Positions 1-64,000 of a DNA stretch of 64,000 nt are shown piece by piece; positions within the stretch are counted from its first letter, which is position 1, and each line of letters opens with the position of its first letter. The stretch is from positions 248,001-312,000 of the forward strand of contig NZ_JACHOT010000004.1 of the NCBI RefSeq assembly GCF_014200015.1, given 5' to 3'. The translations under genes were made by a program, and so were the position numbers. The notes below the pieces were generated by a model. That model had not been told where the DNA came from and made no database searches. It saw only the letters and a program-made list of their open reading frames with translations. This DNA comes from Aminobacter niigataensis. GTDB lineage: Bacteria; Pseudomonadota; Alphaproteobacteria; Rhizobiales; Rhizobiaceae.

Positions 1-1915
1 AGCCATCCTCGCCGACCGCAGCCTCGTACCGGTTGAGCTTGCCGTTGCCTATGTCGCTGGCGAGGTTGCCGATGTGAAGGCAGCGCTCGAAGGCGCGCGC
101 GACATCGTCGCCGAAGGCATCTCGGAAAACGCCGAGCTTCTCGGTCGCCTGCGCACCCACATGAAGGAGCGCGCGGTGATGCGTGCCCGCGTCGTCGATG
201 GCAAGCAAGAGGCCGGGGCCAAGTTCTCCGACTACTTCGACCATTCCGAGCGCTGGGCCGGCGTGCCCAGCCACCGCGCGCTCGCCATGCTTCGCGGCCG
301 CAACGAGGATGTGCTGTCGCTTGACCTCGAGATCGACGCCGACGACACCTCGCCGGTCAAGCCGGTCGAGCGGATGATTGCCGCTGCCTATGCGATTGGC
401 GCGACGCTGCCCGGCGACCAGTGGCTGATGACCGTCGCCGGCTGGACCTGGCGCGTGAAGCTGTCTCTGTCGCTGTCGCTCGACCTGATGCGCGATCTGC
501 GCGAGGCGGCCGAGGAAGAGGCGATCCGCGTCTTCTCGCGCAACCTCAAGGACCTGCTGCTTGCCGCTCCCGCCGGCTCGCGCGCCACGATGGGTCTCGA
601 TCCGGGCATCCGTACCGGCGTCAAGGTGGCGGTCATCGATGCCACCGGCAAGGTGCTCGACACCACCACCGTCTACCCCTTCCCGCCCAGGAACGACGTG
701 CGCGGCACCCAGGCCGAGCTTGCCCGGCTGATCATCCGCCACAAGGTCGAACTGATCGCCATCGGCAACGGTACCGGCAGCCGGGAAACCGAGCGCCTCG
801 TCGCCGACATGCTGGCTGAGCTGCCGGCGCCCAAGCCGACCAAGGTCATCGTCAGCGAGGCCGGCGCGTCGGTCTATTCGGCATCCGCCACGGCTGCCGC
901 CGAATTCCCCAATCTCGACGTGTCGCTGCGCGGCGCGGTGTCCATCGCACGCCGCCTGCAGGACCCGCTCGCCGAGCTGGTCAAGATCGAACCCAAGTCG
1001 ATCGGCGTCGGCCAGTACCAGCACGACGTCGACCAGTACCGGCTCGGCCGTTCGCTCGAAGCGGTGGTCGAGGACGCGGTGAACGCCGTCGGCGTCGACC
1101 TCAACACGGCCTCCGCCCCCCTTCTCGCCCGCGTCTCCGGTCTCGGGCCGTCGCTCGCCGAGTCGATCGTGGCGCATCGCGACGCCTCGGGCGCCTTTGC
1201 CACGCGCCGCGACCTGCTCGCCGTGCCACGGCTCGGCCAGCGTGCCTTCGAGCAATGCGCCGGCTTCCTGCGTATCCGCGACGGCAAGGAACCGCTCGAC
1301 TCATCGTCGGTCCACCCCGAAGCCTATGGCGTGGCCAAGAAGATCGTGGCGTCCTGCGGCCGTGACCTGCGCCAGTTGATGGGCGACAGCGCCGCGCTGA
1401 AGGCAATAGATCCGCGCGCGTTCGTCGATGAGCGTTTCGGCCTGCCGACGGTGCGCGACATCATCGCCGAGCTGGAAAAGCCAGGCCGCGATCCGCGTCC
1501 GGGCTTCAAGACCGCGACCTTCGCCGACGGTGTCGACGACATCAAGGACCTGAAGCCGGGCATGTTGCTCGAGGGAACCGTCACCAACGTCGCCGCCTTC
1601 GGCGCCTTCGTCGACATCGGCGTGCACCAGGACGGGCTTGTCCATGTGTCGCAGCTCGCCGACAAGTTCGTGAAGGACCCACACGAGGTGGTGAAGGCGG
1701 GCGACGTGGTGAAGGTCCGCGTCGTCGAGGTCGACATCCCGCGCAAGCGCATCGGGCTGACCATGCGCAAGGACGGCGGCGAGGCAGCCCCGCGCACGGC
1801 AGCGCCGGCCAAGGGCCGCGACATGAAGTTCGCCTCGTCCAAGCCACAGCAGGGCAAGCAGGACCAGCAAGGCGCGTTCGGCGCGGCGCTGCTCGAGGCG
1901 ATGAAGCGTAAGTAA
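1..1915 (+). CDS. tex: Tex family RNA-binding transcription accessory protein (5' truncated by window)
   Basis: The frame is open from base 2 with no start in the window, so this is the C-terminal 637 residues of a protein usually about 770 long. Tex proteins bind nucleic acid and influence transcription; most bacteria carry one. Visible domains: an RNase-H-like YqgF fold starting at the motif GLDPGIRTG, a helix-hairpin-helix region around [14 protein letters not shown], and a C-terminal S1 domain with [16 protein letters not shown] and GLVHVSQL. A charged, Gln/Lys-rich tail follows S1. The missing part is the N-terminal HTH-like domain. It is followed by a palindromic repeat and then argG. 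Confidence 0.93.
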
Positions 1916-1927
1916 GGCGGCTTCATA

Positions 1928-1980
1928 CCCTCCCCTTGTGGGGAGGGTCGATCCACGCAGCGGATCGGGGTGGAGGTAGA
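1928..1980. repeat. dispersed-type palindromic repeat downstream of tex
   Basis: A perfect 8-bp stem, CCCTCCCC-TTGT-GGGGAGGG (1928-1947), is followed by a second inverted repeat, CGATCC-N7-GGATCG (1949-1967). This layout resembles the short intergenic palindromes scattered through rhizobial chromosomes. It lies just after the tex stop codon and may act as a transcript end, but there is no T-run. I see only one copy in the window. Confidence 0.55.
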
Positions 1981-2087
1981 GAGAGGCTGTCGCAGCGGCA
2001 TGATCGCCCTTGCCCGGCTCGCCGTTCGTGCTTAGAAAGCCCGGGAAAACGCGGCCCTGGGCCGCATGCGAAAGGTGCCGTGATCCC

Positions 2088-3305
2088 ATGTCCAAGTGGA
2101 AAGACGTCAAGAAGGTCGTGCTCGCCTATTCCGGTGGCCTCGACACATCGATCATCCTGAAGTGGCTGCAGACCGAGCTCAATGCGGAGGTTGTCACCTT
2201 CACCGCCGATCTCGGCCAGGGCGAGGAACTCGAGCCGGCGCGCAAGAAGGCCGAGATGATGGGGATCAAGGAGATCTTCATCGAGGACGTGCGCGAGGAG
2301 TTCGTCCGCGACTTCGTCTTCCCGATGTTCCGCGCCAATGCCGTCTATGAAGGCGTCTACCTGCTCGGCACCTCGATCGCGCGTCCGCTGATCTCCAAGC
2401 ATCTCGTCGACATCGCCCGCAAGACCGGCGCCGACGCCATCGCCCATGGCGCCACCGGCAAGGGCAACGACCAGGTCCGCTTCGAGCTGTCGGCCTACGC
2501 GCTGAACCCCGACATCAAGATCATCGCACCATGGCGCGACTGGTCGTTCAAGTCGCGCACCGACCTGCTCGACTTCGCCGAAAAGCACCAGATCCCGGTC
2601 GCCAAGGACAAGAAGGGTGAGGCCCCCTTCTCGGTCGACGCCAACCTCCTGCACTCGTCCTCCGAGGGCAAGGTGCTGGAAGATCCGGCCGTCGAGGCGC
2701 CCGAATACGTGCACATGCGCACGATTTCGCCTGAGGCAGCACCGGACAAGGCGACGGTCATCAAGATCGGCTTCGAAAAGGGCGATGCCGTGTCGATCAA
2801 CGGCGAGCGCCTGTCGCCGGCGACCCTGCTCGCCAAGCTCAACGACTATGGCCGCGACAACGGCATCGGCCGTCTCGATCTGGTCGAGAACCGCTTCGTC
2901 GGCATGAAGAGCCGCGGCGTCTACGAGACCCCCGGCGGCACGATCCTGCTGTCGGCGCACCGCGCCATCGAATCGATCACGCTCGACCGTGGTGCGGCGC
3001 ACCTCAAGGACGAGCTGATGCCGCGCTATGCCGAGCTGATTTATTACGGCTTCTGGTTCTCGCCCGAGCGCGAGATGTTGCAGGCGGCGATCGACAGGAG
3101 CCAGGAGCATGTCGAAGGCGAAGTCACGCTCAAGCTCTACAAGGGCAACGTCATGGTCATCGGACGCGAGAGCGAAAAGTCGCTCTATTCCGACAAGTTG
3201 GTGACCTTCGAGGACGACCAGGGCGCCTACGACCAGAAGGATGCCGCCGGCTTCATCAAGCTCAACGCCCTGCGCCTGCGCACGCTGGCCGCGCGCAACC
3301 GGTGA
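2088..3305 (+). CDS. argG: argininosuccinate synthase
   Basis: Joins citrulline and aspartate with ATP to make argininosuccinate, the penultimate step of arginine synthesis; cytosolic. The 405-residue length is normal. The ATP-pyrophosphatase P-loop SGGLDTS is at residues 14-20, and [13 protein letters not shown], a conserved citrulline/aspartate-binding stretch, follows. The start at 2088 (MSKWKDVKK) is chosen because family similarity begins there; the frame is open further upstream. It stands alone, with a hairpin terminator after it. Confidence 0.97.
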
Positions 3306-3333
3306 GATCAGCCAAAATCTGGCAGTTTAGTTT

Positions 3334-3361
3334 GGAGGTGCTTCGGCGCCTCCCTTCGTTT
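3334..3361 (+). terminator. intrinsic terminator of argG
   Basis: Stem GGAGGTGC, TTCG tetraloop, GCGCCTCC (one G-T pair), followed by CTTCGTTT. It begins 29 nt after the argG stop. The opposite strand lacks a T-run, so it works for argG. Confidence 0.75.
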
Positions 3362-3879
3362 CAGGCCTCGCCCTGATACATGTCGGCGAGGTAGATCCGC
3401 TTGGCCGCGTCGTCGCGTGTTGAAAACAGATAGCGGACGAAGGCCTGGCGTTCGTGGTCGACCGCCGCAAGCTCCCAGACGCAGAAGGTCGCGCGGTGCG
3501 GCCCTGGCAGGGTAAACAGCGAGAAATCGGGAGCGTCCGCGGTCTTGGCATAGACCGTCTCCCACATCTCGTTGGCATTGCGCCACGAACTCACCAGAAG
3601 GAAGTGAAAATCGGCGCCGCAGCGGTGCAGGACGACGAAGCCGAGCTCGCCCTTGAGGTTGAGGCGCCCGGTCGCCGTTTCGGCTGCCAGGAAGCGCTGC
3701 GCCAAAGCGCAGGTTTCGCGCGTCACGGGCGTCGCATCTTCGGCAATGTCATACCATTTGAGCAGCCCGCCGCCTGCCGGCACGGCGAGTCCAGGTGTGA
3801 CTGACTTGGGGTAGTGGCTGTAGCCCTGAATATTGCCGTAGGCGGAAAGGTCGCCCGGCAATGCGTTGAGAGCGTTCAT
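3361..3879 (-). CDS. conserved hypothetical protein (172 aa)
   Basis: I do not recognise the family by name. The protein is soluble, with no signal peptide and no membrane segment. It is rich in aromatic residues, with stretches such as GELGFVVLHRCGADFHFLLVSSW and a C-terminal run of charged residues ending YLADMYQGEA. The start at 3879 has a clear ribosome site (GAGGAACG) nine bases upstream; a longer open frame reaching 3930 lacks one. It is convergent with argG, its stop overlapping the end of the argG terminator, and lies upstream of the lytic transglycosylase gene's 3' end on the same strand. Confidence 0.7.
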   Translation of the reverse strand: MNALNALPGDLSAYGNIQGYSHYPKSVTPGLAVPAGGGLLKWYDIAEDATPVTRETCALAQRFLAAETATGRLNLKGELGFVVLHRCGADFHFLLVSSWRNANEMWETVYAKTADAPDFSLFTLPGPHRATFCVWELAAVDHERQAFVRYLFSTRDDAAKRIYLADMYQGEA

Positions 3880-4006
3880 CGTTCGTTCCTCGGCCGCATC
3901 GAAAAAACCCGACGTCTCCGCCGGGTTCATTCAATATGCGCCGATGGTCGCCCCTTGGCCAGCAGGATGGCGAACCATCCTGACACCTGCCAAACGGCCG
4001 CCTTGG

Positions 4007-4825
4007 TCAGTTGCCGTCGATCTCGGCGCCGATGATGGCGATCGCCTGCTGGTAGACGCTGGCCGCGTTCCAGCCCTGCAAGGCGCCGAAATTGGCCTGG
4101 CCGGGCTGATAGCCGCCGCCGGCGCTCCAGCCGTGGCCGCGCAGGAAGTTGGCCGTCGAGGCCAGCGCGTCGGCCTTCGAGCGGACCATGTCGATCTTGC
4201 CGTTGCCGTCGCCGTCGGCGCCGAATTTCAGCACGTTGACCGGCAGGAACTGGGTCTGGCCGATCTCGCCATGCGCGGCACCAACGGCGCTGGGGCTCAG
4301 CGTGCCGTTCTGGACGAGCTTGAGCGCGGCATAGAGCTGATCGGTGAAATATTCCGAACGACGGCAGTCGTAGGCCAGCGTCGCCACGGCCGACAGCGTG
4401 TGCTGGTTGCCGAGGAAGCCGCCAAAGCCGGTTTCCATGCCCCAGATCGCGATCAGCGGGCCGGCCGGCACGCCGTAACGCGCCTCGATGCTCTGGAACA
4501 GCGCCGCGTTCTGCTTCTTGATGGTCTTGCCCTTGGAGGCAATTGTCTTGCCGCCACGCTTGGCCATGAACTGGTCGAGCGAGAGCTTGAAGCTCTTCTG
4601 GTTGCGGTCGGCATAGATGGTCTTGGTTGCGTAGGTCGTCTTGGCAAGCGCGTTGAGCGCGTTGCCGCTGATGCCGTTGGCCGCCGCCTCCTGAGCGAAA
4701 TCGGCCTTCCACGCCTCGAAGCCGCCCGCGTTGTTGCCGCACTGGGCGGCGTATGCGCCGCCAGCTGTCACCGCCAGAACGGCGGAGGCTGCAGCAAAAG
4801 TCTTCACCTTGGCAAGTACTGCCAT
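4007..4825 (-). CDS. lytic murein transglycosylase, MltB/SLT_2-like
   Basis: Cleaves peptidoglycan glycan strands to 1,6-anhydromuropeptides in the periplasm. There is an N-terminal signal peptide (MAVLAKVKTFAAASAVLAV... cut near AYA-AQ). The catalytic Glu sits in IWGMETGFG, followed by LGNQHTLSAVATLAYDCRR and the GEIGQTQFLP motif, all typical of the SLT_2 (MltB) fold. At 272 residues it is a short family member without the C-terminal peptidoglycan-binding domain carried by longer rhizobial paralogues. It is divergent from the amine oxidase gene. Confidence 0.9.
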   Translation of the reverse strand: MAVLAKVKTFAAASAVLAVTAGGAYAAQCGNNAGGFEAWKADFAQEAAANGISGNALNALAKTTYATKTIYADRNQKSFKLSLDQFMAKRGGKTIASKGKTIKKQNAALFQSIEARYGVPAGPLIAIWGMETGFGGFLGNQHTLSAVATLAYDCRRSEYFTDQLYAALKLVQNGTLSPSAVGAAHGEIGQTQFLPVNVLKFGADGDGNGKIDMVRSKADALASTANFLRGHGWSAGGGYQPGQANFGALQGWNAASVYQQAIAIIGAEIDGN

Positions 4826-4991
4826 GCCGTTCTCCTGATGCCTGAATCATTCCCCTGGGAGGGATGTTGCCAGCCGAACGCTCTCTTGTCATCGTTAAGA
4901 AGGCGTTTACGTCCCCACCGTCTTGCAATGGCTGGTGGCAAAAAACTCGCATACGATCAAGCGGTGAATGTGGCGAGAGCGGGGAAAAACC

Positions 4992-6227
4992 ATGAAAGAT
5001 GTCGATGTTGTGATCATCGGCGCCGGTTCTGCCGGCCTTTCGGCGGCAAAAGTGCTGCGTTCAGCCGGTTTGAGCTTCAACGTGCTGGAGGCAATGGACC
5101 GCATCGGCGGCCGCGCCTGGACCAGCAACCGGCATTTCGGTGTGCCCTTCGACATCGGTTGCGCCTGGCTGCACGCCGCCGACCGCAACCCCTATTTCTC
5201 GGAGGCTCAGGCCGCCGGCTGGACGATGCATCACCACGACATGAACATCGACCATCTCTACTATCGCAACCGCAAGGCGAGCGAGGCCGAGGAAGCGGCG
5301 GTCAAGGCAGCGGACGCTGCGATGGCAGCGCTGCTGGAAAACCACAGCGACATGGATGATCGCCTTGGCGCTCTTTTGGCCAAGGGACGGTCGTCGCGCG
5401 CCGCCGCCACCTTCTGCGGCCCGATGGACTTCGGTGCCGACGAGGACGAGATCTCCATCGCCGACTTCAGGAATGCCGCCGACCTCGACCCCAACTACTT
5501 CACCAGGGAAGGCTATGGCGCACTCGTTGCGCGTTTCGGCGCCGACGTACCGGTCGAACTTGCCACGCCGGTAACCCGGATCGACTGGGACGGTGCCGGT
5601 GTCGCCTGTCTCACCGATCGTGGCACGCTGCGCGCCAGCGCGGCCATCGTCACGGCATCGCCCGGGGTACTGGCCTTCGAGGAGATCGTCTTTTCGCCGG
5701 CCCTTCCCGACAGCCACATGGCCGCGTTTTTCGACCTGCCGATGGGCATGCTGACCAAGCTGCCGGTTGAAATCAGGGGCAGCCGCCTCGGACTCAATGC
5801 CTTCGACGACCTTCTGGTCGAGCGCACGGCGCGGCATGACATCTATTTCCTCGGCTTTCCGTTCGACCTCGACCTGATGGTCGGTTTTGTCGGCGGCGAC
5901 TTTGCCTGGGAGCTGTCGGCTGCCGGCGAAGCTGCCGGCATCGACTTCGCCACGGACCGGCTGTGCGAGATCTTCGGCAACGACACCCGCCGGCATGTAG
6001 GTCGCGCGATGATGACCAACTGGGGTGCCGAACGTTATGTCAGGGGCGCCTATGCCGCGGCCCGGCCCGGACGATCCGGGGCGCGCGCGGCATTGATGCA
6101 GCCGGTTGGCGAGCGCATCTTCTTTGCCGGCGAGCACCTTGCAGGACCGCTGATCCAGACCTGCGGCGGCGCCCGGCTGTCAGGCGAAGCGGTGGCCAGG
6201 CAGGTCGTTGCGCAACTCGCGGCGTAA
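4992..6227 (+). CDS. FAD-dependent amine oxidase-like oxidoreductase
   Basis: A 411-residue flavoprotein. The N-terminal dinucleotide-binding motif is [17 protein letters not shown], followed by the RIGGRAW motif of flavin amine oxidases. The C-terminal FAD motif FFAGEHLAG is also present. Such enzymes oxidise amines with O2, giving aldehyde, ammonia and H2O2; the substrate here cannot be read. The start at 4992 is preferred because the Rossmann motif begins eight residues in and GGGGAAAAA-like purines precede it. No cysteine or membrane signal is seen. It is followed by a stress-type promoter for the next gene. Confidence 0.85.
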
Positions 6228-6281
6228 AGCCGGCACATATGAACATGCTACAATTCGTGAGCGGAACCGGTCTTCTGGACC

Positions 6282-6306
6282 GGAACTGACAGGTGCTTGG
6301 GCCGTT
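6282..6306 (+). promoter_or_regulatory. candidate general stress (EcfG/RpoE2-type) promoter
   Basis: GGAAC at 6282-6286 and CGTT at 6303-6306, spaced by 16 bases (GGAAC-N18-TT overall), matches the known alphaproteobacterial EcfG/RpoE2 consensus. It lies 38 bases upstream of the DUF1236 gene start. A second GGAAC at 6263 has no matching -10. Confidence 0.6.
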
Positions 6307-6343
6307 TTCGCCTCCTGAGGGACCAAGAAAACGGAGCGAAAAA

Positions 6344-6949
6344 ATGAAAACCAAGCTGTTGTTTCCCGCTGTGGCGGGCGCGCTTCTCGCCTTCTCCGGC
6401 CCGTCATTTGCAGATGTCGCGGTCCAGGCGGCCACCGATCTCAATGTCCGTGCCGGCCCTGGCCCGCAATACCCGGTTGTCGGCGTCATCGGTGCCGGCC
6501 AGGCCACAACGCTGCGCGGCTGCCTCGAAAGCAGCAAATGGTGCAGCGTCGCCGATTCAGGCGGCGAGGGCTGGGTCTATTCCGACTATCTGGTCGGTGA
6601 TTTCGGCGGCCAGCAGGTCGTGCTATCGGCACGCCCGGCCGATTCAGGCATCGTGGTCGTCGATCCGCCAGCCGGCGGCGCCGATGTCGTCATAGATGGG
6701 ACGACGGGCGCGATCATCGCCGGCGAAGCCATGCCGGCCATCGACCCCCCCGTCGAGGTCCGCACCTATGTGACAGACAACCGGATCGAGCCGGTCTATC
6801 TGGACGGCGAAGTGGTCGTCGGCGCCGGATTGCCCGATACAGTCGAACTGACTGAAATCCCCGACTCCGAGTACCGCTATGTCTACGTCAACGGCCAGCC
6901 GGTACTGGTCGAGCCTTCTACCCGCCGCGTCGTCTATGTGATGCGTTGA
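6344..6949 (+). CDS. secreted SH3-domain and DUF1236 protein
   Basis: A 201-residue exported protein. A Sec signal peptide (residues 1-22, ending SFA-DV) is followed by a bacterial SH3 domain (about 25-85; LNVRAGPGPQYPVVGVI, WVYSDYL). The C-terminal DUF1236 module appears to be present twice: RTYVTDNRIEPVYLDGEVVVG, then YRYVYVNGQPVLVEPSTRRVV. SH3b domains usually bind cell-wall or protein ligands in the periplasm. The start at 6344 is set by the signal peptide and GGAGCGAAAAA upstream. The EcfG-type promoter implies control by the general stress response. Confidence 0.85.
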   Translation: MKTKLLFPAVAGALLAFSGPSFADVAVQAATDLNVRAGPGPQYPVVGVIGAGQATTLRGCLESSKWCSVADSGGEGWVYSDYLVGDFGGQQVVLSARPADSGIVVVDPPAGGADVVIDGTTGAIIAGEAMPAIDPPVEVRTYVTDNRIEPVYLDGEVVVGAGLPDTVELTEIPDSEYRYVYVNGQPVLVEPSTRRVVYVMR

Positions 6950-6953
6950 GTTG

Positions 6954-6989
6954 AAGCGGCCGCCGGGCACCTGTCCGGCGGCTTCGTTT
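6954..6989 (+). terminator. intrinsic terminator after the DUF1236 gene
   Basis: Stem GCCGCCGG / CCGGCGGC (6959-6982) with 8-nt loop, outer AAG/CTT, then TTCGTTTC. The convergent gene's stop codon abuts it. Confidence 0.7.
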
Positions 6990-7696
6990 CACACATGGAC
7001 CTGTGCCAGGGCGCTTTCAGCCGCATCGTCAAGCGGCCGGAACGAAACGTAGAGCAGCCAGAAGTAGAACCCCGCGACGCCTGTCAGGATCAACCAGCCC
7101 GGTGCAAGACCAAGGCTGGCATTGGCCGCTACCTCCCACAGCGATGAGACAAGGTCCCTGCTGCCGCCGGAGACCTGCAGCTTGGGCGTCGAAATCTTGA
7201 GCACCCATGCGAGCAGCAGGATCAGGAACATCCAGATGTAATTGCGTCTCAGCCGCCGCGAGAAGGCATCGGCGTAGGAGATGCGAAACTGCGGCTCCCG
7301 GAGGCTGTCGCCAAGCATCTGGCGCCAATTTGCGGTTTCCCCGGCCCCAGGCGAAAAAATCGGTGCGAAGTAATACCGTTCGAAGGTGCGGACGCGCGAC
7401 CGGTAGACGTCAAAGAAGCGGTAGCGCCGTGCTTCGATCCAAAGCAGCAGGAAAATGAGCAGCATGGCAAACAGGAGCACGCCGTGATGAGCGTTGGGTG
7501 TCGACAGGGACACCGACATCATCGCGGCCACCACCGTGATCGCCCAGTTGCTCGTCTGGTCTATCCGGTCGCGCCACCCGGCCATCCTGGCCATTTCGGC
7601 GCGATGGTAATGTGCCATGGTGTTGACGATTTCGGTCGAGGTTGAAGGCAGCAGCGCGACCTGCTGTGGCAAAGATGAACTGGCGCTTTCGGGCAT
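6989..7696 (-). CDS. DUF2270 inner-membrane protein
   Basis: A 235-residue protein with four likely membrane segments: two after residue 55 (TSNWAITVVAAMMSVSL and GVLLFAMLLIFLLLW) and two in the C-terminal half (NYIWMFLILLLAWVL and GWLILTGVAGFYFWLLYVSF). The conserved DUF2270 block IEARRYRFFDVYRSRVRTFE lies between. Function is unknown; the family is common in alphaproteobacteria. The start at 7696 is chosen for the GGGAGG site seven bases upstream; upstream frame to 7846 is low-complexity Arg/Pro/Ala. It lies downstream of the PAS-GGDEF-EAL gene on the same strand, 198 bases away. Confidence 0.82.
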   Translation of the reverse strand: MPESASSSLPQQVALLPSTSTEIVNTMAHYHRAEMARMAGWRDRIDQTSNWAITVVAAMMSVSLSTPNAHHGVLLFAMLLIFLLLWIEARRYRFFDVYRSRVRTFERYYFAPIFSPGAGETANWRQMLGDSLREPQFRISYADAFSRRLRRNYIWMFLILLLAWVLKISTPKLQVSGGSRDLVSSLWEVAANASLGLAPGWLILTGVAGFYFWLLYVSFRPLDDAAESALAQVHV

Positions 7697-7894
7697 GGCA
7701 GCCTCCCTGGACATCCCCGGAGTGCCTGCATCAGGAAGGGCACAAGCCTCCTGGCGATGCTGTTGCGGCGCGGGCCGGGCCGACGGGTTTGCGGCTGTCT
7801 CGGCGGCAGGCCACGCTGGGGGCCCGAATATCCTGCGCCGGCGCAAATCCTATACCTGTTGCGAGGGGATCGCGCGGAAATCGACGACAAAGGT

Positions 7895-9637
7895 TCAGAT
7901 TTTCGCCGCGGCTGCTTTCCTGGCTGCCTTGGCCGGACGCTTCATCAAGTGTTCGAAATCCGCCGGCGGCAGCGCCTTGGAGTAGAGATAGCCTTGTCCG
8001 ACACGGCAGCCCATGGCGTAGAGGGCGGCTTCCTGCGCGCGCGTCTCGATGCCCTCGGCGACGACGGCCAGCCCCATGTCCCTGGCCATGCCGAGCACCG
8101 CGCGGACGATCGCGGCATCCTGCGGTTGGCTCAGCATGTCGCGGATGAAGCTGCGATCGATCTTGAGCAGCGTCAGCGGAAAGCGCTTGATGGTGCTGAG
8201 CGCCGCATGGCCGGTGCCGAAATCGTCGAAGGCAAGGCCGACGCCTGCCTCGCCCAGCTTGCGGAACGGTGCCAGCGTGCGCTCTTCATGGTCGAGGGCG
8301 ATGGTCTCGGTCACTTCCAGTTCCAGGGCGTCGGCCGGCAGCCCGTGGCGGGCCAGCGTGGTCAGCACGGTTTCCGCCAGATTTCCCGCATTGACCTGCA
8401 CCGCAAACAGGTTGACCGCCATGGAGATGGGGGCCAGCCCGCGGGCGCGCCATTCCGCCGATTGGCGACATGCCTCGTCGAGGATCCAGCCGCCGACGGT
8501 CAGCGCGCCGGAATGCGATTCAAGCACGGCAAGGAAGTCGGCAGGCGAAAGCAGCCCGCGCGAAGGATGGTTCCAGCGCAACAGCGCTTCGGCGCCCAGC
8601 ACCTTGCCGCTCTCCAGGCAAACCTGCGGCTGGTAGTGCAACACGAATTCGCCGGCGCCGATTGCCCGCAACAGCTCGTCCTGCAAGGCGCGCCGGGCAG
8701 CGACCGCGTTGCGCATGTCCGGTTCGAACATGCGGTAGGAATTGCCCTGCTGCCGCGCCCGGTAGAGCGCAAGGTCGGCGCTGGCCAGCAACTCCTCGGC
8801 GTCGCCGCCGTCGCTTGGAGCCACGGCGCCGCCGATGCTGACGCCGAGCTTGATCAGGTGGTCGCCGATCTCGAAAGGCTTTTCGAACGACTGGAGCAGG
8901 CTGCTTGCGGCTGCCTCGCCGGCTGAGGGGCTGCCGGTCCCGCGCAGCAAGACGGCGAACTCGTCGCTGCCGAGACGGGCCACCATGGCATTGGCCTCGA
9001 GTGCTGCGGGCAGCCGTACGGCGAGCGCCTGCAGCAGTGTGTCGCCGGTGGAGTGGCCCAACGTGTCGTTGACCTTCTTGAAGCCGTCGAGGTCGATCAG
9101 CAGCACGGCCGTCTGCTCGCCGGCGGCGAGCGCTTCCTCGAGGCGCGTGTCGAACTGGAAACGGTTCGGCAGGCCGGTCAGCGTGTCCTGATGGGCAAGG
9201 CGATGCAGGCGCATGTCGCGCTGCCGCCGGTCGGAGATGTCGCGGATCATGCCGCCCATCGATACGCCGTCCGGCCCGTGCCAGACCGAAAGCGACAGCT
9301 CGATGGGGAACTCGCTGCCGTCGCGCCGAAGCGCTGCCACCTCGACCGTCTTGCCGGTCAGCTTCGACGGAGTGCCGGAGCCGACGCGCGCGATGCCAGC
9401 GTTGTGGGCACCGCGCAACCTGGGTGGAATGATCAGGTCGAGCGTGTGGCCGACCATGTCGGACCTGGCGTACCCGAACATGCGCTCGGCGGATTTGTTG
9501 ACGAAGGTGATGTTTCCCGAGGCGTCGATGACGACCAGCGCGAATTCGATGTTTTCGACAAATCCGCCCAGCGACGAGTCGGAAATGCGATCGCCTCCCG
9601 GGGATACGACATGCGAGCCGGCCGCATGGTCACACAT
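7895..9637 (-). CDS. PAS-GGDEF-EAL cyclic-di-GMP signalling protein
   Basis: A 580-residue soluble protein. A PAS sensor (about 25-145; FVNKSAERMFGYARSDMVGHT) leads to a GGDEF domain (about 150-310) and an EAL domain (about 320-565). The diguanylate cyclase signature is RLGSDEF, i.e. GSDEF rather than GGDEF, so cyclase activity is uncertain. The EAL domain keeps the phosphodiesterase residues: GAEALLRW, VNLFAVQ, EVTET, DDFGTG, LLKID, AEGIET and QGYLYSKAL. It most likely degrades c-di-GMP, with the GGDEF domain as a GTP-binding regulator. It ends in a basic Ala/Lys tail. No transmembrane segment is seen, so the PAS domain senses a cytosolic cue. Confidence 0.93.
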   Translation of the reverse strand: MCDHAAGSHVVSPGGDRISDSSLGGFVENIEFALVVIDASGNITFVNKSAERMFGYARSDMVGHTLDLIIPPRLRGAHNAGIARVGSGTPSKLTGKTVEVAALRRDGSEFPIELSLSVWHGPDGVSMGGMIRDISDRRQRDMRLHRLAHQDTLTGLPNRFQFDTRLEEALAAGEQTAVLLIDLDGFKKVNDTLGHSTGDTLLQALAVRLPAALEANAMVARLGSDEFAVLLRGTGSPSAGEAAASSLLQSFEKPFEIGDHLIKLGVSIGGAVAPSDGGDAEELLASADLALYRARQQGNSYRMFEPDMRNAVAARRALQDELLRAIGAGEFVLHYQPQVCLESGKVLGAEALLRWNHPSRGLLSPADFLAVLESHSGALTVGGWILDEACRQSAEWRARGLAPISMAVNLFAVQVNAGNLAETVLTTLARHGLPADALELEVTETIALDHEERTLAPFRKLGEAGVGLAFDDFGTGHAALSTIKRFPLTLLKIDRSFIRDMLSQPQDAAIVRAVLGMARDMGLAVVAEGIETRAQEAALYAMGCRVGQGYLYSKALPPADFEHLMKRPAKAARKAAAAKI

Positions 9638-9766
9638 GGTGGCAAAACACCCTTATAAAATGCATATAGAGCCCCCCGGCAGGCGGCACACTAGAGGGCA
9701 AGTCTTAACAGGGATTGACCGTCGCGCCGCGAATGGTTCGAAAGCTCGCGGGAAATGTGCCTTCTC

Positions 9767-9795
9767 TTGACTCTCTGGCCTTTTTCCTGTCTACA
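9767..9795 (+). promoter_or_regulatory. sigma-70-like promoter upstream of ffh
   Basis: TTGACT (9767-9772), 17-base spacer, TCTACA (9790-9795). Predicted transcription start about 9802. The first transcript meets a strong terminator at 9877-9911, before ffh. Confidence 0.55.
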
Positions 9796-9801
9796 GCCCA
9801 C

Positions 9802-9911
9802 AAATTCCGCGACGAGTTCCACTCCGAGCGGCCGACCGGGACGCCCTTAGCGGCACAAAACGATCCCGGAGGCCAACACCCGGCAGCGCAGTGCGCCCCC
9901 GGGTGCTTTTT
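9802..9911 (+). ncRNA. candidate small RNA or attenuated leader upstream of ffh
   Basis: In the 344-base stretch 9638-9981 without a gene, a good promoter and a strong terminator bracket about 110 nt. No convincing ORF is seen. The SRP RNA tetraloop motif GGAAGCAGC is absent, so this is not 4.5S RNA. It could be a free-standing sRNA, or the terminated leader of ffh, whose start is 70 nt beyond the terminator. Confidence 0.4.
9877..9911 (+). terminator. intrinsic terminator between the leader promoter and ffh
   Basis: CACCCGG (9877-9883) pairs with CCGGGTG (9899-9905); the loop can form an inner GCGCA/TGCGC stem. CTTTTT follows directly. Confidence 0.7.
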
Positions 9912-9981
9912 GGTTTGGTTCGCAGTCGCAGAGGCATTACCTCTCGGTTCGCCACCGGTTGGCTGAGAGAAGGGAAGTTGA

Positions 9982-11562
9982 ATGTTTGAATCGCTGCAAG
10001 AGCGACTTGGATCGATCCTCAACGGCCTGACCGGCCGTGGCGCGCTGTCGGAAGCCGATGTCTCGGCTGCCCTGCGCGAGGTTCGTCGTGCCTTGCTCGA
10101 AGCGGACGTCGCACTCGAAGTGGTCCGCTCCTTCACCGATCGCGTCCGCGAGAAGGCGGTCGGCGCGGCGGTCCTGAAATCGATCAAGCCCGGACAGATG
10201 GTCGTCAAGATCGTCCATGACGAGCTGATCGAGATGCTCGGCTCCGAAGGCGTCGCCATCGACCTCAATGCGCCGGCGCCGGTTGTCATCATGATGGTCG
10301 GCCTGCAGGGCTCGGGCAAGACGACGACCTCGGCCAAGATCGCCAAGCGGCTGACCGAGCGCCAGGGCAAGAAGGTCCTGATGGCCTCGCTCGACACGCG
10401 CCGTCCGGCAGCGCAGGAGCAGCTGCGCCAGCTCGGCGAGCAGACAAAGGTTGCCACCCTTCCCGTCATTACCGGCCAGTCACCGGTCGACATCGCCAAG
10501 CGCGCCGTCCAGGCGGCCAAGCTCGGCGGCCATGACGTCGTCATCCTCGATACCGCCGGCCGTACCCATATCGACGAGCCGCTGATGGCCGAGATGGCCG
10601 ACATCCGCAAGGTGTCGGACCCGCACGAGATCCTGCTCGTCGCCGACTCGCTGACCGGCCAGGACGCCGTCAACCTCGCCAAGAATTTCGACGACCGCGT
10701 CGGCATCACTGGCCTGGTGCTGACCCGCATGGACGGCGACGGCCGTGGCGGTGCCGCGCTTTCGATGCGTGCCGTCACCGGCAAGCCGATCAAGCTGATC
10801 GGCGTCGGCGAGAAGATGGAAGCGCTGGAGGAGTTCTATCCCAAGCGCATCGCCGACCGCATCCTCGGCATGGGCGACATCGTTTCGCTGGTCGAGAAGG
10901 CAGCCGAAAACATCGACGCGGAAAAGGCCGCGGCGATGGCCAAGAAGATGCAGTCGGGCAAGTTCGACCTGAACGACCTCGCCGACCAGCTTGGCCAGAT
11001 GCAGAAGATGGGCGGCATGGGCGGCATCATGGGCATGATGCCAGGCATGGGCAAGATGAAGGACCAGATGGCTTCGGCCGGCCTGGACGACAAGATGTTC
11101 GGCCGCCAGATCGCCATCATCTCGTCGATGACCAAGGCCGAGCGCGCCAACCCCGACGTTTTGAAGCATTCGCGCAAGAAGCGCATCGCCGCCGGCTCCG
11201 GAACCGATGCGGCCGAAATCAACAAGCTGCTCAAGATGCATCGCCAGATGGCCGACATGATGAAGGCCATGGGCGGCAAGGGCAAAGGCGGCGGTCTCAT
11301 GCGCGGCATGATGGGCGGCCTTGCTTCAAAGATGGGCCTCGGCGGCATGATGCCGGGCATGGGCGGCATGCCCGACCTGTCGAAGATGGATCCCAAGCAG
11401 CTCGAAGCGCTGCAGAAGCAGGCGGAAGCCGCCGGCCTCGGCCAGGGCCTCAAGGGCCTGCCCGGCGGTGGACTTCCCGGTGGCGGTTTGCCGGGCCTGC
11501 CTGGCGGCATGAAGCTTCCGGGCCTCGGTGGCGGCCTGCCTGGCCTCGGCAAGAAGAAGTGA
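9982..11562 (+). CDS. ffh: signal recognition particle protein Ffh
   Basis: The SRP GTPase that binds signal sequences of nascent membrane proteins and docks with FtsY. NG domain residues 1-295 carry GLQGSGKTT (G1), DTRRPAAQEQL, DTAGRTHID (G3) and TRMDGDGRGG (G4/G5). The methionine-rich M domain follows (about 300-435), with MGGMGGIMGMMPGMGKMK and the RNA-binding helix SRKKRIAAGSG. At 526 residues it is about 70 longer than E. coli Ffh, because of a Gly/Met/Pro/Leu-rich tail rich in LPGGGLPG repeats. The next gene starts 10 bases after the stop, so ffh, the chorismate mutase gene and rpsP may be cotranscribed. Confidence 0.98.
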   Translation: MFESLQERLGSILNGLTGRGALSEADVSAALREVRRALLEADVALEVVRSFTDRVREKAVGAAVLKSIKPGQMVVKIVHDELIEMLGSEGVAIDLNAPAPVVIMMVGLQGSGKTTTSAKIAKRLTERQGKKVLMASLDTRRPAAQEQLRQLGEQTKVATLPVITGQSPVDIAKRAVQAAKLGGHDVVILDTAGRTHIDEPLMAEMADIRKVSDPHEILLVADSLTGQDAVNLAKNFDDRVGITGLVLTRMDGDGRGGAALSMRAVTGKPIKLIGVGEKMEALEEFYPKRIADRILGMGDIVSLVEKAAENIDAEKAAAMAKKMQSGKFDLNDLADQLGQMQKMGGMGGIMGMMPGMGKMKDQMASAGLDDKMFGRQIAIISSMTKAERANPDVLKHSRKKRIAAGSGTDAAEINKLLKMHRQMADMMKAMGGKGKGGGLMRGMMGGLASKMGLGGMMPGMGGMPDLSKMDPKQLEALQKQAEAAGLGQGLKGLPGGGLPGGGLPGLPGGMKLPGLGGGLPGLGKKK

Positions 11563-11572
11563 GGAGCGCGCG

Positions 11573-11899
11573 ATGACCGATATCAATCCTCAGGCGCAGC
11601 TCCAGGAGCTGCGTGCCTCGATCGACAACATCGATGCCGCCCTGATCCATATGCTCGCCGAGCGCTTCCGCTGCACCAAGGCGGTGGGCGTGCTCAAGGC
11701 GACCCATGGCCTGCCGCCGGCCGATCCGGCGCGCGAGCAGACCCAGATCGAGCGCCTGCGCCGTCTGGCCGACGATGCCCATCTCGATCCGGATTTCGCG
11801 GAGAAGTTCCTCAACTTCATCATCCGCGAGGTGATCCGGCATCATGAAATGCTGGCCGCCGAACATAACGGTGGCTCAGACAGGACTACCTCCGCCTGA
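11573..11899 (+). CDS. chorismate mutase, AroQ class
   Basis: Converts chorismate to prephenate for Phe/Tyr synthesis. It is a 108-residue all-helical AroQ-type protein: [23 protein letters not shown] (helix 1 with the active-site Arg), [23 protein letters not shown] (with Lys and the conserved Arg) and a C-terminal helix pair. The start at 11573 has GAGGAG upstream and lies 10 bases after ffh. The location between ffh and rpsP is typical of Rhizobiales. Confidence 0.92.
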
Positions 11900-11954
11900 G
11901 GCGGAACAAGCAGAACATACCAAACCCAAGACAGAACTATTCAGGAGTAAGACA

Positions 11955-12347
11955 ATGTCCCTTAAGATCCGCCTGGCCCGCGCCGGCTCGAAGAAGCGCC
12001 CCTACTACCACATCGTCATCGCCGACGCCCGCAGCCCGCGCGACGGCCGCTTCATCGAGGCGATCGGCGCCTGGAACCCGCTGCTGCCCAAGGACGGCGA
12101 TCGCGTGAAGATCGACGGCGACCGCGTCAAGCATTGGATGGCGAACGGCGCGCTGCCGACCGACCGCGTTGCCCGCTTCCTCGACGAGGCTGGCCTTGTG
12201 AAGCGCGAAACCCGCTCGAACCCGACCAAGGGTGAGCCGGGCAAGAAGGCCCAGGAGCGTCTGGCTGCCCTGAAGAAGGCCCAGGACGATGCAGCCGCCG
12301 CGATCGCCGCTGCCGCCGCTGCCCCGGCCGAGGCTTCTGCCGAGTAA
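11955..12347 (+). CDS. rpsP: 30S ribosomal protein S16
   Basis: A small-subunit assembly protein. The core [20 protein letters not shown]...[13 protein letters not shown]...GAWNPL is diagnostic. At 130 residues it is longer than the 80-90 residue E. coli form, as usual in alphaproteobacteria, because of a Lys/Ala-rich tail. The start at 11955 has AGGAGTAAGACA upstream. In most relatives rimM, trmD and rplS follow; here a terminator ends the operon at once. Confidence 0.97.
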
Positions 12348-12371
12348 TTTTCGCCCAACCGGCGACTGGAG

Positions 12372-12402
12372 AACGGCGGGCCGCAAGGTCCGCCGTTTTC
12401 GT
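12372..12402 (+). terminator. intrinsic terminator of the ffh-aroQ-rpsP operon
   Basis: An 11-bp stem AACGGCGGGCC / GGTCCGCCGTT (one G-T pair) with a GCAA tetraloop, followed by TTCGTTT, 25 nt after the rpsP stop. Confidence 0.85.
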
Positions 12403-12514
12403 TTGCATCTGCCTTGGTTCATCCAACTGGCAGCAGTCGAGTCGCCAGCCGGTCGCTTGACCGCTTCTCGTGGCCGCGCCACCTTGCCACGGCGCGGGCC
12501 AGGAGGAGCAGGCG

Positions 12515-13048
12515 ATGTCCAGCAGCACTTCGATCAATGCCAACGGTGTGTCCGAGCCCTTCGCGGCGGAATCCGTGCCGCTCGAGGCCTTTTCGCAGGG
12601 CGAGCGTTTCGGTTCGAGTTTCAGGCACCTATCCAATTTCGCAGGCGGCGACCACGTCGGCGTGGCGCTGGAAGAACTCGCGCCGGGCAAGGAATCCAAC
12701 CCGTCGCACTATCACATGCTTGAGGAGGAGCACGCCTACATCCTCGAGGGCGCGCTTACGCTTCGGCTCGGCGCACGCGCCTATGTCATGAAGGCCGGCG
12801 ACTATGTCTGCTTTCCGGCAGGGCAAAAGGTCGGACACTCGCTGTTCAACCATACGAACGAGCCCTGCCGCTATCTCATCATCGGCGAGCGCGATCCCAA
12901 CGATGTCATCGTCTATCCCGACTCCGGCCGGGTCAGCGTCCGGCTGACCGGGGAGGGCTACCGCAAGGCGGCGACGATGGACTACTGGGAGGGCATCGAC
13001 ACGACCGCTGCCGGAACTGCGACCCCGGCTGCGCACCCTCAGGAATAG
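12515..13048 (+). CDS. cupin-domain protein
   Basis: A 177-residue single-domain cupin. Metal-binding motif 1 is SHYHMLEEEHAYILEGAL (His-x-His and Glu), and motif 2 is AGDYVCFPAGQKVGHSLFNHT. The C-terminus has IGERDPNDVIVYPDSG, typical of a subgroup annotated only as cupin, sometimes as transcriptional-regulator relatives without the HTH. No HTH is present here. Substrate unknown. AGGAGGAGCA precedes the start. Its 3' end overlaps the convergent channel gene by 10 bases. Confidence 0.85.
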   Translation: MSSSTSINANGVSEPFAAESVPLEAFSQGERFGSSFRHLSNFAGGDHVGVALEELAPGKESNPSHYHMLEEEHAYILEGALTLRLGARAYVMKAGDYVCFPAGQKVGHSLFNHTNEPCRYLIIGERDPNDVIVYPDSGRVSVRLTGEGYRKAATMDYWEGIDTTAAGTATPAAHPQE

Positions 13049-13944
13049 AAGAAGTTCTCGGCGGCCAGCATCGGCGGCGGCGTTTCACCCAAGGCCTCGA
13101 ACACCGAGATCTCGCAGACGCGGCACAGGCCGTCGAGGGCAAGGTCGTTGGCCTCCATGCCGAAGGGGTCCTCCAGCTCTTCCGAGAGCGCGTCGAGGCC
13201 GAAGAAGGTGTAGGCGATCAGTGCGGTAAACAGCGGCGTCGCCCAGCCAGCGGACGCCGCCAGGCCGAATGGCAGGAGCAGGCAGAAGACATAAGCCGTG
13301 CGCTGCAGGAGCAGCGTGTAGGCGAAGGGCAGGGGCGTGCCCATGATGCGTTCGCAGCCCGCCTGCAGGGCGGCGATCGCCGACAGCCGCTCGTCGAGGA
13401 TGCGATAGTCCATGGCTTCCAGAACCTTGGCGCGCTTGAGCAGGGCGAGCCTCGTGCCCATGCGGCGGATGGTGGCGTCCGGCTTGTTGGTGGCGGCATG
13501 GATCTCGTCGACGGCGTCGCCGATGAAGGGGCGGGCTGCCTCGCGCGTGTCGACGCGGCGCAGTTCGCCGCGCAGGAAGTGGCAGAAGGCCAGCGCATCC
13601 ATCAGGAACGGCCGCAACTCGTCGCGGTCCGAAATCATCGCGTTGGAGGCGCGCGACAGGTTCCGGATCTCGAAGACCAGCTGGCCCCACAGCTTGCGCG
13701 CCTCCCACCAGCGGTCATAGGCGGCGTTGTTGCGGAAACCGAGATAGATCGACAGGGCGACGCCAAGCAGGGCGAAGGGCGCGACGCCGGCGTCACCCAG
13801 GTTGAGATCGAGCGCCTTGATCGCCGCCACCACCAAAGCGCCGTAGAGCGCGAAGCCGAAGATCTGCGGCAGGATGCGCGGCACGACGGACCCGCGCATG
13901 ACGAAGAACAGTTTCAGCAGGCCGGTGCGGGGGCGGACGATCAT
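13039..13944 (-). CDS. bestrophin-like (UPF0187) membrane channel
   Basis: A 301-residue inner-membrane protein of the bestrophin/YneE family, which forms pentameric ion channels. Hallmarks: the first membrane helices VVPRILPQIFGFALYGALVVAAI and FALLGVALSIYLGFRNNAAYDRWWEARKLWG, then two later helices (AYVFCLLLPFGLAAS and ATPLFTALIAYTFFGLDALSEELEDPFG). The acidic EELEDPFG motif is the conserved calcium-clasp-like segment of the family. Ion selectivity cannot be read. It stands alone. Confidence 0.88.
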   Translation of the reverse strand: MIVRPRTGLLKLFFVMRGSVVPRILPQIFGFALYGALVVAAIKALDLNLGDAGVAPFALLGVALSIYLGFRNNAAYDRWWEARKLWGQLVFEIRNLSRASNAMISDRDELRPFLMDALAFCHFLRGELRRVDTREAARPFIGDAVDEIHAATNKPDATIRRMGTRLALLKRAKVLEAMDYRILDERLSAIAALQAGCERIMGTPLPFAYTLLLQRTAYVFCLLLPFGLAASAGWATPLFTALIAYTFFGLDALSEELEDPFGMEANDLALDGLCRVCEISVFEALGETPPPMLAAENFFYS

Positions 13945-14104
13945 GCGGGCGGAAACCTCTGGCGGTGCCGTGAGGCCGCCATTGTGCGCCGAAGGCTATC
14001 GGGAAGTCACCTCCAAATGCGACGTTGGCGCCAGTTTCGTCGAAATGATTCAGTCACTTGGCGGCTCGACGCGGGCTACCGCCATTTGCTGGGCCGGCCA
14101 GGGT

Positions 14105-15352
14105 TCAGCGACGTGTGTTCTTGCCGGTCAACAGTTCCAGCAGACTGCGGAACGGACCGCCGCGGCGAAGCTTGCGAACCTCGGCTGCCAGCTCCGCGGT
14201 CCTGCCCGAGAGTTCGCCCATGGCGAAATGAAACTCCTCGCTTGGTCCCACCCCTTCGCGCAGCTTGATGAAGCGGGGGTCGAAGATACGGTTCTGCTGG
14301 AGAAACGTTTCGAGGATCGCGGCCAGGGCCAAATCCTCCTCGGAGGCGACCTTCCTGGGCCAATCCCGTTCGGAAAGGACCGCGCGATAGATCGCCTCGA
14401 GTTGCAGTGCGCCTTCGTCGCTGTTGAAGTTCCGCCTGACATGCTGGGTCACACCGGCTGCGTCGTCTGGCCGATAGGCGGCGATTTCCCTGTCCAGGAC
14501 TTCAGGTGACGCTGCTTCGGAAAGCGCGCCATAGGCAAAGTTGACGGCAGCGAAATCGTCGAGCCGTTGCCTGGTCACCAGGCCGCCGATGCCGAAACGG
14601 TCGGCGTTGATGACGGCGCGGCCTTTGGCCAGCGCTTCGAGCGCCATTCGTCCGCTGGCGAAGACCAGGTCGACACCATCGAGGCGCTTGACGACATCGT
14701 CGGCTGCCTTTGCCACCAATTCGCCGCGGAAGGCGATGCCGCGCCGTTCGCACGCTTCGGCAATCAAGTTGGCGAAGGGAATGGTGCCGGGGTGGGCAAA
14801 GATCGCGGCCGTGTGCAGCTTCACCGGTGCCGGTGCGGCGGGACCGACGCGCTTGAGGTCGATGGTGTTTGGCCAGAACGTGACGCGTGACGGCGGCAGG
14901 CCGTTTTCGTCGACAAGCCGGCCGCGCAGCACGCTGCGCACATAGAAATAACGCCTGATGCGGGGATGAACGGGGGGCGCATCCTGGTCGCTGGCGAAGT
15001 CATGGCAGGCAAACACCGCCGGCGTGCCGGGAAAGCGGACGAGGGCGGCGATCGTGGGACCCGTGTGGTGGCCGTGAATGATTTCGGGCACTTCACTGAG
15101 CGGTGCCAGCGAGGTGACCACCGGCGAGCCGGTGGCGCGGATTTCGGCCGCCGCCGGGCCGGTCACGGGCGCGAAGGTGACGACCGAATGGCCGCGCCGG
15201 CGCAGCGCCAGCACCGTGTCGCGGACGAGCGTTTCCGTGCCGCTGCGGCCGGTCAGGACGGCATTGGTCATGAGAATGCGCAGCGGGCGATCTTGGCCGT
15301 TTGCGTCTGTCACAGGGCTGGAATGCGCGGCGTCGACGCTGTCACGCGCCAT
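14105..15352 (-). CDS. GT-B fold glycosyltransferase-like protein
   Basis: A 415-residue cytosolic protein with two Rossmann-like halves. The N-terminal half begins PLRILMTNAVLTGRSGTETLVRDTVLALRRRGH, the glycine-rich acceptor-side loop of GT4-type transferases. The second half has AIFAHPGTIP and ALEALAKGRAVINADRFGIGGLV, like the donor-site loop. Classic EX7E residues are not clear, so donor and acceptor are unknown. The start could be TTG at 15397 or ATG at 15352; the latter is chosen though its ribosome site is weak. It is not embedded in a polysaccharide cluster. Confidence 0.7.
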   Translation of the reverse strand: MARDSVDAAHSSPVTDANGQDRPLRILMTNAVLTGRSGTETLVRDTVLALRRRGHSVVTFAPVTGPAAAEIRATGSPVVTSLAPLSEVPEIIHGHHTGPTIAALVRFPGTPAVFACHDFASDQDAPPVHPRIRRYFYVRSVLRGRLVDENGLPPSRVTFWPNTIDLKRVGPAAPAPVKLHTAAIFAHPGTIPFANLIAEACERRGIAFRGELVAKAADDVVKRLDGVDLVFASGRMALEALAKGRAVINADRFGIGGLVTRQRLDDFAAVNFAYGALSEAASPEVLDREIAAYRPDDAAGVTQHVRRNFNSDEGALQLEAIYRAVLSERDWPRKVASEEDLALAAILETFLQQNRIFDPRFIKLREGVGPSEEFHFAMGELSGRTAELAAEVRKLRRGGPFRSLLELLTGKNTRR

Positions 15353-15478
15353 GGCTGGTGGTCCCGATTGCTGGCGCCCGCACTGCCCATCAAGCAATGC
15401 TAATGTAGCGTAGCCGGAATCGGGGTCAAGCTTGAGACAGATGCCGAGGCGTCGAACGCACCGGCATCAAATCGCGTC

Positions 15479-15511
15479 GTGCCGCGTCGCAGGCCATGCC
15501 CGACGCGGCAC
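15479..15511 (-). terminator. stem-loop downstream of asd
   Basis: A perfect 11-bp inverted repeat GTGCCGCGTCG / CGACGCGGCAC with an 11-nt loop, 17 bases after the asd stop. The T-run (CTTTTCC) is on the plus strand, not on the asd side, so for asd this is a hairpin without U-tract. Confidence 0.5.
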
Positions 15512-15527
15512 TTTTCCGAGGCTGGCC

Positions 15528-16562
15528 TCAGGCCGCCTTCTTCTTCGGCGCAATCAGGCCGCGCTCGACCAGCAGTTCGGCGATCTGCACGGCGTTGAGG
15601 GCGGCACCCTTGCGTAGATTGTCGGAGACGATCCACATCGACAGGCCGTTGTCGATGGTCTGGTCCTCGCGGATGCGCGAGATGTAGGTCGCATCCTCGC
15701 CGGCCGAGTCGAGCGGGGTGGCGTAGCCGCCGTCCTCGCGCTTGTCGATGACCAGGCAGCCCGGCGCTTCGCGCAGGATGTCGCGTGCCTCGTCGGCGGT
15801 GATCGGCTTGTCGAATTCGATGTTGACGGCTTCCGAGTGGCCGATGAACACCGGCACGCGTACGCAGGTGGCGGTCAGCTTGATCTTGGGATCGAGCATC
15901 TTCTTGGTCTCGGCGACCATCTTCCACTCTTCCTTGGTCGAGCCGTCGTCCATGAAGACGTCGATGTGCGGAATGACGTTGAAGGCGATGCGCTTGGTGA
16001 ACTTCTTGGCTTCGACCGGGTCGGCGACGAAGACGGCACGCGTCTGGGTGAACAGCTCGTCCATGCCTTCCTTGCCGGCGCCCGAAACGGACTGGTAGGT
16101 GGATACGACGATGCGCTTGATGGTGGCGGCGTCGTGCAGCGGCTTGAGCGCCACGACCAGCTGGGCCGTCGAGCAGTTCGGGTTGGCAATGATGTTCTTC
16201 TTGGTGAAGCCGGCAATCGCGTCCGGGTTCACTTCCGGAACGATCAGCGGCACGTCCTGGTCATAGCGGAAGGCCGACGAGTTATCGATGACGACGCAGC
16301 CCTGCTTGCCGATCTTGGGCGACCATTCCTTGGAAATGTTGCCACCGGCCGACATGATGCAGATATCGGTGTCGGAGAAGTCATAGGTGTCGAGAACCTT
16401 GACCTTCAGCGTCTTGTCGCCGAACGACACTTCGGTGCCGAGCGAGCGGCGCGAGGCCAGTGCGACGATCTCATCGACCGGAAAGCCGCGTTCCTCGAGG
16501 ATGTTGAGCATTTCCCGGCCGACATTGCCCGTGGCGCCGACGACTGCAACCTTGAAACCCAT
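15528..16562 (-). CDS. asd: aspartate-semialdehyde dehydrogenase
   Basis: Reduces aspartyl phosphate to aspartate semialdehyde, the branch point to lysine/diaminopimelate, threonine and methionine. The 344-residue length is standard. The NADP-binding motif GATGNVG is at residues 9-15, the catalytic Cys is C130 in NPNCSTAQL, and the conserved HSEAVNIEF block follows. The start at 16562 has AGGAG nine bases upstream. A long leader (about 260 nt) with a Thr/Lys/Met-rich peptide ORF and alternative hairpins precedes it. The gene ends in a hairpin. Confidence 0.97.
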   Translation of the reverse strand: MGFKVAVVGATGNVGREMLNILEERGFPVDEIVALASRRSLGTEVSFGDKTLKVKVLDTYDFSDTDICIMSAGGNISKEWSPKIGKQGCVVIDNSSAFRYDQDVPLIVPEVNPDAIAGFTKKNIIANPNCSTAQLVVALKPLHDAATIKRIVVSTYQSVSGAGKEGMDELFTQTRAVFVADPVEAKKFTKRIAFNVIPHIDVFMDDGSTKEEWKMVAETKKMLDPKIKLTATCVRVPVFIGHSEAVNIEFDKPITADEARDILREAPGCLVIDKREDGGYATPLDSAGEDATYISRIREDQTIDNGLSMWIVSDNLRKGAALNAVQIAELLVERGLIAPKKKAA

Positions 16563-16578
16563 ATCGAAAATCTCCTGT

Positions 16579-16653
16579 CCCTCTCCGCTCGCTTCTGGAG
16601 AAAACCCGCTGGCCGTTGCGGGCTTCATCCCCCGGGCCGGACCCGGGAGAGGG
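16579..16653 (-). promoter_or_regulatory. candidate attenuator of asd: competing hairpins between leader peptide and asd
   Basis: Reading the minus strand after the leader stop codon: CCCTCTCC (16653-16646), a CCCGGG-TCCGG-CCCGGG hairpin (16647-16631), then CCCGC-N8-GCGGG (16622-16605) directly followed by TTTT, a terminator-like hairpin. GGAGAGGG (16586-16579) just before the asd ribosome site is an exact 8-bp complement of CCCTCTCC. The two local hairpins and the long-range stem share bases, so they could be alternatives. The folding is by eye only. Confidence 0.5.
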
Positions 16654-16671
16654 TGAGCAGGCCAAGGGAAA

Positions 16672-16806
16672 TCACACCGTTTTGGTGGTGGTGGTTTTGG
16701 CCATGGTTTTGGTCGAAAGCAGGGACGCGGTTGCGCGCCCGGCACGATGGTTGGCATCGTGGCCGGGGAAGTCGAATGCGAAAAGCGCCATCAAGAGGCC
16801 GCGCAT
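16672..16806 (-). CDS. candidate asd leader peptide, 44 aa, ending in Thr/Lys/Met-rich run
   Basis: ATG at 16806 (AGGGAACC upstream) opens a 44-codon ORF that stops at 16672, 109 bases before the asd start codon. Its last 13 residues are TKTMAKTTTTKTV: seven Thr, three Lys and one Met, with four ACC codons in a row. Thr, Lys and Met are the end products of the pathway that Asd feeds. This is the layout of ribosome-mediated attenuation leaders such as thrL of enteric bacteria. The rest of the peptide has no notable feature. I know of no described asd leader peptide of this type in Rhizobiales. Confidence 0.6.
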   Translation of the reverse strand: MRGLLMALFAFDFPGHDANHRAGRATASLLSTKTMAKTTTTKTV

Positions 16807-16830
16807 CGGAGGGTTCCCTGTTCGCCGCCG

Positions 16831-16858
16831 CTTTTAGCCGGTTTGCGTGGAGAGTCAA
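16831..16858 (-). promoter_or_regulatory. candidate promoter of the asd leader transcript
   Basis: TTGACT (16858-16853), 16-base spacer, TAAAAG (16836-16831), predicted start near 16824, about 18 bases before the leader ATG. Confidence 0.5.
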
Positions 16859-16951
16859 TCGGGGCCGGAGCTGTCGGCCTCCGGCGCTTGTGATTTGACC
16901 TTTGTCGCCTAGTACCTAGGCTCGCCGTGGATCGATTGACGGAGGAGCCCC

Positions 16952-17338
16952 ATGGAAATCCTGTCGAAACGCGTCCCCATCGTCGCCACGCTGGCTGCGG
17001 CTGCCATGTTCACCCTGCCGGCACTTGCCCATCACGGCTGGTCCTGGACCCAGGACGGCTTTTTCGAGCTCAAGGGTGTCATCGCCGAAATCTACATCGG
17101 AAATCCGCATGCCACGCTCGACGTCGATGTCGAAGGCGACATCTGGCGGGTGGAACTCGCCCCGCCGGCGAGAACGATCTCGGCGGGCTTCAGCGACGAG
17201 GTCGCCAAAAAAGGCGACGAGGTCACCGCGATCGGAAACCGTTCGCGTGACGAAACCGAAAAACGCATGAAGGCAGTCCGGATCATCGTCAACGGCAAGA
17301 CCTACGACGTCTATTCGGACCGCGTGCCGCCGAGCTGA
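16952..17338 (+). CDS. DUF6152 family periplasmic protein
   Basis: A 128-residue exported protein: signal peptide (residues 1-26, ending ALA) followed directly by HHGWSWTQDGFFELKGVIAEIYIGNPHATLDVDV, the family's conserved HH...W and NPH motifs. It is a small beta-rich domain of unknown function. GGAGGAGC precedes the start. It sits immediately upstream of a four-helix membrane protein gene, with which it is probably cotranscribed. It is divergent from the asd leader. Confidence 0.82.
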   Translation: MEILSKRVPIVATLAAAAMFTLPALAHHGWSWTQDGFFELKGVIAEIYIGNPHATLDVDVEGDIWRVELAPPARTISAGFSDEVAKKGDEVTAIGNRSRDETEKRMKAVRIIVNGKTYDVYSDRVPPS

Positions 17339-17353
17339 GTGGGATCGGGGGAC

Positions 17354-17815
17354 GTGGAGCCGCTGCAGGCTATCGAGCAACTCGACGCCGTCAAGCTGCT
17401 CAAGACCTCGTACTTTGCCTACCCGGTGGTCAATGCGGTCCATATCGCCGCCATCGGCGCCTTGCTCACCTCGGTTGCGCTGATGGACCTGCGCATCCTT
17501 GGCGCCTTTCGCGCCCTGCCGGAGCGCCCCTTCGTGGCGCTTCTCAGGCGACTTGCCTTCCTCGCCTTCGGGGTGGCCGTGCTGAGCGGGCTCCTGCTGT
17601 TTTCGGTGCGCGCGTCGCACTATGCGCAGATGCCGGTGTTTCTCGCCAAGATGAGCCTCATCGGCCTCGCCGGGGCCAATTTCGTGGCGTTCGCCACCGT
17701 CGACAAGGGGCTTGATGCGAGTGTCCGTCCGCCGGCGCCACGCGTGCTTGCCGCAACCTCAATCGTGCTGTGGTGTGCCGTCCTGCTGTGCGGCCGCTTC
17801 ATCGGATTTCAGTGA
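17354..17815 (+). CDS. small integral membrane protein (about 153 aa)
   Basis: Four predicted membrane helices: YPVVNAVHIAAIGALLTSVAL, LAFLAFGVAVLSGLLLFSV, VFLAKMSLIGLAGANFVAFA and AATSIVLWCAVLLCGRFIGF. It resembles hypothetical membrane proteins that neighbour DUF6152 genes; I cannot name the family with certainty. The start is GTG at 17354, or GTG at 17339 directly after the upstream stop. The two genes likely form an operon. His in the first helix (NAVHIAA) is suggestive of a heme or metal site but this is a guess. Confidence 0.72.
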   Translation: MEPLQAIEQLDAVKLLKTSYFAYPVVNAVHIAAIGALLTSVALMDLRILGAFRALPERPFVALLRRLAFLAFGVAVLSGLLLFSVRASHYAQMPVFLAKMSLIGLAGANFVAFATVDKGLDASVRPPAPRVLAATSIVLWCAVLLCGRFIGFQ

Positions 17816-17817
17816 AG

Positions 17818-19722
17818 CTACTTTTCCTTCAGCTTGATGCGGGGGAAACGCAGCGGCGGCCACTCGTCGGTGGGCAAGGGTTGCGCTAGCAGCTCGGTGA
17901 GCTCAGCGGGCAGGCCGACATGCGCCTGCTTGGTGGCGACGCCGTCGGCGATGCTGATGACGCTGTCGTAGAACTCCAGCCCCATCGCCGATTTCGGCGG
18001 GGTGGCCTCGTGCATCACGCTGATCACGGTGACATCGGGGCAGTTGTCCTTGATCGCCTGGTGGAAAGCGATCTTGGCCTCCGGGTCGAGTGCGGCGGTG
18101 GCCTCGTCAAGGAACAGCAGACCGGGCTGGAGCAGGAGAATGCGGGCCACCACCAGCTTCTGCTTCTGGCCGCCCGAGAGCACCTGGTCCCAGACCTTGC
18201 CCTCGCGCATCTCCTCGCCGAGATGCTCGATGAAATCGCCGAGCCCGGCCTTGTGTAACGCGACCGCAACGCGGGCCTCCGAATGCTCGTCGGCACTGCC
18301 CGGCAGGCAGACAAGCTGCTTTAGCGACACTTGCGGCAGCTTGACGTCCTGCGTGGCGTAGAAGGATTTCACCCCCTCGGGATAGATGATGGCACCGCGG
18401 CCATACGGCCACAGCCCGTTGATTGCCTTGACCAGGGATGTCTTGCCGCAGCCGGACTCGCCGCGCACGAAGATCCATTCGCCGCGCCTGAAGCGCAGGT
18501 TGGAAACGGTCAGGAACGGCGTTGCGTCGCTGCCCCGATGCATCAGTTCGAGATTGCGCACGGTCAGGCCGAAGATTGCGTTCTGACCGCCGTAGCTGAA
18601 ATCGGAATGGCCGGTAAGGCCATAGAATTCCTGCGGCCGCTGGACGTCCTCGATTGCGTTGGCAAGGTCGATGACGCGCTGGCTGTTGGCTCTGAGCGTG
18701 GCGATCGCCGGCATGACGTGGATGAACCACGAGCACTGGCTGATCAGCGAATTCACCAGCTCGGCGCCGGTAATGTAGCCCTTCAGGTTGATCTGGCCAT
18801 GCATGTAGGGCAGCAGGCCGGGACCGTAGGCGACGAAGCGGGCGGCGACGAAGTTGTAGATGAGCTCGAACGACATGTAGCCGGCATTGACCGTATTGAG
18901 CCGCCCCCAAGTCTTGTCGATGTCGAGATAGAGCCGGTCGTGCATCGACCGCTGCACGCTCTCGCCGCGCGAGGCCGCGACGTGGAAGCTGCGGCGCAAG
19001 AAGGTCGTCAGCTCGCCGCGGTAGCTGCCTTCGGCCTGCTGCATCCGGATGCTGAGCCGCTCCATCAGCCCGCCCAGCTTGATGGCGATGTAGGTGTTGA
19101 GCGGGACATAGGCCCCGACCGCGCCGATCGCCAGCACGAAGCTGCCGTAGTTGCCAAGGAACTCCAGCCCGCGCACCGAGGTCGAGGTTTCCAGAAGCTT
19201 CTGGCCGACGAAGAACAGCGAGGCGGCAACGCTCATGACGCCCATGGCCAGGCCGATCGCTCCGCCGGTCATGCCCTTGATCGAATCCTGGACGCGCTGG
19301 TCGATGTTGTCGGGGGGAGGAGTGCCGACGCCCGCGGCGTCGACGCCGCCGTGCTGGACATGGAAATGGGTGTGGTTGCCGTCGAGCAGGGCGGCGTTGA
19401 AGCGGCTGTTGAGCCAGCCTCGCCACTTTCGGTGCAATGTGGTGGAGAAGAGATGGCGGATGCCGGTAAAGCCCGCATCCTTGATCAGCACGAGAAGAAG
19501 CAGCGTGCCGGCACTGGTAAGCAGAGACGCCAGCGGCGTCAGGTTTGTCGGGTCGTGGAAGAAGGCAATCGAATTGACCAACTCACCGGAGGCTTCGGCC
19601 ATCCAGACGCTGGCCTTGCTGGAAAGTGCAGTGAGGAGGGCTATCACCAGCGTCAGCCCCCAGGCTTCCTTCCAGCGATCCGACATCCAGTAGGCCCGCA
19701 TCAGGCCCCAGAAGTTGAGCAT
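17818..19722 (-). CDS. ABC transporter with fused SbmA/BacA-like membrane domain and ATPase
   Basis: A 634-residue half-transporter of the YddA/BacA-like family: membrane domain residues about 1-380, ATPase about 400-610. Family hallmarks are FWGLMRAYWMSDRWKEAWGL near the start and EGSYRGELTTFLRRS in the membrane domain. ATPase motifs: Walker A GESGCGKTS, signature LSGGQKQKL, Walker B LLFLDEATAALD. BacA-type proteins import peptides, and related proteins handle vitamin B12 or very-long-chain lipid precursors; the substrate here is unknown. The frame runs up to 19866, but a promoter overlaps that region, so the start at 19722 is preferred. Its stop is two bases from the convergent membrane-protein gene. 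Confidence 0.87.
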   Translation of the reverse strand: MLNFWGLMRAYWMSDRWKEAWGLTLVIALLTALSSKASVWMAEASGELVNSIAFFHDPTNLTPLASLLTSAGTLLLLVLIKDAGFTGIRHLFSTTLHRKWRGWLNSRFNAALLDGNHTHFHVQHGGVDAAGVGTPPPDNIDQRVQDSIKGMTGGAIGLAMGVMSVAASLFFVGQKLLETSTSVRGLEFLGNYGSFVLAIGAVGAYVPLNTYIAIKLGGLMERLSIRMQQAEGSYRGELTTFLRRSFHVAASRGESVQRSMHDRLYLDIDKTWGRLNTVNAGYMSFELIYNFVAARFVAYGPGLLPYMHGQINLKGYITGAELVNSLISQCSWFIHVMPAIATLRANSQRVIDLANAIEDVQRPQEFYGLTGHSDFSYGGQNAIFGLTVRNLELMHRGSDATPFLTVSNLRFRRGEWIFVRGESGCGKTSLVKAINGLWPYGRGAIIYPEGVKSFYATQDVKLPQVSLKQLVCLPGSADEHSEARVAVALHKAGLGDFIEHLGEEMREGKVWDQVLSGGQKQKLVVARILLLQPGLLFLDEATAALDPEAKIAFHQAIKDNCPDVTVISVMHEATPPKSAMGLEFYDSVISIADGVATKQAHVGLPAELTELLAQPLPTDEWPPLRFPRIKLKEK

Positions 19723-19848
19723 CGCCGAAACCGGCGTCAGGGGAGGCGGCCTTGCGGCGCCGCGACGCCATCTGTTCACCGATGGATCTCGAGGTCTGTC
19801 GACCCGAATCACTGTTTTCCTGCCCCAGTGCCCATTTGCTATTGAAGG

Positions 19849-19877
19849 GTAACATGAGTTGAGCATTTCACAGTCAA
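19849..19877 (-). promoter_or_regulatory. candidate promoter of the BacA-like ABC gene
   Basis: TTGACT (19877-19872), 17-base spacer, TGTTAC (19854-19849). It supports a translation start downstream of 19849. Confidence 0.4.
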
Positions 19878-20023
19878 CATGTGGTTACCGGCTAATCAAT
19901 GCATCGCGAGCGTTGCTGGAGGGCAACTGTCCGCTGTCTCCCCACTACCCCGGCCCATTCCGCCCCCGCGCTTGCGGCGCAGCCGAGTTTGGAACAATCT
20001 TCGCGCCAATCACGAGGCGACAG

Positions 20024-20728
20024 ATGCGTGGGGACGTACTGCATTACGACGAGACCCAGGGCTTCGGCTTCATCGCCGGAGCCGACGGCAATCGCTACAC
20101 CTTCGCCCGCGAGGACCTGAGGCACATGGCTGCGGTGAACAAGGGCGCTCAGGTCGAGTTCCAGCCGAGCGGCGGTCAAGCACGGGAGGTTTTTGCCATC
20201 CAGGCTCCGCTTGCCGCTTCGTCGGCCTCGGCTCCGGTCCGGGCTGCGGCACCACAGCATTTCGGCCGATTGGCGGCCGACGGGTCATCGCAACCGACCG
20301 GCCTGTGGGGCTATTTCCGCAGTGGATTGACCGAAAACTACGTCAATTTCCGCAGTCGCGCCCGGCGCAAGGAATATTGGGGTTTTTATCTGTTCTGGGC
20401 GATTTCGGCGGTCGCGCTCTCGACCGTCGGCTTCGGCATCGATGGGTTGATCGGCAACCTCGATGCCGGACTGGAGGAGCCGGTCGCCGGCTTCGCCTTG
20501 CCCGGCCTGTTCGTGCTGGCCACGCTGTTGCCCGGCATCGCCATGACCGTACGCCGTATCCACGACCTCGGCCTGTCGGGCTGGTTCTGTCTGCTGATGC
20601 TGCTGCCCTATGTCGGCGGGCTGATCACCTTGGTGTTTTCGCTGCTGCCGTCGCAGAAGCACGACAACAAATGGGGGCCGGTGCCGGCGGGGGTAACGGT
20701 TCCCCCGCCCTACGTTCCGGCCGCCTAG
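20024..20728 (+). CDS. DUF805 membrane protein with N-terminal cold-shock-like domain
   Basis: A 234-residue protein. Residues 1-60 (RGDVLHYDETQGFGFIAGADGNRYTFAREDL) look like a cold-shock/OB-fold RNP domain (GFGFI motif). A linker follows, then a DUF805 module with four membrane helices and the family motifs FRSRARRKEYWGFYLFW, VRRIHDLGLSGWF and DNKWGP. DUF805 proteins are of unknown role. The fusion of a nucleic-acid-binding-like domain to a membrane module is uncommon. The start at 20024 has GAGGCGACAG upstream. Its stop lies two bases from the convergent leuB stop. Confidence 0.82.
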   Translation: MRGDVLHYDETQGFGFIAGADGNRYTFAREDLRHMAAVNKGAQVEFQPSGGQAREVFAIQAPLAASSASAPVRAAAPQHFGRLAADGSSQPTGLWGYFRSGLTENYVNFRSRARRKEYWGFYLFWAISAVALSTVGFGIDGLIGNLDAGLEEPVAGFALPGLFVLATLLPGIAMTVRRIHDLGLSGWFCLLMLLPYVGGLITLVFSLLPSQKHDNKWGPVPAGVTVPPPYVPAA

Positions 20729-20730
20729 CG

Positions 20731-21834
20731 TTAGGCGAAGAACTTCGCGATGATGGCGTCGCCCATCTGGGTCGTGCCGACCTCGGTCTTGCCCTCGGAC
20801 ATGATGTCCTTGGTGCGCAGGCCGTCGTCGAGCACGGCTGCGATTGCCGCTTCCAGCTTGTCGGCCTCGGCTACCATGTTGAACGAGTAGCGCAGGCACA
20901 TCGCAAAGGACGCGATCATGGCGATCGGGTTGGCGATGCCCTGGCCGGCGATATCGGGCGCCGAGCCATGCACCGGCTCGTAGAGCGCCTTGCGCTTGCC
21001 GGTGAGGGCGTCCGGTGCGCCGAGCGAGGCCGAAGGCAGCATGCCGAGCGAGCCGGTGAGCATCGCGGCAACGTCCGACAGCATGTCGCCGAACAGGTTA
21101 TCGGTGACGATGACGTCGAACTGCTTGGGCCAGCGCACCAGCTGCATGCCGCCGGCATCGGCCAGCATGTGGTCGAGTTTGACGTCGGCGTACTTCGCCT
21201 TGTGGGTGGCGGTCACCACCTCGTTCCACAGCACGCCTGACTTCATGACGTTGCGCTTTTCCATCGACGTCACGCGGTTCTGGCGCGTGCGCGCCAGTTC
21301 GAAGGCGACGCCCGAGATGCGCTCGATCTCGAAGGTATCGTAGACCTGCGTGTCGACGCCGCGCTTCTGGCCGTTACCGAGGTCGATGATCTGCTTGGGC
21401 TCGCCGAAATAGACGCCGCCGGTCAGCTCGCGCACGATCAGGATGTCGAGGCCCTCGACCACTTCCTGGCGGAGCGAGGACGAAGAGGCGAGGGCGGGAT
21501 AGCAGATCGCCGGACGCAGGTTGGCGAACAGCTCCATGTCCTTGCGCAGGCGCAGCAGGCCGGCTTCGGGGCGGACCTCGTAAGGCACGGCATCCCACTT
21601 CGGGCCGCCAACGGCGCCGAACAGAACGGCATCCGCGGCCATCGCCTTGACCATGTCGGCATCGGAGATCGCCTGGCCGTGGGCGTCGTAGGCCGAGCCG
21701 CCGACGAGGCCCTCGTCGGTGGTAAAGCCGCTGCCGAGCTTGTCGTTCATGGCCGCAATCAGCTTGCGGACCTCGGCCATGGCCTCGGGGCCGATGCCGT
21801 CGCCGGGGAGGAGAAGAAGATTGCGCGTCGCCAT
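20731..21834 (-). CDS. leuB: 3-isopropylmalate dehydrogenase
   Basis: Oxidises and decarboxylates 3-isopropylmalate in leucine synthesis, using NAD. The 367-residue length is standard. Motifs: [10 protein letters not shown] at the N-terminus, [12 protein letters not shown], the substrate-binding [10 protein letters not shown], and [12 protein letters not shown] with [15 protein letters not shown]. The ATG at 21834 has GGAAAGG upstream. It stands apart from leuD (24 kb) by the vapBC, ridA and Ivy-like genes. Confidence 0.97.
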
Positions 21835-21934
21835 GGAAAGCCTTTCCGAAAGATGCGTGAACCGCGGTCTTGCTAGCCTTGGCGGGGCGCGCGTGCAAGC
21901 GGGAAAGGCGCGGATTTCTTGAATCTCTGGGCTG

Positions 21935-21968
21935 CTATGTGTATGTTTGCGGCAATCCATACACATAG
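21935..21968 (+). promoter_or_regulatory. candidate VapBC operator
   Basis: A perfect 11-bp inverted repeat, CTATGTGTATG-N12-CATACACATAG, ends seven bases before the vapB start. VapB antitoxins bind such palindromes to repress their own operon. Confidence 0.7.
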
Positions 21969-21975
21969 GTGTGTC

Positions 21976-22206
21976 ATGCGCACGAATATCGATATCGATG
22001 ACCGCTTGATGAAGAAGGCCATGAAGGCCACTGGCCAGTCGACCAAGAAAGCCACCGTCGAGGCCGCCTTGCGCCAAGTGGTCGCGATTTCGGAGCAGGT
22101 GGCTGCTCTCGAGGCTATGCGAGGCATGGGTTGGGACGGCGATCTCGATGCCATGCGCAACGATTGGACACCCGATACCGACTGGGGCCTTGAAGACAGG
22201 AAATGA
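21976..22206 (+). CDS. vapB: VapB-type antitoxin
   Basis: A 76-residue antitoxin. The N-terminal [19 protein letters not shown] is the ribbon-helix-helix DNA-binding part of the VapB (DUF2191) family. The C-terminal acidic/Trp part ([14 protein letters not shown]) would wrap the toxin. The start at 21976 follows the inverted-repeat operator. Its stop overlaps the toxin ATG by four bases (ATGA), so translation is coupled. Confidence 0.92.
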
Positions 22207-22592
22207 TCGTCGTCGATACCTCGGTCTGGATTTTCGCCCTACGCGATGTGCAGCGCGAGAGTGTTGCCAAGCTCCACCGGGCAACGGCGCAGGGCAAAAT
22301 TCTGCTCGGCGACATGGTGTTGCTCGAAGTCTTGCGCGGCGTCCGTGACGACCGGCATGCAACCTTTTTTGAAACCCATTTGCGGAAGTACCCCATCGTG
22401 CCGATGATGGACGATCGGCTGGCGGTAGCGGCCGCGGCCAACTATCGCCATCTGCGGGCGCGCGGCATCACCATCAGGGCGCTTGCCGATCTAATCATCG
22501 CCACCTTCTGCATCGAGCACGGTCATATGCTTTTGCACGACGACCGCGACTTCCTTCCGATGGCCGAGTACCTCGGCCTCCGACTCGCTTGA
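22203..22592 (+). CDS. vapC: VapC-type PIN-domain toxin
   Basis: A 129-residue PIN-domain ribonuclease that would cut tRNA or rRNA when free of VapB. Acidic active-site residues are visible: D5 (VVDTSVWI), E42 (LLEVLRG), D96 (RALADLIIA) and D114/D116 (HDDRDF). All are intact, so it should be active. It lies between leuB and ridA, an accessory insertion among core genes. Confidence 0.93.
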
Positions 22593-22619
22593 GCCGCACG
22601 CCTGTCGCCAGCAGCGCAT

Positions 22620-23000
22620 TCACGCGCGCTTCAGCGCAGTCACCTCGATCTCGATCTTCATCTCGGGCTTGTTGAGCTGGCAGACGATCATCGTCGCCGC
22701 GGGACGAATGTCGCCGAAGGTCTCGCCGAGGATCGGGAACACCAGGTCCACATAGGCCTGGTCGGTGATGTAGTAGTGCGCGCGCACCACGTCGGCCATG
22801 TCGAAGCCGCCGTCTTTCAGCGCCTTGGCGATGGTCGCCAGGCAGTTGCGGGTCTGCGCCTCGACGCTCTCCGGCATGGTCATGGTGGCATAGTCGTAGC
22901 CTGTGGTGCCTGAGACGAAGCACCAGTCGCCCTGGACCACCGCGCGCGAATAGCCGGCGGTCTTCTCGAAGGGCGATCCTGTCGAAATCAGTTTTCGCAT
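22620..23000 (-). CDS. RidA family protein (YjgF/YER057c/UK114)
   Basis: A 126-residue trimeric RidA-like protein. RidA enzymes hydrolyse reactive enamine/imine intermediates of amino-acid metabolism. Motifs: SPFEKTAGYSRAVVQGDWCFVSGTTG, YITDQAYVDLVFPILGETFGDIRPAATMIVC (with the conserved Arg) and IEIEVTALK. It belongs to a divergent subfamily with tyrosine-rich N-terminus, so deaminase activity is not assured. The start at 23000 lies eight bases after the upstream gene's stop (23009), so the two genes are probably cotranscribed. Confidence 0.9.
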   Translation of the reverse strand: MRKLISTGSPFEKTAGYSRAVVQGDWCFVSGTTGYDYATMTMPESVEAQTRNCLATIAKALKDGGFDMADVVRAHYYITDQAYVDLVFPILGETFGDIRPAATMIVCQLNKPEMKIEIEVTALKRA

Positions 23001-23008
23001 GGCTTTTC

Positions 23009-23842
23009 TCACTCTCCCTGTACAAGCGACTTGGTCATGGCGTCCTTCATCTCTGCCGGCCACTCGGCTAATGCCGGCCAGGTGCTGGGCTCGGACGCAT
23101 CGCCCTGTTTGGCGAAGTAGAGCTTCTTGCCCGCAGTATCGACGCCGATGAAGGAATCGTTGATGCCGCAGGCATGGGGAACGCAGCCGGTGGCGAAGAC
23201 CAGGCCCGAGGCTGTCTTTTCGGGTCCGCTCGACACCGAAAGGCCGAGCGCCACGCCCTCGAGCTGGTCGCCCAGCATGGCGCTTGCGGCCTGATAGAGC
23301 TCGGCGTTGTCGAAAAAGTCTACGGGGTAGGCGATGTTCTCGATCTTGAGGTCGGCCCAGGTCGTGCCGGGCTGCGGCGTGAACGCTAGCTCTCCGGCTA
23401 CGGTCAGCCCATCGTCAAGCGACCACTTGCGTACGGGCGCCTGGGTGCCGGGCAGCAGGTAGGGCACGAAATAGAGCGTGTCGCTCGTCACAGCCGCAGG
23501 CGGGGTGCCGCATTCGCCGTCGCCGACGACGGTCGACTGGATGCCGGCGCCGGTCTTCCAGGCGAGCACGGTCTCCGGGCCGCAGGCATTGCCGCCATCG
23601 CCGAGCGCGAAGATTGCCACCTTGGTGCCGCTGACCTCGACCGTGCGATCGTGGAAGGCGACGTAGTTCCTGGCGATTTCCTTGCCGTCGTAGGCGACGA
23701 TCTTTTCGCCTTCGGCGTTCTCGGCGATGGTGAAGTTGCCGCCTTCGAAGGCGATCGTCTGCGGGCCGTCGTCCTGGGCCAGCGCCGCGGTCGAGGCGGT
23801 CAACGCCAGCGCGAAAGCTGCAACGAGGGCGGAAGATTTCAT
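23009..23842 (-). CDS. secreted protein with Ivy-like CxPHxC motif
   Basis: A 277-residue exported protein with a clear signal peptide (residues 1-22, ALA-QD). The mature part is beta-rich. Its C-terminal region holds TGCVPHACGINDSFIGVDTAGKKLYFAKQGD, whose CxPHxC motif and following strand pair resemble the active loop of Ivy-type lysozyme inhibitors (CKPHDC). The rest I do not recognise. The resemblance is a motif only; no fold was computed. It starts the ridA operon. Ivy-type proteins can also restrain lytic transglycosylases. Confidence 0.68.
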   Translation of the reverse strand: MKSSALVAAFALALTASTAALAQDDGPQTIAFEGGNFTIAENAEGEKIVAYDGKEIARNYVAFHDRTVEVSGTKVAIFALGDGGNACGPETVLAWKTGAGIQSTVVGDGECGTPPAAVTSDTLYFVPYLLPGTQAPVRKWSLDDGLTVAGELAFTPQPGTTWADLKIENIAYPVDFFDNAELYQAASAMLGDQLEGVALGLSVSSGPEKTASGLVFATGCVPHACGINDSFIGVDTAGKKLYFAKQGDASEPSTWPALAEWPAEMKDAMTKSLVQGE

Positions 23843-23966
23843 GGTCTGCTCCTAGAGATCGACATGCGAAGTCACGGAGCGGCCGATGTCCGTGCGCGCT
23901 CCGAATCCCGAGGTGCGACCATGGCATGGCGCGGCAGGCCAGTCAGCCGGAGCCGATTGTTCCAGC

Positions 23967-24003
23967 AAAAAGCCCCGCCGCGATTTCAATCGGGACGGGG
24001 CTT
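23967..24003 (-). terminator. intrinsic terminator of leuD
   Basis: On the minus strand, AAGCCCCG... pairs with ...CGGGGCTT around an ATTGAAAT loop, followed by TTTTTGC, 32 nt after the leuD stop. Confidence 0.85.
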
Positions 24004-24034
24004 CGAGACATTCCAGCCTTAAGGCGTCGAGGGC

Positions 24035-24640
24035 TCAGGCCCAGGGGCGGTTCTCGGCAGCCTTCTTCTCGTAGCTGTCGATCGACGAAGCCTTCTCCAT
24101 GGTCAGGCCGATGTCGTCGAGGCCGTTGAGCAGGCAATGGCGGCGGAAGTCGTCGAGGTCGAACTTGACCACGCCGCCGTCGGGGCCGCGGATTTCCTTG
24201 ACTTCGAGATCGACCGACACGGTGGCGTTGGCGCCGCGCGAGGCGTCGTCCATCAGCTTGTCCAGGTCTTCCTGGCTGACGGTGATGGGCAGGATGCCGT
24301 TCTTGAAGCAGTTGTTGTAGAAGATGTCGGCGAACGACGTCGAGATGACGCAGCGGATGCCGAAGTCGAGCAGCGCCCAGGGCGCGTGCTCACGCGACGA
24401 GCCGCAGCCGAAATTGTCGCCGGCAACCAGGATCTGTGCCTTGCGGTAGGCCGGCTTGTTGAGCACGAAATCGGGGTTCTCCGAGCCGTCCTCATTGAAG
24501 CGCATTTCGGCGAAAAGCCCGGTGCCAAGGCCAGTGCGCTTGATCGTCTTGAGATAATCCTTGGGGATGATCATGTCGGTGTCGACGTTGACGATCGGCA
24601 GGGGGGCGGCGACGCCCGTGAGCTTGGTGAATTTTTCCAT
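24035..24640 (-). CDS. leuD: 3-isopropylmalate dehydratase small subunit
   Basis: Works with LeuC to isomerise 2- to 3-isopropylmalate. The 201-residue length is standard. Motifs: [31 protein letters not shown] and [16 protein letters not shown]. The start at 24640 is set by family similarity ([14 protein letters not shown]). leuC is not in the window. A strong terminator ends the gene. Confidence 0.97.
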
Positions 24641-24778
24641 GGCTTTTGCCCGTCTGGCTGTTGCGGGGATTTTGGCTTGCCCCGCTTTACACAAGCTTGG
24701 CCGGGAATCAAAGCGTTTCGACGCTGGGGAAAGCCAGGACGCCTCACCGATATGGCGACGCGTCCCCACTGGCGTTGG

Positions 24779-25693
24779 CTACTGCGCCGGCGTCACGCCG
24801 TAGACGCGGGCGATGTCGTCGAGCAACAGGTTGGCGGCGATCGCGCCGCCGGCCGTGTTCCACACCGCATCGTCAACCGCCACGGCCTTGCCGGCCTTCA
24901 CCACCGGCAGGTTCTGCCACAGCGGCTCGGCCAGCCATTCTTCCGACTGTTTGCTCGCCTTGCCGTTGCCGGTTTCGTAGACGAAGTAGAACAGGCGGTC
25001 GCCGTCGAACTCGGGAATGCGTTCCTTGGTCACGTCGTCGGCGAAGCCCGGCTTGTCCTGCACCGCAGGCCGCGAGATGCCGATCTGGTCGAAGATCATG
25101 CCGGGGAAGGTGTCCTTGTAGTAGATGCGGGTCAGGCCGGGCATGAAGCGGATCAGCGACACCTTCTCGGCCTTCTTGTCGCCGAGCGCCTCGCCGAGCT
25201 TGGTCGCCTTGTCATCGAAGGCCTTGAGCTGCACGTCGCTTTCGGCCTTCTTGCCGAGCGCATCGGCATAAAGCGCGAAGTTCACCTTCCAGTCGCCGCG
25301 CAGGCGCTCCGACATGACGGTCGGCGCAATCGCCGAGAGCTGGTCGTAGATCTTCTCCTGGCGCGTCTTGTTGCCGATGATGAGGTCGGGCTGCAGGCCG
25401 GCGATCAGCTCGAGGTTGACGGCCGATTCCTCGCCCACCACCTCGACGCCCTCCATCTTGCCGGCGATGTGCCTATACCAGGGCGAGCCGGTCCAGGAGC
25501 GCACGGCGCCCACCGGCTTGAGGCCGAGTGCCAGCACCGCCTCGGTGCCCTCGTTGGTCAGCACTACGATGCGCTGGGGGTTCTCGGGCACGTCGGTCAC
25601 GCCCATGGCGTGCTTGACCTCGTGGGCGAAGGCCGGGTTGAGGCCAAAAGCGACGAGCGCCGCACCGAGAATGGCTTTGACGAAGAGCTTCAT
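24779..25693 (-). CDS. ferric-siderophore ABC transporter, periplasmic binding protein
   Basis: A 304-residue exported binding protein of the FepB/FatB class. A signal peptide (1-23, AFA-HE) precedes two lobes: NPQRIVVLTNEGTEAVLALGLKPVGA (first lobe) and the later ADDVTKERIPEFDGDRLFYFVYETG region. It captures an iron chelate for the permease encoded divergently at 25784-28663. ATG at 25693 with GGAGCC upstream. The iron box at 25754 lies between the two transcription units and could control both. Confidence 0.9.
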   Translation of the reverse strand: MKLFVKAILGAALVAFGLNPAFAHEVKHAMGVTDVPENPQRIVVLTNEGTEAVLALGLKPVGAVRSWTGSPWYRHIAGKMEGVEVVGEESAVNLELIAGLQPDLIIGNKTRQEKIYDQLSAIAPTVMSERLRGDWKVNFALYADALGKKAESDVQLKAFDDKATKLGEALGDKKAEKVSLIRFMPGLTRIYYKDTFPGMIFDQIGISRPAVQDKPGFADDVTKERIPEFDGDRLFYFVYETGNGKASKQSEEWLAEPLWQNLPVVKAGKAVAVDDAVWNTAGGAIAANLLLDDIARVYGVTPAQ

Positions 25694-25753
25694 GGCAAAA
25701 GGCTCCAAACTTGACGAGGGCGGGAAGGTTTGGCAAAGGGTCAGATCAAACCC

Positions 25754-25768
25754 TGACTGTCAAGTTCA
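25754..25768. promoter_or_regulatory. candidate RirA (IRO) iron-response box
   Basis: TGA-N9-TCA, the IRO-box core that RirA recognises in Rhizobiales, lies in the 90-base divergent region of the siderophore uptake genes, 16 bases before the permease start. Confidence 0.5.
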
Positions 25769-25783
25769 TATTAAGGCTGCCAC

Positions 25784-26806
25784 GTGCCCCTCGCTTCGTC
25801 GACCACGAGCATCCGAGCGGATCCGCGTATCGGGCACCGGTCGCTCTTCGCCGGGCTTGCGCTGCTCCTGCTCGGGCTGATGTATCTCAGCCTGGCGCTC
25901 GGCTACCGGCTCTATTCGCCCGAGGAGATCTGGACGGCGCTCACCGCCTTCGACGGCAGCGAGACCGACGTGGTGATCCGTGACCTGCGGCTGCCCCGGG
26001 CGCTGATGGCGCCCATGGTCGGTGCGGCGCTCGGCATTGCCGGCGTCATCGTGCAGACGCTGTCGCGCAACCGCATCGCCTCGCCCGACACGCTTGGCCT
26101 CAACGCAGGTGCTGCCTTTGCCGTCGTCATGGCGAGCGGGCTGTTTGGCGTTGTTTCGCTGCCGGGCCTGTCGCTGGCGGCAGCAGTCGGGGCGCTGCTG
26201 ACCAGTTTCGTCGTCTTCGGCCTGGCCGCCGCGGCCGGCGGCATCTCGCCGCTCAGGATCGTGCTTGTCGGCGTCACCTTCGCCGGCCTGTTCGACAGCT
26301 TCGTCAATGTCGTGCTCACTGTGAACGAAACGATGCTCGACCAGCTGCTGTTCTGGCTGGCCGGCTCATTCGCCGACCGCAAGCTTGGCCTCGCCCTCAA
26401 TGGGCTGCCCTTCGTGGTCGTGGGAGCCGCGCTGGCGGCGTCGCTGGCCCGCCCGCTCGACATCCTCCAGACCGACGATTCGACGGCACGCGGTCTCGGC
26501 GTGCCGCTCGGCGTCGTCAGGGGGCTGGCCTTCCTTGCGGTTGCGCTGCTTAGCGGTGCGGCCGTCGCCATGGCCGGTCCCGTCATGTTCGTTGGCCTTG
26601 TCGTGCCGCATGCGGCGCGCGCCCTGGTCGGGCTCGGCCACAGGCTGCAGATTGCCGCCGCCGCGATGGTCGGCGCGCTCTACACCACGCTCGCCGACAT
26701 CGTCGCCCGCTTCGTCATCTATCCGCGAGAGGCGCCCGTGGGCGCGGTCACGGCCATCGTCGGCGGCCTGCTGCTGCTGGTCCTGCTCAGGAGGCGCGCC
26801 GCATGA
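25784..26806 (+). CDS. ferric-siderophore ABC permease (FecCD family), first subunit
   Basis: A 340-residue inner-membrane permease with about ten helices. FecCD signatures: LRLPRALMAPMVGAALGIAGVIVQTLSRN, and FVGLVVPHAARALVG near the C-terminus (the coupling region for the ATPase). The start is GTG at 25784. It overlaps the second permease gene by four bases (ATGA). Confidence 0.93.
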   Translation: MPLASSTTSIRADPRIGHRSLFAGLALLLLGLMYLSLALGYRLYSPEEIWTALTAFDGSETDVVIRDLRLPRALMAPMVGAALGIAGVIVQTLSRNRIASPDTLGLNAGAAFAVVMASGLFGVVSLPGLSLAAAVGALLTSFVVFGLAAAAGGISPLRIVLVGVTFAGLFDSFVNVVLTVNETMLDQLLFWLAGSFADRKLGLALNGLPFVVVGAALAASLARPLDILQTDDSTARGLGVPLGVVRGLAFLAVALLSGAAVAMAGPVMFVGLVVPHAARALVGLGHRLQIAAAAMVGALYTTLADIVARFVIYPREAPVGAVTAIVGGLLLLVLLRRRAA

Positions 26807-27855
26807 GCCCGCTCGCCCCACGCCTATCGCCGGCATTGGCCCGCATCAGCCGCCGCGCCTGGATCGCAGTTGCCGTCATTGCCGCCGTCGCGGCGGCCCT
26901 GGCGCTCTGCGGCATCGGCTTCGGCTCGACCTGGATCGATCCGCGTCGCATCGTCGAAATCCTGTTCGGAGAGGGCACGCGCGGCGAACGTGTCGTCGTG
27001 CTGCAGCTGCGCGCGCCGCGTGTCGCCATCGCCATACTCGCCGGCGGCGCCATGGCGGTATCAGGCTATCTGCTGCAGAAGGTGACGCGCAACGAGCTGG
27101 CCTCGCCCGGCGTGCTCGGCGTCATCGGCGGTGCCGGCCTCGGCGTCGTCATCTTCCTGGCGCTGCTTTCCGACGAGAGCAATGCGCTTGTCACCTCGAT
27201 CGTCTGGCAGCCGGTGGCGGCGATGGTCGGCGCCAGCGTGGCGATTGCGGCGGTCTTCCTGCTTTCCGGCCAGCAGGCCTCGTCGGCGGTGCGGCTTTTG
27301 CTGTTCGGCATCGCCGTCGGTGCCGTCGCCAAGGCGGCGACACTGATCCTGATGATCGTCGGGCCGATCTACCGCACGACCCAGGCAAGCCGCTGGCTCG
27401 CCGGTGCGGTCAATGAGATCAACTGGGGCGAGGTCCAGGTCGTGGCCATCGGCCTCGCCATCGCCATGGTCGGCGTCTTCGCCGTGGCGCGCCGCCTGCC
27501 GCCCACCGACCTCGACGAGGTCTCGGCGCGTGGCATCGGCCTCAACCTGCCGGTCTTCCGCATCCTGGTCTTCGCGCTTGCCTCGGCGCTGACCGCACTT
27601 GCCGTCGCCTTCGCCGGCGGTGTCGGCTTCATCGGGCTGATGGCGCCGCATCTCGCCCGGCTGATCGTCGGCCGGCCGGTCATCCCGGGCATCGTCGCGA
27701 GCTTCCTTTTGGGCGCGATCATGCTCGTCGGTGCCGACCTCATCGTGCGCGTGCTATTTGCGCCGACCGAAGTGCCCGCCGGCACGGTCACCGCAGTCAT
27801 CGGCACGCCCTATTTCCTCTACCTCGTGCTGCGCAGGGGGAGCACCAATGGATAA
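26803..27855 (+). CDS. ferric-siderophore ABC permease (FecCD family), second subunit
   Basis: A 350-residue inner-membrane partner to the preceding permease. Motifs: LRAPRVAIAILAGGAMAVSGYLLQKVTRNELASPGVLGV and FIGLMAPHLARLIVGRPV. It overlaps its neighbours on both sides (4 bases upstream, 8 bases into the ATPase gene), showing tight translational coupling. The pair makes the heterodimeric channel. Confidence 0.93.
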   Translation: MSPLAPRLSPALARISRRAWIAVAVIAAVAAALALCGIGFGSTWIDPRRIVEILFGEGTRGERVVVLQLRAPRVAIAILAGGAMAVSGYLLQKVTRNELASPGVLGVIGGAGLGVVIFLALLSDESNALVTSIVWQPVAAMVGASVAIAAVFLLSGQQASSAVRLLLFGIAVGAVAKAATLILMIVGPIYRTTQASRWLAGAVNEINWGEVQVVAIGLAIAMVGVFAVARRLPPTDLDEVSARGIGLNLPVFRILVFALASALTALAVAFAGGVGFIGLMAPHLARLIVGRPVIPGIVASFLLGAIMLVGADLIVRVLFAPTEVPAGTVTAVIGTPYFLYLVLRRGSTNG

Positions 27856-28663
27856 AGCGATCACCGTCGCCGCCCTTACCGTCGCCTATGGCGCGGCGAC
27901 GGCTCTTTCAGCCATCGACCTCGAGATTCCCAAGGGCAAGGTTACCGTGCTCGCCGGCCCCAACGGCTGCGGCAAGTCCACGCTCTTGCGCGCCATCCGT
28001 CGGCTGCACCAGCCGAAATCGGGCGAGGTGCGGCTCGGCGACCTGCCGATATCAGGGCTCAAGGAAAAGGAACTGGCCCGTCATATCGGCCTCCTGGCGC
28101 AGAACCCGTCGGCGCCCGACGACATGAGCGTCGAGGAGCTGGTCCGGCTCGGGCGCTACCCTCACCAGTCGATGCTGCAGCCGTGGAGCGCCGCCGATGG
28201 CGAGGCCATCCAGGCGGCGATGTTCGGTACCGGGGTGTCGCACCTCGCCGACCGCCGGCTCGGCTCGCTGTCGGGCGGCCAGTTGCAGCGCGTCTGGATC
28301 GCCATGGTGCTGGCTCAGGAGACCGACATCATCTGCCTCGACGAGCCGGTCAACCATCTCGACATGGCCCACCAGATCGATTGCCTCGACCTGGTCAGGC
28401 GTCTCAACCAGGAGCACGGCCGCACGGTGGTGCTGGTGCTGCACGACCTCAACCTCGCCGCCCGCTACGCCGACCGGCTGGTCTTCCTGAAAGACGGCAG
28501 CGTCGTCGCCGAGGGCGCGCCGGCCGAGCTGATGAGCGAGGAATTGATCGAGGATGTGTTCGGCATCTCCTGCCGCGTCATCACCGACCCGGTGCACGAG
28601 CGTCCGCTGTGCATTCCGATCCGCAATTCGTCGCCACGCTTCCGGGCCGACACGGCGGCCTGA
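27848..28663 (+). CDS. ferric-siderophore ABC transporter ATP-binding protein
   Basis: A 271-residue ATPase. Walker A GPNGCGKST, Q-loop LLAQNPSAP, signature LSGGQLQRV, Walker B IICLDEPVNHLD and the switch His in VLHDLNLA are all intact, as in FepC/FecE. It powers the two FecCD permeases. No TonB receptor or siderophore synthesis gene is nearby. Confidence 0.94.
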   Translation: MDKAITVAALTVAYGAATALSAIDLEIPKGKVTVLAGPNGCGKSTLLRAIRRLHQPKSGEVRLGDLPISGLKEKELARHIGLLAQNPSAPDDMSVEELVRLGRYPHQSMLQPWSAADGEAIQAAMFGTGVSHLADRRLGSLSGGQLQRVWIAMVLAQETDIICLDEPVNHLDMAHQIDCLDLVRRLNQEHGRTVVLVLHDLNLAARYADRLVFLKDGSVVAEGAPAELMSEELIEDVFGISCRVITDPVHERPLCIPIRNSSPRFRADTAA

Positions 28664-28674
28664 TCCGCCCATGT

Positions 28675-28706
28675 AAAAACGGCCGCGGATCGGATGATCC
28701 ACGGCC
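28675..28706 (-). terminator. terminator between convergent genes
   Basis: Stem GGCCGTGGATC / GATCCGCGGCC (ATCC loop) followed on the minus strand by GTTTTTAC. It serves the minus-strand gene ending at 28734. The same stem may slow the siderophore transcript, but the plus side lacks a T-run. Confidence 0.8.
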
Positions 28707-28733
28707 TTAACTTTCAGCGTGAACGAGAAGACA

Positions 28734-29192
28734 TCAGGCGCGTGCGAGCGCCATCACGCCGGTCTCGGTGCCGGTCAGGCGGCGCGAGCGGCCGTCGGCG
28801 CCGACCACCATCTGGATGCGCCGGCGTTCCGACGAGAACAGCTTCGAGGTCGACACGTCCACCGGCGGATTGAAGGCGACGGTGACGCGCCAGAGGTCCG
28901 GCTTGATCGTCTCTTCGAGGCCGATGACGCGGCCCTGCGCAGGGTTGCCGTTGAAAGTGCCGGCGACGTTTTCGCCGACGGCAAAGGGCACGACAGCCTT
29001 GGGCTCGTCGGCCTTCGCCGACACCGGGGTCGCCGCCGGACGCGCAGCAAGCGTGTTCCAGTCGCGGACGCCTTCCTGGCGGGCGACGAGTTCCAGCGCC
29101 TTGGCGTGGCTGACGGCGATGCCTTCGCTGGCCAGCGCATCGCGCAGCCTGCGGGCATTGTTCTTGTAGTCGTTGGTCTGACCTGTGGTCAT
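28734..29192 (-). CDS. glyoxalase-superfamily-related small protein
   Basis: A 152-residue protein. Its N-terminal YKNNARRLRDALASEGIAVSHAKALELVARQEGVRDWNTLAA is the short domain found in proteins annotated as glyoxalase-related (also at the C-terminus of some glyoxalase-fold proteins and in the YjcQ-like helical module). The C-terminal part (VAGTFNGNPAQGRVIGLEETIKPDLWRVTVAF) is beta-rich. No metal-site His/Glu pair of a true glyoxalase is obvious. Start at 29192; the untranslated leader is about 150 nt. Confidence 0.7.
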   Translation of the reverse strand: MTTGQTNDYKNNARRLRDALASEGIAVSHAKALELVARQEGVRDWNTLAARPAATPVSAKADEPKAVVPFAVGENVAGTFNGNPAQGRVIGLEETIKPDLWRVTVAFNPPVDVSTSKLFSSERRRIQMVVGADGRSRRLTGTETGVMALARA

Positions 29193-29351
29193 GGGTTCGC
29201 TCCTTCGCGATGCGCGAACGGCGTGGTTGAAGGTCGGGAGCCCGCATTGCCGCTTCGGCCGTCGCATCGACAGGGAAACGAACTTTTCGAGGGAAGCTTC
29301 ACCAGGCCTTGCGGCTGCGGGCGGCAGGGGCTTCCCGCCCTTGACCGCCCT

Positions 29352-29380
29352 CAGATAGGGAGTAGACGGCGCGACGTCAA
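29352..29380 (-). promoter_or_regulatory. sigma-70-like promoter of the glyoxalase-related gene
   Basis: TTGACG (29380-29375), 17-base spacer, TATCTG (29357-29352), predicted start near 29345, leaving a 153-base leader. Confidence 0.55.
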
Positions 29381-29401
29381 CGGTCGCGCCGGCGCCGACG
29401 C

Positions 29402-30235
29402 TCAGGCTGCCTTGTCCCAGGTTGGAGCAAGGCCTGCCGGGCTGACGATACGTCCGCCGGAAGCGGAGCGCGCGTGGATCGCCGCCATCTCCTCGGCCGA
29501 AAGCTCGAAGTCGAAGATGGCGAAGTTTTCCGGCAGCCGCTTCAGTGTCGAGGTCTTCGACAGCGCGACCACGCCATCCTGCTGCACCAGCCAGCGCAGC
29601 ACCACCTGCGCCGCCGTCTTGCCGTAGCGCGAACCGATGTCCTTCAACACAGGGTCGGACAGCACCTTGCCGTCGGCCATGGCGTAGTAGGCCGTCACCG
29701 ACATGCCGAGCCGGCGCGCCGTCTCCAGCACCTTGGTCTGGTCGAGATAGGGGTGGTACTCGACCTGATTGGTGACGATGGGTGCAGCGCTCAGCTGGAC
29801 AGCCTCGGCCATCAGCGCGGTGTTATAGTTGCTGACGCCGATGTGCCGCACCTTGCCGGCCTGCCGGACCTCGTTCAGTGCGCCGATCTGCTCGGCCAGC
29901 GGTACCGCGTCGTTCGGCCAGTGCAGGAGCAGAAGGTCGACATGGTCGGTTCGAAGCTTCTTCAGACTGTCTTCGACCGACGTCACGAAATCGGCGTGAC
30001 GAAACTTGTCGACCCAGACCTTGGTGGTCAGGAAGATATCGGCGCGGGCGGCGCCAGATTTCTGGATGGCCTCACCGACCTCAGCCTCGTTGCCGTAGAT
30101 CTGGGCGGTGTCGATGTGGCGGAAGCCGAGCTTGATGGCCTCGGGCACCACTTCGAGCACTTCCTTGCCAGGCATGCGGAAGGTGCCGAAGCCGAGGGCG
30201 GGGATCGTCGCGCCATTGGCGTTCACGAAGTTCAT
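29402..30235 (-). CDS. aldo/keto reductase
   Basis: A 277-residue NADPH-dependent oxidoreductase with a TIM-barrel fold. The catalytic tetrad is visible: D42 and Y47 in HIDTAQIYGNE, K72 in TTKVW, and H105 in LLLLHWPND. It resembles the 2,5-diketo-D-gluconate reductase/YeaE-type bacterial group, which reduces a wide range of aldehydes. Substrate unknown. It lies downstream of an MFS exporter on the same strand, a frequent pairing, but the 88-base gap leaves cotranscription open. Confidence 0.92.
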   Translation of the reverse strand: MNFVNANGATIPALGFGTFRMPGKEVLEVVPEAIKLGFRHIDTAQIYGNEAEVGEAIQKSGAARADIFLTTKVWVDKFRHADFVTSVEDSLKKLRTDHVDLLLLHWPNDAVPLAEQIGALNEVRQAGKVRHIGVSNYNTALMAEAVQLSAAPIVTNQVEYHPYLDQTKVLETARRLGMSVTAYYAMADGKVLSDPVLKDIGSRYGKTAAQVVLRWLVQQDGVVALSKTSTLKRLPENFAIFDFELSAEEMAAIHARSASGGRIVSPAGLAPTWDKAA

Positions 30236-30323
30236 GGAATTCTCCTTGTGGGGGCTTGTTGGGGAGGCTTGGGCGGATGGGCTCCGCCTTTAGTTAGGTC
30301 TCGGGTGCAGCCGATCAATCATC

Positions 30324-31505
30324 CTAAGCCGGCTGGCATACCGGTTCGTCGCGACGGTCGAGTGCGCCGCTCCACACGGTCAGGACAAATGCGCCGGCCA
30401 CCAGCAGGGCACCGACCCAGGGCGTGGCGCCGAGGCCGAGCGGCGAGGCGACCACCAGGCCGCCGATCCAGGCGCCTAGCGCGATGCCGAGGTTGAAGGC
30501 GGCGATGTTGAGCGCCGAGGCGACGTCGACCGCACCGGGGCGATGCTCCTTGGCCAGCTGCACGACATAGAGCTGCAGCCCGGGCACATTGGCGAAGGAC
30601 AGGAAGCCGAGGCCGGCCAGCGTCACCATTGTCCAGGCAGGCGAGACGGCGGTGAAGGAAAACACCAGCAGTACCGCAGCTTGAAGCGCAAACAGCACGG
30701 TCAGCGCCTTGACCGGGTTGCGGTCGGCGATGCGGCCGCCGGCGATGTTGCCGGCTGCGATCGCCAGCCCGTAGAGCACCAGCAGCAGGCTGACGCTCGA
30801 GGCCGAGAAGCCGGTGACGGTCTCGAGGATCGAGGCGAGGTAGGTGAAGGCGACGAAGGTGCCGCCATAGCCGAGCGCGGTCATGGCAAAGACCAGCAGC
30901 AGCCGGCCGGAGCCGAGCACCCTGGCCTGGTCGAGCAGGCTCGACGGGGCGGCCTTCTTCAGCGTCGACGGCAGCAGCGCGGCGATGCCGGCGAAGGCGA
31001 TGACGCCGAGCGCCGAGACGCCCCAGAAGGTGGCGCGCCAGCCGAAGGTCTGGCCGATGAAGGTGCCGAGCGGCACGCCGGTGACGATTGCCACCGTCAG
31101 GCCCATGAACATCATGGCAATCGCAGAGGCGCGGCGGTTTTCCGGTACCAGGTCGGCGGCGATCGTCGCGCCGACCGAGAAGAACACGCCATGGGCGAAG
31201 GCCGACAGCACGCGCGCCACCAGCAGCATTTCGTAGCTCGGGCTCAGCGCCGCTGCCGTGTTGCCGATGACGAACAGTGCCATCAGGCCGAGCAGCAGCG
31301 GCTTGCGCTCGATCCTGCCGGTCAGTGCTGTCAGCACCGGCGCGCCGAAGGTCACGCCGAGGGCGTAGACGCTGACGATCAGGCCGGCCAGCGGCAAGGT
31401 GATCTGGAGGTCATGCGCCACCGTCGGCAACAGCCCGACGATGACGAATTCGGTGGTTCCGATCGCGTAGGCCGCGATGGTCAGTGCGAATATGGCCAGA
31501 GGCAT
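30324..31505 (-). CDS. MFS transporter, AraJ/YdhP-like drug or sugar efflux family
   Basis: A 393-residue protein with twelve predicted helices. The N-terminus IFALTIAAYAIGTTEFVIVGLLPTVAHDL is characteristic of the DHA1 AraJ/YdhP group (the GTTEFVI motif). The MFS loop between helices 2 and 3 reads TALTGRIERKPLL. The start at 31505 is chosen at this motif; the frame remains open far upstream. It is divergent from the LysR regulator at 31659, which probably controls it. Confidence 0.9.
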   Translation of the reverse strand: MPLAIFALTIAAYAIGTTEFVIVGLLPTVAHDLQITLPLAGLIVSVYALGVTFGAPVLTALTGRIERKPLLLGLMALFVIGNTAAALSPSYEMLLVARVLSAFAHGVFFSVGATIAADLVPENRRASAIAMMFMGLTVAIVTGVPLGTFIGQTFGWRATFWGVSALGVIAFAGIAALLPSTLKKAAPSSLLDQARVLGSGRLLLVFAMTALGYGGTFVAFTYLASILETVTGFSASSVSLLLVLYGLAIAAGNIAGGRIADRNPVKALTVLFALQAAVLLVFSFTAVSPAWTMVTLAGLGFLSFANVPGLQLYVVQLAKEHRPGAVDVASALNIAAFNLGIALGAWIGGLVVASPLGLGATPWVGALLVAGAFVLTVWSGALDRRDEPVCQPA

Positions 31506-31628
31506 GGCAAAACCATTCCCGCCCGCTGAGCGCGGGCGCAGTTGAGGCGAGTTCCGCTCGCCGGTTGATCCTTGCCGGCAATATGGGGCAAAGCCACTTG
31601 CGCAATAATCCGCTATGATGGACGAATG

Positions 31629-31649
31629 CTTGTGAAACAAATTCACAAG
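31629..31649. promoter_or_regulatory. perfect palindrome, candidate LysR operator
   Basis: CTTGTGAA-N5-TTCACAAG, a perfect 8-bp inverted repeat with T-N11-A geometry. It ends nine bases before the regulator's start codon, in the divergent region with the MFS gene. A TATGAT -10-like hexamer lies at 31614-31619. Confidence 0.65.
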
Positions 31650-31658
31650 AGGCGAGCC

Positions 31659-32561
31659 ATGGACAACCGCGCCGGCGAGATGGACGTGTTCGTGCGGGCC
31701 GCGGGCCTCGGCAGCTTTTCTGCCGCTGGGCGCCAACTCGGCCTGTCGCCCTCGGCGGTCAGCAAGCTCATCACCCGCATCGAGGACAGGCTGGGGACGA
31801 GGCTGCTGGTGCGCTCAACGCGTGCGCTGCAATTGACGCCCGAGGGCGAGGTCTATCTCGAACGCGCGCAGCGCATCCTGGGCGATATCGAGGAGGCGGA
31901 GCGAGTGGTGACGTCGGGCGGCTCGGCCGTGCCGCGCGGCCCGCTCAGGGTCAGCGCCTCCGTCGCCTTCGGCGCCAGCCACGTCGTGCCGCACATGGCC
32001 GAATTTCTGGCGCTCTATCCCGAGATCGAGCTCGACCTGTCGCTGACCGACAGTGTTATCGACCTCTACCAGGAGCGCGCCGACGTCGCGATCCGCTCGG
32101 GCAAGCTGCGCGATTCCTCGCTCATGGCGCGCAAGATTCTCGAAATCCGCCGTGTCGTCGTCGCCTCGCCCGCCTATCTCGAACGCCACGGCGTGCCACA
32201 GGTGCCGGCCGACCTCGTCGGCCACAACTGCCTGCGCTTCAACTTCCTCTCCAGCCGCGACGAATGGATTTTCCGCGACCCCGAGACGGGCGAAAATTTC
32301 GCCCAGCGCATCAATGGCAACCTGCTCGCCAACAACGGTCCGAGCCTGCGGCGGCTCTGCCTCGACGGCGTCGGGTTGATCCGCACCGGGCGTTTCCAGG
32401 TCGAGGCCGACATCGATGCCGGTATGCTGGTGCCGGTGCTCGAAGCCTACAATCCCGAGGACATCGAGATGATCCACGCGGTCTTTGCCGGCCACGGCCA
32501 TCTCGCCGCACGCGTCCGGGCCTTCATCGATTTCCTGGCCGAAAAGGCGCGCGGCGGATGA
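31659..32561 (+). CDS. LysR family transcriptional regulator
   Basis: A 300-residue regulator. The N-terminal winged HTH is MDVFVRAAGLGSFSAAGRQLGLSPSAVSKLITRIEDRLGTRLLVRSTRALQLT; the rest is the periplasmic-binding-like effector domain (LRVSASVAFGASHVVPHMAEFLALYPEIELDLSLTD). It resembles the large DmlR/AaeR-like subgroup. The start at 31659 places the HTH at the N-terminus. Autorepression via the palindrome just upstream and control of the divergent MFS gene are inferred. Confidence 0.92.
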   Translation: MDNRAGEMDVFVRAAGLGSFSAAGRQLGLSPSAVSKLITRIEDRLGTRLLVRSTRALQLTPEGEVYLERAQRILGDIEEAERVVTSGGSAVPRGPLRVSASVAFGASHVVPHMAEFLALYPEIELDLSLTDSVIDLYQERADVAIRSGKLRDSSLMARKILEIRRVVVASPAYLERHGVPQVPADLVGHNCLRFNFLSSRDEWIFRDPETGENFAQRINGNLLANNGPSLRRLCLDGVGLIRTGRFQVEADIDAGMLVPVLEAYNPEDIEMIHAVFAGHGHLAARVRAFIDFLAEKARGG

Positions 32562-32630
32562 CGCCATTGTTTCGGCCGATATGCGTACTACCTTCAACCT
32601 GTGTGGATTCTCGCACCGGAAGACCTGTCG

Positions 32631-32948
32631 ATGCCGAGTAAAGCGAGTTCGAAACTGGCAACCCTGGTGGCGGCGGGCATATTGCTTGCCGGTGCTGTGC
32701 CGGCGCTTGCCATCGACCTGCCGGGGCAGCCGGACCGCAACCAGCTGGCGCGCGAGGGCCGCTTCAACGAGCTGCAGATCCTGCAGAGCCGCCAGAACCG
32801 CATCGAATTCCAGCGCGAGCAGCAACGCTTCCGCGAACAGGACCGCCAGATCGTGGTGCCGCAGATCCAGCGACCCGAGGTGCCGATGGTCAGGCAGAGC
32901 TGCCAGATCCGGCTGTTCGGCAATATCTATCGTCGCGTCTGCCGCTGA
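32631..32948 (+). CDS. small exported hypothetical protein
   Basis: A 105-residue protein with a signal peptide (1-27, ALA-ID). The mature part is rich in Gln, Arg and Glu (about 30-80: RQNRIEFQREQQRFREQDRQ), likely helical or coiled. It ends with QSCQIRLFGNIYRRVCR, holding two Cys that may form a disulfide. No family recognised. Located 69 bases after the LysR gene on the same strand. Confidence 0.65.
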   Translation: MPSKASSKLATLVAAGILLAGAVPALAIDLPGQPDRNQLAREGRFNELQILQSRQNRIEFQREQQRFREQDRQIVVPQIQRPEVPMVRQSCQIRLFGNIYRRVCR

Positions 32949-32960
32949 ACGTTCATCCGC

Positions 32961-32987
32961 CCTCATCCTGAGCCTGTCGAAGGATGG
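32961..32987. repeat. dispersed palindromic repeat, copy A
   Basis: CATCCT...AGGATG hairpin around GAGCCTGTCGA, between two convergent genes. The same 26-27 bp sequence occurs at 40034-40060 and, inverted, at 43833-43858. Confidence 0.85.
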
Positions 32988-33017
32988 CCTGTCAAAGAAC
33001 GTGCGCCCGCGCCCGCC

Positions 33018-33506
33018 CTACTTCGCTGCGACCTGTTCCGCCAGGACGTCGTCCAGCCGGTCGTAGCCCGCCTCGACACCCTTGGCCATGCCGATGGCGA
33101 TCGCGCCGTCGCGCGCCTCGCGCGAGCTGTAGAGCACGGTGTTGACCGAGATCGTCCGGCCATCCCTCTCCGTCAGCACCAGCGTCGAGCGCGCCTCGCC
33201 GTCGGTCCAGTCCATGTCGAACACCTCGACGCTGACGATCCTTTCCGGCCGGAAGATTTCGCGATAGGTGCCGGTCATGCCCATGTCGCGACCGTCCTCG
33301 TGGCGCCAGACGAAGCGGTACTTGCCGCCGACCTTCAAGTCGATGTCGCAGACGGCAAACGACCAGCCGTCCGGCCCCGTCATCCAGCGTTTCAGCAGCG
33401 CGGGAACGGTCCAGCAGTCGAACACCAGGTCGCGCGGCGCGTCGAAGACGCGGGTCATGGCGATCTCGCGGTCGCTCGGCGTCGTCACTTCCAGCCTGTG
33501 CTTCAT
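33018..33506 (-). CDS. SRPBCC (AHSA1-like) family protein
   Basis: A 162-residue START/Bet v1-fold protein. The AHSA1-type core is visible: TRVFDAPRDLVFDCWTVPALLKRWMTGPDGW, GGKYRFVWRHEDG and GTYREIFRPERIVSVE. Such proteins bind small hydrophobic ligands; bacterial ones paired with an ArsR regulator are of unknown substrate. It follows the ArsR gene by 25 bases, so the pair is an operon. Confidence 0.9.
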   Translation of the reverse strand: MKHRLEVTTPSDREIAMTRVFDAPRDLVFDCWTVPALLKRWMTGPDGWSFAVCDIDLKVGGKYRFVWRHEDGRDMGMTGTYREIFRPERIVSVEVFDMDWTDGEARSTLVLTERDGRTISVNTVLYSSREARDGAIAIGMAKGVEAGYDRLDDVLAEQVAAK

Positions 33507-33531
33507 CGTCGTTCCTCCTGGCCTTGCTGCG

Positions 33532-33873
33532 TCAGGCCTTGCCCTGGTTGGCCTGCAATTCGGCCAGCAGGGTGTCGAGCAGCTTGAAGTTGCCTTCCCA
33601 GACCTTGCGGTAGTCCTCGAGCCAGCCGGTCACTTGAGCCAGCGCCTCGCCCTCGATGCGGCACGGGCGCCGCTGGGCATCGCGGCCGCGCGAGATCAAC
33701 CCGGCCCGCTCCAGCATCTTCAGGTGTTTGGAAATCGCCGGCTGGCTCATCGCAAATGGCTCGGCCAGTTCCATGACGGAGGCTTCTCCCTGCATCAGCC
33801 GTGCAAGGATCGCCCGCCGCGTTGGATCGGCGAGAGCCGTGAATGTGGCGTCGAGGCGTTCGGACGGCGTCAT
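33532..33873 (-). CDS. ArsR family winged-helix regulator
   Basis: A 113-residue regulator. The HTH is TFTALADPTRRAILARLMQGEASVMELAEPFAMSQPAISKHLKMLERAGLISRGRDAQRRP. The metal-binding Cys pair ELCVC of true ArsR is absent, so it likely senses something other than a metal, as in other ArsR-SRPBCC pairs. The start at 33873 is set by the family; upstream is an ATAAC/GTTAT operator. Confidence 0.93.
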   Translation of the reverse strand: MTPSERLDATFTALADPTRRAILARLMQGEASVMELAEPFAMSQPAISKHLKMLERAGLISRGRDAQRRPCRIEGEALAQVTGWLEDYRKVWEGNFKLLDTLLAELQANQGKA

Positions 33874-33889
33874 TTCACAACCTTTGTCT

Positions 33890-33905
33890 ATAACAATGTG
33901 GTTAT
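33890..33905 (-). promoter_or_regulatory. ArsR operator candidate
   Basis: ATAAC-N6-GTTAT inverted repeat, 17 bases upstream of the ArsR gene start, a usual binding geometry for this subfamily. Confidence 0.6.
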
Positions 33906-33994
33906 GAAGGATAGAGCCGTCTGTCAAGCCTGCGCCGCGAATGACTCATGGGCAGAAGCAGCGTGCCGGCTGAAACCGGCACGCCTCCGGGGGG

Positions 33995-35434
33995 TCAGGC
34001 CGCCTTGCGTGCGGCCTTGGCCCGCACATTCTGGTTCATGCGGAAGAAATTGTCGGGGTCGTACTTCTGCTTCACCTCCAGCAGCCGGGCATAGTTGCTG
34101 CCATAGGCCGCTTCGACCCGGTCGGCCTCATCCGCCGGCATGAAGTTGATATAGGCGGTGCCCACCGCCTGCGGCCTCGCCGCTTCGTAGATGTCGCGGG
34201 CCCAGTCGATGCAGGCATTGTCCATGTTCGCCTCGCGCCAGCGTGCATGCACGTTCATGACGAAATGCGAGTTGCGCTGCGGGAAGGCGGTGGCATCCGT
34301 CGCCACCCGCCCGGCGGCGCCGCCGACATGGCCGATGAAGATCTCGCATTCCGGCCCGGGCAGGTTCCTGATCGCGCCGTCGAGAATGTCGATGGTCTCG
34401 TCGGCCAGTTCGATGAAGTCGTGGCTCTTCCAGTAGTTGCGCGCGCCGGGCTGGAGCAGGGGGTCGAAGGCCGCCTGCCAGCCGGTGAACGGGTTCGGGC
34501 CGACCACGTCGACGATCGGCTTGCCGATGCCGCGCAGGGCAGCCGTTGCCTTCTCGCCGGCTTCGAGATCGCCGCTATAGCACATGGCCAGCACCAGCAC
34601 CTCCTTGCCATGCCAGTCCGCTGGCAGGAACGGCAGCGGCGGTGCCTGCCTCGCCACGGCCCAGCAGGTCAGTTCGTCGGGCGCGTCCTCAAGCGCTGCG
34701 CGATATTCCGCGAGCACATGCCTGGCGTCGTCGAAGGGATGCACGACCAGCCCCGCCAACACCTGCGGCCCGAGCTTGTGCAGCTTGAACTCGAACGCCG
34801 TCACGACGCCGAAATTACCGCCGCCGCCGCGCAGTGCCCAGAACAGGTCCGGATGCTCGGCCGTGCTCGCCCGCACCAGTTCGCCGTCGGCGGTCACCAC
34901 GTCGGCCGAAAGCAGGTTGTCGATGGTCAGGCCGAGCTTGCGGGTCGTCCAGCCGAAACCGCCGCCGAGCGTCAGCCCTGCGATGCCGGTGGTCGAGTTG
35001 ATGCCGGTGGGTACCGCGAGGCCGAACGCCTGGGTTTCCTTGTCGAGGTCGGCGAGCGTGCAGCCGGGCTCTACCCAGACGCGCCGTGCGACACGGTCGA
35101 CGCGCACCGATTTCATCTTGCTGAGATCGATCATCAGCCCGCCGTCGCAGACCGCACTGCCGGCGATGTTGTGGCCGCCGCCGCGCACGGCGACGAGCAG
35201 CTTGTTGTCGCGTGCGAAGTTGATCGTGGCGATGACGTCGGCAGCACCGGCGCAGCGCACGATGAGGCCGGGCCGGCGGTCGATCATGGCATTCCAGATG
35301 GTACGGGCCTCGTCATAGCCAGCATCGCCGGCATTGAGGACTTCCCCGCGCAGGCTGGCAGCAAAGGCGTCAAGCGTCGTGGCACTGACCATCGCCATGC
35401 CGCCATCCAGCGTCGTGAGGCTCAAGTCGTTCAT
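33995..35434 (-). CDS. FAD-binding BBE-type oxidoreductase
   Basis: A 479-residue flavoprotein of the berberine-bridge-enzyme class. The FAD-binding domain shows RGGGHNIAG (the flavin-linking His) and TTGIAGLTLGGGFGW. The BBE C-terminal motif is present: QKYDPDNFFRMNQNV. Signal peptide absent. Bacterial relatives oxidise sugars or alcohols. The start at 35434 follows GGGAGGAATGCACC. The second flavin-link Cys is not evident, so linkage is probably via His only. Confidence 0.88.
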   Translation of the reverse strand: MNDLSLTTLDGGMAMVSATTLDAFAASLRGEVLNAGDAGYDEARTIWNAMIDRRPGLIVRCAGAADVIATINFARDNKLLVAVRGGGHNIAGSAVCDGGLMIDLSKMKSVRVDRVARRVWVEPGCTLADLDKETQAFGLAVPTGINSTTGIAGLTLGGGFGWTTRKLGLTIDNLLSADVVTADGELVRASTAEHPDLFWALRGGGGNFGVVTAFEFKLHKLGPQVLAGLVVHPFDDARHVLAEYRAALEDAPDELTCWAVARQAPPLPFLPADWHGKEVLVLAMCYSGDLEAGEKATAALRGIGKPIVDVVGPNPFTGWQAAFDPLLQPGARNYWKSHDFIELADETIDILDGAIRNLPGPECEIFIGHVGGAAGRVATDATAFPQRNSHFVMNVHARWREANMDNACIDWARDIYEAARPQAVGTAYINFMPADEADRVEAAYGSNYARLLEVKQKYDPDNFFRMNQNVRAKAARKAA

Positions 35435-35659
35435 GGTGCATTCCTCCCATGGAGTGACACCTCCTCTTCCGTCGCGGCCGTGGATTGTGCGCCTCCGGGA
35501 ACGGTTCAACAAGCGACGTCCGTTAAAAGTGACGGATGCGACACGTCGCCGGGCGGATGTCGTCGCCTCGCCTTGCCGTTTCCGCCTCGCTCGCCGTAAA
35601 GTCGAGAATCACAGACTGGCTGCTTCGGCTCGCGGCGCACATTCGGAGGCCATGCAACG

Positions 35660-37180
35660 ATGGGGGCTAGGGACAGCGACATCGACCCAGGGGCCGCGCA
35701 AGGGCAGGTCCGCCCGCAGAGGCTCAAGACCAGGCAGCGGAAATGGCGGATTCTCGGCTGGGCGGGCACCGCAGCACTGGTCTCCGCAAGCCTCCTCGCC
35801 TCCGAACGCGCGCTTGCCGCCGACGACCGCATGCTGCTGCTCGACCATGATGGCCTGATGATCCGGATGCATCTTCAGGCCGGCCTGAACGTGGTGACCG
35901 AACACAATGTGTTCTGGAACTATTCAGATACATTCGCACCGTCGGCCGGGTTCAATGCCAATCCGACCTGGCTCGAAGGCTACATTTTGCCCGGCCTCAG
36001 CTTCACCCAGGACCTGGGCGGGTTGGTGGCCTATGGCAAGGTCTCGGCCGTTGCTTCGGGTACGCTCGGCATTGATGCCTACGCAACCGGAAACACTGGC
36101 CGCGTCACGCTGGAAGAGGGCTACCTCGGCTTGCGCTCGGACGAAAAGAGCGATCCGTCCTTCGATCTCTCGGTCGGTCCCCGCACATTCAAGGCCGGCA
36201 CCGGCATGCTGCTCGCCAATGGCGGGTCGAGCGGCTTCGACCGCGGCGCGCTCAAGCTCGGCCCGCGCAAGGCCTGGGAAATGGCTTCGATCGGCAGTTT
36301 TGGCTTCGACGATTTCACCGCCACGGCATTCTATCTCGATGCCAACGAGCTGAACGAAAGCGACACCCAGACCAGGATCGTCGGCGGCGATTTCCGCTAC
36401 GATGGCGAGTCCGACACCTTTGCCGGCATGACCTTCGGCCATGTGCTGCAATCCGACTCGCCCTACCCACAGGCCGCGCCCGGCGGCATCGGGGTGCCGA
36501 CGCTGGTTGCCAATGGCCGCGACGGGCTGAACTTCGTCAATGTCTACGGCCGCGCCATGCCGTTCGGCGACAGTTTCGAGAATTTGTTCGTCGCCGGCGA
36601 TTTCGCCTACCAATGGAACGACCGCATCGACATGCGGGCATGGGGCGGCCGCGTCCAGGTCGGCTACACCTTCGCCGAATACTCGTGGGCACCGACGATC
36701 GCTTATTCCTACCAGACATTCTCCGGCGACGATCCGTCGACGTCGCGTCTGGAGCGCTTCGACCCGCTTTACTACGAGGGCAGCCCGAGTTCCTGGTCGA
36801 CAGGCTCGAAGTCGTCGATGGTGTTCATCAATTCCAACGTCAACGCCCACCAGCTCAGCCTGCGCGTCACGCCGACCGAGCGCGACACGCTGACCCTGCG
36901 CTACGCCTATATCAGCGCCAACGAACTGCGCAGCCCGATCCAGTTCGGCCAGGGCACGCATCTCGAGATCATCAACGGCGTGCCCAATCCGGTCGCCGGC
37001 GTCTCCGCCAAGCATCTGTCGGACGACTTTTTCATCGAATACAACCGCGTGCTGAATCCCAACACCTATTTCACCGCCGGGTTCAGCGTTTCATTTCCCG
37101 GTCCCGGAGCCGACTCCGTCGTCAGTTTCGATGCACCGGTGTGGACAGGAGCCTTCGCCAATGTCGTCGTCAATTTCTGA
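35660..37180 (+). CDS. outer-membrane porin, alginate-export-like beta-barrel
   Basis: A 506-residue outer-membrane protein. A long N-terminus with positive charges leads to the signal peptide (about 30-53, ALA-AD). The mature part alternates hydrophobic/aromatic strands and ends in VVNF, the usual C-terminal Phe for barrel assembly. Strand motifs such as GTLGIDAYATGN, LFVAGDFAYQWNDRIDMRAWGGRVQVGYTF and TLRYAYISANEL recall the alginate-export (AlgE-like) family. The substrate is likely an oligosaccharide or other small polar compound. The hydrolase gene overlaps its 3' end. Confidence 0.83.
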   Translation: MGARDSDIDPGAAQGQVRPQRLKTRQRKWRILGWAGTAALVSASLLASERALAADDRMLLLDHDGLMIRMHLQAGLNVVTEHNVFWNYSDTFAPSAGFNANPTWLEGYILPGLSFTQDLGGLVAYGKVSAVASGTLGIDAYATGNTGRVTLEEGYLGLRSDEKSDPSFDLSVGPRTFKAGTGMLLANGGSSGFDRGALKLGPRKAWEMASIGSFGFDDFTATAFYLDANELNESDTQTRIVGGDFRYDGESDTFAGMTFGHVLQSDSPYPQAAPGGIGVPTLVANGRDGLNFVNVYGRAMPFGDSFENLFVAGDFAYQWNDRIDMRAWGGRVQVGYTFAEYSWAPTIAYSYQTFSGDDPSTSRLERFDPLYYEGSPSSWSTGSKSSMVFINSNVNAHQLSLRVTPTERDTLTLRYAYISANELRSPIQFGQGTHLEIINGVPNPVAGVSAKHLSDDFFIEYNRVLNPNTYFTAGFSVSFPGPGADSVVSFDAPVWTGAFANVVVNF

Positions 37181-38513
37181 AGCTGGGTTGGATGCAGTCA
37201 GGGGCGGTTTCGCGGGCGCTGCGCTGGTCGCGGCAATGTTTGCCGTGGCAACCCCGTCGATCTCTTGGGCACAGGAGGCAAAAGTGCTGTCAGCCGCAGA
37301 GTCCGATCCCGTCAAGCTCGGCTGGATGGTCGGTTCTCCGCCGCCGGCGGATAAGATCATCCGCTTCACCGATCCCGACTATTTCAGCTTTCCCAAGATG
37401 CGCTGGACGGTGTGCCATTTCCGCCAGCTGATGCCGACGGTCAATGTCAGCCGTGGGCTCGGCGCGCCGGCGCCGCTCGAACGCGCGTTGGACGAGACCA
37501 TCGACGCGGTGAAGTTCACCCCGCTCGGCGGCGACGCCGAGATGACGTGGGAGCAGTCGCTGGCCGCCAACTACACCGACGGCATCGTCGTCACGCATGA
37601 CGGCAAGATCGTCTACGAGCGCTATTTCGGCTGCCTCGACGATGCCGGCCAGCACGGCGCCATGTCGGTCACCAAGTCGCTCACCGGCCTGATGGGCGAG
37701 ATGCTGGTGGCCGAAGGCAAGCTCGACGAAAACGCCAAGGTGGCATCAGTCGTGCCCGAACTCGCCAAGAGCGCCTTTGGCGACGCAACCGTCAGGCAGG
37801 TGCTCGAGATGACCACCGGCCTGCGCTACAGCGAGGATTATGCCGATCCCAACGCCGACGTCTGGGTCTATTCGGCTGCCGGCAGCCCGCTGCCCAAGCC
37901 GGAAGGCTACACTGGCCCGCGCAGCTATTTCGAATACCTGCAGACGGTGCGCAAGGAAGGCGAGCACGGCACGGCCTTCGGCTACAAGACCATCAACACC
38001 GACGCCCTCGGCTGGATCATCGCGCGTGTCTCGGGCCAATCGGTCGCCCAGTTCATGTCGGATCGGATCTGGAGCAAAATGGGCGCCGAGCAGGACGCCT
38101 ACTACACCGTCGATTCCACCGGCACGCCCTTTGCCGGCGGCGGCTTCAACGCCGGCCTGCGCGACATGGCGCGGCTCGGCCAGATCCTGCTCGACGACGG
38201 CGCTTTCAACGGCCAGCAACTGGTACCGGCAGCGGCGATCGCCCGCATCCGCGCCGGCGGCGACAAGGCGGCGTTCGAAAAGGCCGGTTATCAGCTACTC
38301 AAGGGTTGGAGCTATCGCGGCATGTGGTGGATCACCAACAACGACCACGGCGCCTACATGGCGCGCGGCGTGCATGGCCAGGCGCTCTACATCGACCCCA
38401 AGGCGCGCGTCGTCATCGCCCGCTTCTCGTCGCACCCCACCGCCGGCAATGCCGCCAACGACCCGACCTCGCTGCCGGCCTACGAAGCGGTGGCCAAGCA
38501 TCTGATGAAGTGA
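37161..38513 (+). CDS. serine hydrolase, beta-lactamase class C fold (6-aminohexanoate-dimer-hydrolase-like)
   Basis: A 450-residue exported serine hydrolase. A signal peptide (about 1-37, SWA-QE) precedes the catalytic domain. Motif 1 is SVTK (the nucleophile Ser and Lys), and a later Tyr in AFGYKTINTD plays the YxN role. A HGQ triad-like motif, HGQALYID, closes the site. Layout matches 6-aminohexanoate-dimer hydrolase (NylB) relatives and other esterases. It overlaps the porin gene by 20 bases, so the two are translated together; AGGAG lies upstream of 37161. Confidence 0.86.
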   Translation: MSSSISEAGLDAVRGGFAGAALVAAMFAVATPSISWAQEAKVLSAAESDPVKLGWMVGSPPPADKIIRFTDPDYFSFPKMRWTVCHFRQLMPTVNVSRGLGAPAPLERALDETIDAVKFTPLGGDAEMTWEQSLAANYTDGIVVTHDGKIVYERYFGCLDDAGQHGAMSVTKSLTGLMGEMLVAEGKLDENAKVASVVPELAKSAFGDATVRQVLEMTTGLRYSEDYADPNADVWVYSAAGSPLPKPEGYTGPRSYFEYLQTVRKEGEHGTAFGYKTINTDALGWIIARVSGQSVAQFMSDRIWSKMGAEQDAYYTVDSTGTPFAGGGFNAGLRDMARLGQILLDDGAFNGQQLVPAAAIARIRAGGDKAAFEKAGYQLLKGWSYRGMWWITNNDHGAYMARGVHGQALYIDPKARVVIARFSSHPTAGNAANDPTSLPAYEAVAKHLMK

Positions 38514-38557
38514 GCTCGTGCCGGGTCGGCGCTCCGTCGTCGACCTCCCACGACTGA

Positions 38558-39430
38558 CTAAGCCAGCAGCGCCACGTCCAGCTGCGCTAGCCGATCCGGA
38601 TCGGCGATGGCGTCGATGCCAACGATCCTGTCGCCGTCGAGCTTGAGGGCCAGCACGACGCGCAGCTTGCCCATCGGCGCGATCAGCAGGCCGATCGAGC
38701 CGTCGACCAGTGCCGGGCGGGCGACCTGGGCGCGACCCTTGAAGTTCTGCGCCACCGCCTGCGCCCCGCGCAGCTCGGCGGCCGAGCCCAGCCGGGCCGC
38801 CGCGGCGTCGGCGCGGAACACCACGTCGGGGTCGAGCACGGCCAGCAGGCCGGCGAAGTTGCCGCCGCGCGATGCCGCAAGGAACGCGTCCACCACCTCT
38901 CGCTGCCGCATCCGGTCGGGTGCGTCGGCCTCGTCGCTGCCCTTCACGCGCCGCCGGGCGCGGCTGGCCAGCTGCCGCGCGGCAACCGGCGTGCGCTCGA
39001 CGATGGGGGCGATGTCGTCGAAAGACAGGTCGAACATGTCATGCAGCACGAACGCGATGCGCTCGGCCGGTGCCAGCCGCTCCAGCACCACCAGCAGCGC
39101 CAGCCCGACGGCGTCGGCCATCGCCAGTTCGCGCTCGGGGTCGATGCCGGCGGTATCGTCGGCGACCTCGTCCGGCCCTTCGACGTCCAGCGGGTCCTCG
39201 CGCCGCGATTTGCGCTGGCGCAGCATGTCCAGGCATACGCGGGCCACGACAGTGGTCAGCCAGCCGCCGAGATTGTCGATGTCGCCGGCGCCGGTCCGCG
39301 CCAGCCTCAGCCAGGTCTCCTGCACGGCGTCCTCGGCCTCGCTGGCCGAACCCAGCATGCGGTAGGCCACGGCGCGCAAATGCCCGCGATTGGCGGCAAA
39401 TCGCTCGCTCAGAAAATTTTCGTCGTTCAT
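38558..39430 (-). CDS. ECF41-type sigma factor with SnoaL-like C-terminal domain
   Basis: A 290-residue extracytoplasmic sigma factor. Sigma-2 region: FAANRGHLRAVAYRMLGSASEAEDAVQETWLRLAR; sigma-4 region: LAPAERIAFVLHDMFDLSFDDIAPIVERTPVAARQLASRARRRV. A SnoaL-like domain (about 185-290) ends in ADPDRLAQL, matching the ECF41 C-terminal NPDKL-type motif. ECF41 factors have no anti-sigma factor; the C-terminal domain regulates them. The divergent carboxymuconolactone decarboxylase gene is the known ECF41 partner. Two ECF41-like promoters lie between them. Confidence 0.92.
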   Translation of the reverse strand: MNDENFLSERFAANRGHLRAVAYRMLGSASEAEDAVQETWLRLARTGAGDIDNLGGWLTTVVARVCLDMLRQRKSRREDPLDVEGPDEVADDTAGIDPERELAMADAVGLALLVVLERLAPAERIAFVLHDMFDLSFDDIAPIVERTPVAARQLASRARRRVKGSDEADAPDRMRQREVVDAFLAASRGGNFAGLLAVLDPDVVFRADAAAARLGSAAELRGAQAVAQNFKGRAQVARPALVDGSIGLLIAPMGKLRVVLALKLDGDRIVGIDAIADPDRLAQLDVALLA

Positions 39431-39431
39431 C

Positions 39432-39458
39432 TGTCACGTCTCCTCTTCGGCATGCGTC
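39432..39458 (+). promoter_or_regulatory. ECF41-like promoter facing the carboxymuconolactone decarboxylase gene
   Basis: TGTCACG (39432-39438), 16 bases, CGTC (39455-39458). One mismatch to the TGTCACA-N16-CGTC ECF41 consensus. It lies immediately next to the sigma gene's start codon. Confidence 0.5.
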
Positions 39459-39466
39459 ATTGCGAT

Positions 39467-39493
39467 GACGAACGAAACCTGGCCGATGTGACA
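39467..39493 (-). promoter_or_regulatory. ECF41-like promoter of the sigma factor gene
   Basis: On the minus strand, TGTCACA (39493-39487), 16 bases, CGTC (39470-39467), a full match to the ECF41 consensus, 37 bases before the sigma start codon. Confidence 0.65.
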
Positions 39494-39557
39494 GAGACCC
39501 GTCACGTGGCCGGCGGCGTCACCATCGACCGCACCCGACCGCGAAAGGAAGCGAAAA

Positions 39558-40016
39558 ATGCAAGCCCGCATGAACAACCCAGCCCTCGTCTTGCCCGAAG
39601 CCCTGAAGGCGCTGCAGGCGCTCAACAAGGCGACCGAAATCGACAGCCTGCCCGAGGTGACGCGCATGCTGATCCACCTGCGCGCCAGCCAGATCAATGG
39701 TTGCAGCGTCTGCGTCCACATGCACTCGCTCGAACTGAGGAAGGCCGGCCAGAAGGACGAGCGCATCTTCGCCGTCGCCGCCTGGCGCGACACGCCGTGG
39801 TTCAGTGAGGCCGAGCGCGCAGCGCTGGCGCTTACTGAGGCCGTCACCCGCGTCAGCGACAAGGCCGACCCGGTGCCCGACGACGTTTGGACCGATGCCG
39901 CGCGCCACTATGACGAAAAGACGCTATCGGCGCTGATCCTCTCGATCGGCCTGATCAATGTCTGGAACCGGCTCAACGCCGCCGTCCGCCAGGTCGCGGG
40001 CGCTGCCTGGAACTGA
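39558..40016 (+). CDS. carboxymuconolactone decarboxylase family protein (AhpD-like)
   Basis: A 152-residue all-helical AhpD-like protein. The redox motif is CSVCVHMHSLELRKAG, where the CxxC and His match the AhpD active site; the Glu that often precedes it is replaced by Gly-Gly-region residues (INGCSVC). The family includes peroxidase adaptors and decarboxylases. It is the typical ECF41 partner and is read divergently from the sigma gene. GGAAGCGAAAA lies upstream of the start. Confidence 0.92.
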   Translation: MQARMNNPALVLPEALKALQALNKATEIDSLPEVTRMLIHLRASQINGCSVCVHMHSLELRKAGQKDERIFAVAAWRDTPWFSEAERAALALTEAVTRVSDKADPVPDDVWTDAARHYDEKTLSALILSIGLINVWNRLNAAVRQVAGAAWN

Positions 40017-40033
40017 GCTTCGCCGCGCTCTCC

Positions 40034-40060
40034 CCTCATCCTGAGCCTGTCGAAGGATGG
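40034..40060. repeat. dispersed palindromic repeat, copy B
   Basis: Same orientation and sequence as copy A (CCTCATCCTGAG...AAGGATGG), between convergent gene ends. Confidence 0.85.
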
Positions 40061-40076
40061 GGGGCCTCGCCGCCCC

Positions 40077-40873
40077 CTACACCACCGCGCGGCGATAGAG
40101 ATGCCACGTCGCGTGGCCGAGCACCGGCAGCACCACCAGCAGGCCGAGGAAGAACGGCACGCAGGCGGCCAGCACCGCAAGCGTCACCACCAGGCCCCAG
40201 CCCAGCATGACGACGGGGCTCGCCAGTACCGTGCGCACCGAGGTGATCATGGCGGTGACGAAATCGACCTCGCGGTCGAGCAGCATCGGGATCGAGATCA
40301 CGGTGATGGAAATAGCACCAGCGCGAGTGCTGCGCCGACGACATGGCCGATGCCGAGGAAGATCCAGCCCTCGCTGGTGGTCGTCACCACGTCGACGAAG
40401 CGGTCGAGCGTGGCGAACGACATGCGGCCGAGGATCAGCGCGATCAGCAGACGGATCTGGTACATCCAGATCCAGAACACGAACAGCATGACGAAGGCCA
40501 TCCACGACACCTCGCGGCGGCGCTGGGCCCAGATCACCCTGAGCACCTCGCCGAGGGTGGGCGCCTGGCCGGCCTCCAGCCGGCGGCTGACCTCGTAGAG
40601 GCCGACGGCGGCAAACGGCCCGACCAGCGGGAAGCCAATGGCGAAGGGATAGATCAGCCAGGGTTCGTGCAGCACCAGCAGCGACAACGTGATCGCCATG
40701 CCGATGACCATGAACACGGCCCCGATCATCAGCCCGACCGCCGGGCAGCGGGCAAAGTCGGCCGCTCCTTCCGCCAGGCTCTGCCTGATGTCGGCGACCG
40801 TCAACGCCCGCACCTCCGGCAGCGCCCCCGGGCGCTTGCCCTGCGGCTGCGCCGTTCCCTTCACGTCTGCCAT
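40077..40873 (-). pseudogene. DUF2189 membrane protein gene with a single-base frameshift
   Basis: The first 191 codons (from 40873) encode a DUF2189 inner-membrane protein (YPFAIGFPLVGPFAAVGLYEVSRRLEAGQ; GIGHVVGAALALVLF). The frame then stops early. The second half of the family (ITVISIPMLLDREVDFVTAMITSV ... VLPVLGHATWHLYRR) continues in another frame from about 40310. The join falls in a run of three A (TTT on the coding strand) at 40310-40312; adding one base restores a 265-residue protein. Either a real mutation or a sequencing error. Four to five helices are predicted. GGGAGGAAG precedes the ATG. Confidence 0.82.
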
Positions 40874-40983
40874 AGCTTCCTCCCTCGCTGGCGCCGTCTG
40901 CCTACCCCTATACGTCACGGTGCGCAGGACATTGATCAGGATCAAGGGAAGTTGCCGTAGTGGCAAGGCAAACGCCGGACAAG

Positions 40984-41006
40984 AAAAAAGCGGGCAATGC
41001 CCGCTT
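40984..41006 (-). terminator. orphan minus-strand intrinsic terminator
   Basis: AAGCGGG-CAATG-CCCGCTT with six T immediately after the stem on the minus strand. No gene on this strand ends here; the DUF2189 gene starts downstream of it. Confidence 0.6.
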
Positions 41007-41210
41007 CCCTCTGGCTCCTGAGACCTGTCATGCTGCCGGTACATCCGTGGTCGGCATGCCGTCGATCAGGGCAAATGCAGCGGCTCGCGGCAAAACCCGG
41101 TCATCGTATCCCGATGCGCGTTTCGCTCCCGGCAAGCTCGCCGATGAAGCCTATGTGGGGTGCCGGGTTCGCGATTGCAAGGCCGTCGTGCCGCCCTTTT
41201 TCGGGCCAGC

Positions 41211-41238
41211 CTTGCTATTGTCGTATTGAGCACTATAT
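41211..41238 (+). promoter_or_regulatory. candidate cspA promoter
   Basis: CTTGCT (41211-41216), 16 bases, CTATAT (41233-41238), like the rhizobial CTTGAC/CTATAT type. Predicted leader of about 130 nt. Confidence 0.45.
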
Positions 41239-41377
41239 TGGACCAATCGATCTTGCTGTAGAACTTTGTTCCGCGCGCCTGGCGCCTCTACGATCTTCCC
41301 CCTCAAAATCGATCGGAAAACATCGCCCTGCATTCTGCTCGGCGAATACTTCACTATGTCGATTGAAAGGTTTCGTC

Positions 41378-41587
41378 ATGGCTACTGGTACCGTTAAATT
41401 CTTCAATGCCACCAAAGGTTTCGGCTTCATTGCACCCGACACCGGCGAGCAGGACGTGTTCGTCCACATCTCGGCCGTCGAGCGTGCCGGCATGCGCACC
41501 ATCGTCGAGGGTCAGAAGCTGAACTTCGACGTCGTGCGCGACAACCGCAGCGGCAAGAACGCAGCCGAGAATCTTCAGGCTGCCTAA
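41378..41587 (+). CDS. cspA: cold-shock protein
   Basis: A 69-residue OB-fold RNA chaperone. RNP1 is KGFGFIAP and RNP2 is DVFVHIS; start MATGTVKFFN is canonical. AAAGG precedes the ATG. A leader of about 130 nt is typical for csp mRNAs, which refold at low temperature. A terminator lies 63 bases downstream. Confidence 0.96.
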   Translation: MATGTVKFFNATKGFGFIAPDTGEQDVFVHISAVERAGMRTIVEGQKLNFDVVRDNRSGKNAAENLQAA

Positions 41588-41650
41588 CGCATTGCTTCCG
41601 GCCGCTGACCACGGATGAACTGGCATCGGCCGTCGAGGCAATCAGGAGAA

Positions 41651-41677
41651 GGTCGGGAGTTCCCGGCCTTTTTCGTT
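41651..41677 (+). terminator. terminator between cspA and the next small gene
   Basis: GGTCGGG-AGTT... pairs with CCCGGCC (one G-T), then TTTTTCGTTT. The next gene's ribosome site (AGGAG) begins four bases after it. Confidence 0.75.
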
Positions 41678-41691
41678 TCAGGAGAAACCGC

Positions 41692-41913
41692 ATGGCGAGT
41701 TCCATCACCAAGGACAATCTGTTTGTCCCCTCGCAGAACAAGGCCGAAGCAAAGGGCGACATGACCACCCGGGTGGCGCATTCGATCCTCCATGCCGAGG
41801 TCATCGCACGCGAGGCCAAGACCGCGCGGCTTCGGGCGGCACGGCTTGCCATCGAGGCAACCCAGGAACCCGCGCCCGCCAAGCCGGCGCGCCGCAAGAA
41901 GCCGGCGGCATAG
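41692..41913 (+). CDS. small basic hypothetical protein (73 aa)
   Basis: A 73-residue protein: Thr/Ala/Arg-rich helix (ILHAEVIAREAKTARLRAARLAIEATQ) and a Lys/Arg/Pro/Ala tail (KPARRKKPAA), like nucleic-acid-binding tails. No signal peptide. AGGAGAAACCG precedes the ATG. It lies just downstream of the cspA terminator, so it may be read by occasional read-through or its own promoter. Family not recognised; small basic proteins after csp genes occur in Rhizobiales. Confidence 0.6.
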   Translation: MASSITKDNLFVPSQNKAEAKGDMTTRVAHSILHAEVIAREAKTARLRAARLAIEATQEPAPAKPARRKKPAA

Positions 41914-42066
41914 GCCACCCGCTTCACCTTGGACCCTGATCCGGGCGGCAACTCCCGCCACCGGCGGGACAGGTGATTATCCGGCGGACAACGAGTCCTG
42001 CCGGCCTAGCGTGTCGGTGTCTGCTGTAGGGCGCGTCGGCTGACCAGCAGGAGGGGCATTGCCCGC

Positions 42067-43623
42067 CTATTCGGGACTTGCGCGCGAGCCCACCCATCCT
42101 CCACCAAGAACCTGGCGGACAAAACGTACCTTTTGCGGGCCCTCCATGCGCCCTCCAGGGAAGCGAGTCGACAGTGCAAAGCTGTCCACCGGAGGCTCGC
42201 CCGTGCGGAAGTAGACGAGCTGCGAATACTGATCGAAATCGCAGACATATTGTTGGCCTGGCTTCTCTGCCTGGCAGCCAGACTTGACAATTTTTTTCAG
42301 CCTGGCCTCCAATTCTCCCAACTGACATCTGGGCAGGTCGGTCACATCATGCTGCCCCGGAGCGCATCGCATTGCTGCTAACGGTGCATTGAAGCGTTCT
42401 ACGAGGGTGAACATATAGGCTGCCATGTCACTGGCACTCGGTTCGGAGCGATCCTCTTCACTTGCGATGCTCTCGACCACAACCTCAGCCAATGCGGCCA
42501 GTTTCCGCCCTTCCGCCGCGATCGCGGCAAGCGGATATGACGAACTTGCCTGACCAAGGACATTGTAAATTACGTTCTCGGTCGCTGTGCGGGGGTCAGA
42601 TTGTTGTCGCGCTACCGCCAACGCTTCGCGAAATGCAATTGCTATGGCCGGATTCAATTCAAGTTCTGCAATCCGTTTCAACATGGGAGACAGCAGGTTT
42701 TCTTGGTCTAGAGTTCCAAACGCCTGTTCGAGAGAATGTCGATAGTCTTCGATCGGAGCAATTGCCGCGCGGGCCTCTGCCAGACCTTCCAAGGTGGTGG
42801 GCAGGTTTGCTGCCAAAGCCGCAATCCCCGTCAACTTGGGCCGGAGTACTTCAGCTACCTGTTTTTGGCAGGCTTTGTAGACCCGAAGCTTGGTCTTGTC
42901 GGGCCATTCTGACGTCTGTGCCTGTCGGAAAATAAAGAGAGCCCTTCCTATGCCCTGAGGAAAGTCCTTCGGGCCAGATGCAAGTTCTTGCAGGAGAGCA
43001 TCGGCTCGGACATCGGCCCGCGCTTCCCTAACCTCCGCCAGCAGCGTCTCCCTGGTCGCTTGATCGACTTTGCTGAATCCAACTTCGCGTTCGAGTTGGT
43101 TCCACCAGCGCGGCTTGTCCACACGCTTCCTGACGTATTCTTGGACTCGAGCGCGGACAGCCTTTATCCACTGGGGACCTTTTCGGTCGAACATTTCTGC
43201 TAGAGGGGGCGGCGGAGGCTCTTCGGGCGGTGGCTGCAAAAAAGCAGTAAAGGATCCGCCTTTGCAATCGAGGAGCGTCCCCTGGATCATGGGACGGCTA
43301 CCGAAACGAGCGACCTGTCCCTGCAGTCCGACGGCTCGGAAGCCGGTGGGTTGCATGATCCATGGTCCGGGATCTAACTGAAACGCGCCTGTCGACGTGG
43401 TCGTGCCGACGACATGGTATTTTGCCTTGTGCCACCCGGACCGGAACTCGAAAACGCCCTTCAGCTTCCCATTCCTGGCCTCGGTGATGGATAGCGTCAA
43501 CGGGAGGTTCTTATCTGGACCGCAGGTAAGGCCTCCAGTCCAGCGACCCAGCAGTTCTTCGTTTGCCAGGACCGCACTACTCGAACAGACCAAGAGTAAT
43601 AAAACGCCGAGCCACCGGTTCAT
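42067..43623 (-). CDS. unrecognised exported protein (518 aa)
   Basis: A 518-residue protein with a signal peptide (1-20, VLA-NE). The N-terminal module (22-125) is beta-rich, with one Cys pair (GGLTCGPDK and LLDCKGG). A Pro linker (about 127-137, with EEPPPPPL) follows, then a long mostly helical C-terminal part (about 145-430) and a short tail with three more Cys. Base composition and codon use are visibly less GC-rich than its neighbours, which suggests acquisition. GGGGGGCCCA precedes the ATG. No similarity recognised; it stands alone between cspA and a flavoprotein gene. Confidence 0.7.
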   Translation of the reverse strand: MNRWLGVLLLLVCSSSAVLANEELLGRWTGGLTCGPDKNLPLTLSITEARNGKLKGVFEFRSGWHKAKYHVVGTTTSTGAFQLDPGPWIMQPTGFRAVGLQGQVARFGSRPMIQGTLLDCKGGSFTAFLQPPPEEPPPPPLAEMFDRKGPQWIKAVRARVQEYVRKRVDKPRWWNQLEREVGFSKVDQATRETLLAEVREARADVRADALLQELASGPKDFPQGIGRALFIFRQAQTSEWPDKTKLRVYKACQKQVAEVLRPKLTGIAALAANLPTTLEGLAEARAAIAPIEDYRHSLEQAFGTLDQENLLSPMLKRIAELELNPAIAIAFREALAVARQQSDPRTATENVIYNVLGQASSSYPLAAIAAEGRKLAALAEVVVESIASEEDRSEPSASDMAAYMFTLVERFNAPLAAMRCAPGQHDVTDLPRCQLGELEARLKKIVKSGCQAEKPGQQYVCDFDQYSQLVYFRTGEPPVDSFALSTRFPGGRMEGPQKVRFVRQVLGGGWVGSRASPE

Positions 43624-43832
43624 TGGGCCCCCCAACTACCTAGCGGCACGTTACGCTGACACGACTTCGGCGAACAGATAGCCTTTTTGACCTATTGCGG
43701 GGTGCCCTCTGACGTTGTGCTACATTGATCTTGATGGATTCCGGCACGGGGGCGAAGCCCGTTGCGGTGCAGGATATCTGCGGGGGCAATGCGGATCCCT
43801 TGCCCAAGGGGCGAGGGCGAATGGAGCGCCCG

Positions 43833-43858
43833 CATCCTTCGACAGGCTCAGGATGAGG
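43833..43858. repeat. dispersed palindromic repeat, copy C (inverted)
   Basis: Reverse complement of copies A and B: CATCCTTCGACAGG...AGGATGAGG, in the 275-base gap between two minus-strand genes. Confidence 0.85.
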
Positions 43859-43898
43859 GCGAAAAGACTCGGGATGAAGAAGGCAGGTGCCGAAAACC

Positions 43899-45068
43899 CT
43901 AGATCACGTTCAGCTCGCGGAACGGCCGGCCCTCGGCGATGCGCTGGTAGCCGAAGGCCGAGCAGTCGATCGAGCGGTAGCCGCCATGGACCAGGAGCTC
44001 GGCCAGCGCCTTGCCGACTGCGGGTGCCTGCTGCAGGCCGTGGCCGGAAAAGCCGTTGGCGAAGATGAAGTTTGCGACCTCCGGATGCGGGCCGATGACG
44101 GCGTTCTGGTCGAGCGCGTTGTAGTCGTAATGCCCGACCCAGGCCTGCGTCGCCTTGATCGCCTCGAAGGCCGGCACGCGCGTCGCCAGCACCGGCCAGA
44201 TCACGTCTTCGAACAGGCCCCAGTCGGGGTTGAAGTCTTGCGGGTCGGCGGCCAGCTCGCCGTCCTCGCTCTCGGCCCCGCCGGTGATGTAGACCGAACC
44301 CTCGGGGCGGACATAGACGCCGCTGGGGTCGACCATCAGCGGCATGTCGGCGAACCTGTCGCGCGCCTCGAAAACGAAGACGTTGCGCTTGCGCGGCTCG
44401 ACCGGCAGGGCGATGCCGGCCAGGGCCGAGACTTTGCCGGCATTCGGCCCGGCGGCATTGACGACGGTGCCGGCCACAAGGCGTTCGCCATTGGCAAGGG
44501 TGACTGCTGTGACACGGTCGCGCTCGCGCTCGATGCCGGTCACCTCGGCGGTGATAAGGTCGATGTCTCTGGTCTTCAGCGCCTTGCGGAACAGGCCGAG
44601 CATGGCGTGCGCGTCGAACCAGCCCTCGCCGGTGCGGCCATAGGCGCCGGCGGAAATGCCCTCGGTCGAGATCCAGGCAAAACGCCTGGCGAGCTGCTCG
44701 GCGTCCTCCAGCACGATGTCGGCGCCCTCGGCCGTCTGCGCCCGATGGTTGGCCTCGAGGATCGGCAGGCCATTCTCGCCGGCGAGGATCAGGTAGCCGC
44801 CCTCGCGGAAGCCGATGTCGGCGTCGGCGCCGAACTCGTCCTTCAGTCGCCGGAACAGGCCGAGCGTGAATTGCGACAGGCGGATGTTCTCGGGGATCGA
44901 GAATTGCTGGCGGATCGAGGCGCAGGACAGCGTCGTTGCCGAATGGGCGAATTGCGGGTCGCGCTCGATCAGCGCGATCGAGCCGGCAAAACCCTCGTCG
45001 CGCAGATAATAGGCGACCGAGCTGCCGACGATCGCGCCGCCGATGATGACCACGTCGTAGCGTGCCAT
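43899..45068 (-). CDS. FAD-dependent DAO-family oxidoreductase (glycine/sarcosine oxidase-like)
   Basis: A 389-residue flavoprotein: FAD motif VVIIGGAIVGSSVAYYLRDEG at the N-terminus and the DAO C-terminal motif NFIFANGFSGHGLQQAPAVGKALAELL. This is the group of sarcosine oxidase beta-like and amino-acid oxidases; the substrate is probably an N-methyl or cyclic amino acid. The start at 45068 is set by the Rossmann motif. It is divergent from the CitE-like gene across a region with three palindromes. Confidence 0.87.
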   Translation of the reverse strand: MARYDVVIIGGAIVGSSVAYYLRDEGFAGSIALIERDPQFAHSATTLSCASIRQQFSIPENIRLSQFTLGLFRRLKDEFGADADIGFREGGYLILAGENGLPILEANHRAQTAEGADIVLEDAEQLARRFAWISTEGISAGAYGRTGEGWFDAHAMLGLFRKALKTRDIDLITAEVTGIERERDRVTAVTLANGERLVAGTVVNAAGPNAGKVSALAGIALPVEPRKRNVFVFEARDRFADMPLMVDPSGVYVRPEGSVYITGGAESEDGELAADPQDFNPDWGLFEDVIWPVLATRVPAFEAIKATQAWVGHYDYNALDQNAVIGPHPEVANFIFANGFSGHGLQQAPAVGKALAELLVHGGYRSIDCSAFGYQRIAEGRPFRELNVI

Positions 45069-45112
45069 GAAGTGTTCCCGTCCTGTTATGATGGAGGACA
45101 AAAGCAGTTACC

Positions 45113-45157
45113 GCATTGCCCGGCAAGCCCTTGCAAGGGCCAGCATTGCCGGGCAAG
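45113..45157. promoter_or_regulatory. triple palindrome array in the divergent region
   Basis: Two copies of the 15-bp sequence GCATTGCC(C/G)GGCAAG (45113-45127, 45143-45157) flank a perfect 14-bp palindrome GCCCTTGCAAGGGC (45127-45140). Each outer copy is itself symmetric (TTGCC-N-GGCAA). The outer copies are exactly 30 bp apart, about three helical turns. Confidence 0.65.
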
Positions 45158-45165
45158 AAGACCAG

Positions 45166-46065
45166 ATGTCACATTCTGTCTCCCGCCCGCGCCGTTCGGC
45201 GCTTTTCGTGCCCGCCACCAACGAGAAGGCCATCGCCAAGCTGCCGCAGCTTGCCTGCGATACCGTCATCTTCGACCTGGAGGATGCCGTGCTGCCCGAG
45301 CAAAAGGCCGCGGCGCGCGACAGGCTGGCCAAATTCTTCGCCGAAAGGCCGGCCGGCGCGCGCGAATATGTCGTGCGCATCAATTCGCTGAAAAGTGCGT
45401 GGGGTGCTGACGATCTTGCGGCGGCGAGCGGCTGGGCCACCGACGGGGTGGTGCTGCCCAAGATCGAGACGCCGCGCGACCTGCTGGAAGCCAATGACGT
45501 GCTCGACGAGGCCGACGCCCCCGACACGCTGAAACTCTGGGCGATGATCGAGACGCCGCGGGCGCTGGTCAACCTGGCGGCCATCGCCGAGCTCGGCCGC
45601 GATCCTTCGGCCCGGCTGTCGTGCCTGATCGCCGGGCTCAACGACCTCGCCAAGGATACCGGGGTGATGATCACGCCCGACCGCCGCTACCTCCAGCCGT
45701 GGCTGTTGCAGATGGTGCTTTACGCCCGCGCCGGCGGCGTCGACATGCTCGACAGCGTCTCCAACGATTTCCGCGATCTGGACGCCTTTGCCGATGAGTG
45801 CGGCGAGGCCGCGGCCATGGGCTTTTCCGGCAAGACCGTCATCCACCCGGCACAGATCGGCCCGGCCAATGCGGCATTCTCGCCATCGGCCGCAGCACTT
45901 GCCGAAGCACGCGCTGTCGTCGGCGCCTTCGCGCTTCCCGAAAATGCCTCGCGCGGTGTAATCTCGCTCGGTGGCAGGATGGTCGAGCGGCTGCACCTGG
46001 TGCAGGCCGAGAAGATGCTGGCGAGGGCTGCGATGATCGCCGAGATGACGGGAGACGAAAAATGA
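45166..46065 (+). CDS. CitE-like CoA-ester lyase (malyl-CoA lyase/thioesterase family)
   Basis: A 299-residue HpcH/HpaI-family enzyme. Motifs: RRSALFVPATNEKAIAKL, the metal/acid motif VIFDLEDAVLPEQK, VLPKIETPRDL, LWAMIETPRAL and GFSGKTVIHPAQI. Family members split or hydrolyse malyl-CoA or citramalyl-CoA. In rhizobia this form is common. The start at 45166 avoids the palindrome array; longer frames exist upstream. The next gene overlaps by four bases (ATGA). Confidence 0.9.
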   Translation: MSHSVSRPRRSALFVPATNEKAIAKLPQLACDTVIFDLEDAVLPEQKAAARDRLAKFFAERPAGAREYVVRINSLKSAWGADDLAAASGWATDGVVLPKIETPRDLLEANDVLDEADAPDTLKLWAMIETPRALVNLAAIAELGRDPSARLSCLIAGLNDLAKDTGVMITPDRRYLQPWLLQMVLYARAGGVDMLDSVSNDFRDLDAFADECGEAAAMGFSGKTVIHPAQIGPANAAFSPSAAALAEARAVVGAFALPENASRGVISLGGRMVERLHLVQAEKMLARAAMIAEMTGDEK

Positions 46066-46268
46066 AACTCTACCGCTTCCTGACCGGTCCCGACGATGCC
46101 ACCTTCTGCCACAAGGTCACGGCAGCGGTGAACAAGGGCTGGCACCTGTTCGGCTCGCCGACCTATTCCTTCGACGCCGACAGCAAGACCATGCGCTGCG
46201 GCCAGGCCGTGGTGAAGGACGTCGAAGGCGTCGAATACGACCCCGGTATCAAGCTCAGCGATTTCTGA
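46062..46268 (+). CDS. DUF1737 protein
   Basis: A 68-residue protein. The family signature is LYRFLTGPDDATFCHKVTAAVNKGW...GSPTYSFD and MRCGQAVVKDVEG. Function unknown. It overlaps the lyase gene by four bases (ATGA) and so is coupled to it. Short family members are usual. Confidence 0.88.
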   Translation: MKLYRFLTGPDDATFCHKVTAAVNKGWHLFGSPTYSFDADSKTMRCGQAVVKDVEGVEYDPGIKLSDF

Positions 46269-46290
46269 TTTTTCGGCGCTGGTTCGCCGC

Positions 46291-46713
46291 CTATTCGGCG
46301 GCTTCCTCCAGCCGTTCCATGTCGTCGTCCGACAGGCCGAAATGGTGGCCGATCTCGTGGATCAGCACGTGGGTGACGATGTCGCCCAGCGTCTCCTCGT
46401 TCTCGGCCCAGTAGTCGAGGATGGCGCGGCGGTAGAGCGTGACGCGATTGGGGCCTTCGCCGGTCTGCGGGTTCCAGCGCTCGGCGATGCCGCGCCCCTC
46501 GAAAAGCCCGAGCAGGTCGAACGGCGTTTCCAGCGACAGGTCGTCCATGATCTCGTCGGTGGGGAACTCGGCCAGCTGGATGACGACCTCGCCGGTCAGT
46601 TGGCGAAATTCCTCCGGCAGGTGGGCATAGGATTCGAGCGCCAGGAGCTCCATCTCCTCGATCGAGGGCGAAAGCTGGTCGTGCCAGGCGCGGGTCTTGT
46701 AGATGCGGGCCAT
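46291..46713 (-). CDS. zincin-like metallopeptidase family protein
   Basis: A 140-residue protein with the zinc-protease motif HEIGHHFGLSD (HExxHxxxxxD) near the C-terminus. This small family resembles the neutral zinc metallopeptidase domain, with a conserved LPEEFRQLTGEVVIQLAEFP block. Substrate unknown. Convergent with the DUF1737 gene, 22 bases between stops. The start at 46713 is the family start. Confidence 0.88.
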   Translation of the reverse strand: MARIYKTRAWHDQLSPSIEEMELLALESYAHLPEEFRQLTGEVVIQLAEFPTDEIMDDLSLETPFDLLGLFEGRGIAERWNPQTGEGPNRVTLYRRAILDYWAENEETLGDIVTHVLIHEIGHHFGLSDDDMERLEEAAE

Positions 46714-46869
46714 TATTCTTCCTTTTGAGGGCATATAGCCTTTCACCGCTTCGCTTACGAGGCCTTTGCCGCCCGGGCGATAAATAAGCGGTGAGCGGGT
46801 TGCCTCCGGGAGAGGAATAAATTCCCCATGAATCGGCTTGACTCTGATCAGAGCCTCTGGAATCTATAA

Positions 46870-46884
46870 GAACATAACAGGAAC
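46870..46884 (-). promoter_or_regulatory. LexA box (SOS operator)
   Basis: GTTC-N7-GTTC on the minus strand (read as GAAC-N7-GAAC on plus), the alphaproteobacterial LexA direct-repeat motif, 23 bases upstream of imuA. It overlaps the CTATAA -10-like hexamer at 46864-46869. Confidence 0.85.
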
Positions 46885-46906
46885 AATTAGCCGGAGGCAG
46901 ATCGAC

Positions 46907-47899
46907 ATGGCGACCAGCGCCGTGGCGCGGGACGTCGTTTTTGCCCTGCGCCAGAAGATAGCGAAGATCGAGGGTACGCTGCCCGAGCTGCTGGTGTCGC
47001 CTTCCGACAACCGGCCGCCCGCCGGCGTCCTGGTTCGACGCAACGGCGTTGCCTCGGCGCGCGACTTCTTCCTGCCGACCGGTGTCGAGCGCCTCGACGA
47101 GGCCCTGGGCGGCGGGCTGCCCAAAGCCGCGCTGACCGAGATCCATGGCACGGAAACCCGCAATGCGGGGGCGGCTGCGGGCCTGGCTCTATGCCTCGTC
47201 AGCCTGATGCTCAAAGCCAGCCAGAAGCCGGGGGCACTGGTGCTGTGGATCGGCACCGCCGAAATCTTTCGCGAGGCCGGGCTTCCTTATGCGGCGGGAC
47301 TGGATTGGCTTTTTGGCCTCGCGCCGGAACGCCTGCTTTTTGCCGAAGCGCCCAAGCCCGCCGACGCACTGTGGATCGCCGAGGAAGCCGCCCGCATCGG
47401 CGAGCTTGCCGCCGTCATCGTCGAACTGCGCGGCAACCCGCGCAGCCTGGATCTCACGGCGACGCGCCGGCTGCACCGCCGGGCGCAGGATGCGGGCCGG
47501 CCGGTGCTCCTGCTGCGACAGTCGGCTGAATCGGAGGCCACGGCAGCGCCCGTCAGGCTCATCGCTTCGCCGGCCCCGGCATCGCTTCGCCATACCGTCG
47601 CCGGTCCGCTTGCCGGTTCCATCGGCCCGCCCGCCATCTCGGTCGAAATCGGCAAGAGCCGCACGGCGCTTCCCGGCAAATTCATTCTGGAATGGAACCC
47701 CGATGCACACACCCTCGAAGAAAGAAGACACAGCCCAGAGGATCGTGTCGCTGTGGTTTCCCCATCTCGCAGCCGAGCGGATCCTCAGGCGGCGGTTGGG
47801 ACGGTCGTGGCGTTCAGGCCAGCGGCCGAACCAGCCCCTGGTGGTGAGCCATCGGGAGAACAATACCCAGCGCATCGCCGCCCTCGACGAGCAGGCTGA
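46907..47899 (+). CDS. imuA: ImuA, SOS mutagenesis protein
   Basis: A RecA/SulA-like protein of the imuA-imuB-dnaE2 cassette, 330 residues by the longest frame. The RecA-like part runs VARDVVFALRQKIAKIEG... and GVERLDEALGGGLPKAALTEIHG. It helps couple ImuB and DnaE2 to the beta clamp. The C-terminal 60-70 residues lie over the ImuB start in another frame and look unstructured; the conserved part ends near LEWNPDAH. A LexA box precedes it. Confidence 0.9.
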   Translation: MATSAVARDVVFALRQKIAKIEGTLPELLVSPSDNRPPAGVLVRRNGVASARDFFLPTGVERLDEALGGGLPKAALTEIHGTETRNAGAAAGLALCLVSLMLKASQKPGALVLWIGTAEIFREAGLPYAAGLDWLFGLAPERLLFAEAPKPADALWIAEEAARIGELAAVIVELRGNPRSLDLTATRRLHRRAQDAGRPVLLLRQSAESEATAAPVRLIASPAPASLRHTVAGPLAGSIGPPAISVEIGKSRTALPGKFILEWNPDAHTLEERRHSPEDRVAVVSPSRSRADPQAAVGTVVAFRPAAEPAPGGEPSGEQYPAHRRPRRAG

Positions 47900-49310
47900 A
47901 GCACTGCGGCTGAGGCCGGGAATGGGGATTGCCGAAGCGCGCGCCATGCACCCGTCGATCGACGTCGTCGAGGCCGATCCCGAAGCCGACCGCCGGCTGC
48001 TCGAAAGCCTCGCCGACTGGTGCGACCGCTACACGCCACTGGTCGCGCTCGACGGCGAAAACGGCCTGTTCCTCGACATCACCGGCTGCGCCCATCTCTT
48101 CGGTGGCGAAAAGGCCCTGCTTGCCGATCTCATGGCCCGTTTCTTCCATCAGGGTTTCGATGTCCGCGCCGGCCTTGCCTCGACACCGGGCACGGCGTGG
48201 GCGGCGGCGCGTTTCGCCGCCGGCCAGATCATTGCGCCGGGCAGCGAGCGTAATTTCCTTTCCCGCCTGCCGCTGTCGGCGCTCAGGATAGATGCCAGGA
48301 CGAAGGCGAGCCTCGAAAGCGTCGGGCTGCGCACCGTCGGTGCGATCATGGACGGGCCGCGCGCGCCGCTGGTCCGCCGCTTCGGAGCTGAACTCGTCGA
48401 GCGTCTCGACCAGGCGCTCGGCCGGCTCGAGGAGGCGATCTCGCCGCGCCTGCCGGTCGCCCCGCTTTCGGTCGAACGCCACCTCGCCGACCCGCTGTCG
48501 CTCCTCGACGATATCGAGCGGCTGGTCGGCCTGCTCGCCGCCACGCTCAAGGTCGATCTCGAACGCCGGGAAGAGGGCGCGCGGGCGCTCGAACTTCTGC
48601 TGTTCAGGGTCGACGGCGTGGTCAGCCGCATCACGGTCGGGGCGTCGCGCCCGATCCGCGAACCCAGCCTGGTCCGCAAGCTGTTCCATGAACGGCTGAC
48701 CGCGCTTGGCGAGACCATCGATGCCGGCTGTGGCTTTGACCTCGTTCGCCTCTCTGCGTTTTCGACGGCCTGCTTCGATGCGCGGCAAGGCGACCTTGCC
48801 GGCGAAATCGAAGACACTGGCGAAGAGCTGGCCATCTTCGCCGATCGCGTGACAGCCAGGCTCGGCGAGGCCGCCATCCTCGAACCTGCTCCTGCCGCAA
48901 GCCATCTGCCGGAGCGGGCTGCGGCGGTTGTTTCTTACGCGCAGGAAGAAGACAGGAAGGCATTTGCACAGCACGGCAAGGCAAAAAGCGGGGCCACCAG
49001 CAGGCCGGCCCGCCTGGAGCGCCCGATCCGCCTGTTTCGCTCGCCAGAGCCGATCGAGGTTCCGTTGACCGAGGTTCCCGATGGTCCGCCGCAAAATTTC
49101 CGCTGGCGCCGCGCCATGCATCGCGTCGCTCGTGCCGAGGGGCCGGAACGGATCGCGCCCGAATGGTGGCGCGAAGAAACCGATGCGCCGACGCGGGATT
49201 ATTACCGGGTCGAGGATGCCGATGGCCGCCGCTACTGGCTCTACCGGCAGGGCCTGTACGGTGCGCAGGCTCCAGCCCCACGCTGGTTCCTGCATGGGGT
49301 TTTCGCATGA
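47703..49310 (+). CDS. imuB: ImuB, catalytically inactive Y-family polymerase-like protein
   Basis: A 535-residue Y-family-like protein: [19 protein letters not shown] near the start, and [20 protein letters not shown] in the palm region. The Y-family catalytic acidic residues (D-x-D...DE) are not conserved, as in all ImuB proteins; it serves as a clamp-binding adaptor for DnaE2. It overlaps the imuA frame by 197 bases, and its stop overlaps the dnaE2 start by four bases (ATGA). Confidence 0.92.
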
Positions 49311-52300
49311 ACACGGTCGCCGCCGCCAGCTATGCTGAATTCGGCATCCAGTCGAATTTCTCCTTCCTGCGCGGGGCTTCCGCGCCGGAAGAGCTGGTGA
49401 TCGCGGCAAAGTTTCTGGGACTTTCGGCCATCGGCCTTGCCGACTGCAACACGGTGGCCGGTGTCGTCCGCGCCTGGAAGATGGCCGATACGGAAGGGCT
49501 CGCCTACCACCCGGGCTGCCGGCTGGTTTTTGCTGATGGCACACCTGACATTCTCGCCTACCCTAGGGATCGCAAGGGCTGGGGGCATCTCTGCCGCATG
49601 CTGACCCAGGCCAATACCCGGGATGAAAGCGAAAAGGGCGCGCCGCTCCTCTACCGGGACGACCTTTTCGAGTGGGGCGACCTGCTGTCGCTTGCCGTCC
49701 TGCCCGACGTCACGGCTGTCACGGAAGATGATGTCGCGCTTCTACGTAGTCTCAAGGCGCGTTTCGGCGCCTCCTTGTGGCTGGCGGTCGCGCCGAATTT
49801 CGGCGGCAACGACCGCTTCAAGATCGAGCAGGCCGCCGCCATGGCCGCGATGGCAGGCGTGCCGCTGATGGCGACCAATGACGTGCTCTACCATGTGCCG
49901 GGCCAGCGCCCGCTCCAGGATGTGCTGACAGCGATCCGCCTCAACGTGCCGGTCACCGAGGCCGGGTTCGAACTGAGGGCGAATGCCGAGCGCCATCTGA
50001 AAAGTCCTGCCGATATGGCCAGGCTTTTCCGTAACCACCCGGAGCCCCTTGCCGAGACGCTGCGCTTTGCCGCAAGCCTGCATTTTTCGCTGGGTGAACT
50101 CAAATACAACTATCCCGACGAGCCGACGGAATCGGGCCTCGAACCGCAGGCGGAACTGGAAAGACTGACCTGGGAAGGGGCGAAAAGGCGCTATCCGGAT
50201 GGTGTTCCGGAGAAGGTGCAGGGGATCATCCGGCATGAGCTCGGCATCGTCGAGGAACTCAACTATGCCCGCTATTTCCTCACCGTGCATGACATCGTCC
50301 AATTCGCGCGCTCGAAGGGCATCCTTTGCCAGGGGCGCGGCTCGGCCGCCAATTCGGTCATCTGTTTCTGCATCGGCATCACCGATGTCGGGCCCGATAT
50401 CGTCGACGTGCTTTTCGAGCGCTTCATCTCGGTGGAACGTGGCGAGCCGCCGGATATCGACGTCGACTTCGAGCATGAGCGGCGCAGTGAGGTGATCGAG
50501 TTCATCTACGAAAAATACAGCGCCAAGCGCACCGCGCTCGCGGCTTCCGTCGTCACTTATCGCGGCCGCTCGGCACTGCGTGAAGTCGCCAAGGCGATGG
50601 GCCTGTCCGACGACGTCAGGGGGGCTTTGTCGGGGTCGATCTGGGGTTGGTATTCGTCCGAGCTTGGCGAGAAGGAAACGGCGGCTGGGGGACTCGACAA
50701 GGCCGATCCGGTGACCCGGCATGTGATCGAACATGCCAACGGCATCATGGGTTTTCCGCGCCATCTGTCCCAGCATGTCGGCGGCTTCGTCATCACCCGC
50801 GACCGGCTCGACGAGATCGTGCCGATCGTCAAGACGGCGATGGACGAGCGTAAGATGGTCGAGTGGGACAAGGATGACCTCGATGCCGTTGGCATATTGA
50901 AGGTCGATATCCTGGCGCTCGGCATGCTGACGTGCCTGCGCAAGGCCTTCGGCCTGCTCGAAGCGCATTACGACGAGCGCGACCCGCATGATCGGCCCTA
51001 CACGCTGGCGACGCTGCCGCCTGGGGACCAAAAAGTCTATGACATGATCTGCCGTGCCGACACGCTCGGAGTCTTCCAGATCGAAAGCCGGGCGCAGATG
51101 TCGATGCTGCCGCGTCTAAGGCCGCGCGAATTCTACGATCTGGTGATCGAGGTCGCGATCGTTCGGCCCGGGCCGATCCAGGGCGACATGGTGCATCCCT
51201 ATCTCAGGCGCCGGCAAGGCAAGGAAAAGGTCGAATTCCCAAAGAAGGAACTTGAGTCGATCCTGGGCAAGACCTTGGGCGTGCCGCTGTTCCAGGAGCA
51301 GGCAATGAAGATCGCCATCGTCGCCGGCGGCTTCAGCCCCGGCGAGGCCGACAAGCTCAGGCGCGCCATGGCCACTTTCAAACGCACCGGCACTATCGGC
51401 AATCATCGCGACAAGATGATCGAGGGCATGGTTACGCGGGGGTATGAGCGCGACTTCGCCGAACGCTGCTTCAAGCAGATCGAGGGCTTTGGCGAATACG
51501 GCTTTCCCGAAAGCCACGCCGCGTCTTTCGCGTTGCTCGTCTATGCCTCCTGCTGGTTCAAGGCCTTTTATCCCGACGTCTTCTGTGCGGCGATCCTCAA
51601 CTCGCAGCCGATGGGCTTTTACCGACCGGCGCAATTGGTCCGCGATGCGCAGGACCATGGCGTCGAAATCAGGCAGGTCGACATCAATCATTCCGTTTGG
51701 GATTGCAGGCTCGAGCGCTCGGGCTTCGACCCGAAACGCATCCAGCGGCGTCACGCCGAAATGCGCGACGTCATCAGGACCAGCCACGCCGTCCGGCTCG
51801 GCTTCCGTCAGATCAAGGGCCTTGGCGACAAGAAGATGAACGCCTTCGTCGAACGGCGCGGCAAGGGCTACGTCTCGGTGCGCGATGTCTGGTTGCGCTC
51901 GGGGCTCGATGTCGGCGAGATCGAGTTGCTCGCGCAGGCCGATGCGTTCCGCTCGGTCGGCCTCGACCGGCGCGAGGCGCTATGGGCGGTGCGCGCGCTC
52001 GACGGCAAGAGTGCCGCCGAAAGGCTGCCGCTGTTCGACCAGCCGGAAGTTCATTTGTCCGATAACGAACCGCAGATGTATCTGCCCGCCATGCCGCTCG
52101 GCGAGCATGTCATCCACGACTACCGCTCGCTTGGTCTCTCGCTGAAGGCGCATCCGGTCGCCTTTCTCAGGCATCACCTCGACAGTGCCGGCATCACGCC
52201 GAATGCCCGGCTCGGCGACGTGCCCGACGGGCGGCGCGTGTCCGTTGCCGGACTGGTTCTGGTCCGCCAGCGACCGGGCAAGGGCAATGCCATCTTCCTC

Positions 52301-52654
52301 ACGCTGGAGGACGAGCATTCGATCGCCAATGTCATTGTCTGGGCGCGGGTCTTCGACCGTTTCCGGCCCGTCATCATGGGATCGAAATTCATCCGCGTCA
52401 GCGGCAAGCTGCAGACGGAGTCGGGCGTCATCCATATCGTTGCCGACAAGATGGAGGACCTGACGCACTGGCTGGCGGCCATGTCGGAGGAACTCCAGGC
52501 ATCGGCCAATGACAAGGCTGCGCTCCCCTCTGTGACGGGGCCCAGGCAAAGCGCTGCCGAGAAGGCGGCAAAGGACCCGCGTGTCGTGCAGAGCTACGAC
52601 CGGCTTGTCCGCACGGCTAGCAGCGTGATGCCCAAGGGGCGTAATTTTCAATGA
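49307..52654 (+). CDS. dnaE2: error-prone DNA polymerase DnaE2
   Basis: The translesion C-family polymerase that works with ImuA/ImuB in SOS mutagenesis; 1115 residues. The PHP domain leads ([15 protein letters not shown]...), then the polymerase core with the catalytic Asp motif [13 protein letters not shown] at about 380-392, fingers ([36 protein letters not shown]), and a C-terminal OB fold (about 995-1060). The four-base overlap with imuB marks a single SOS transcript. Confidence 0.97.
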
Positions 52655-52679
52655 AGGAGGCCTGGAAGGAAGCTTAAAT

Positions 52680-52904
52680 TCAGTCCAAGGACGGAGCGCC
52701 TTTCGGCGCTGCCTCGTCCGGAATCTGCCGCGCCTCTGAGGGCAGCATCACGGGGATGCCGTCACGAACAGGGTAGGCGAGGCGGGCGAGCCTGGACACC
52801 AGTTCGCCGCGCTCGGCATCCCACTTCAGCGGTCCCTTGGTCAGCGGACAAGCCAGCAGTTCGAGCAGCTTCACGTCGATGTCGCGCTTGTTGGCCTCAA
52901 CCAT
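52680..52904 (-). CDS. Trm112-like zinc-ribbon protein
   Basis: A 74-residue UPF0434/Trm112-family protein: [47 protein letters not shown]. Trm112 proteins activate methyltransferases. The bacterial version often has a reduced Cys set; only one Cys is seen here, so zinc binding is doubtful. It starts 22 bases after the LonSB gene stop, so both may be cotranscribed. Confidence 0.9.
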
Positions 52905-52926
52905 TCCAGCCTCCTGGTTGCCCCGC

Positions 52927-53598
52927 CTATTGCAGGCTCGACCCGAAATCTTCGTTTTCGCGCGCCAGCGCCATTTCGGTGATCGCGATCAGCGTCTCGG
53001 CGCGGGTCTTGAGATCGGGCGCTTCGAGCAGCGCCTGCTTTTCGGCGGCCCCGTATGGCGCCATCATCGACAGCGCGTTGACCAGGATGGCATTGTCGGC
53101 GCGGCTGACGCTCTCCCAGTCGGCCTCGAGTTCGTTGGCCTGGAGATAGGTGCGGAATGCCTTGAGCAACGCCGGCCGGTCGACATCCGCGCCGGCCTTG
53201 TCCTCGCCGAGGTCGGCGCCAAAGCAGGTGATCTTGCATTGCCTGAATGGCGTCTTCACCGCCAGTTCCTGGCTGACCCGGAACCGGCAGACGCCCTGCA
53301 GCGAAATCAGGTAACGACCGTCCCCGGTCTCGGCGAGAGAGGTGATGCGGCCGATGCAACCGACGGGGCACAGGGCCGGTTCGCCGTCGGGACGCAGCGT
53401 GCCGTCGAGCGATGGCTGGATCATGCCGATCAGCCGCGATCCGGCGATGGCGTCGTCGATCATCTGCAGATAGCGCGGCTCGAAGATGTTGAGCGGCATG
53501 CGACCGCCCGGCAGGAGCAGGGCCGCCGTCAGCGGGAACACCGCCAGCGTCGTCGGCAGATCGGTGTCGAGCCTGTAATGCGCGTTTCCTGCCTGCAT
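52927..53598 (-). CDS. LON substrate-binding domain protein
   Basis: A 223-residue stand-alone LonSB protein: [62 protein letters not shown]. It lacks the AAA and peptidase domains, so it is not a protease. Role unknown; often found in Rhizobiales next to a thioredoxin gene, as here. The start is ATG at 53598 just before the trx stop region. Confidence 0.92.
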
Positions 53599-53632
53599 CT
53601 GGTCCTCAGCTGGCTACCCCTTCATCTGGGGC

Positions 53633-53674
53633 CGTAACGGTCGAGCGCAAGGGCGCCTGCGACAAACCGTTACG
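53633..53674 (-). other. stem-loop at the end of the thioredoxin gene
   Basis: CGTAACGGT (53633-53641) pairs with ACCGTTACG (53666-53674), 24-nt loop. It overlaps the trx stop region and has no T-run, so it may be an mRNA-end or processing structure rather than a terminator. Confidence 0.35.
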
Positions 53675-54638
53675 AAAACAGCAGCGACGACAGCTTGCGC
53701 CGCGTCGCCAGCGTCACCTCGTCGGTGAAGCCCCAGGCTTCGAACAGCTTGAGCAGCTGGGCCCTTGCGCCGTCGTCGTTCCAGGTCCGGTCGGCCTTGA
53801 CGATGGCGAGCAGGCTGTCGGCCGCCTCGGTGCGCTGCCCGTTTGCATTCTGGATCATGGCGAGATCGAAGCGCGCCTGGTGATCCCCGGGGTTCTGCGC
53901 CAGCCGCCGCTCCAACTCGGCGGAATCGCCGAGGGCGGCGGCCTCCTCCGCAAGCGTTATCCTGGCACGCACGGAAGCCAGTGCCGGCGCATCCTGCTTG
54001 CCTTCGGGCGCACGCGCCAGCACCTCGTTTGCACCGGCAACATCGCCGGCCTCGAAGAGGATCTCGGCAAGCGCCGCGATGGCATCGAGGTTGTCGGGGG
54101 CCTGCTCGAGCACGGCGTCATAGATCTGCACCGCGGTCTGCAGGTCGCCTGCGTCGCGCGCCTCGGCGGCTGCGGCAAGCGCTTCGGCGATCTGCGGCTG
54201 GCCGCCATCCTTGCCGGCGACCTTGTCGATGAAGTCGCGGATCTGGCTCTCGGGCACGGCACCCATGAAGCCGTCCACCGGCTGGCCGTCCTTGAAGGCG
54301 ATGACCGCGGGGATCGACTGGATGCCGAGCTGACCGGCAATCGCGGGATGATCGTCGATGTTCATCTTGACGAGCTTGACGCGGCCACCCGCAGCCTGGA
54401 CGACGCGCTCGATCACCGGCGTCAGCTGCTTGCACGGGCCGCACCATGGCGCCCAGAAGTCGACCAGCACCGGCTGGTTGCGCGATTCCTGGATGACGTC
54501 GGCGCTGAAGGCAGCGGTCGTCGTGTCCTTGATCAGATCGGCCGCCGGTGCAGCACCGCCGGCGGGGGCGCCGCCAAACTGTACGTTCGTGGCATACTGG
54601 CTGCTTATGCCGCCGAAGGGGTTGTTCTCGTTGCTCAT
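53670..54638 (-). CDS. thioredoxin-TPR protein, CnoX-like chaperedoxin
   Basis: A 322-residue protein: thioredoxin domain (about 30-140) with the active site WCGPCK, then TPR-like helices (about 150-310) as in E. coli YbbN/CnoX. CnoX acts as a redox chaperone that protects GroEL substrates. The active-site CGPC is intact here, unlike E. coli CnoX, whose first Cys is lost. The start at 54638 follows the family (MSNENNPFGG). Confidence 0.92.
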   Translation of the reverse strand: MSNENNPFGGISSQYATNVQFGGAPAGGAAPAADLIKDTTTAAFSADVIQESRNQPVLVDFWAPWCGPCKQLTPVIERVVQAAGGRVKLVKMNIDDHPAIAGQLGIQSIPAVIAFKDGQPVDGFMGAVPESQIRDFIDKVAGKDGGQPQIAEALAAAAEARDAGDLQTAVQIYDAVLEQAPDNLDAIAALAEILFEAGDVAGANEVLARAPEGKQDAPALASVRARITLAEEAAALGDSAELERRLAQNPGDHQARFDLAMIQNANGQRTEAADSLLAIVKADRTWNDDGARAQLLKLFEAWGFTDEVTLATRRKLSSLLFS

Positions 54639-54711
54639 ACTGGTTCTTCCGCTGTGTATTCTGTGCCCATCGGCCACCCGACCGCGCCGCTGTCAGGCCA
54701 CCATGTGGCGA

Positions 54712-55224
54712 TCAGCCGGTGACTTTCAAGATAACAGGATCGTGGCCGGTTGCCTTGACGAAATGCAACAGGTCGGCGGCCGCGATCGAGGTTGTCGCCT
54801 CATTGGTCAGCGGGTGGGCGTTGATCACGGCGTTTTCCATCAGGGCGCTGTCGAGCACCAGCCTGACCCTGCCCGACGTGTCGTTAATCAGCCCGAAGAC
54901 GGTCACTGCGCCCGGGGCGACGCCGAGGAGTTCCATCAGCGCCTCCGGCTTGCCGAAGGAGACACGGCTCGACGCGCCGATCAGGTGATGGATCTGCTTG
55001 AGGTCGACGCTGGCTTCTTCATCGACGGTAACGAGGAAGAAGCTGTCTTTCTTGTCCTTGAGGAACAGGTTCTTGGTGTGGCCGCCGGGAATCGTCCCCC
55101 GCAGCGCCTGCGAATCGGCGACGGTGTAGAGTGGCGGGTGCTCGTGCGTCCGGACGGCGATGCCGAGCGTGTCGAGGAAGGCGAGTAGCTCGGCCTTGGT
55201 CCTGGGATTCGTCGCGCCGGTCAT
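54712..55224 (-). CDS. ProX/YbaK-type aminoacyl-tRNA deacylase
   Basis: A 170-residue YbaK-fold editing protein. The conserved Lys of the active site lies in HTKNLFLKDKK; other motifs: HEHPPLYTVADSQALRGTIPG and HPLTNEATTSI. It matches the ProX group (freestanding deacylase of Ala-tRNA(Pro)) rather than YbaK proper. It is upstream of the thioredoxin gene on the same strand. The start at 55224 has no strong ribosome site visible. Confidence 0.9.
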   Translation of the reverse strand: MTGATNPRTKAELLAFLDTLGIAVRTHEHPPLYTVADSQALRGTIPGGHTKNLFLKDKKDSFFLVTVDEEASVDLKQIHHLIGASSRVSFGKPEALMELLGVAPGAVTVFGLINDTSGRVRLVLDSALMENAVINAHPLTNEATTSIAAADLLHFVKATGHDPVILKVTG

Positions 55225-55438
55225 GGCCGCCTTCGTCAAAATTGTTCGATTGCAGGGTTTATGGGCAAAGCCCGGCGCCAAGACAAGCCCGGCCACCGCT
55301 TCCCCAGGCGTTCATTTCGCGGAAATCCGGGCTTTGCCGGGGTGCGGAGGAAGAGCTGAAAAAAGATCGCGATTTGCCTGTTGCATTCGCCGCGAGCATC
55401 GGCCATATAGGCGCCGTTGCGGTGACGAGCCGCGGCGA

Positions 55439-55513
55439 GCGGGTGTAGCTCAGGGGTAGAGCACAACCTTGCCAAGGTTGGGGTCGAGCGTTCGAATCGC
55501 TTCACCCGCTCCA
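55439..55513 (+). tRNA. tRNA-Gly, anticodon GCC
   Basis: Acceptor stem GCGGGTG / CACCCGC, discriminator T, encoded CCA. Anticodon stem CAACC/GGTTG with loop TTGCCAA, so anticodon GCC (glycine). D arm GCTCAGGGGTAGAGC and T arm with GTTCGAATC are present. A hairpin terminator follows. Confidence 0.96.
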
Positions 55514-55525
55514 AATATCCCACGA

Positions 55526-55556
55526 AAAAGGCCGCGGTTCTCCGCGGCCTTCGTCG
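55526..55556. terminator. bidirectional intrinsic terminator
   Basis: Stem AGGCCGCGG-TTCT-CCGCGGCCT. Plus side: TCGTCGTTTT after the stem. Minus side: TTTTTCGTG after the stem. It ends the tRNA transcript and the minus-strand fucose operon (last stop at 55649). Confidence 0.8.
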
Positions 55557-55648
55557 TTTTCGGGCTTTGAAGAAAGCCCGTTCGAAGCTGCACTTAGCAA
55601 TCGAGGCGCCGAAGTGCCGGCAACGATGGCGCGGTGCCGTGCGGGATT

Positions 55649-57714
<2,066 letters not shown>

Positions 57715-57730
57715 GGTCTGGGGTCCTCAC

Positions 57731-57772
57731 AGCATGATCCCGAAAAGTTGCAGACTTTTCGGACAAGATCAG
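57731..57772. repeat. rhizobial palindromic repeat
   Basis: AGCATGATC, then CCGAAAAGT-N5-ACTTTTCGG (57740-57762), then ACAAGATC. This is the well-known AGCATGATCCCGAAAAG-type intergenic repeat of rhizobia. It lies in the fuc operon between the dehydratase and hydrolase genes, a 123-base gap. Confidence 0.8.
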
Positions 57773-57837
57773 GCGACTAAAACGAGAGCTCGGGGCGAGA
57801 TGGCGGCTCAAGGAGACGTCGTCTCGCACCAATGGGT

Positions 57838-58692
57838 TCAGGCGGCGACGACGTGCTGCCTCTGGATGCCGAGGCCTTCGATGCCGAGCGACATCGTCTG
57901 GCCGGCCTTGAGATAGACAGGCGGCTTCTGGCCGAGGCCGACGCCGGGCGGGGTGCCGGTGGAAATGACGTCGCCGGACTGCAGGCTCATGAAGCGGCTG
58001 AGATAGGCGACGACCTGCTGCACGGAGAAGATCATGGTCCTGGTCGAGCCGTCCTGGAAGCGCTTGCCGTCGACGTCGAGCCACATCTTGAGGTTCTGCG
58101 GATCGGCGATCTCGTCGGCGGTCACCATCCAGGGGCCGGTCGGGCCGAAGGTGTCGCAGCCCTTGCCCTTGTCCCAGGTGCCGCCGCGCTCGATCTGGTA
58201 TTCGCGCTCGGAGACGTCGTTGACGACGCAATAGCCGGCGACGTGGCTCATGGCGTCGGCCTCGTCGATGTAGCGGCCGGGCTTGCCGATGACGACGCCG
58301 AGCTCGACCTCCCAGTCGGTCTTGAGCGAGCCGCGGGGGATCTCGACGTCGTCGTCGGGTCCGACGATGGCCGAGGTCCACTTGTTGAAGACGATGGGTT
58401 CGGCCGGGATGGCGGCGCCGGTTTCGGCGGCGTGGTCGGCATAGTTGAGGCCGATGCAGATGAACTTGCCGATGCGACCGACACAGGCGCCGAGGCGCAG
58501 GTCCTGCTGCGGCGTGCCGACGACCAGCGGCAAGGTCTCGGGGTCGATGCCGCGGAGGCGGGCAAGGCCTTCGGGCGCCAGCGCCTCGCCGGCTATGTCG
58601 TCGACGATGCCGGAGAGGTCACGGACGCGGCCGGACGTGTCGAGGATGCCGGGCTTTTCGTTGCCCTTGGGGCCGTAACGGAGCAGTTTCAT
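57838..58692 (-). CDS. fumarylacetoacetate hydrolase family protein, likely 2,4-diketo-3-deoxy-L-fuconate hydrolase
   Basis: A 284-residue FAH-family hydrolase: FICIGLNYADHAAETG, metal ligands in DWEVELGVVIGK (ExE) and VNDVSERE, and SGDVISTGTPPGVGLG. In this operon it fits the final cleavage of 2,4-diketo-3-deoxy-L-fuconate to pyruvate and lactate. AGGGTGACTTCA precedes the start at 58692. Confidence 0.88.
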   Translation of the reverse strand: MKLLRYGPKGNEKPGILDTSGRVRDLSGIVDDIAGEALAPEGLARLRGIDPETLPLVVGTPQQDLRLGACVGRIGKFICIGLNYADHAAETGAAIPAEPIVFNKWTSAIVGPDDDVEIPRGSLKTDWEVELGVVIGKPGRYIDEADAMSHVAGYCVVNDVSEREYQIERGGTWDKGKGCDTFGPTGPWMVTADEIADPQNLKMWLDVDGKRFQDGSTRTMIFSVQQVVAYLSRFMSLQSGDVISTGTPPGVGLGQKPPVYLKAGQTMSLGIEGLGIQRQHVVAA

Positions 58693-58756
58693 TGAAGTCA
58701 CCCTGGTTGAGAAAGCCGGAGGCGGCGAACCGCCTCCGGAGATGTCGGGATCGTGG

Positions 58757-59704
58757 TCAGTCGTACAGCACGGCTGCGATGTCGGGCTGGTCGATGTTCG
58801 ACTTGTCGTAGTAATAGAAACCGGTGTCGATGTTCTTCTCGACCGCTTCGCCCTTGGCCGCCTTTACGGCCGCTTCGACGGTTTTGTAGCCGATGCCGAC
58901 CGGGTTCTGGGTGATGGCGCCGGCCATTTCGCCGTCGCGGATCGCCTGCTTCTGCTGGGCACCGGAATCGTAGCCGATGATCACCAGCTTGCGGCCGAGT
59001 TCCTTGGCGCCGTTGACGACGCCGATGGCCGAGCCTTCATTGCCGCCGAACATGCCCTTCAGGTCGGGGTTGGCCTGCAGGATGGCCTTGGTGATCTCGG
59101 TCGACTTGAGATGGTCGCCGCCGCCATATTCGATCGACACGATCTCGACCTTCGGATGGGCCTCCTTCATGCGATTGACGAAGCCGTCGCGCCGGTCGAT
59201 GCCGGTGCGGCTGGTCTGGTCGTGCACCAGCACCGCCACCTTGCCCTCGTCGCCGATCAGTTCGGCCATCTTGTCGGCGGCAAGGGCTGCCGCTGCGATG
59301 TTGTTGGTGGAGGCGGTGGCAACGGGGATGTCGCTGTCGACGCCGGAGTCGAAGGCGACGACCGGGATCTTGGCATCCTTGGCCTGCTGCAGCAGCGGGA
59401 TCGCTGCCTGGCTATCGAGGGCGGCAAAGCCGATCGCCGCCGGCTTCTTGGCAAGGGCCGCTGCCAGCATGTCGATCTGGCGGTCGACCTGGGACTCCGA
59501 ATCTGGACCTTCGAAGGTGACCTCGACGCCGAGATCGGCGGCGGCCTTGTCGGCACCTGCCTTCACGGCCTGCCAGAACTGGTGCTGGAAGCCCTTGGAG
59601 ATCAGCGGGATGTACATCTTGTCCTGGGCCATTGCCATGGTCGAGCCGTAGCCGAGGATCGTCATGGCGCCGAGGGCGCCAAGCACGGTGCGTCTAGTGA
59701 ACAT
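58757..59704 (-). CDS. sugar ABC transporter, periplasmic binding protein (ribose type)
   Basis: A 315-residue exported binding protein. The N-terminal TRRTVLGALGAM signal (cut after AMA-QD) contains a twin-Arg-like pair. The two lobes show GFQHQFWQAVKAGADKAA, AIGFAALDSQAA and GMFGGNEGSAIGVVNGAKELG, as in RbsB/XylF-type sugar binders. Expected ligand L-fucose by context. GGAGGAAAC precedes the ATG. It is followed by the fuc hydrolase gene. Confidence 0.93.
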   Translation of the reverse strand: MFTRRTVLGALGAMTILGYGSTMAMAQDKMYIPLISKGFQHQFWQAVKAGADKAAADLGVEVTFEGPDSESQVDRQIDMLAAALAKKPAAIGFAALDSQAAIPLLQQAKDAKIPVVAFDSGVDSDIPVATASTNNIAAAALAADKMAELIGDEGKVAVLVHDQTSRTGIDRRDGFVNRMKEAHPKVEIVSIEYGGGDHLKSTEITKAILQANPDLKGMFGGNEGSAIGVVNGAKELGRKLVIIGYDSGAQQKQAIRDGEMAGAITQNPVGIGYKTVEAAVKAAKGEAVEKNIDTGFYYYDKSNIDQPDIAAVLYD

Positions 59705-59805
59705 GTTTCCTCCAATTGATCGTTGGTTGATCGTTTCCGTGGGGCGCTTTCGCCCTCTTCTTGATGTTGGCGCAGCACGTCGGCGCTGCGCGAAGCAAGC
59801 TTTCC

Positions 59806-60804
59806 TCAAAGCCCGCGGCGCCGCAGAATGTCGGTGTAGACGGCGAGAATGATGATGAGGCCCGTGACGACGGTCTGCCATTCCTGGGCGACCGAAAGGA
59901 TGCGCAGGCCGTTGGCAAGCACGGAGATGATGAGCGCGCCGATGAGCGTGCCGATGATGGTTCCACGGCCACCGGAGAGCGAGGTGCCGCCGATGACGAC
60001 CGCGGCGATGGCGTCGAGTTCGTAGCCCTGGCCGAGCGCCGGCTGCGCCGAGTTGAGGCGCGAGGCGATCAGCAGTCCGGCGATGCCGCAGATGGCGCCG
60101 GCGAGCGCATAGACGGCGATCTTCCAGCGGTCGGTGTTGACGCCGGAAAGCCGGACCGCCTCCTCGTTGGAGCCGAGTGCAAAGGTAAACCGCCCGAGGA
60201 TGGTGCGCTCGAGGATGAAGCTCGTCGCAATCGCAACGAGAAACAGGATCAGCACGCCGTTGGGGATAGGCAGGCCGGGAATGACGGTGCCGATGAGCGA
60301 GCCCTGCGAGATCTGGGTGAAGCCGGGCGTGCTGTTGAAGTAGATCGGCCGGGTGCCCGAGATGACCAGCGACAGGCCCTTGAGGATCAGCATCATGCCG
60401 AGCGTGGCGATGAAGGGCGGGATCTTGAGCTTGGCGACAAACGTTCCGGAGGCGATGCCGCTTGCCGCGCCGGCCAGGATGGCGGCGAGCACGCCGAGGC
60501 CGAGTGGCATGCCCCATGAGGTCAGCACCACGCCTGCGACGACGGCGCAAAAGGTCATCAGCGTGCCGACCGACAGGTCGATGCCGCCGGTGATGATGAC
60601 AAGCGTCGCCGCAATCGCCAGCACGCCGTTGACCGACGTTGCCTGCAGGATGGCGATGATGTTGGAGGTCTGCATGAAATTGGGCGAGGCGAGGCTGAAG
60701 ACCACGATCAGCGCAATCAGGCTGGCAAAGGCCAGAAGCCTGTGCTGAGCGCCCGAGAAACGCGAGGCGGTCGAGACGTTCGCCGTGGATGCGGTCGCAC
60801 TCAT
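59806..60804 (-). CDS. sugar ABC transporter permease (ribose type)
   Basis: A 332-residue inner-membrane permease with about eight to ten helices. RbsC-type motifs: [17 protein letters not shown] and [32 protein letters not shown]. It pairs with the two-domain ATPase upstream; its start codon overlaps the ATPase stop by four bases. Confidence 0.95.
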
Positions 60805-62345
60805 TTGGCCTCTCCCTTTGCCGGCTTATCTTGTTTGTTGTGGTTGGCGGCCTCGCCGCGAAGCGTGGCGAGATGCATGATCTCTTCCTGGCTGGCGCCG
60901 CCTGAAAGAATGCCGGTCAGCCGGCCCTCGCACATCACGGCGATGCGGTGGCTGAGCCGCAGTATCTCGGGCAGTTCGGACGAGATGACGATGATGGCGC
61001 GGCCCTGCTGGGCCAGTGCGTTCAACAGCTTGTAGATTTCGTTCTTGGCGCCGACATCGATGCCGCGCGTCGGCTCGTCGAAGATCAGCACCTCGCAGTC
61101 GCGCAAAAGCCACTTGGCGATGACGATCTTCTGCTGGTTGCCACCCGAGAGCAGGCGCACCTCCTGCCGGTCGGACGGGGTCTTGATGGCGAGCTGGTCG
61201 ATGTAGCGGCTTGCTGCCTCGTGCATGGCCGACTCGCGCAACAGGCCGCCCGGGCCGGCGAAGCGGGACAGGCTCGCCAGCACGACGTTGTTGCGCACGT
61301 CCATGCCGGTGGCGAGGCCGAAATGTTTGCGGTCCTCGGAGAGGTAGCCAATGCCGGCGCGCACGGCGTCCTGCGGCATGCGGATGTCGACCTTCTTGCC
61401 GTGCACGAAGATGTCGCCGCTGTCGCGGCGGTCGGCTCCGAATATGGCGCGGGCGACCTCGGTGCGCCCGGCCCCCATCAGGCCGGCAAAGCCGAGGATC
61501 TCGCCCTTGCGGACGGAGAACGAAACGTCGCGGATGACCGCGCCGCGATTGAGATTCCTGACCTCGAGTACGACCTCCGCGTTCGAATGGTCGGGCACTT
61601 CAGGGCGATCCTCGGTGAGCGCGCGCCCGACCATCATCGAGATGATCTTTTCCACCGGCGTGTCGGCGGCAGGGACGGTGCCGATATATTCGCCATCGCG
61701 CATGACGGTGACGCGGTCGGCGATGCGCTTGAGTTCGTCCATCTTGTGCGAGATGTAGACGATGCCGACACCCTCGGCCTTGAGCCTGGCGATGATGGCG
61801 AAGAGCTCGTTGATCTCGGCGTCGTTCAGCGCCGCCGTCGGCTCGTCCATGATCAACACGCGCGAGCGGTAGGACAGCGCCTTGGCGATCTCGACCATCT
61901 GCTGGCGGGCGATGGTCAGCCCGCCGACCAACGTGCGCGGGTCGAGCTTGAGATGCATGCTGGCGAAGATTTCGGCGGCATCGGCATTGAGCTTCGCCTC
62001 GTCGAGCAAAAGTCCCGCGGCCTTGCGCGGCTCGCGGCCGATGAACATGTTCTGCGCCGCGGTCAGATGCGGCATCAGGTTGAGTTCCTGATGGATGATG
62101 CCGATGCCGAGGTCCTGGGCCTGGCGCGGCGAGTTGACCTCGACCGGCTTGCCGTCGAGCAGGATTTCCCCGCCGTCGCGGCGGTAGATGCCGGCGAGGA
62201 TCTTCATCATCGTCGACTTGCCGGCGCCGTTCTCGCCCATCAGGGCGTGGACCTCGCCTGCGCGCAGGTCGAGTTGGGCATTGTGCAGCGCGCGCACGCC
62301 GGGGAAGGATTTCTCGATGTCCTTCATCGAGACGAGGGCGTTCAT
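60801..62345 (-). CDS. sugar ABC transporter ATP-binding protein (two ATPase domains)
   Basis: A 514-residue RbsA/MglA-type ATPase. Domain 1: Walker [10 protein letters not shown], Walker [11 protein letters not shown]; domain 2: signature [15 protein letters not shown], Walker [13 protein letters not shown]. Domain 1 has the degenerate signature normal for the family ([18 protein letters not shown]). It energises L-fucose import by context. Its start overlaps the upstream lactonase gene by four bases (ATGA). Confidence 0.95.
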
Positions 62346-63226
62346 GCGCGTCCTCCTTCGATACCGTAGAAGCGTGCTGCGGTGCCGCCGAGGATCGCTG
62401 CGCGTTGCGACTGGCCGAGGCTCTGGAGCAGGCGTTCGGTTACCTCGTCCCAGAAGGGGAAGGACGCTGCCAGGGTCAGCACCGGCCAATCCGAGCCCCA
62501 GATCAGGCGATCCGGCCCGAACCAGGTGAGCAGGCTGTCGACGGTGGGGCGGAGGGCTTCGGCGGCAGCCTTCGGCGTCGTCCTCAACTCCGCCGGCAGT
62601 TCGGTCAGCAGGCCGGACAGCTTGCAGCACAGATGCGGGTGGCCCGACAGTTCGGCCATGCCGAACTTCCACATGGCATGGCGCGGGTCGTCGGTCGGTG
62701 CGGCGAAGGCGGGTTTCGCGGCGTGGTCGATGACGACAGGCAGGTCGGGATGCGTCTCGACGAAATGCCTGAGCGACTGCAGGTGCTGCGGCAGGACCAG
62801 CGCGTCGAAACGCAGGCCGAGGCGCTTCAGCGCGGCGACGGCTTTTCCGCTGGGACGGGTGGCGATCCAGTCGATGTCCTCCAGGTCCTGCAGCATCGGC
62901 CGCACGCCCTTGAACAAAGGATTTTTTGCGAAGTTTTCCAGGGAAGCGACGCTTTCGGCTGACGACAGGTCGACCCAGCCGACGATTCCGGCGACGGCCT
63001 TGTCGTTGCGGCCCTGGTCGAGCAGGAACAACGTTTCAGCTTCGGTGGGGGCTGCCTGGACGAGGATGCGCCTGGCGATTCCGGCCGCCTCGGCCAGCGG
63101 GCGCATCTCGGCCGGACCGAAGTCGCGGTAGATCGGGGCGAGGTGGGCGGCGCCAGGCGTCAGCCAGCCGTAATCGCCGCGCTGGAGCGTCCAGTAGTGG
63201 CAGTGGCCGTCGATCCTTTCGATCAT
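62342..63226 (-). CDS. amidohydrolase, likely L-fuconolactonase
   Basis: A 294-residue amidohydrolase-2 protein: metal motif GHCHYW at the N-terminus, [36 protein letters not shown] and [12 protein letters not shown]. Close in motif to L-fuconolactonases, which open L-fuconolactone to L-fuconate. It follows the SDR gene by 14 bases. Confidence 0.9.
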
Positions 63227-63240
63227 GGCCGCCGCTCCGC

Positions 63241-63990
63241 CTAGATGGTGACGCCGCCGTCGACCAGGACGGCCTGGCCGGTGACGAAGCGGGATTCGTC
63301 GGACAATAGGTAGACGACCAGCGGCGCGATGTCGTCGACGGTGGCGAGCCGGCCGATGGGCTGGCGGGCGATGAAATCCTTCTCGGCCTGCACGGGATCG
63401 GCGGCGGCAGCGATGCGGCCGCGCAGCGAGGGCGTGTCGACGGTTCCGGGGCAGAGCGCGTTGCAGCGGACGCCGCGGCGGACATAGTCGGCGGCCATGC
63501 CTTTGGTGAAGCCGATCACCGCCGCCTTGGTGGCGCCGTAGAGCAGCCGGTTGGGGAAGCCTTTGATCGACGAGGCCATGGAGGCCATGTTGAGGATCGA
63601 CACGGCGCCGGTCTTTTCCGCCTGCTCCAGCATGCCGGGCAGGAAGGCGCGGGTCGTGCGGTACATGCTCTTGACGTTGAGGTCGAAGCTGAAATCCCAG
63701 TCCTCGTCGCTGCAGTCCATGATCGTGCCGTTGTGGACGAAGCCGGCGCAGTTGAAGAGGCCGTCGAGTGCTGGCTGCTGCCTGGCAAAGGCGGCGACTG
63801 CCGCGCCGTCGCGCACGTCGAGACGATGGGTCTCGATGCCCGTGCTCTCGGCCGACAGGGCTTTCAGGGCATCGTCATTGATGTCGGTGGCGACGACGTG
63901 GGCGCCCTCTTTGGCGCAGGCCAGCGCGCTGGCGCGGCCGATGCCCTGGGCAGCGGCGGAAATGAAAATGCGTTTCCGGCTTAGTCGCAT
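63241..63990 (-). CDS. SDR oxidoreductase, likely 2-keto-3-deoxy-L-fuconate dehydrogenase
   Basis: A 249-residue short-chain dehydrogenase. The nucleotide motif ISAAAQGIGRASALACAKEGAHVVATDIN is that of the DHRS6/BDH2-like subgroup, which includes 2-keto-3-deoxy-L-fuconate dehydrogenases. Catalytic YGATKAA (YxxxK) and GGVTI end follow. It oxidises 2-keto-3-deoxy-L-fuconate to the 2,4-diketo acid. First gene of the operon within the window; the promoter lies outside. Confidence 0.88.
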   Translation of the reverse strand: MRLSRKRIFISAAAQGIGRASALACAKEGAHVVATDINDDALKALSAESTGIETHRLDVRDGAAVAAFARQQPALDGLFNCAGFVHNGTIMDCSDEDWDFSFDLNVKSMYRTTRAFLPGMLEQAEKTGAVSILNMASMASSIKGFPNRLLYGATKAAVIGFTKGMAADYVRRGVRCNALCPGTVDTPSLRGRIAAAADPVQAEKDFIARQPIGRLATVDDIAPLVVYLLSDESRFVTGQAVLVDGGVTI

Positions 63991-64000
63991 AACCGTCGCT

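Follow-up and report, generated by a model that had tools for sequence, protein, structure and literature searches.

An upstream ORF ending in threonine and lysine codons points to leader-peptide attenuation of asd in Aminobacter niigataensis and other Rhizobiales

The asd gene of Aminobacter niigataensis is, very probably, preceded by a leader-peptide attenuator. The locus lies in a 64,000-nt stretch of contig NZ_JACHOT010000004.1 (hereafter the window). As read from the DNA, the region upstream of asd displays a promoter, an ORF ending in Thr and Lys codons, a segment directly after its stop codon (A), and conserved predicted pairings of A with a segment A', of A' within a hairpin (H1), and of a segment B with a segment B'. 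We consider it fairly likely that this element is a ribosome-mediated attenuator through which asd expression is matched to the availability of charged Thr-tRNA and Lys-tRNA, with starvation switching the gene ON. The product of the enzyme is the intermediate at which the routes to Lys, Thr, Met and Ile diverge, and the Lys branch also leads to cell-wall diaminopimelate. In E. coli, asd is under multivalent control without a leader peptide. A preliminary description of the same DNA had proposed attenuation by a leader peptide; the codon run, its position before asd and the competing helices turned out to be conserved, and the terminator probably does not provide the conserved step.

The leader ORF (Table 1) comprises 44 codons, its translation is MRGLLMALFAFDFPGHDANHRAGRATASLLSTKTMAKTTTTKTV with the C-terminal part ...TKTMAKTTTTKTV, and its stop codon is located 109 nt before the asd ATG at position 16562. 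Its last 13 residues include 7 Thr, 3 Lys and 1 Met. These counts agree with the preliminary description, and the other elements listed there (promoter and ribosome site of the ORF, CCCGGG hairpin, hairpin followed by TTTT, and 8-bp match at the asd ribosome site) were all found, the leader ribosome site, AGGGA, located 8 nt before the leader ATG, being only fair. A short ORF on the same strand in the 5' leader, with its own promoter upstream, is a trait of leader attenuators; here the promoter is recognised by sequence only. TTGACT occurs upstream of the leader in all 22 family loci compared (window counted; further up in L113). The -10 element of the same 22 loci is TAAAAG in 12, a variant such as TACAAG, TAAAAC, TAAACA, TAATAG or TAAGAG in nine, and nothing clear in L065. 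The leader transcript would start about 7 nt downstream of the -10 element, near 16824.

Some further observations concern the surroundings of the leader. The asd frame is open far upstream of the asd ATG (409 codons, 16757..15528, minus strand) and crosses the leader region in another frame, which looks like chance in GC-rich DNA. Two ORFs are divergent from the asd leader (16952..17815, plus strand) and lack an NCBIfam match; judged by eye, one encodes 128 aa with a signal-like start and the other 158 aa of membrane-like character. Rfam matches elsewhere in the window are the alphaproteobacterial sRNA ar35 (41555..41677, plus strand) and the ffh sRNA (9862..9913, plus strand). In the asd leader region no match reached an Rfam gathering score, that of the gammaproteobacterial Thr leader included, and relaxing the cut-off to E = 5 added only two hits, both at chance level, on the opposite strand and to families of no relevance.

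Table 1. Features of the asd leader region in the window, in order of transcription.
Feature	Positions	Strand	Basis
Promoter -35 element, TTGACT	16853..16858	-	Sequence and family loci
Promoter -10 element, TAAAAG, with a 16-nt spacer to -35	16831..16836	-	Sequence and family loci
Leader ORF, 44 codons, ending KTTTTKTV*	16672..16806	-	Sequence and conservation in relatives
P0, 4-bp hairpin within the Thr/Lys/Val codons, CACC ACCAAAAC GGTG	16675..16690	-	Wobble covariation
Segment A, directly after the leader stop, partner A'	16654..16671	-	Swap test, helix score and alignment
Segment B, CCCTCTCC, partner B'	16646..16653	-	Helix score against shuffles
Segment A' with the CCCGGG-type hairpin H1	16627..16645	-	Duplex folding and alignment columns
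H2, hairpin ending in TTTT, terminator-like	16600..16625	-	Sequence and crude terminator test
Segment B', GGAGAGGG, beside the asd ribosome site, partner B	16579..16586	-	Sequence and helix score
asd Shine-Dalgarno sequence, AGGAG	16572..16576	-	Sequence
asd, aspartate-semialdehyde dehydrogenase	15528..16562	-	NCBIfam PRK14874 and TIGR01296

The upstream regions of asd were collected from the best 80 genomes of a longer list and from further genomes of the same order and family. The total was 297 regions, window included, with near-duplicates present and the same species possibly in both sets. An ORF was counted as a qualifying leader if it ended 60-170 nt before asd and if four or more of its final 12 codons specified Thr. 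Such a leader was present in 223 of the 297 regions, near-duplicates included, compared to 1 of 297 when the opposite strand was scanned and 9 of 1485 sequences from a Markov model. A Thr-rich ORF end before asd is therefore far beyond chance, and a run of end-product codons conserved in relatives is what a leader attenuator calls for. The sample of the window's own family contributed 103 of 127 loci. In the part of the order sample that was retrieved, 57 of 89 loci qualified, and they represent 16 of 23 family codes. No qualifying leader was seen in 74 of the 297 loci, including all 20 sampled loci of seven family codes; a few of these are near misses in number or distance, and the Bartonella end reads KKTTKKII. 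Clustering of the leader loci left 95 sequence clusters.

RNA pairing downstream of the leader stop appears to offer a choice of structures. The same A' bases can pair either with A or within H1, making the two helices mutually exclusive, and both pairings are supported on the alignment. As A begins at the stop, the helices could be selected by ribosome position, a further trait of leader attenuators. In 45 loci hand-chosen to span the set, the best duplex between A and the stretch 24-64 nt after the stop ranged from -14.6 to -31.8 kcal/mol. When partners were swapped between clusters, the own A' beat the mean of the other clusters' partners in 80 of 95 (p = 7e-12), and ranked in the top 10% in no more than 29 of them all. 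A contiguous A:A' helix scoring at least 7 was found in 65% of 123 clusters, compared to 25% of shuffles. The swap test for H1 (B:A') favoured the own partner in 61 of 95 clusters.

In a 46-row alignment (A1), standard pairs occupy 86.8% of the cells of A:A' and 86.7% of those of H1 taken together with P0. Neither structure was equalled by any of 500 shuffles in the number of paired cells and the covariation score, and slid versions attain at best 71.7% (A:A') and 63.8% (P0 and H1). Double-side changes in this alignment are not above shuffles: the count was reached by 125 of 500 for P0 and H1 and by 279 of 500 for A:A', and two slid versions of A:A' hold more double-change cells than A:A' itself (17 and 16 versus 14). 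Unprompted, RNAalifold recovered three of the four P0 pairs, four A:A' pairs and three others, with some compensatory changes and a consensus energy of only -2.4 kcal/mol. Conservation of the codon run and covarying stems had been put forward earlier as signs of attenuation; the codon run is conserved, and covarying wobble bases occur in P0.

The second pairing joins B, a pyrimidine segment between A and A', to a purine stretch beside the asd ribosome site. Beyond H1 the full-length MAFFT alignment had too many gaps for its columns to serve, so B:B' and H2 were examined segment by segment. The helix score of B with the ribosome site was at least 7 in 74% of 123 clusters and in 20% of shuffles, and the matching letters vary (CCCTCTCC/GGAGAGGG, GCTCTCT/AGAGAGC, CGCTCCCC/GGGGAGCG, CTCCCGC/GCGGGAG). 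The swap test for B:B' was not significant, with 54 of 95 clusters. The exclusivity of A:A' and B:B' is partly topological: the pairings overlap by at least 2 nt in 50 of 94 cases, and B lies inside the span from A to A' in 94 of 94, a figure nearly forced by the sequence windows used. Pairing of A with the ribosome site in place of B was rejected (15% versus 20% of shuffles; swaps 51 of 95).

Partition-function folding was performed with A bare or masked, ignoring kinetics and crossing helices. With A masked, the cost of opening the asd ribosome site was higher in 41 and lower in 53 of 123 clusters, and for the stretch just upstream it was higher in 40 and lower in 57, so that masking did not consistently close the site. 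For a stretch reaching into asd it was lower in 84 of 123, which is put down to the shorter RNA. Closure of the asd ribosome site has about an even chance of being the main OFF step. The 8-bp match beside this site is a better candidate for the conserved step than termination.

The switch might operate as follows; its direction, kinetics and OFF step are what we infer. Under shortage of Thr or Lys, a ribosome would stall on the codon run and leave A bare. Bare A would then pair with A', the resulting long hairpin would keep B in its loop, and the ribosome site of asd would stay open (ON). When both amino acids are plentiful, the ribosome would reach the stop, where its footprint, extending ∼13 nt past the first stop base, would mask A. 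A' would then fold elsewhere, in H1, B would pair with B', and the asd ribosome site would be closed (OFF). The link from stalling to a bare A, an A:A' helix holding B and an open ribosome site is suggested by the classical geometry of four leaders from other orders, described below. In the Aminobacter/Mesorhizobium branch, the weak terminator formed by H2 and TTTT may add premature termination.

An alternative is that the element is a classical transcription attenuator, in which H2 with its TTTT stops RNA polymerase when Thr is plentiful, whereas a stalled ribosome would leave A to pair with A', or else with the 3' arm and GGCC loop of H2, leading to read-through. H2 passes a crude terminator test in the window, a U-tailed hairpin of this kind was seen in 32 of 77 loci that share the window's type, the window among them, and, as read from the sequence, A (CCCTTGGCC) can pair with the loop and 3' arm of H2 (GGCCAGCGGG). 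However, H2 is weak in the window, with a U tract of four followed by C. The U-tailed hairpin is also found in only 7 of 99 other order members and was seen in none of the 47 Rhizobium-type loci, whereas A, A', B and B' are retained. Given this weakness and absence, the conserved step is probably not premature termination, and we regard the transcription attenuator as a whole as unlikely.

Leaders from other orders also bear on termination. Thr/Lys leaders precede asd in 4 of 46 loci of other alphaproteobacterial orders (L312, L315, L326 and L349). Each of the four has a terminator-like hairpin downstream, which carries a U tail in three of them (L312, L315 and L349) and in L326 precedes TTCGTCGTT. 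These hairpins speak for a transcription attenuator. Read by eye, the segment after the stop of these leaders can pair with the 5' arm of the terminator-like hairpin. This geometry is of the classical kind: stalling would bare A, and completion of the leader would mask it. Minimum-energy folding of L312, L315 and L326 gave a switch only in L315, whereas in L312 and L326 the hairpin was kept whether A was bare or masked. Among asd loci from other classes of the phylum, the 19 whose start was recognised yielded no such leader. A pattern search with AARACNACNACN in the A. niigataensis genome proved too unspecific (88 hits versus 71 for the reversed pattern). Tentatively, we hold it possible that a bivalent Thr and Lys sensor with a terminator-based ancestor in part of the Alphaproteobacteria was rebuilt in Rhizobiales as a translational switch between A:A' and the pairing of B with the ribosome site, with P0 inside the codons.

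The amino acids read by the leader were judged from the composition of its end in the 95 clusters. Thr makes up 46.3% of the last 12 residues, compared to 6.5% of the preceding 24, and Lys 20.8% compared to 2.2%; the loci were selected by the Thr threshold alone, with Lys given half weight in the choice between frames. Met is not enriched in the same clusters (1.9% versus 3.8%), and neither is Ile order-wide (3.0% versus 3.8%); Ile is present in some leader ends, such as TLTKTTITI in Aureimonas (L048). With Thr and Lys enriched and Met and Ile not, our reading is that the leader senses Thr plus Lys. Sensing of Thr, Lys and Met had been proposed before; Thr and Lys are supported, and Met was rejected as a third signal. 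No similar leader was seen in the upstream stretches inspected of hom, lysC and thrC in the same genome.

One reservation concerns the Lys codons, 191 of 237 of which are AAA in the leaders of the 95 clusters, although AAG dominates asd itself (AAG 1783 and AAA 118 of 1901 Lys codons in the asd genes of the best-80 set). AAA also keeps the RNA open, and the Lys signal could partly reflect a need for A-rich, unfolded RNA. The leader might then be a sensor of Thr only, whose Lys codons keep the RNA open and space the Thr codons; an AAA codon falls in the P0 loop in the window's family, as this would have it. Against this, every one of the 95 clusters contains Lys, families with different leader ends among them, as do the four leaders from other orders, and asd is the last step common to the Lys and Thr branches. 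A Thr-only sensor thus seems improbable, and there is good reason to think that Thr and Lys are both sensed.

Within the window's family the leader end is nearly fixed, as KTTTKTV and variants with a nearly constant Val. This striking fixation could point to nascent-peptide arrest, in which KTTTKTV* stalls the ribosome by its own sequence and responds to a signal that is not charged tRNA. Between families the residue order varies (KTTTKTV, TKTTTTT, KTTKTTPTA, TTTTTTTKV) with the composition preserved, which is expected of control codons rather than of an arrest peptide. The constant Val would be explained by pairing in P0. Among 132 loci ending ACN ACN NNN NNN ACN GTN, complementary wobble bases are found between the second and the last Thr codons in 124, and between the first Thr codon and the Val codon likewise in 124. 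The combinations GACC/GGTC, GACG/CGTC and CACC/GGTG account for 117 of the 132. In 46 non-redundant rows, 40 are complementary at each of the two wobble pairs, and the outer pair is G-C in 38 of 46, so few independent events stand behind the covariation. The role of P0 is not accounted for by the attenuation model. Peptide arrest is considered very unlikely.

That the ORF merely encodes a functional small protein unrelated to regulation seems most improbable: an ORF of this kind in Sinorhizobium meliloti is translated, according to PMC10117765, but the peptide body is weakly conserved, and the codon run and RNA pairings are what is kept. In 15 disjoint pairs, changes in the body fell 65 times on third, 40 times on first and 37 times on second codon positions, and 37 were synonymous and 43 nonsynonymous.

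The translated ORF in question is SEP5, described by Hadjeras et al. 2023 (PMC10117765), in the text available, as Thr/Lys-rich, located before an 'aspartate dehydrogenase' gene of Sinorhizobium, and detected by Ribo-seq and Western blot. The authors suggested a leader peptide, so a leader before asd in Rhizobiales, of which the preliminary description knew no case, was partly anticipated. In the portions available, SEP5 is stated to be conserved only in Sinorhizobium, and no RNA structure or mechanism is given; the leader described here is spread over much of the order. By our reading SEP5 precedes asd itself, although the main text of PMC10117765 contains neither 'asd' nor 'aspartate-semialdehyde'. 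The family loci L188, L191, L201 and L207 end in KTTAKTTTKTV, with exactly six Thr and three Lys. From these ends, SEP5 is likely to be this leader, and its codon run would be far more widespread than Sinorhizobium. Beyond PMC10117765, no asd leader in Rhizobiales was found among the papers listed in literature searches that covered a minority of subscription journals; the available parts of PMC8632094, PMC2965389, PMC1262725 and PMC4117421 hold nothing on one.

Several known systems resemble parts of the element. The E. coli-type threonine leader thrL precedes thrABC, uses Thr and Ile codons, has a strong terminator and is represented by an Rfam family. What the asd leader has in common with it is a run of Thr codons in a short ORF that would govern synthesis of the aspartate family; the asd leader differs in the gene that follows, in lacking the Ile codons and strong terminator, and in having no thrL match. 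The LEU element before leuA of Actinobacteria, as outlined in the available part of PMC1262725, also combines a leader codon run with Shine-Dalgarno pairing. There, however, the codon run itself pairs with the Shine-Dalgarno sequence and a pseudoknot is proposed, whereas a separate segment, B, would be used here. peTrpL/rnTrpL before trpE of S. meliloti is likewise an alphaproteobacterial leader-peptide attenuator; in the accessible text of PMC10117765 it differs in being a leaderless 14-aa ORF for Trp whose transcription attenuation yields an sRNA.

What appears to be new, although partly anticipated in print, is the extent of the leader over the order, the combination of Thr and Lys at a branch-point enzyme, and the paired RNA elements. 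A SEP5-type leader, published as confined to Sinorhizobium, is suggested to be spread over much of the order. The element may also represent a traceable instance of an attenuator whose off-switch shifted from the transcriptional to the translational level, with the sensor and first helix retained. If Thr and Lys are indeed read jointly, one gene would answer to both branches of the pathway.
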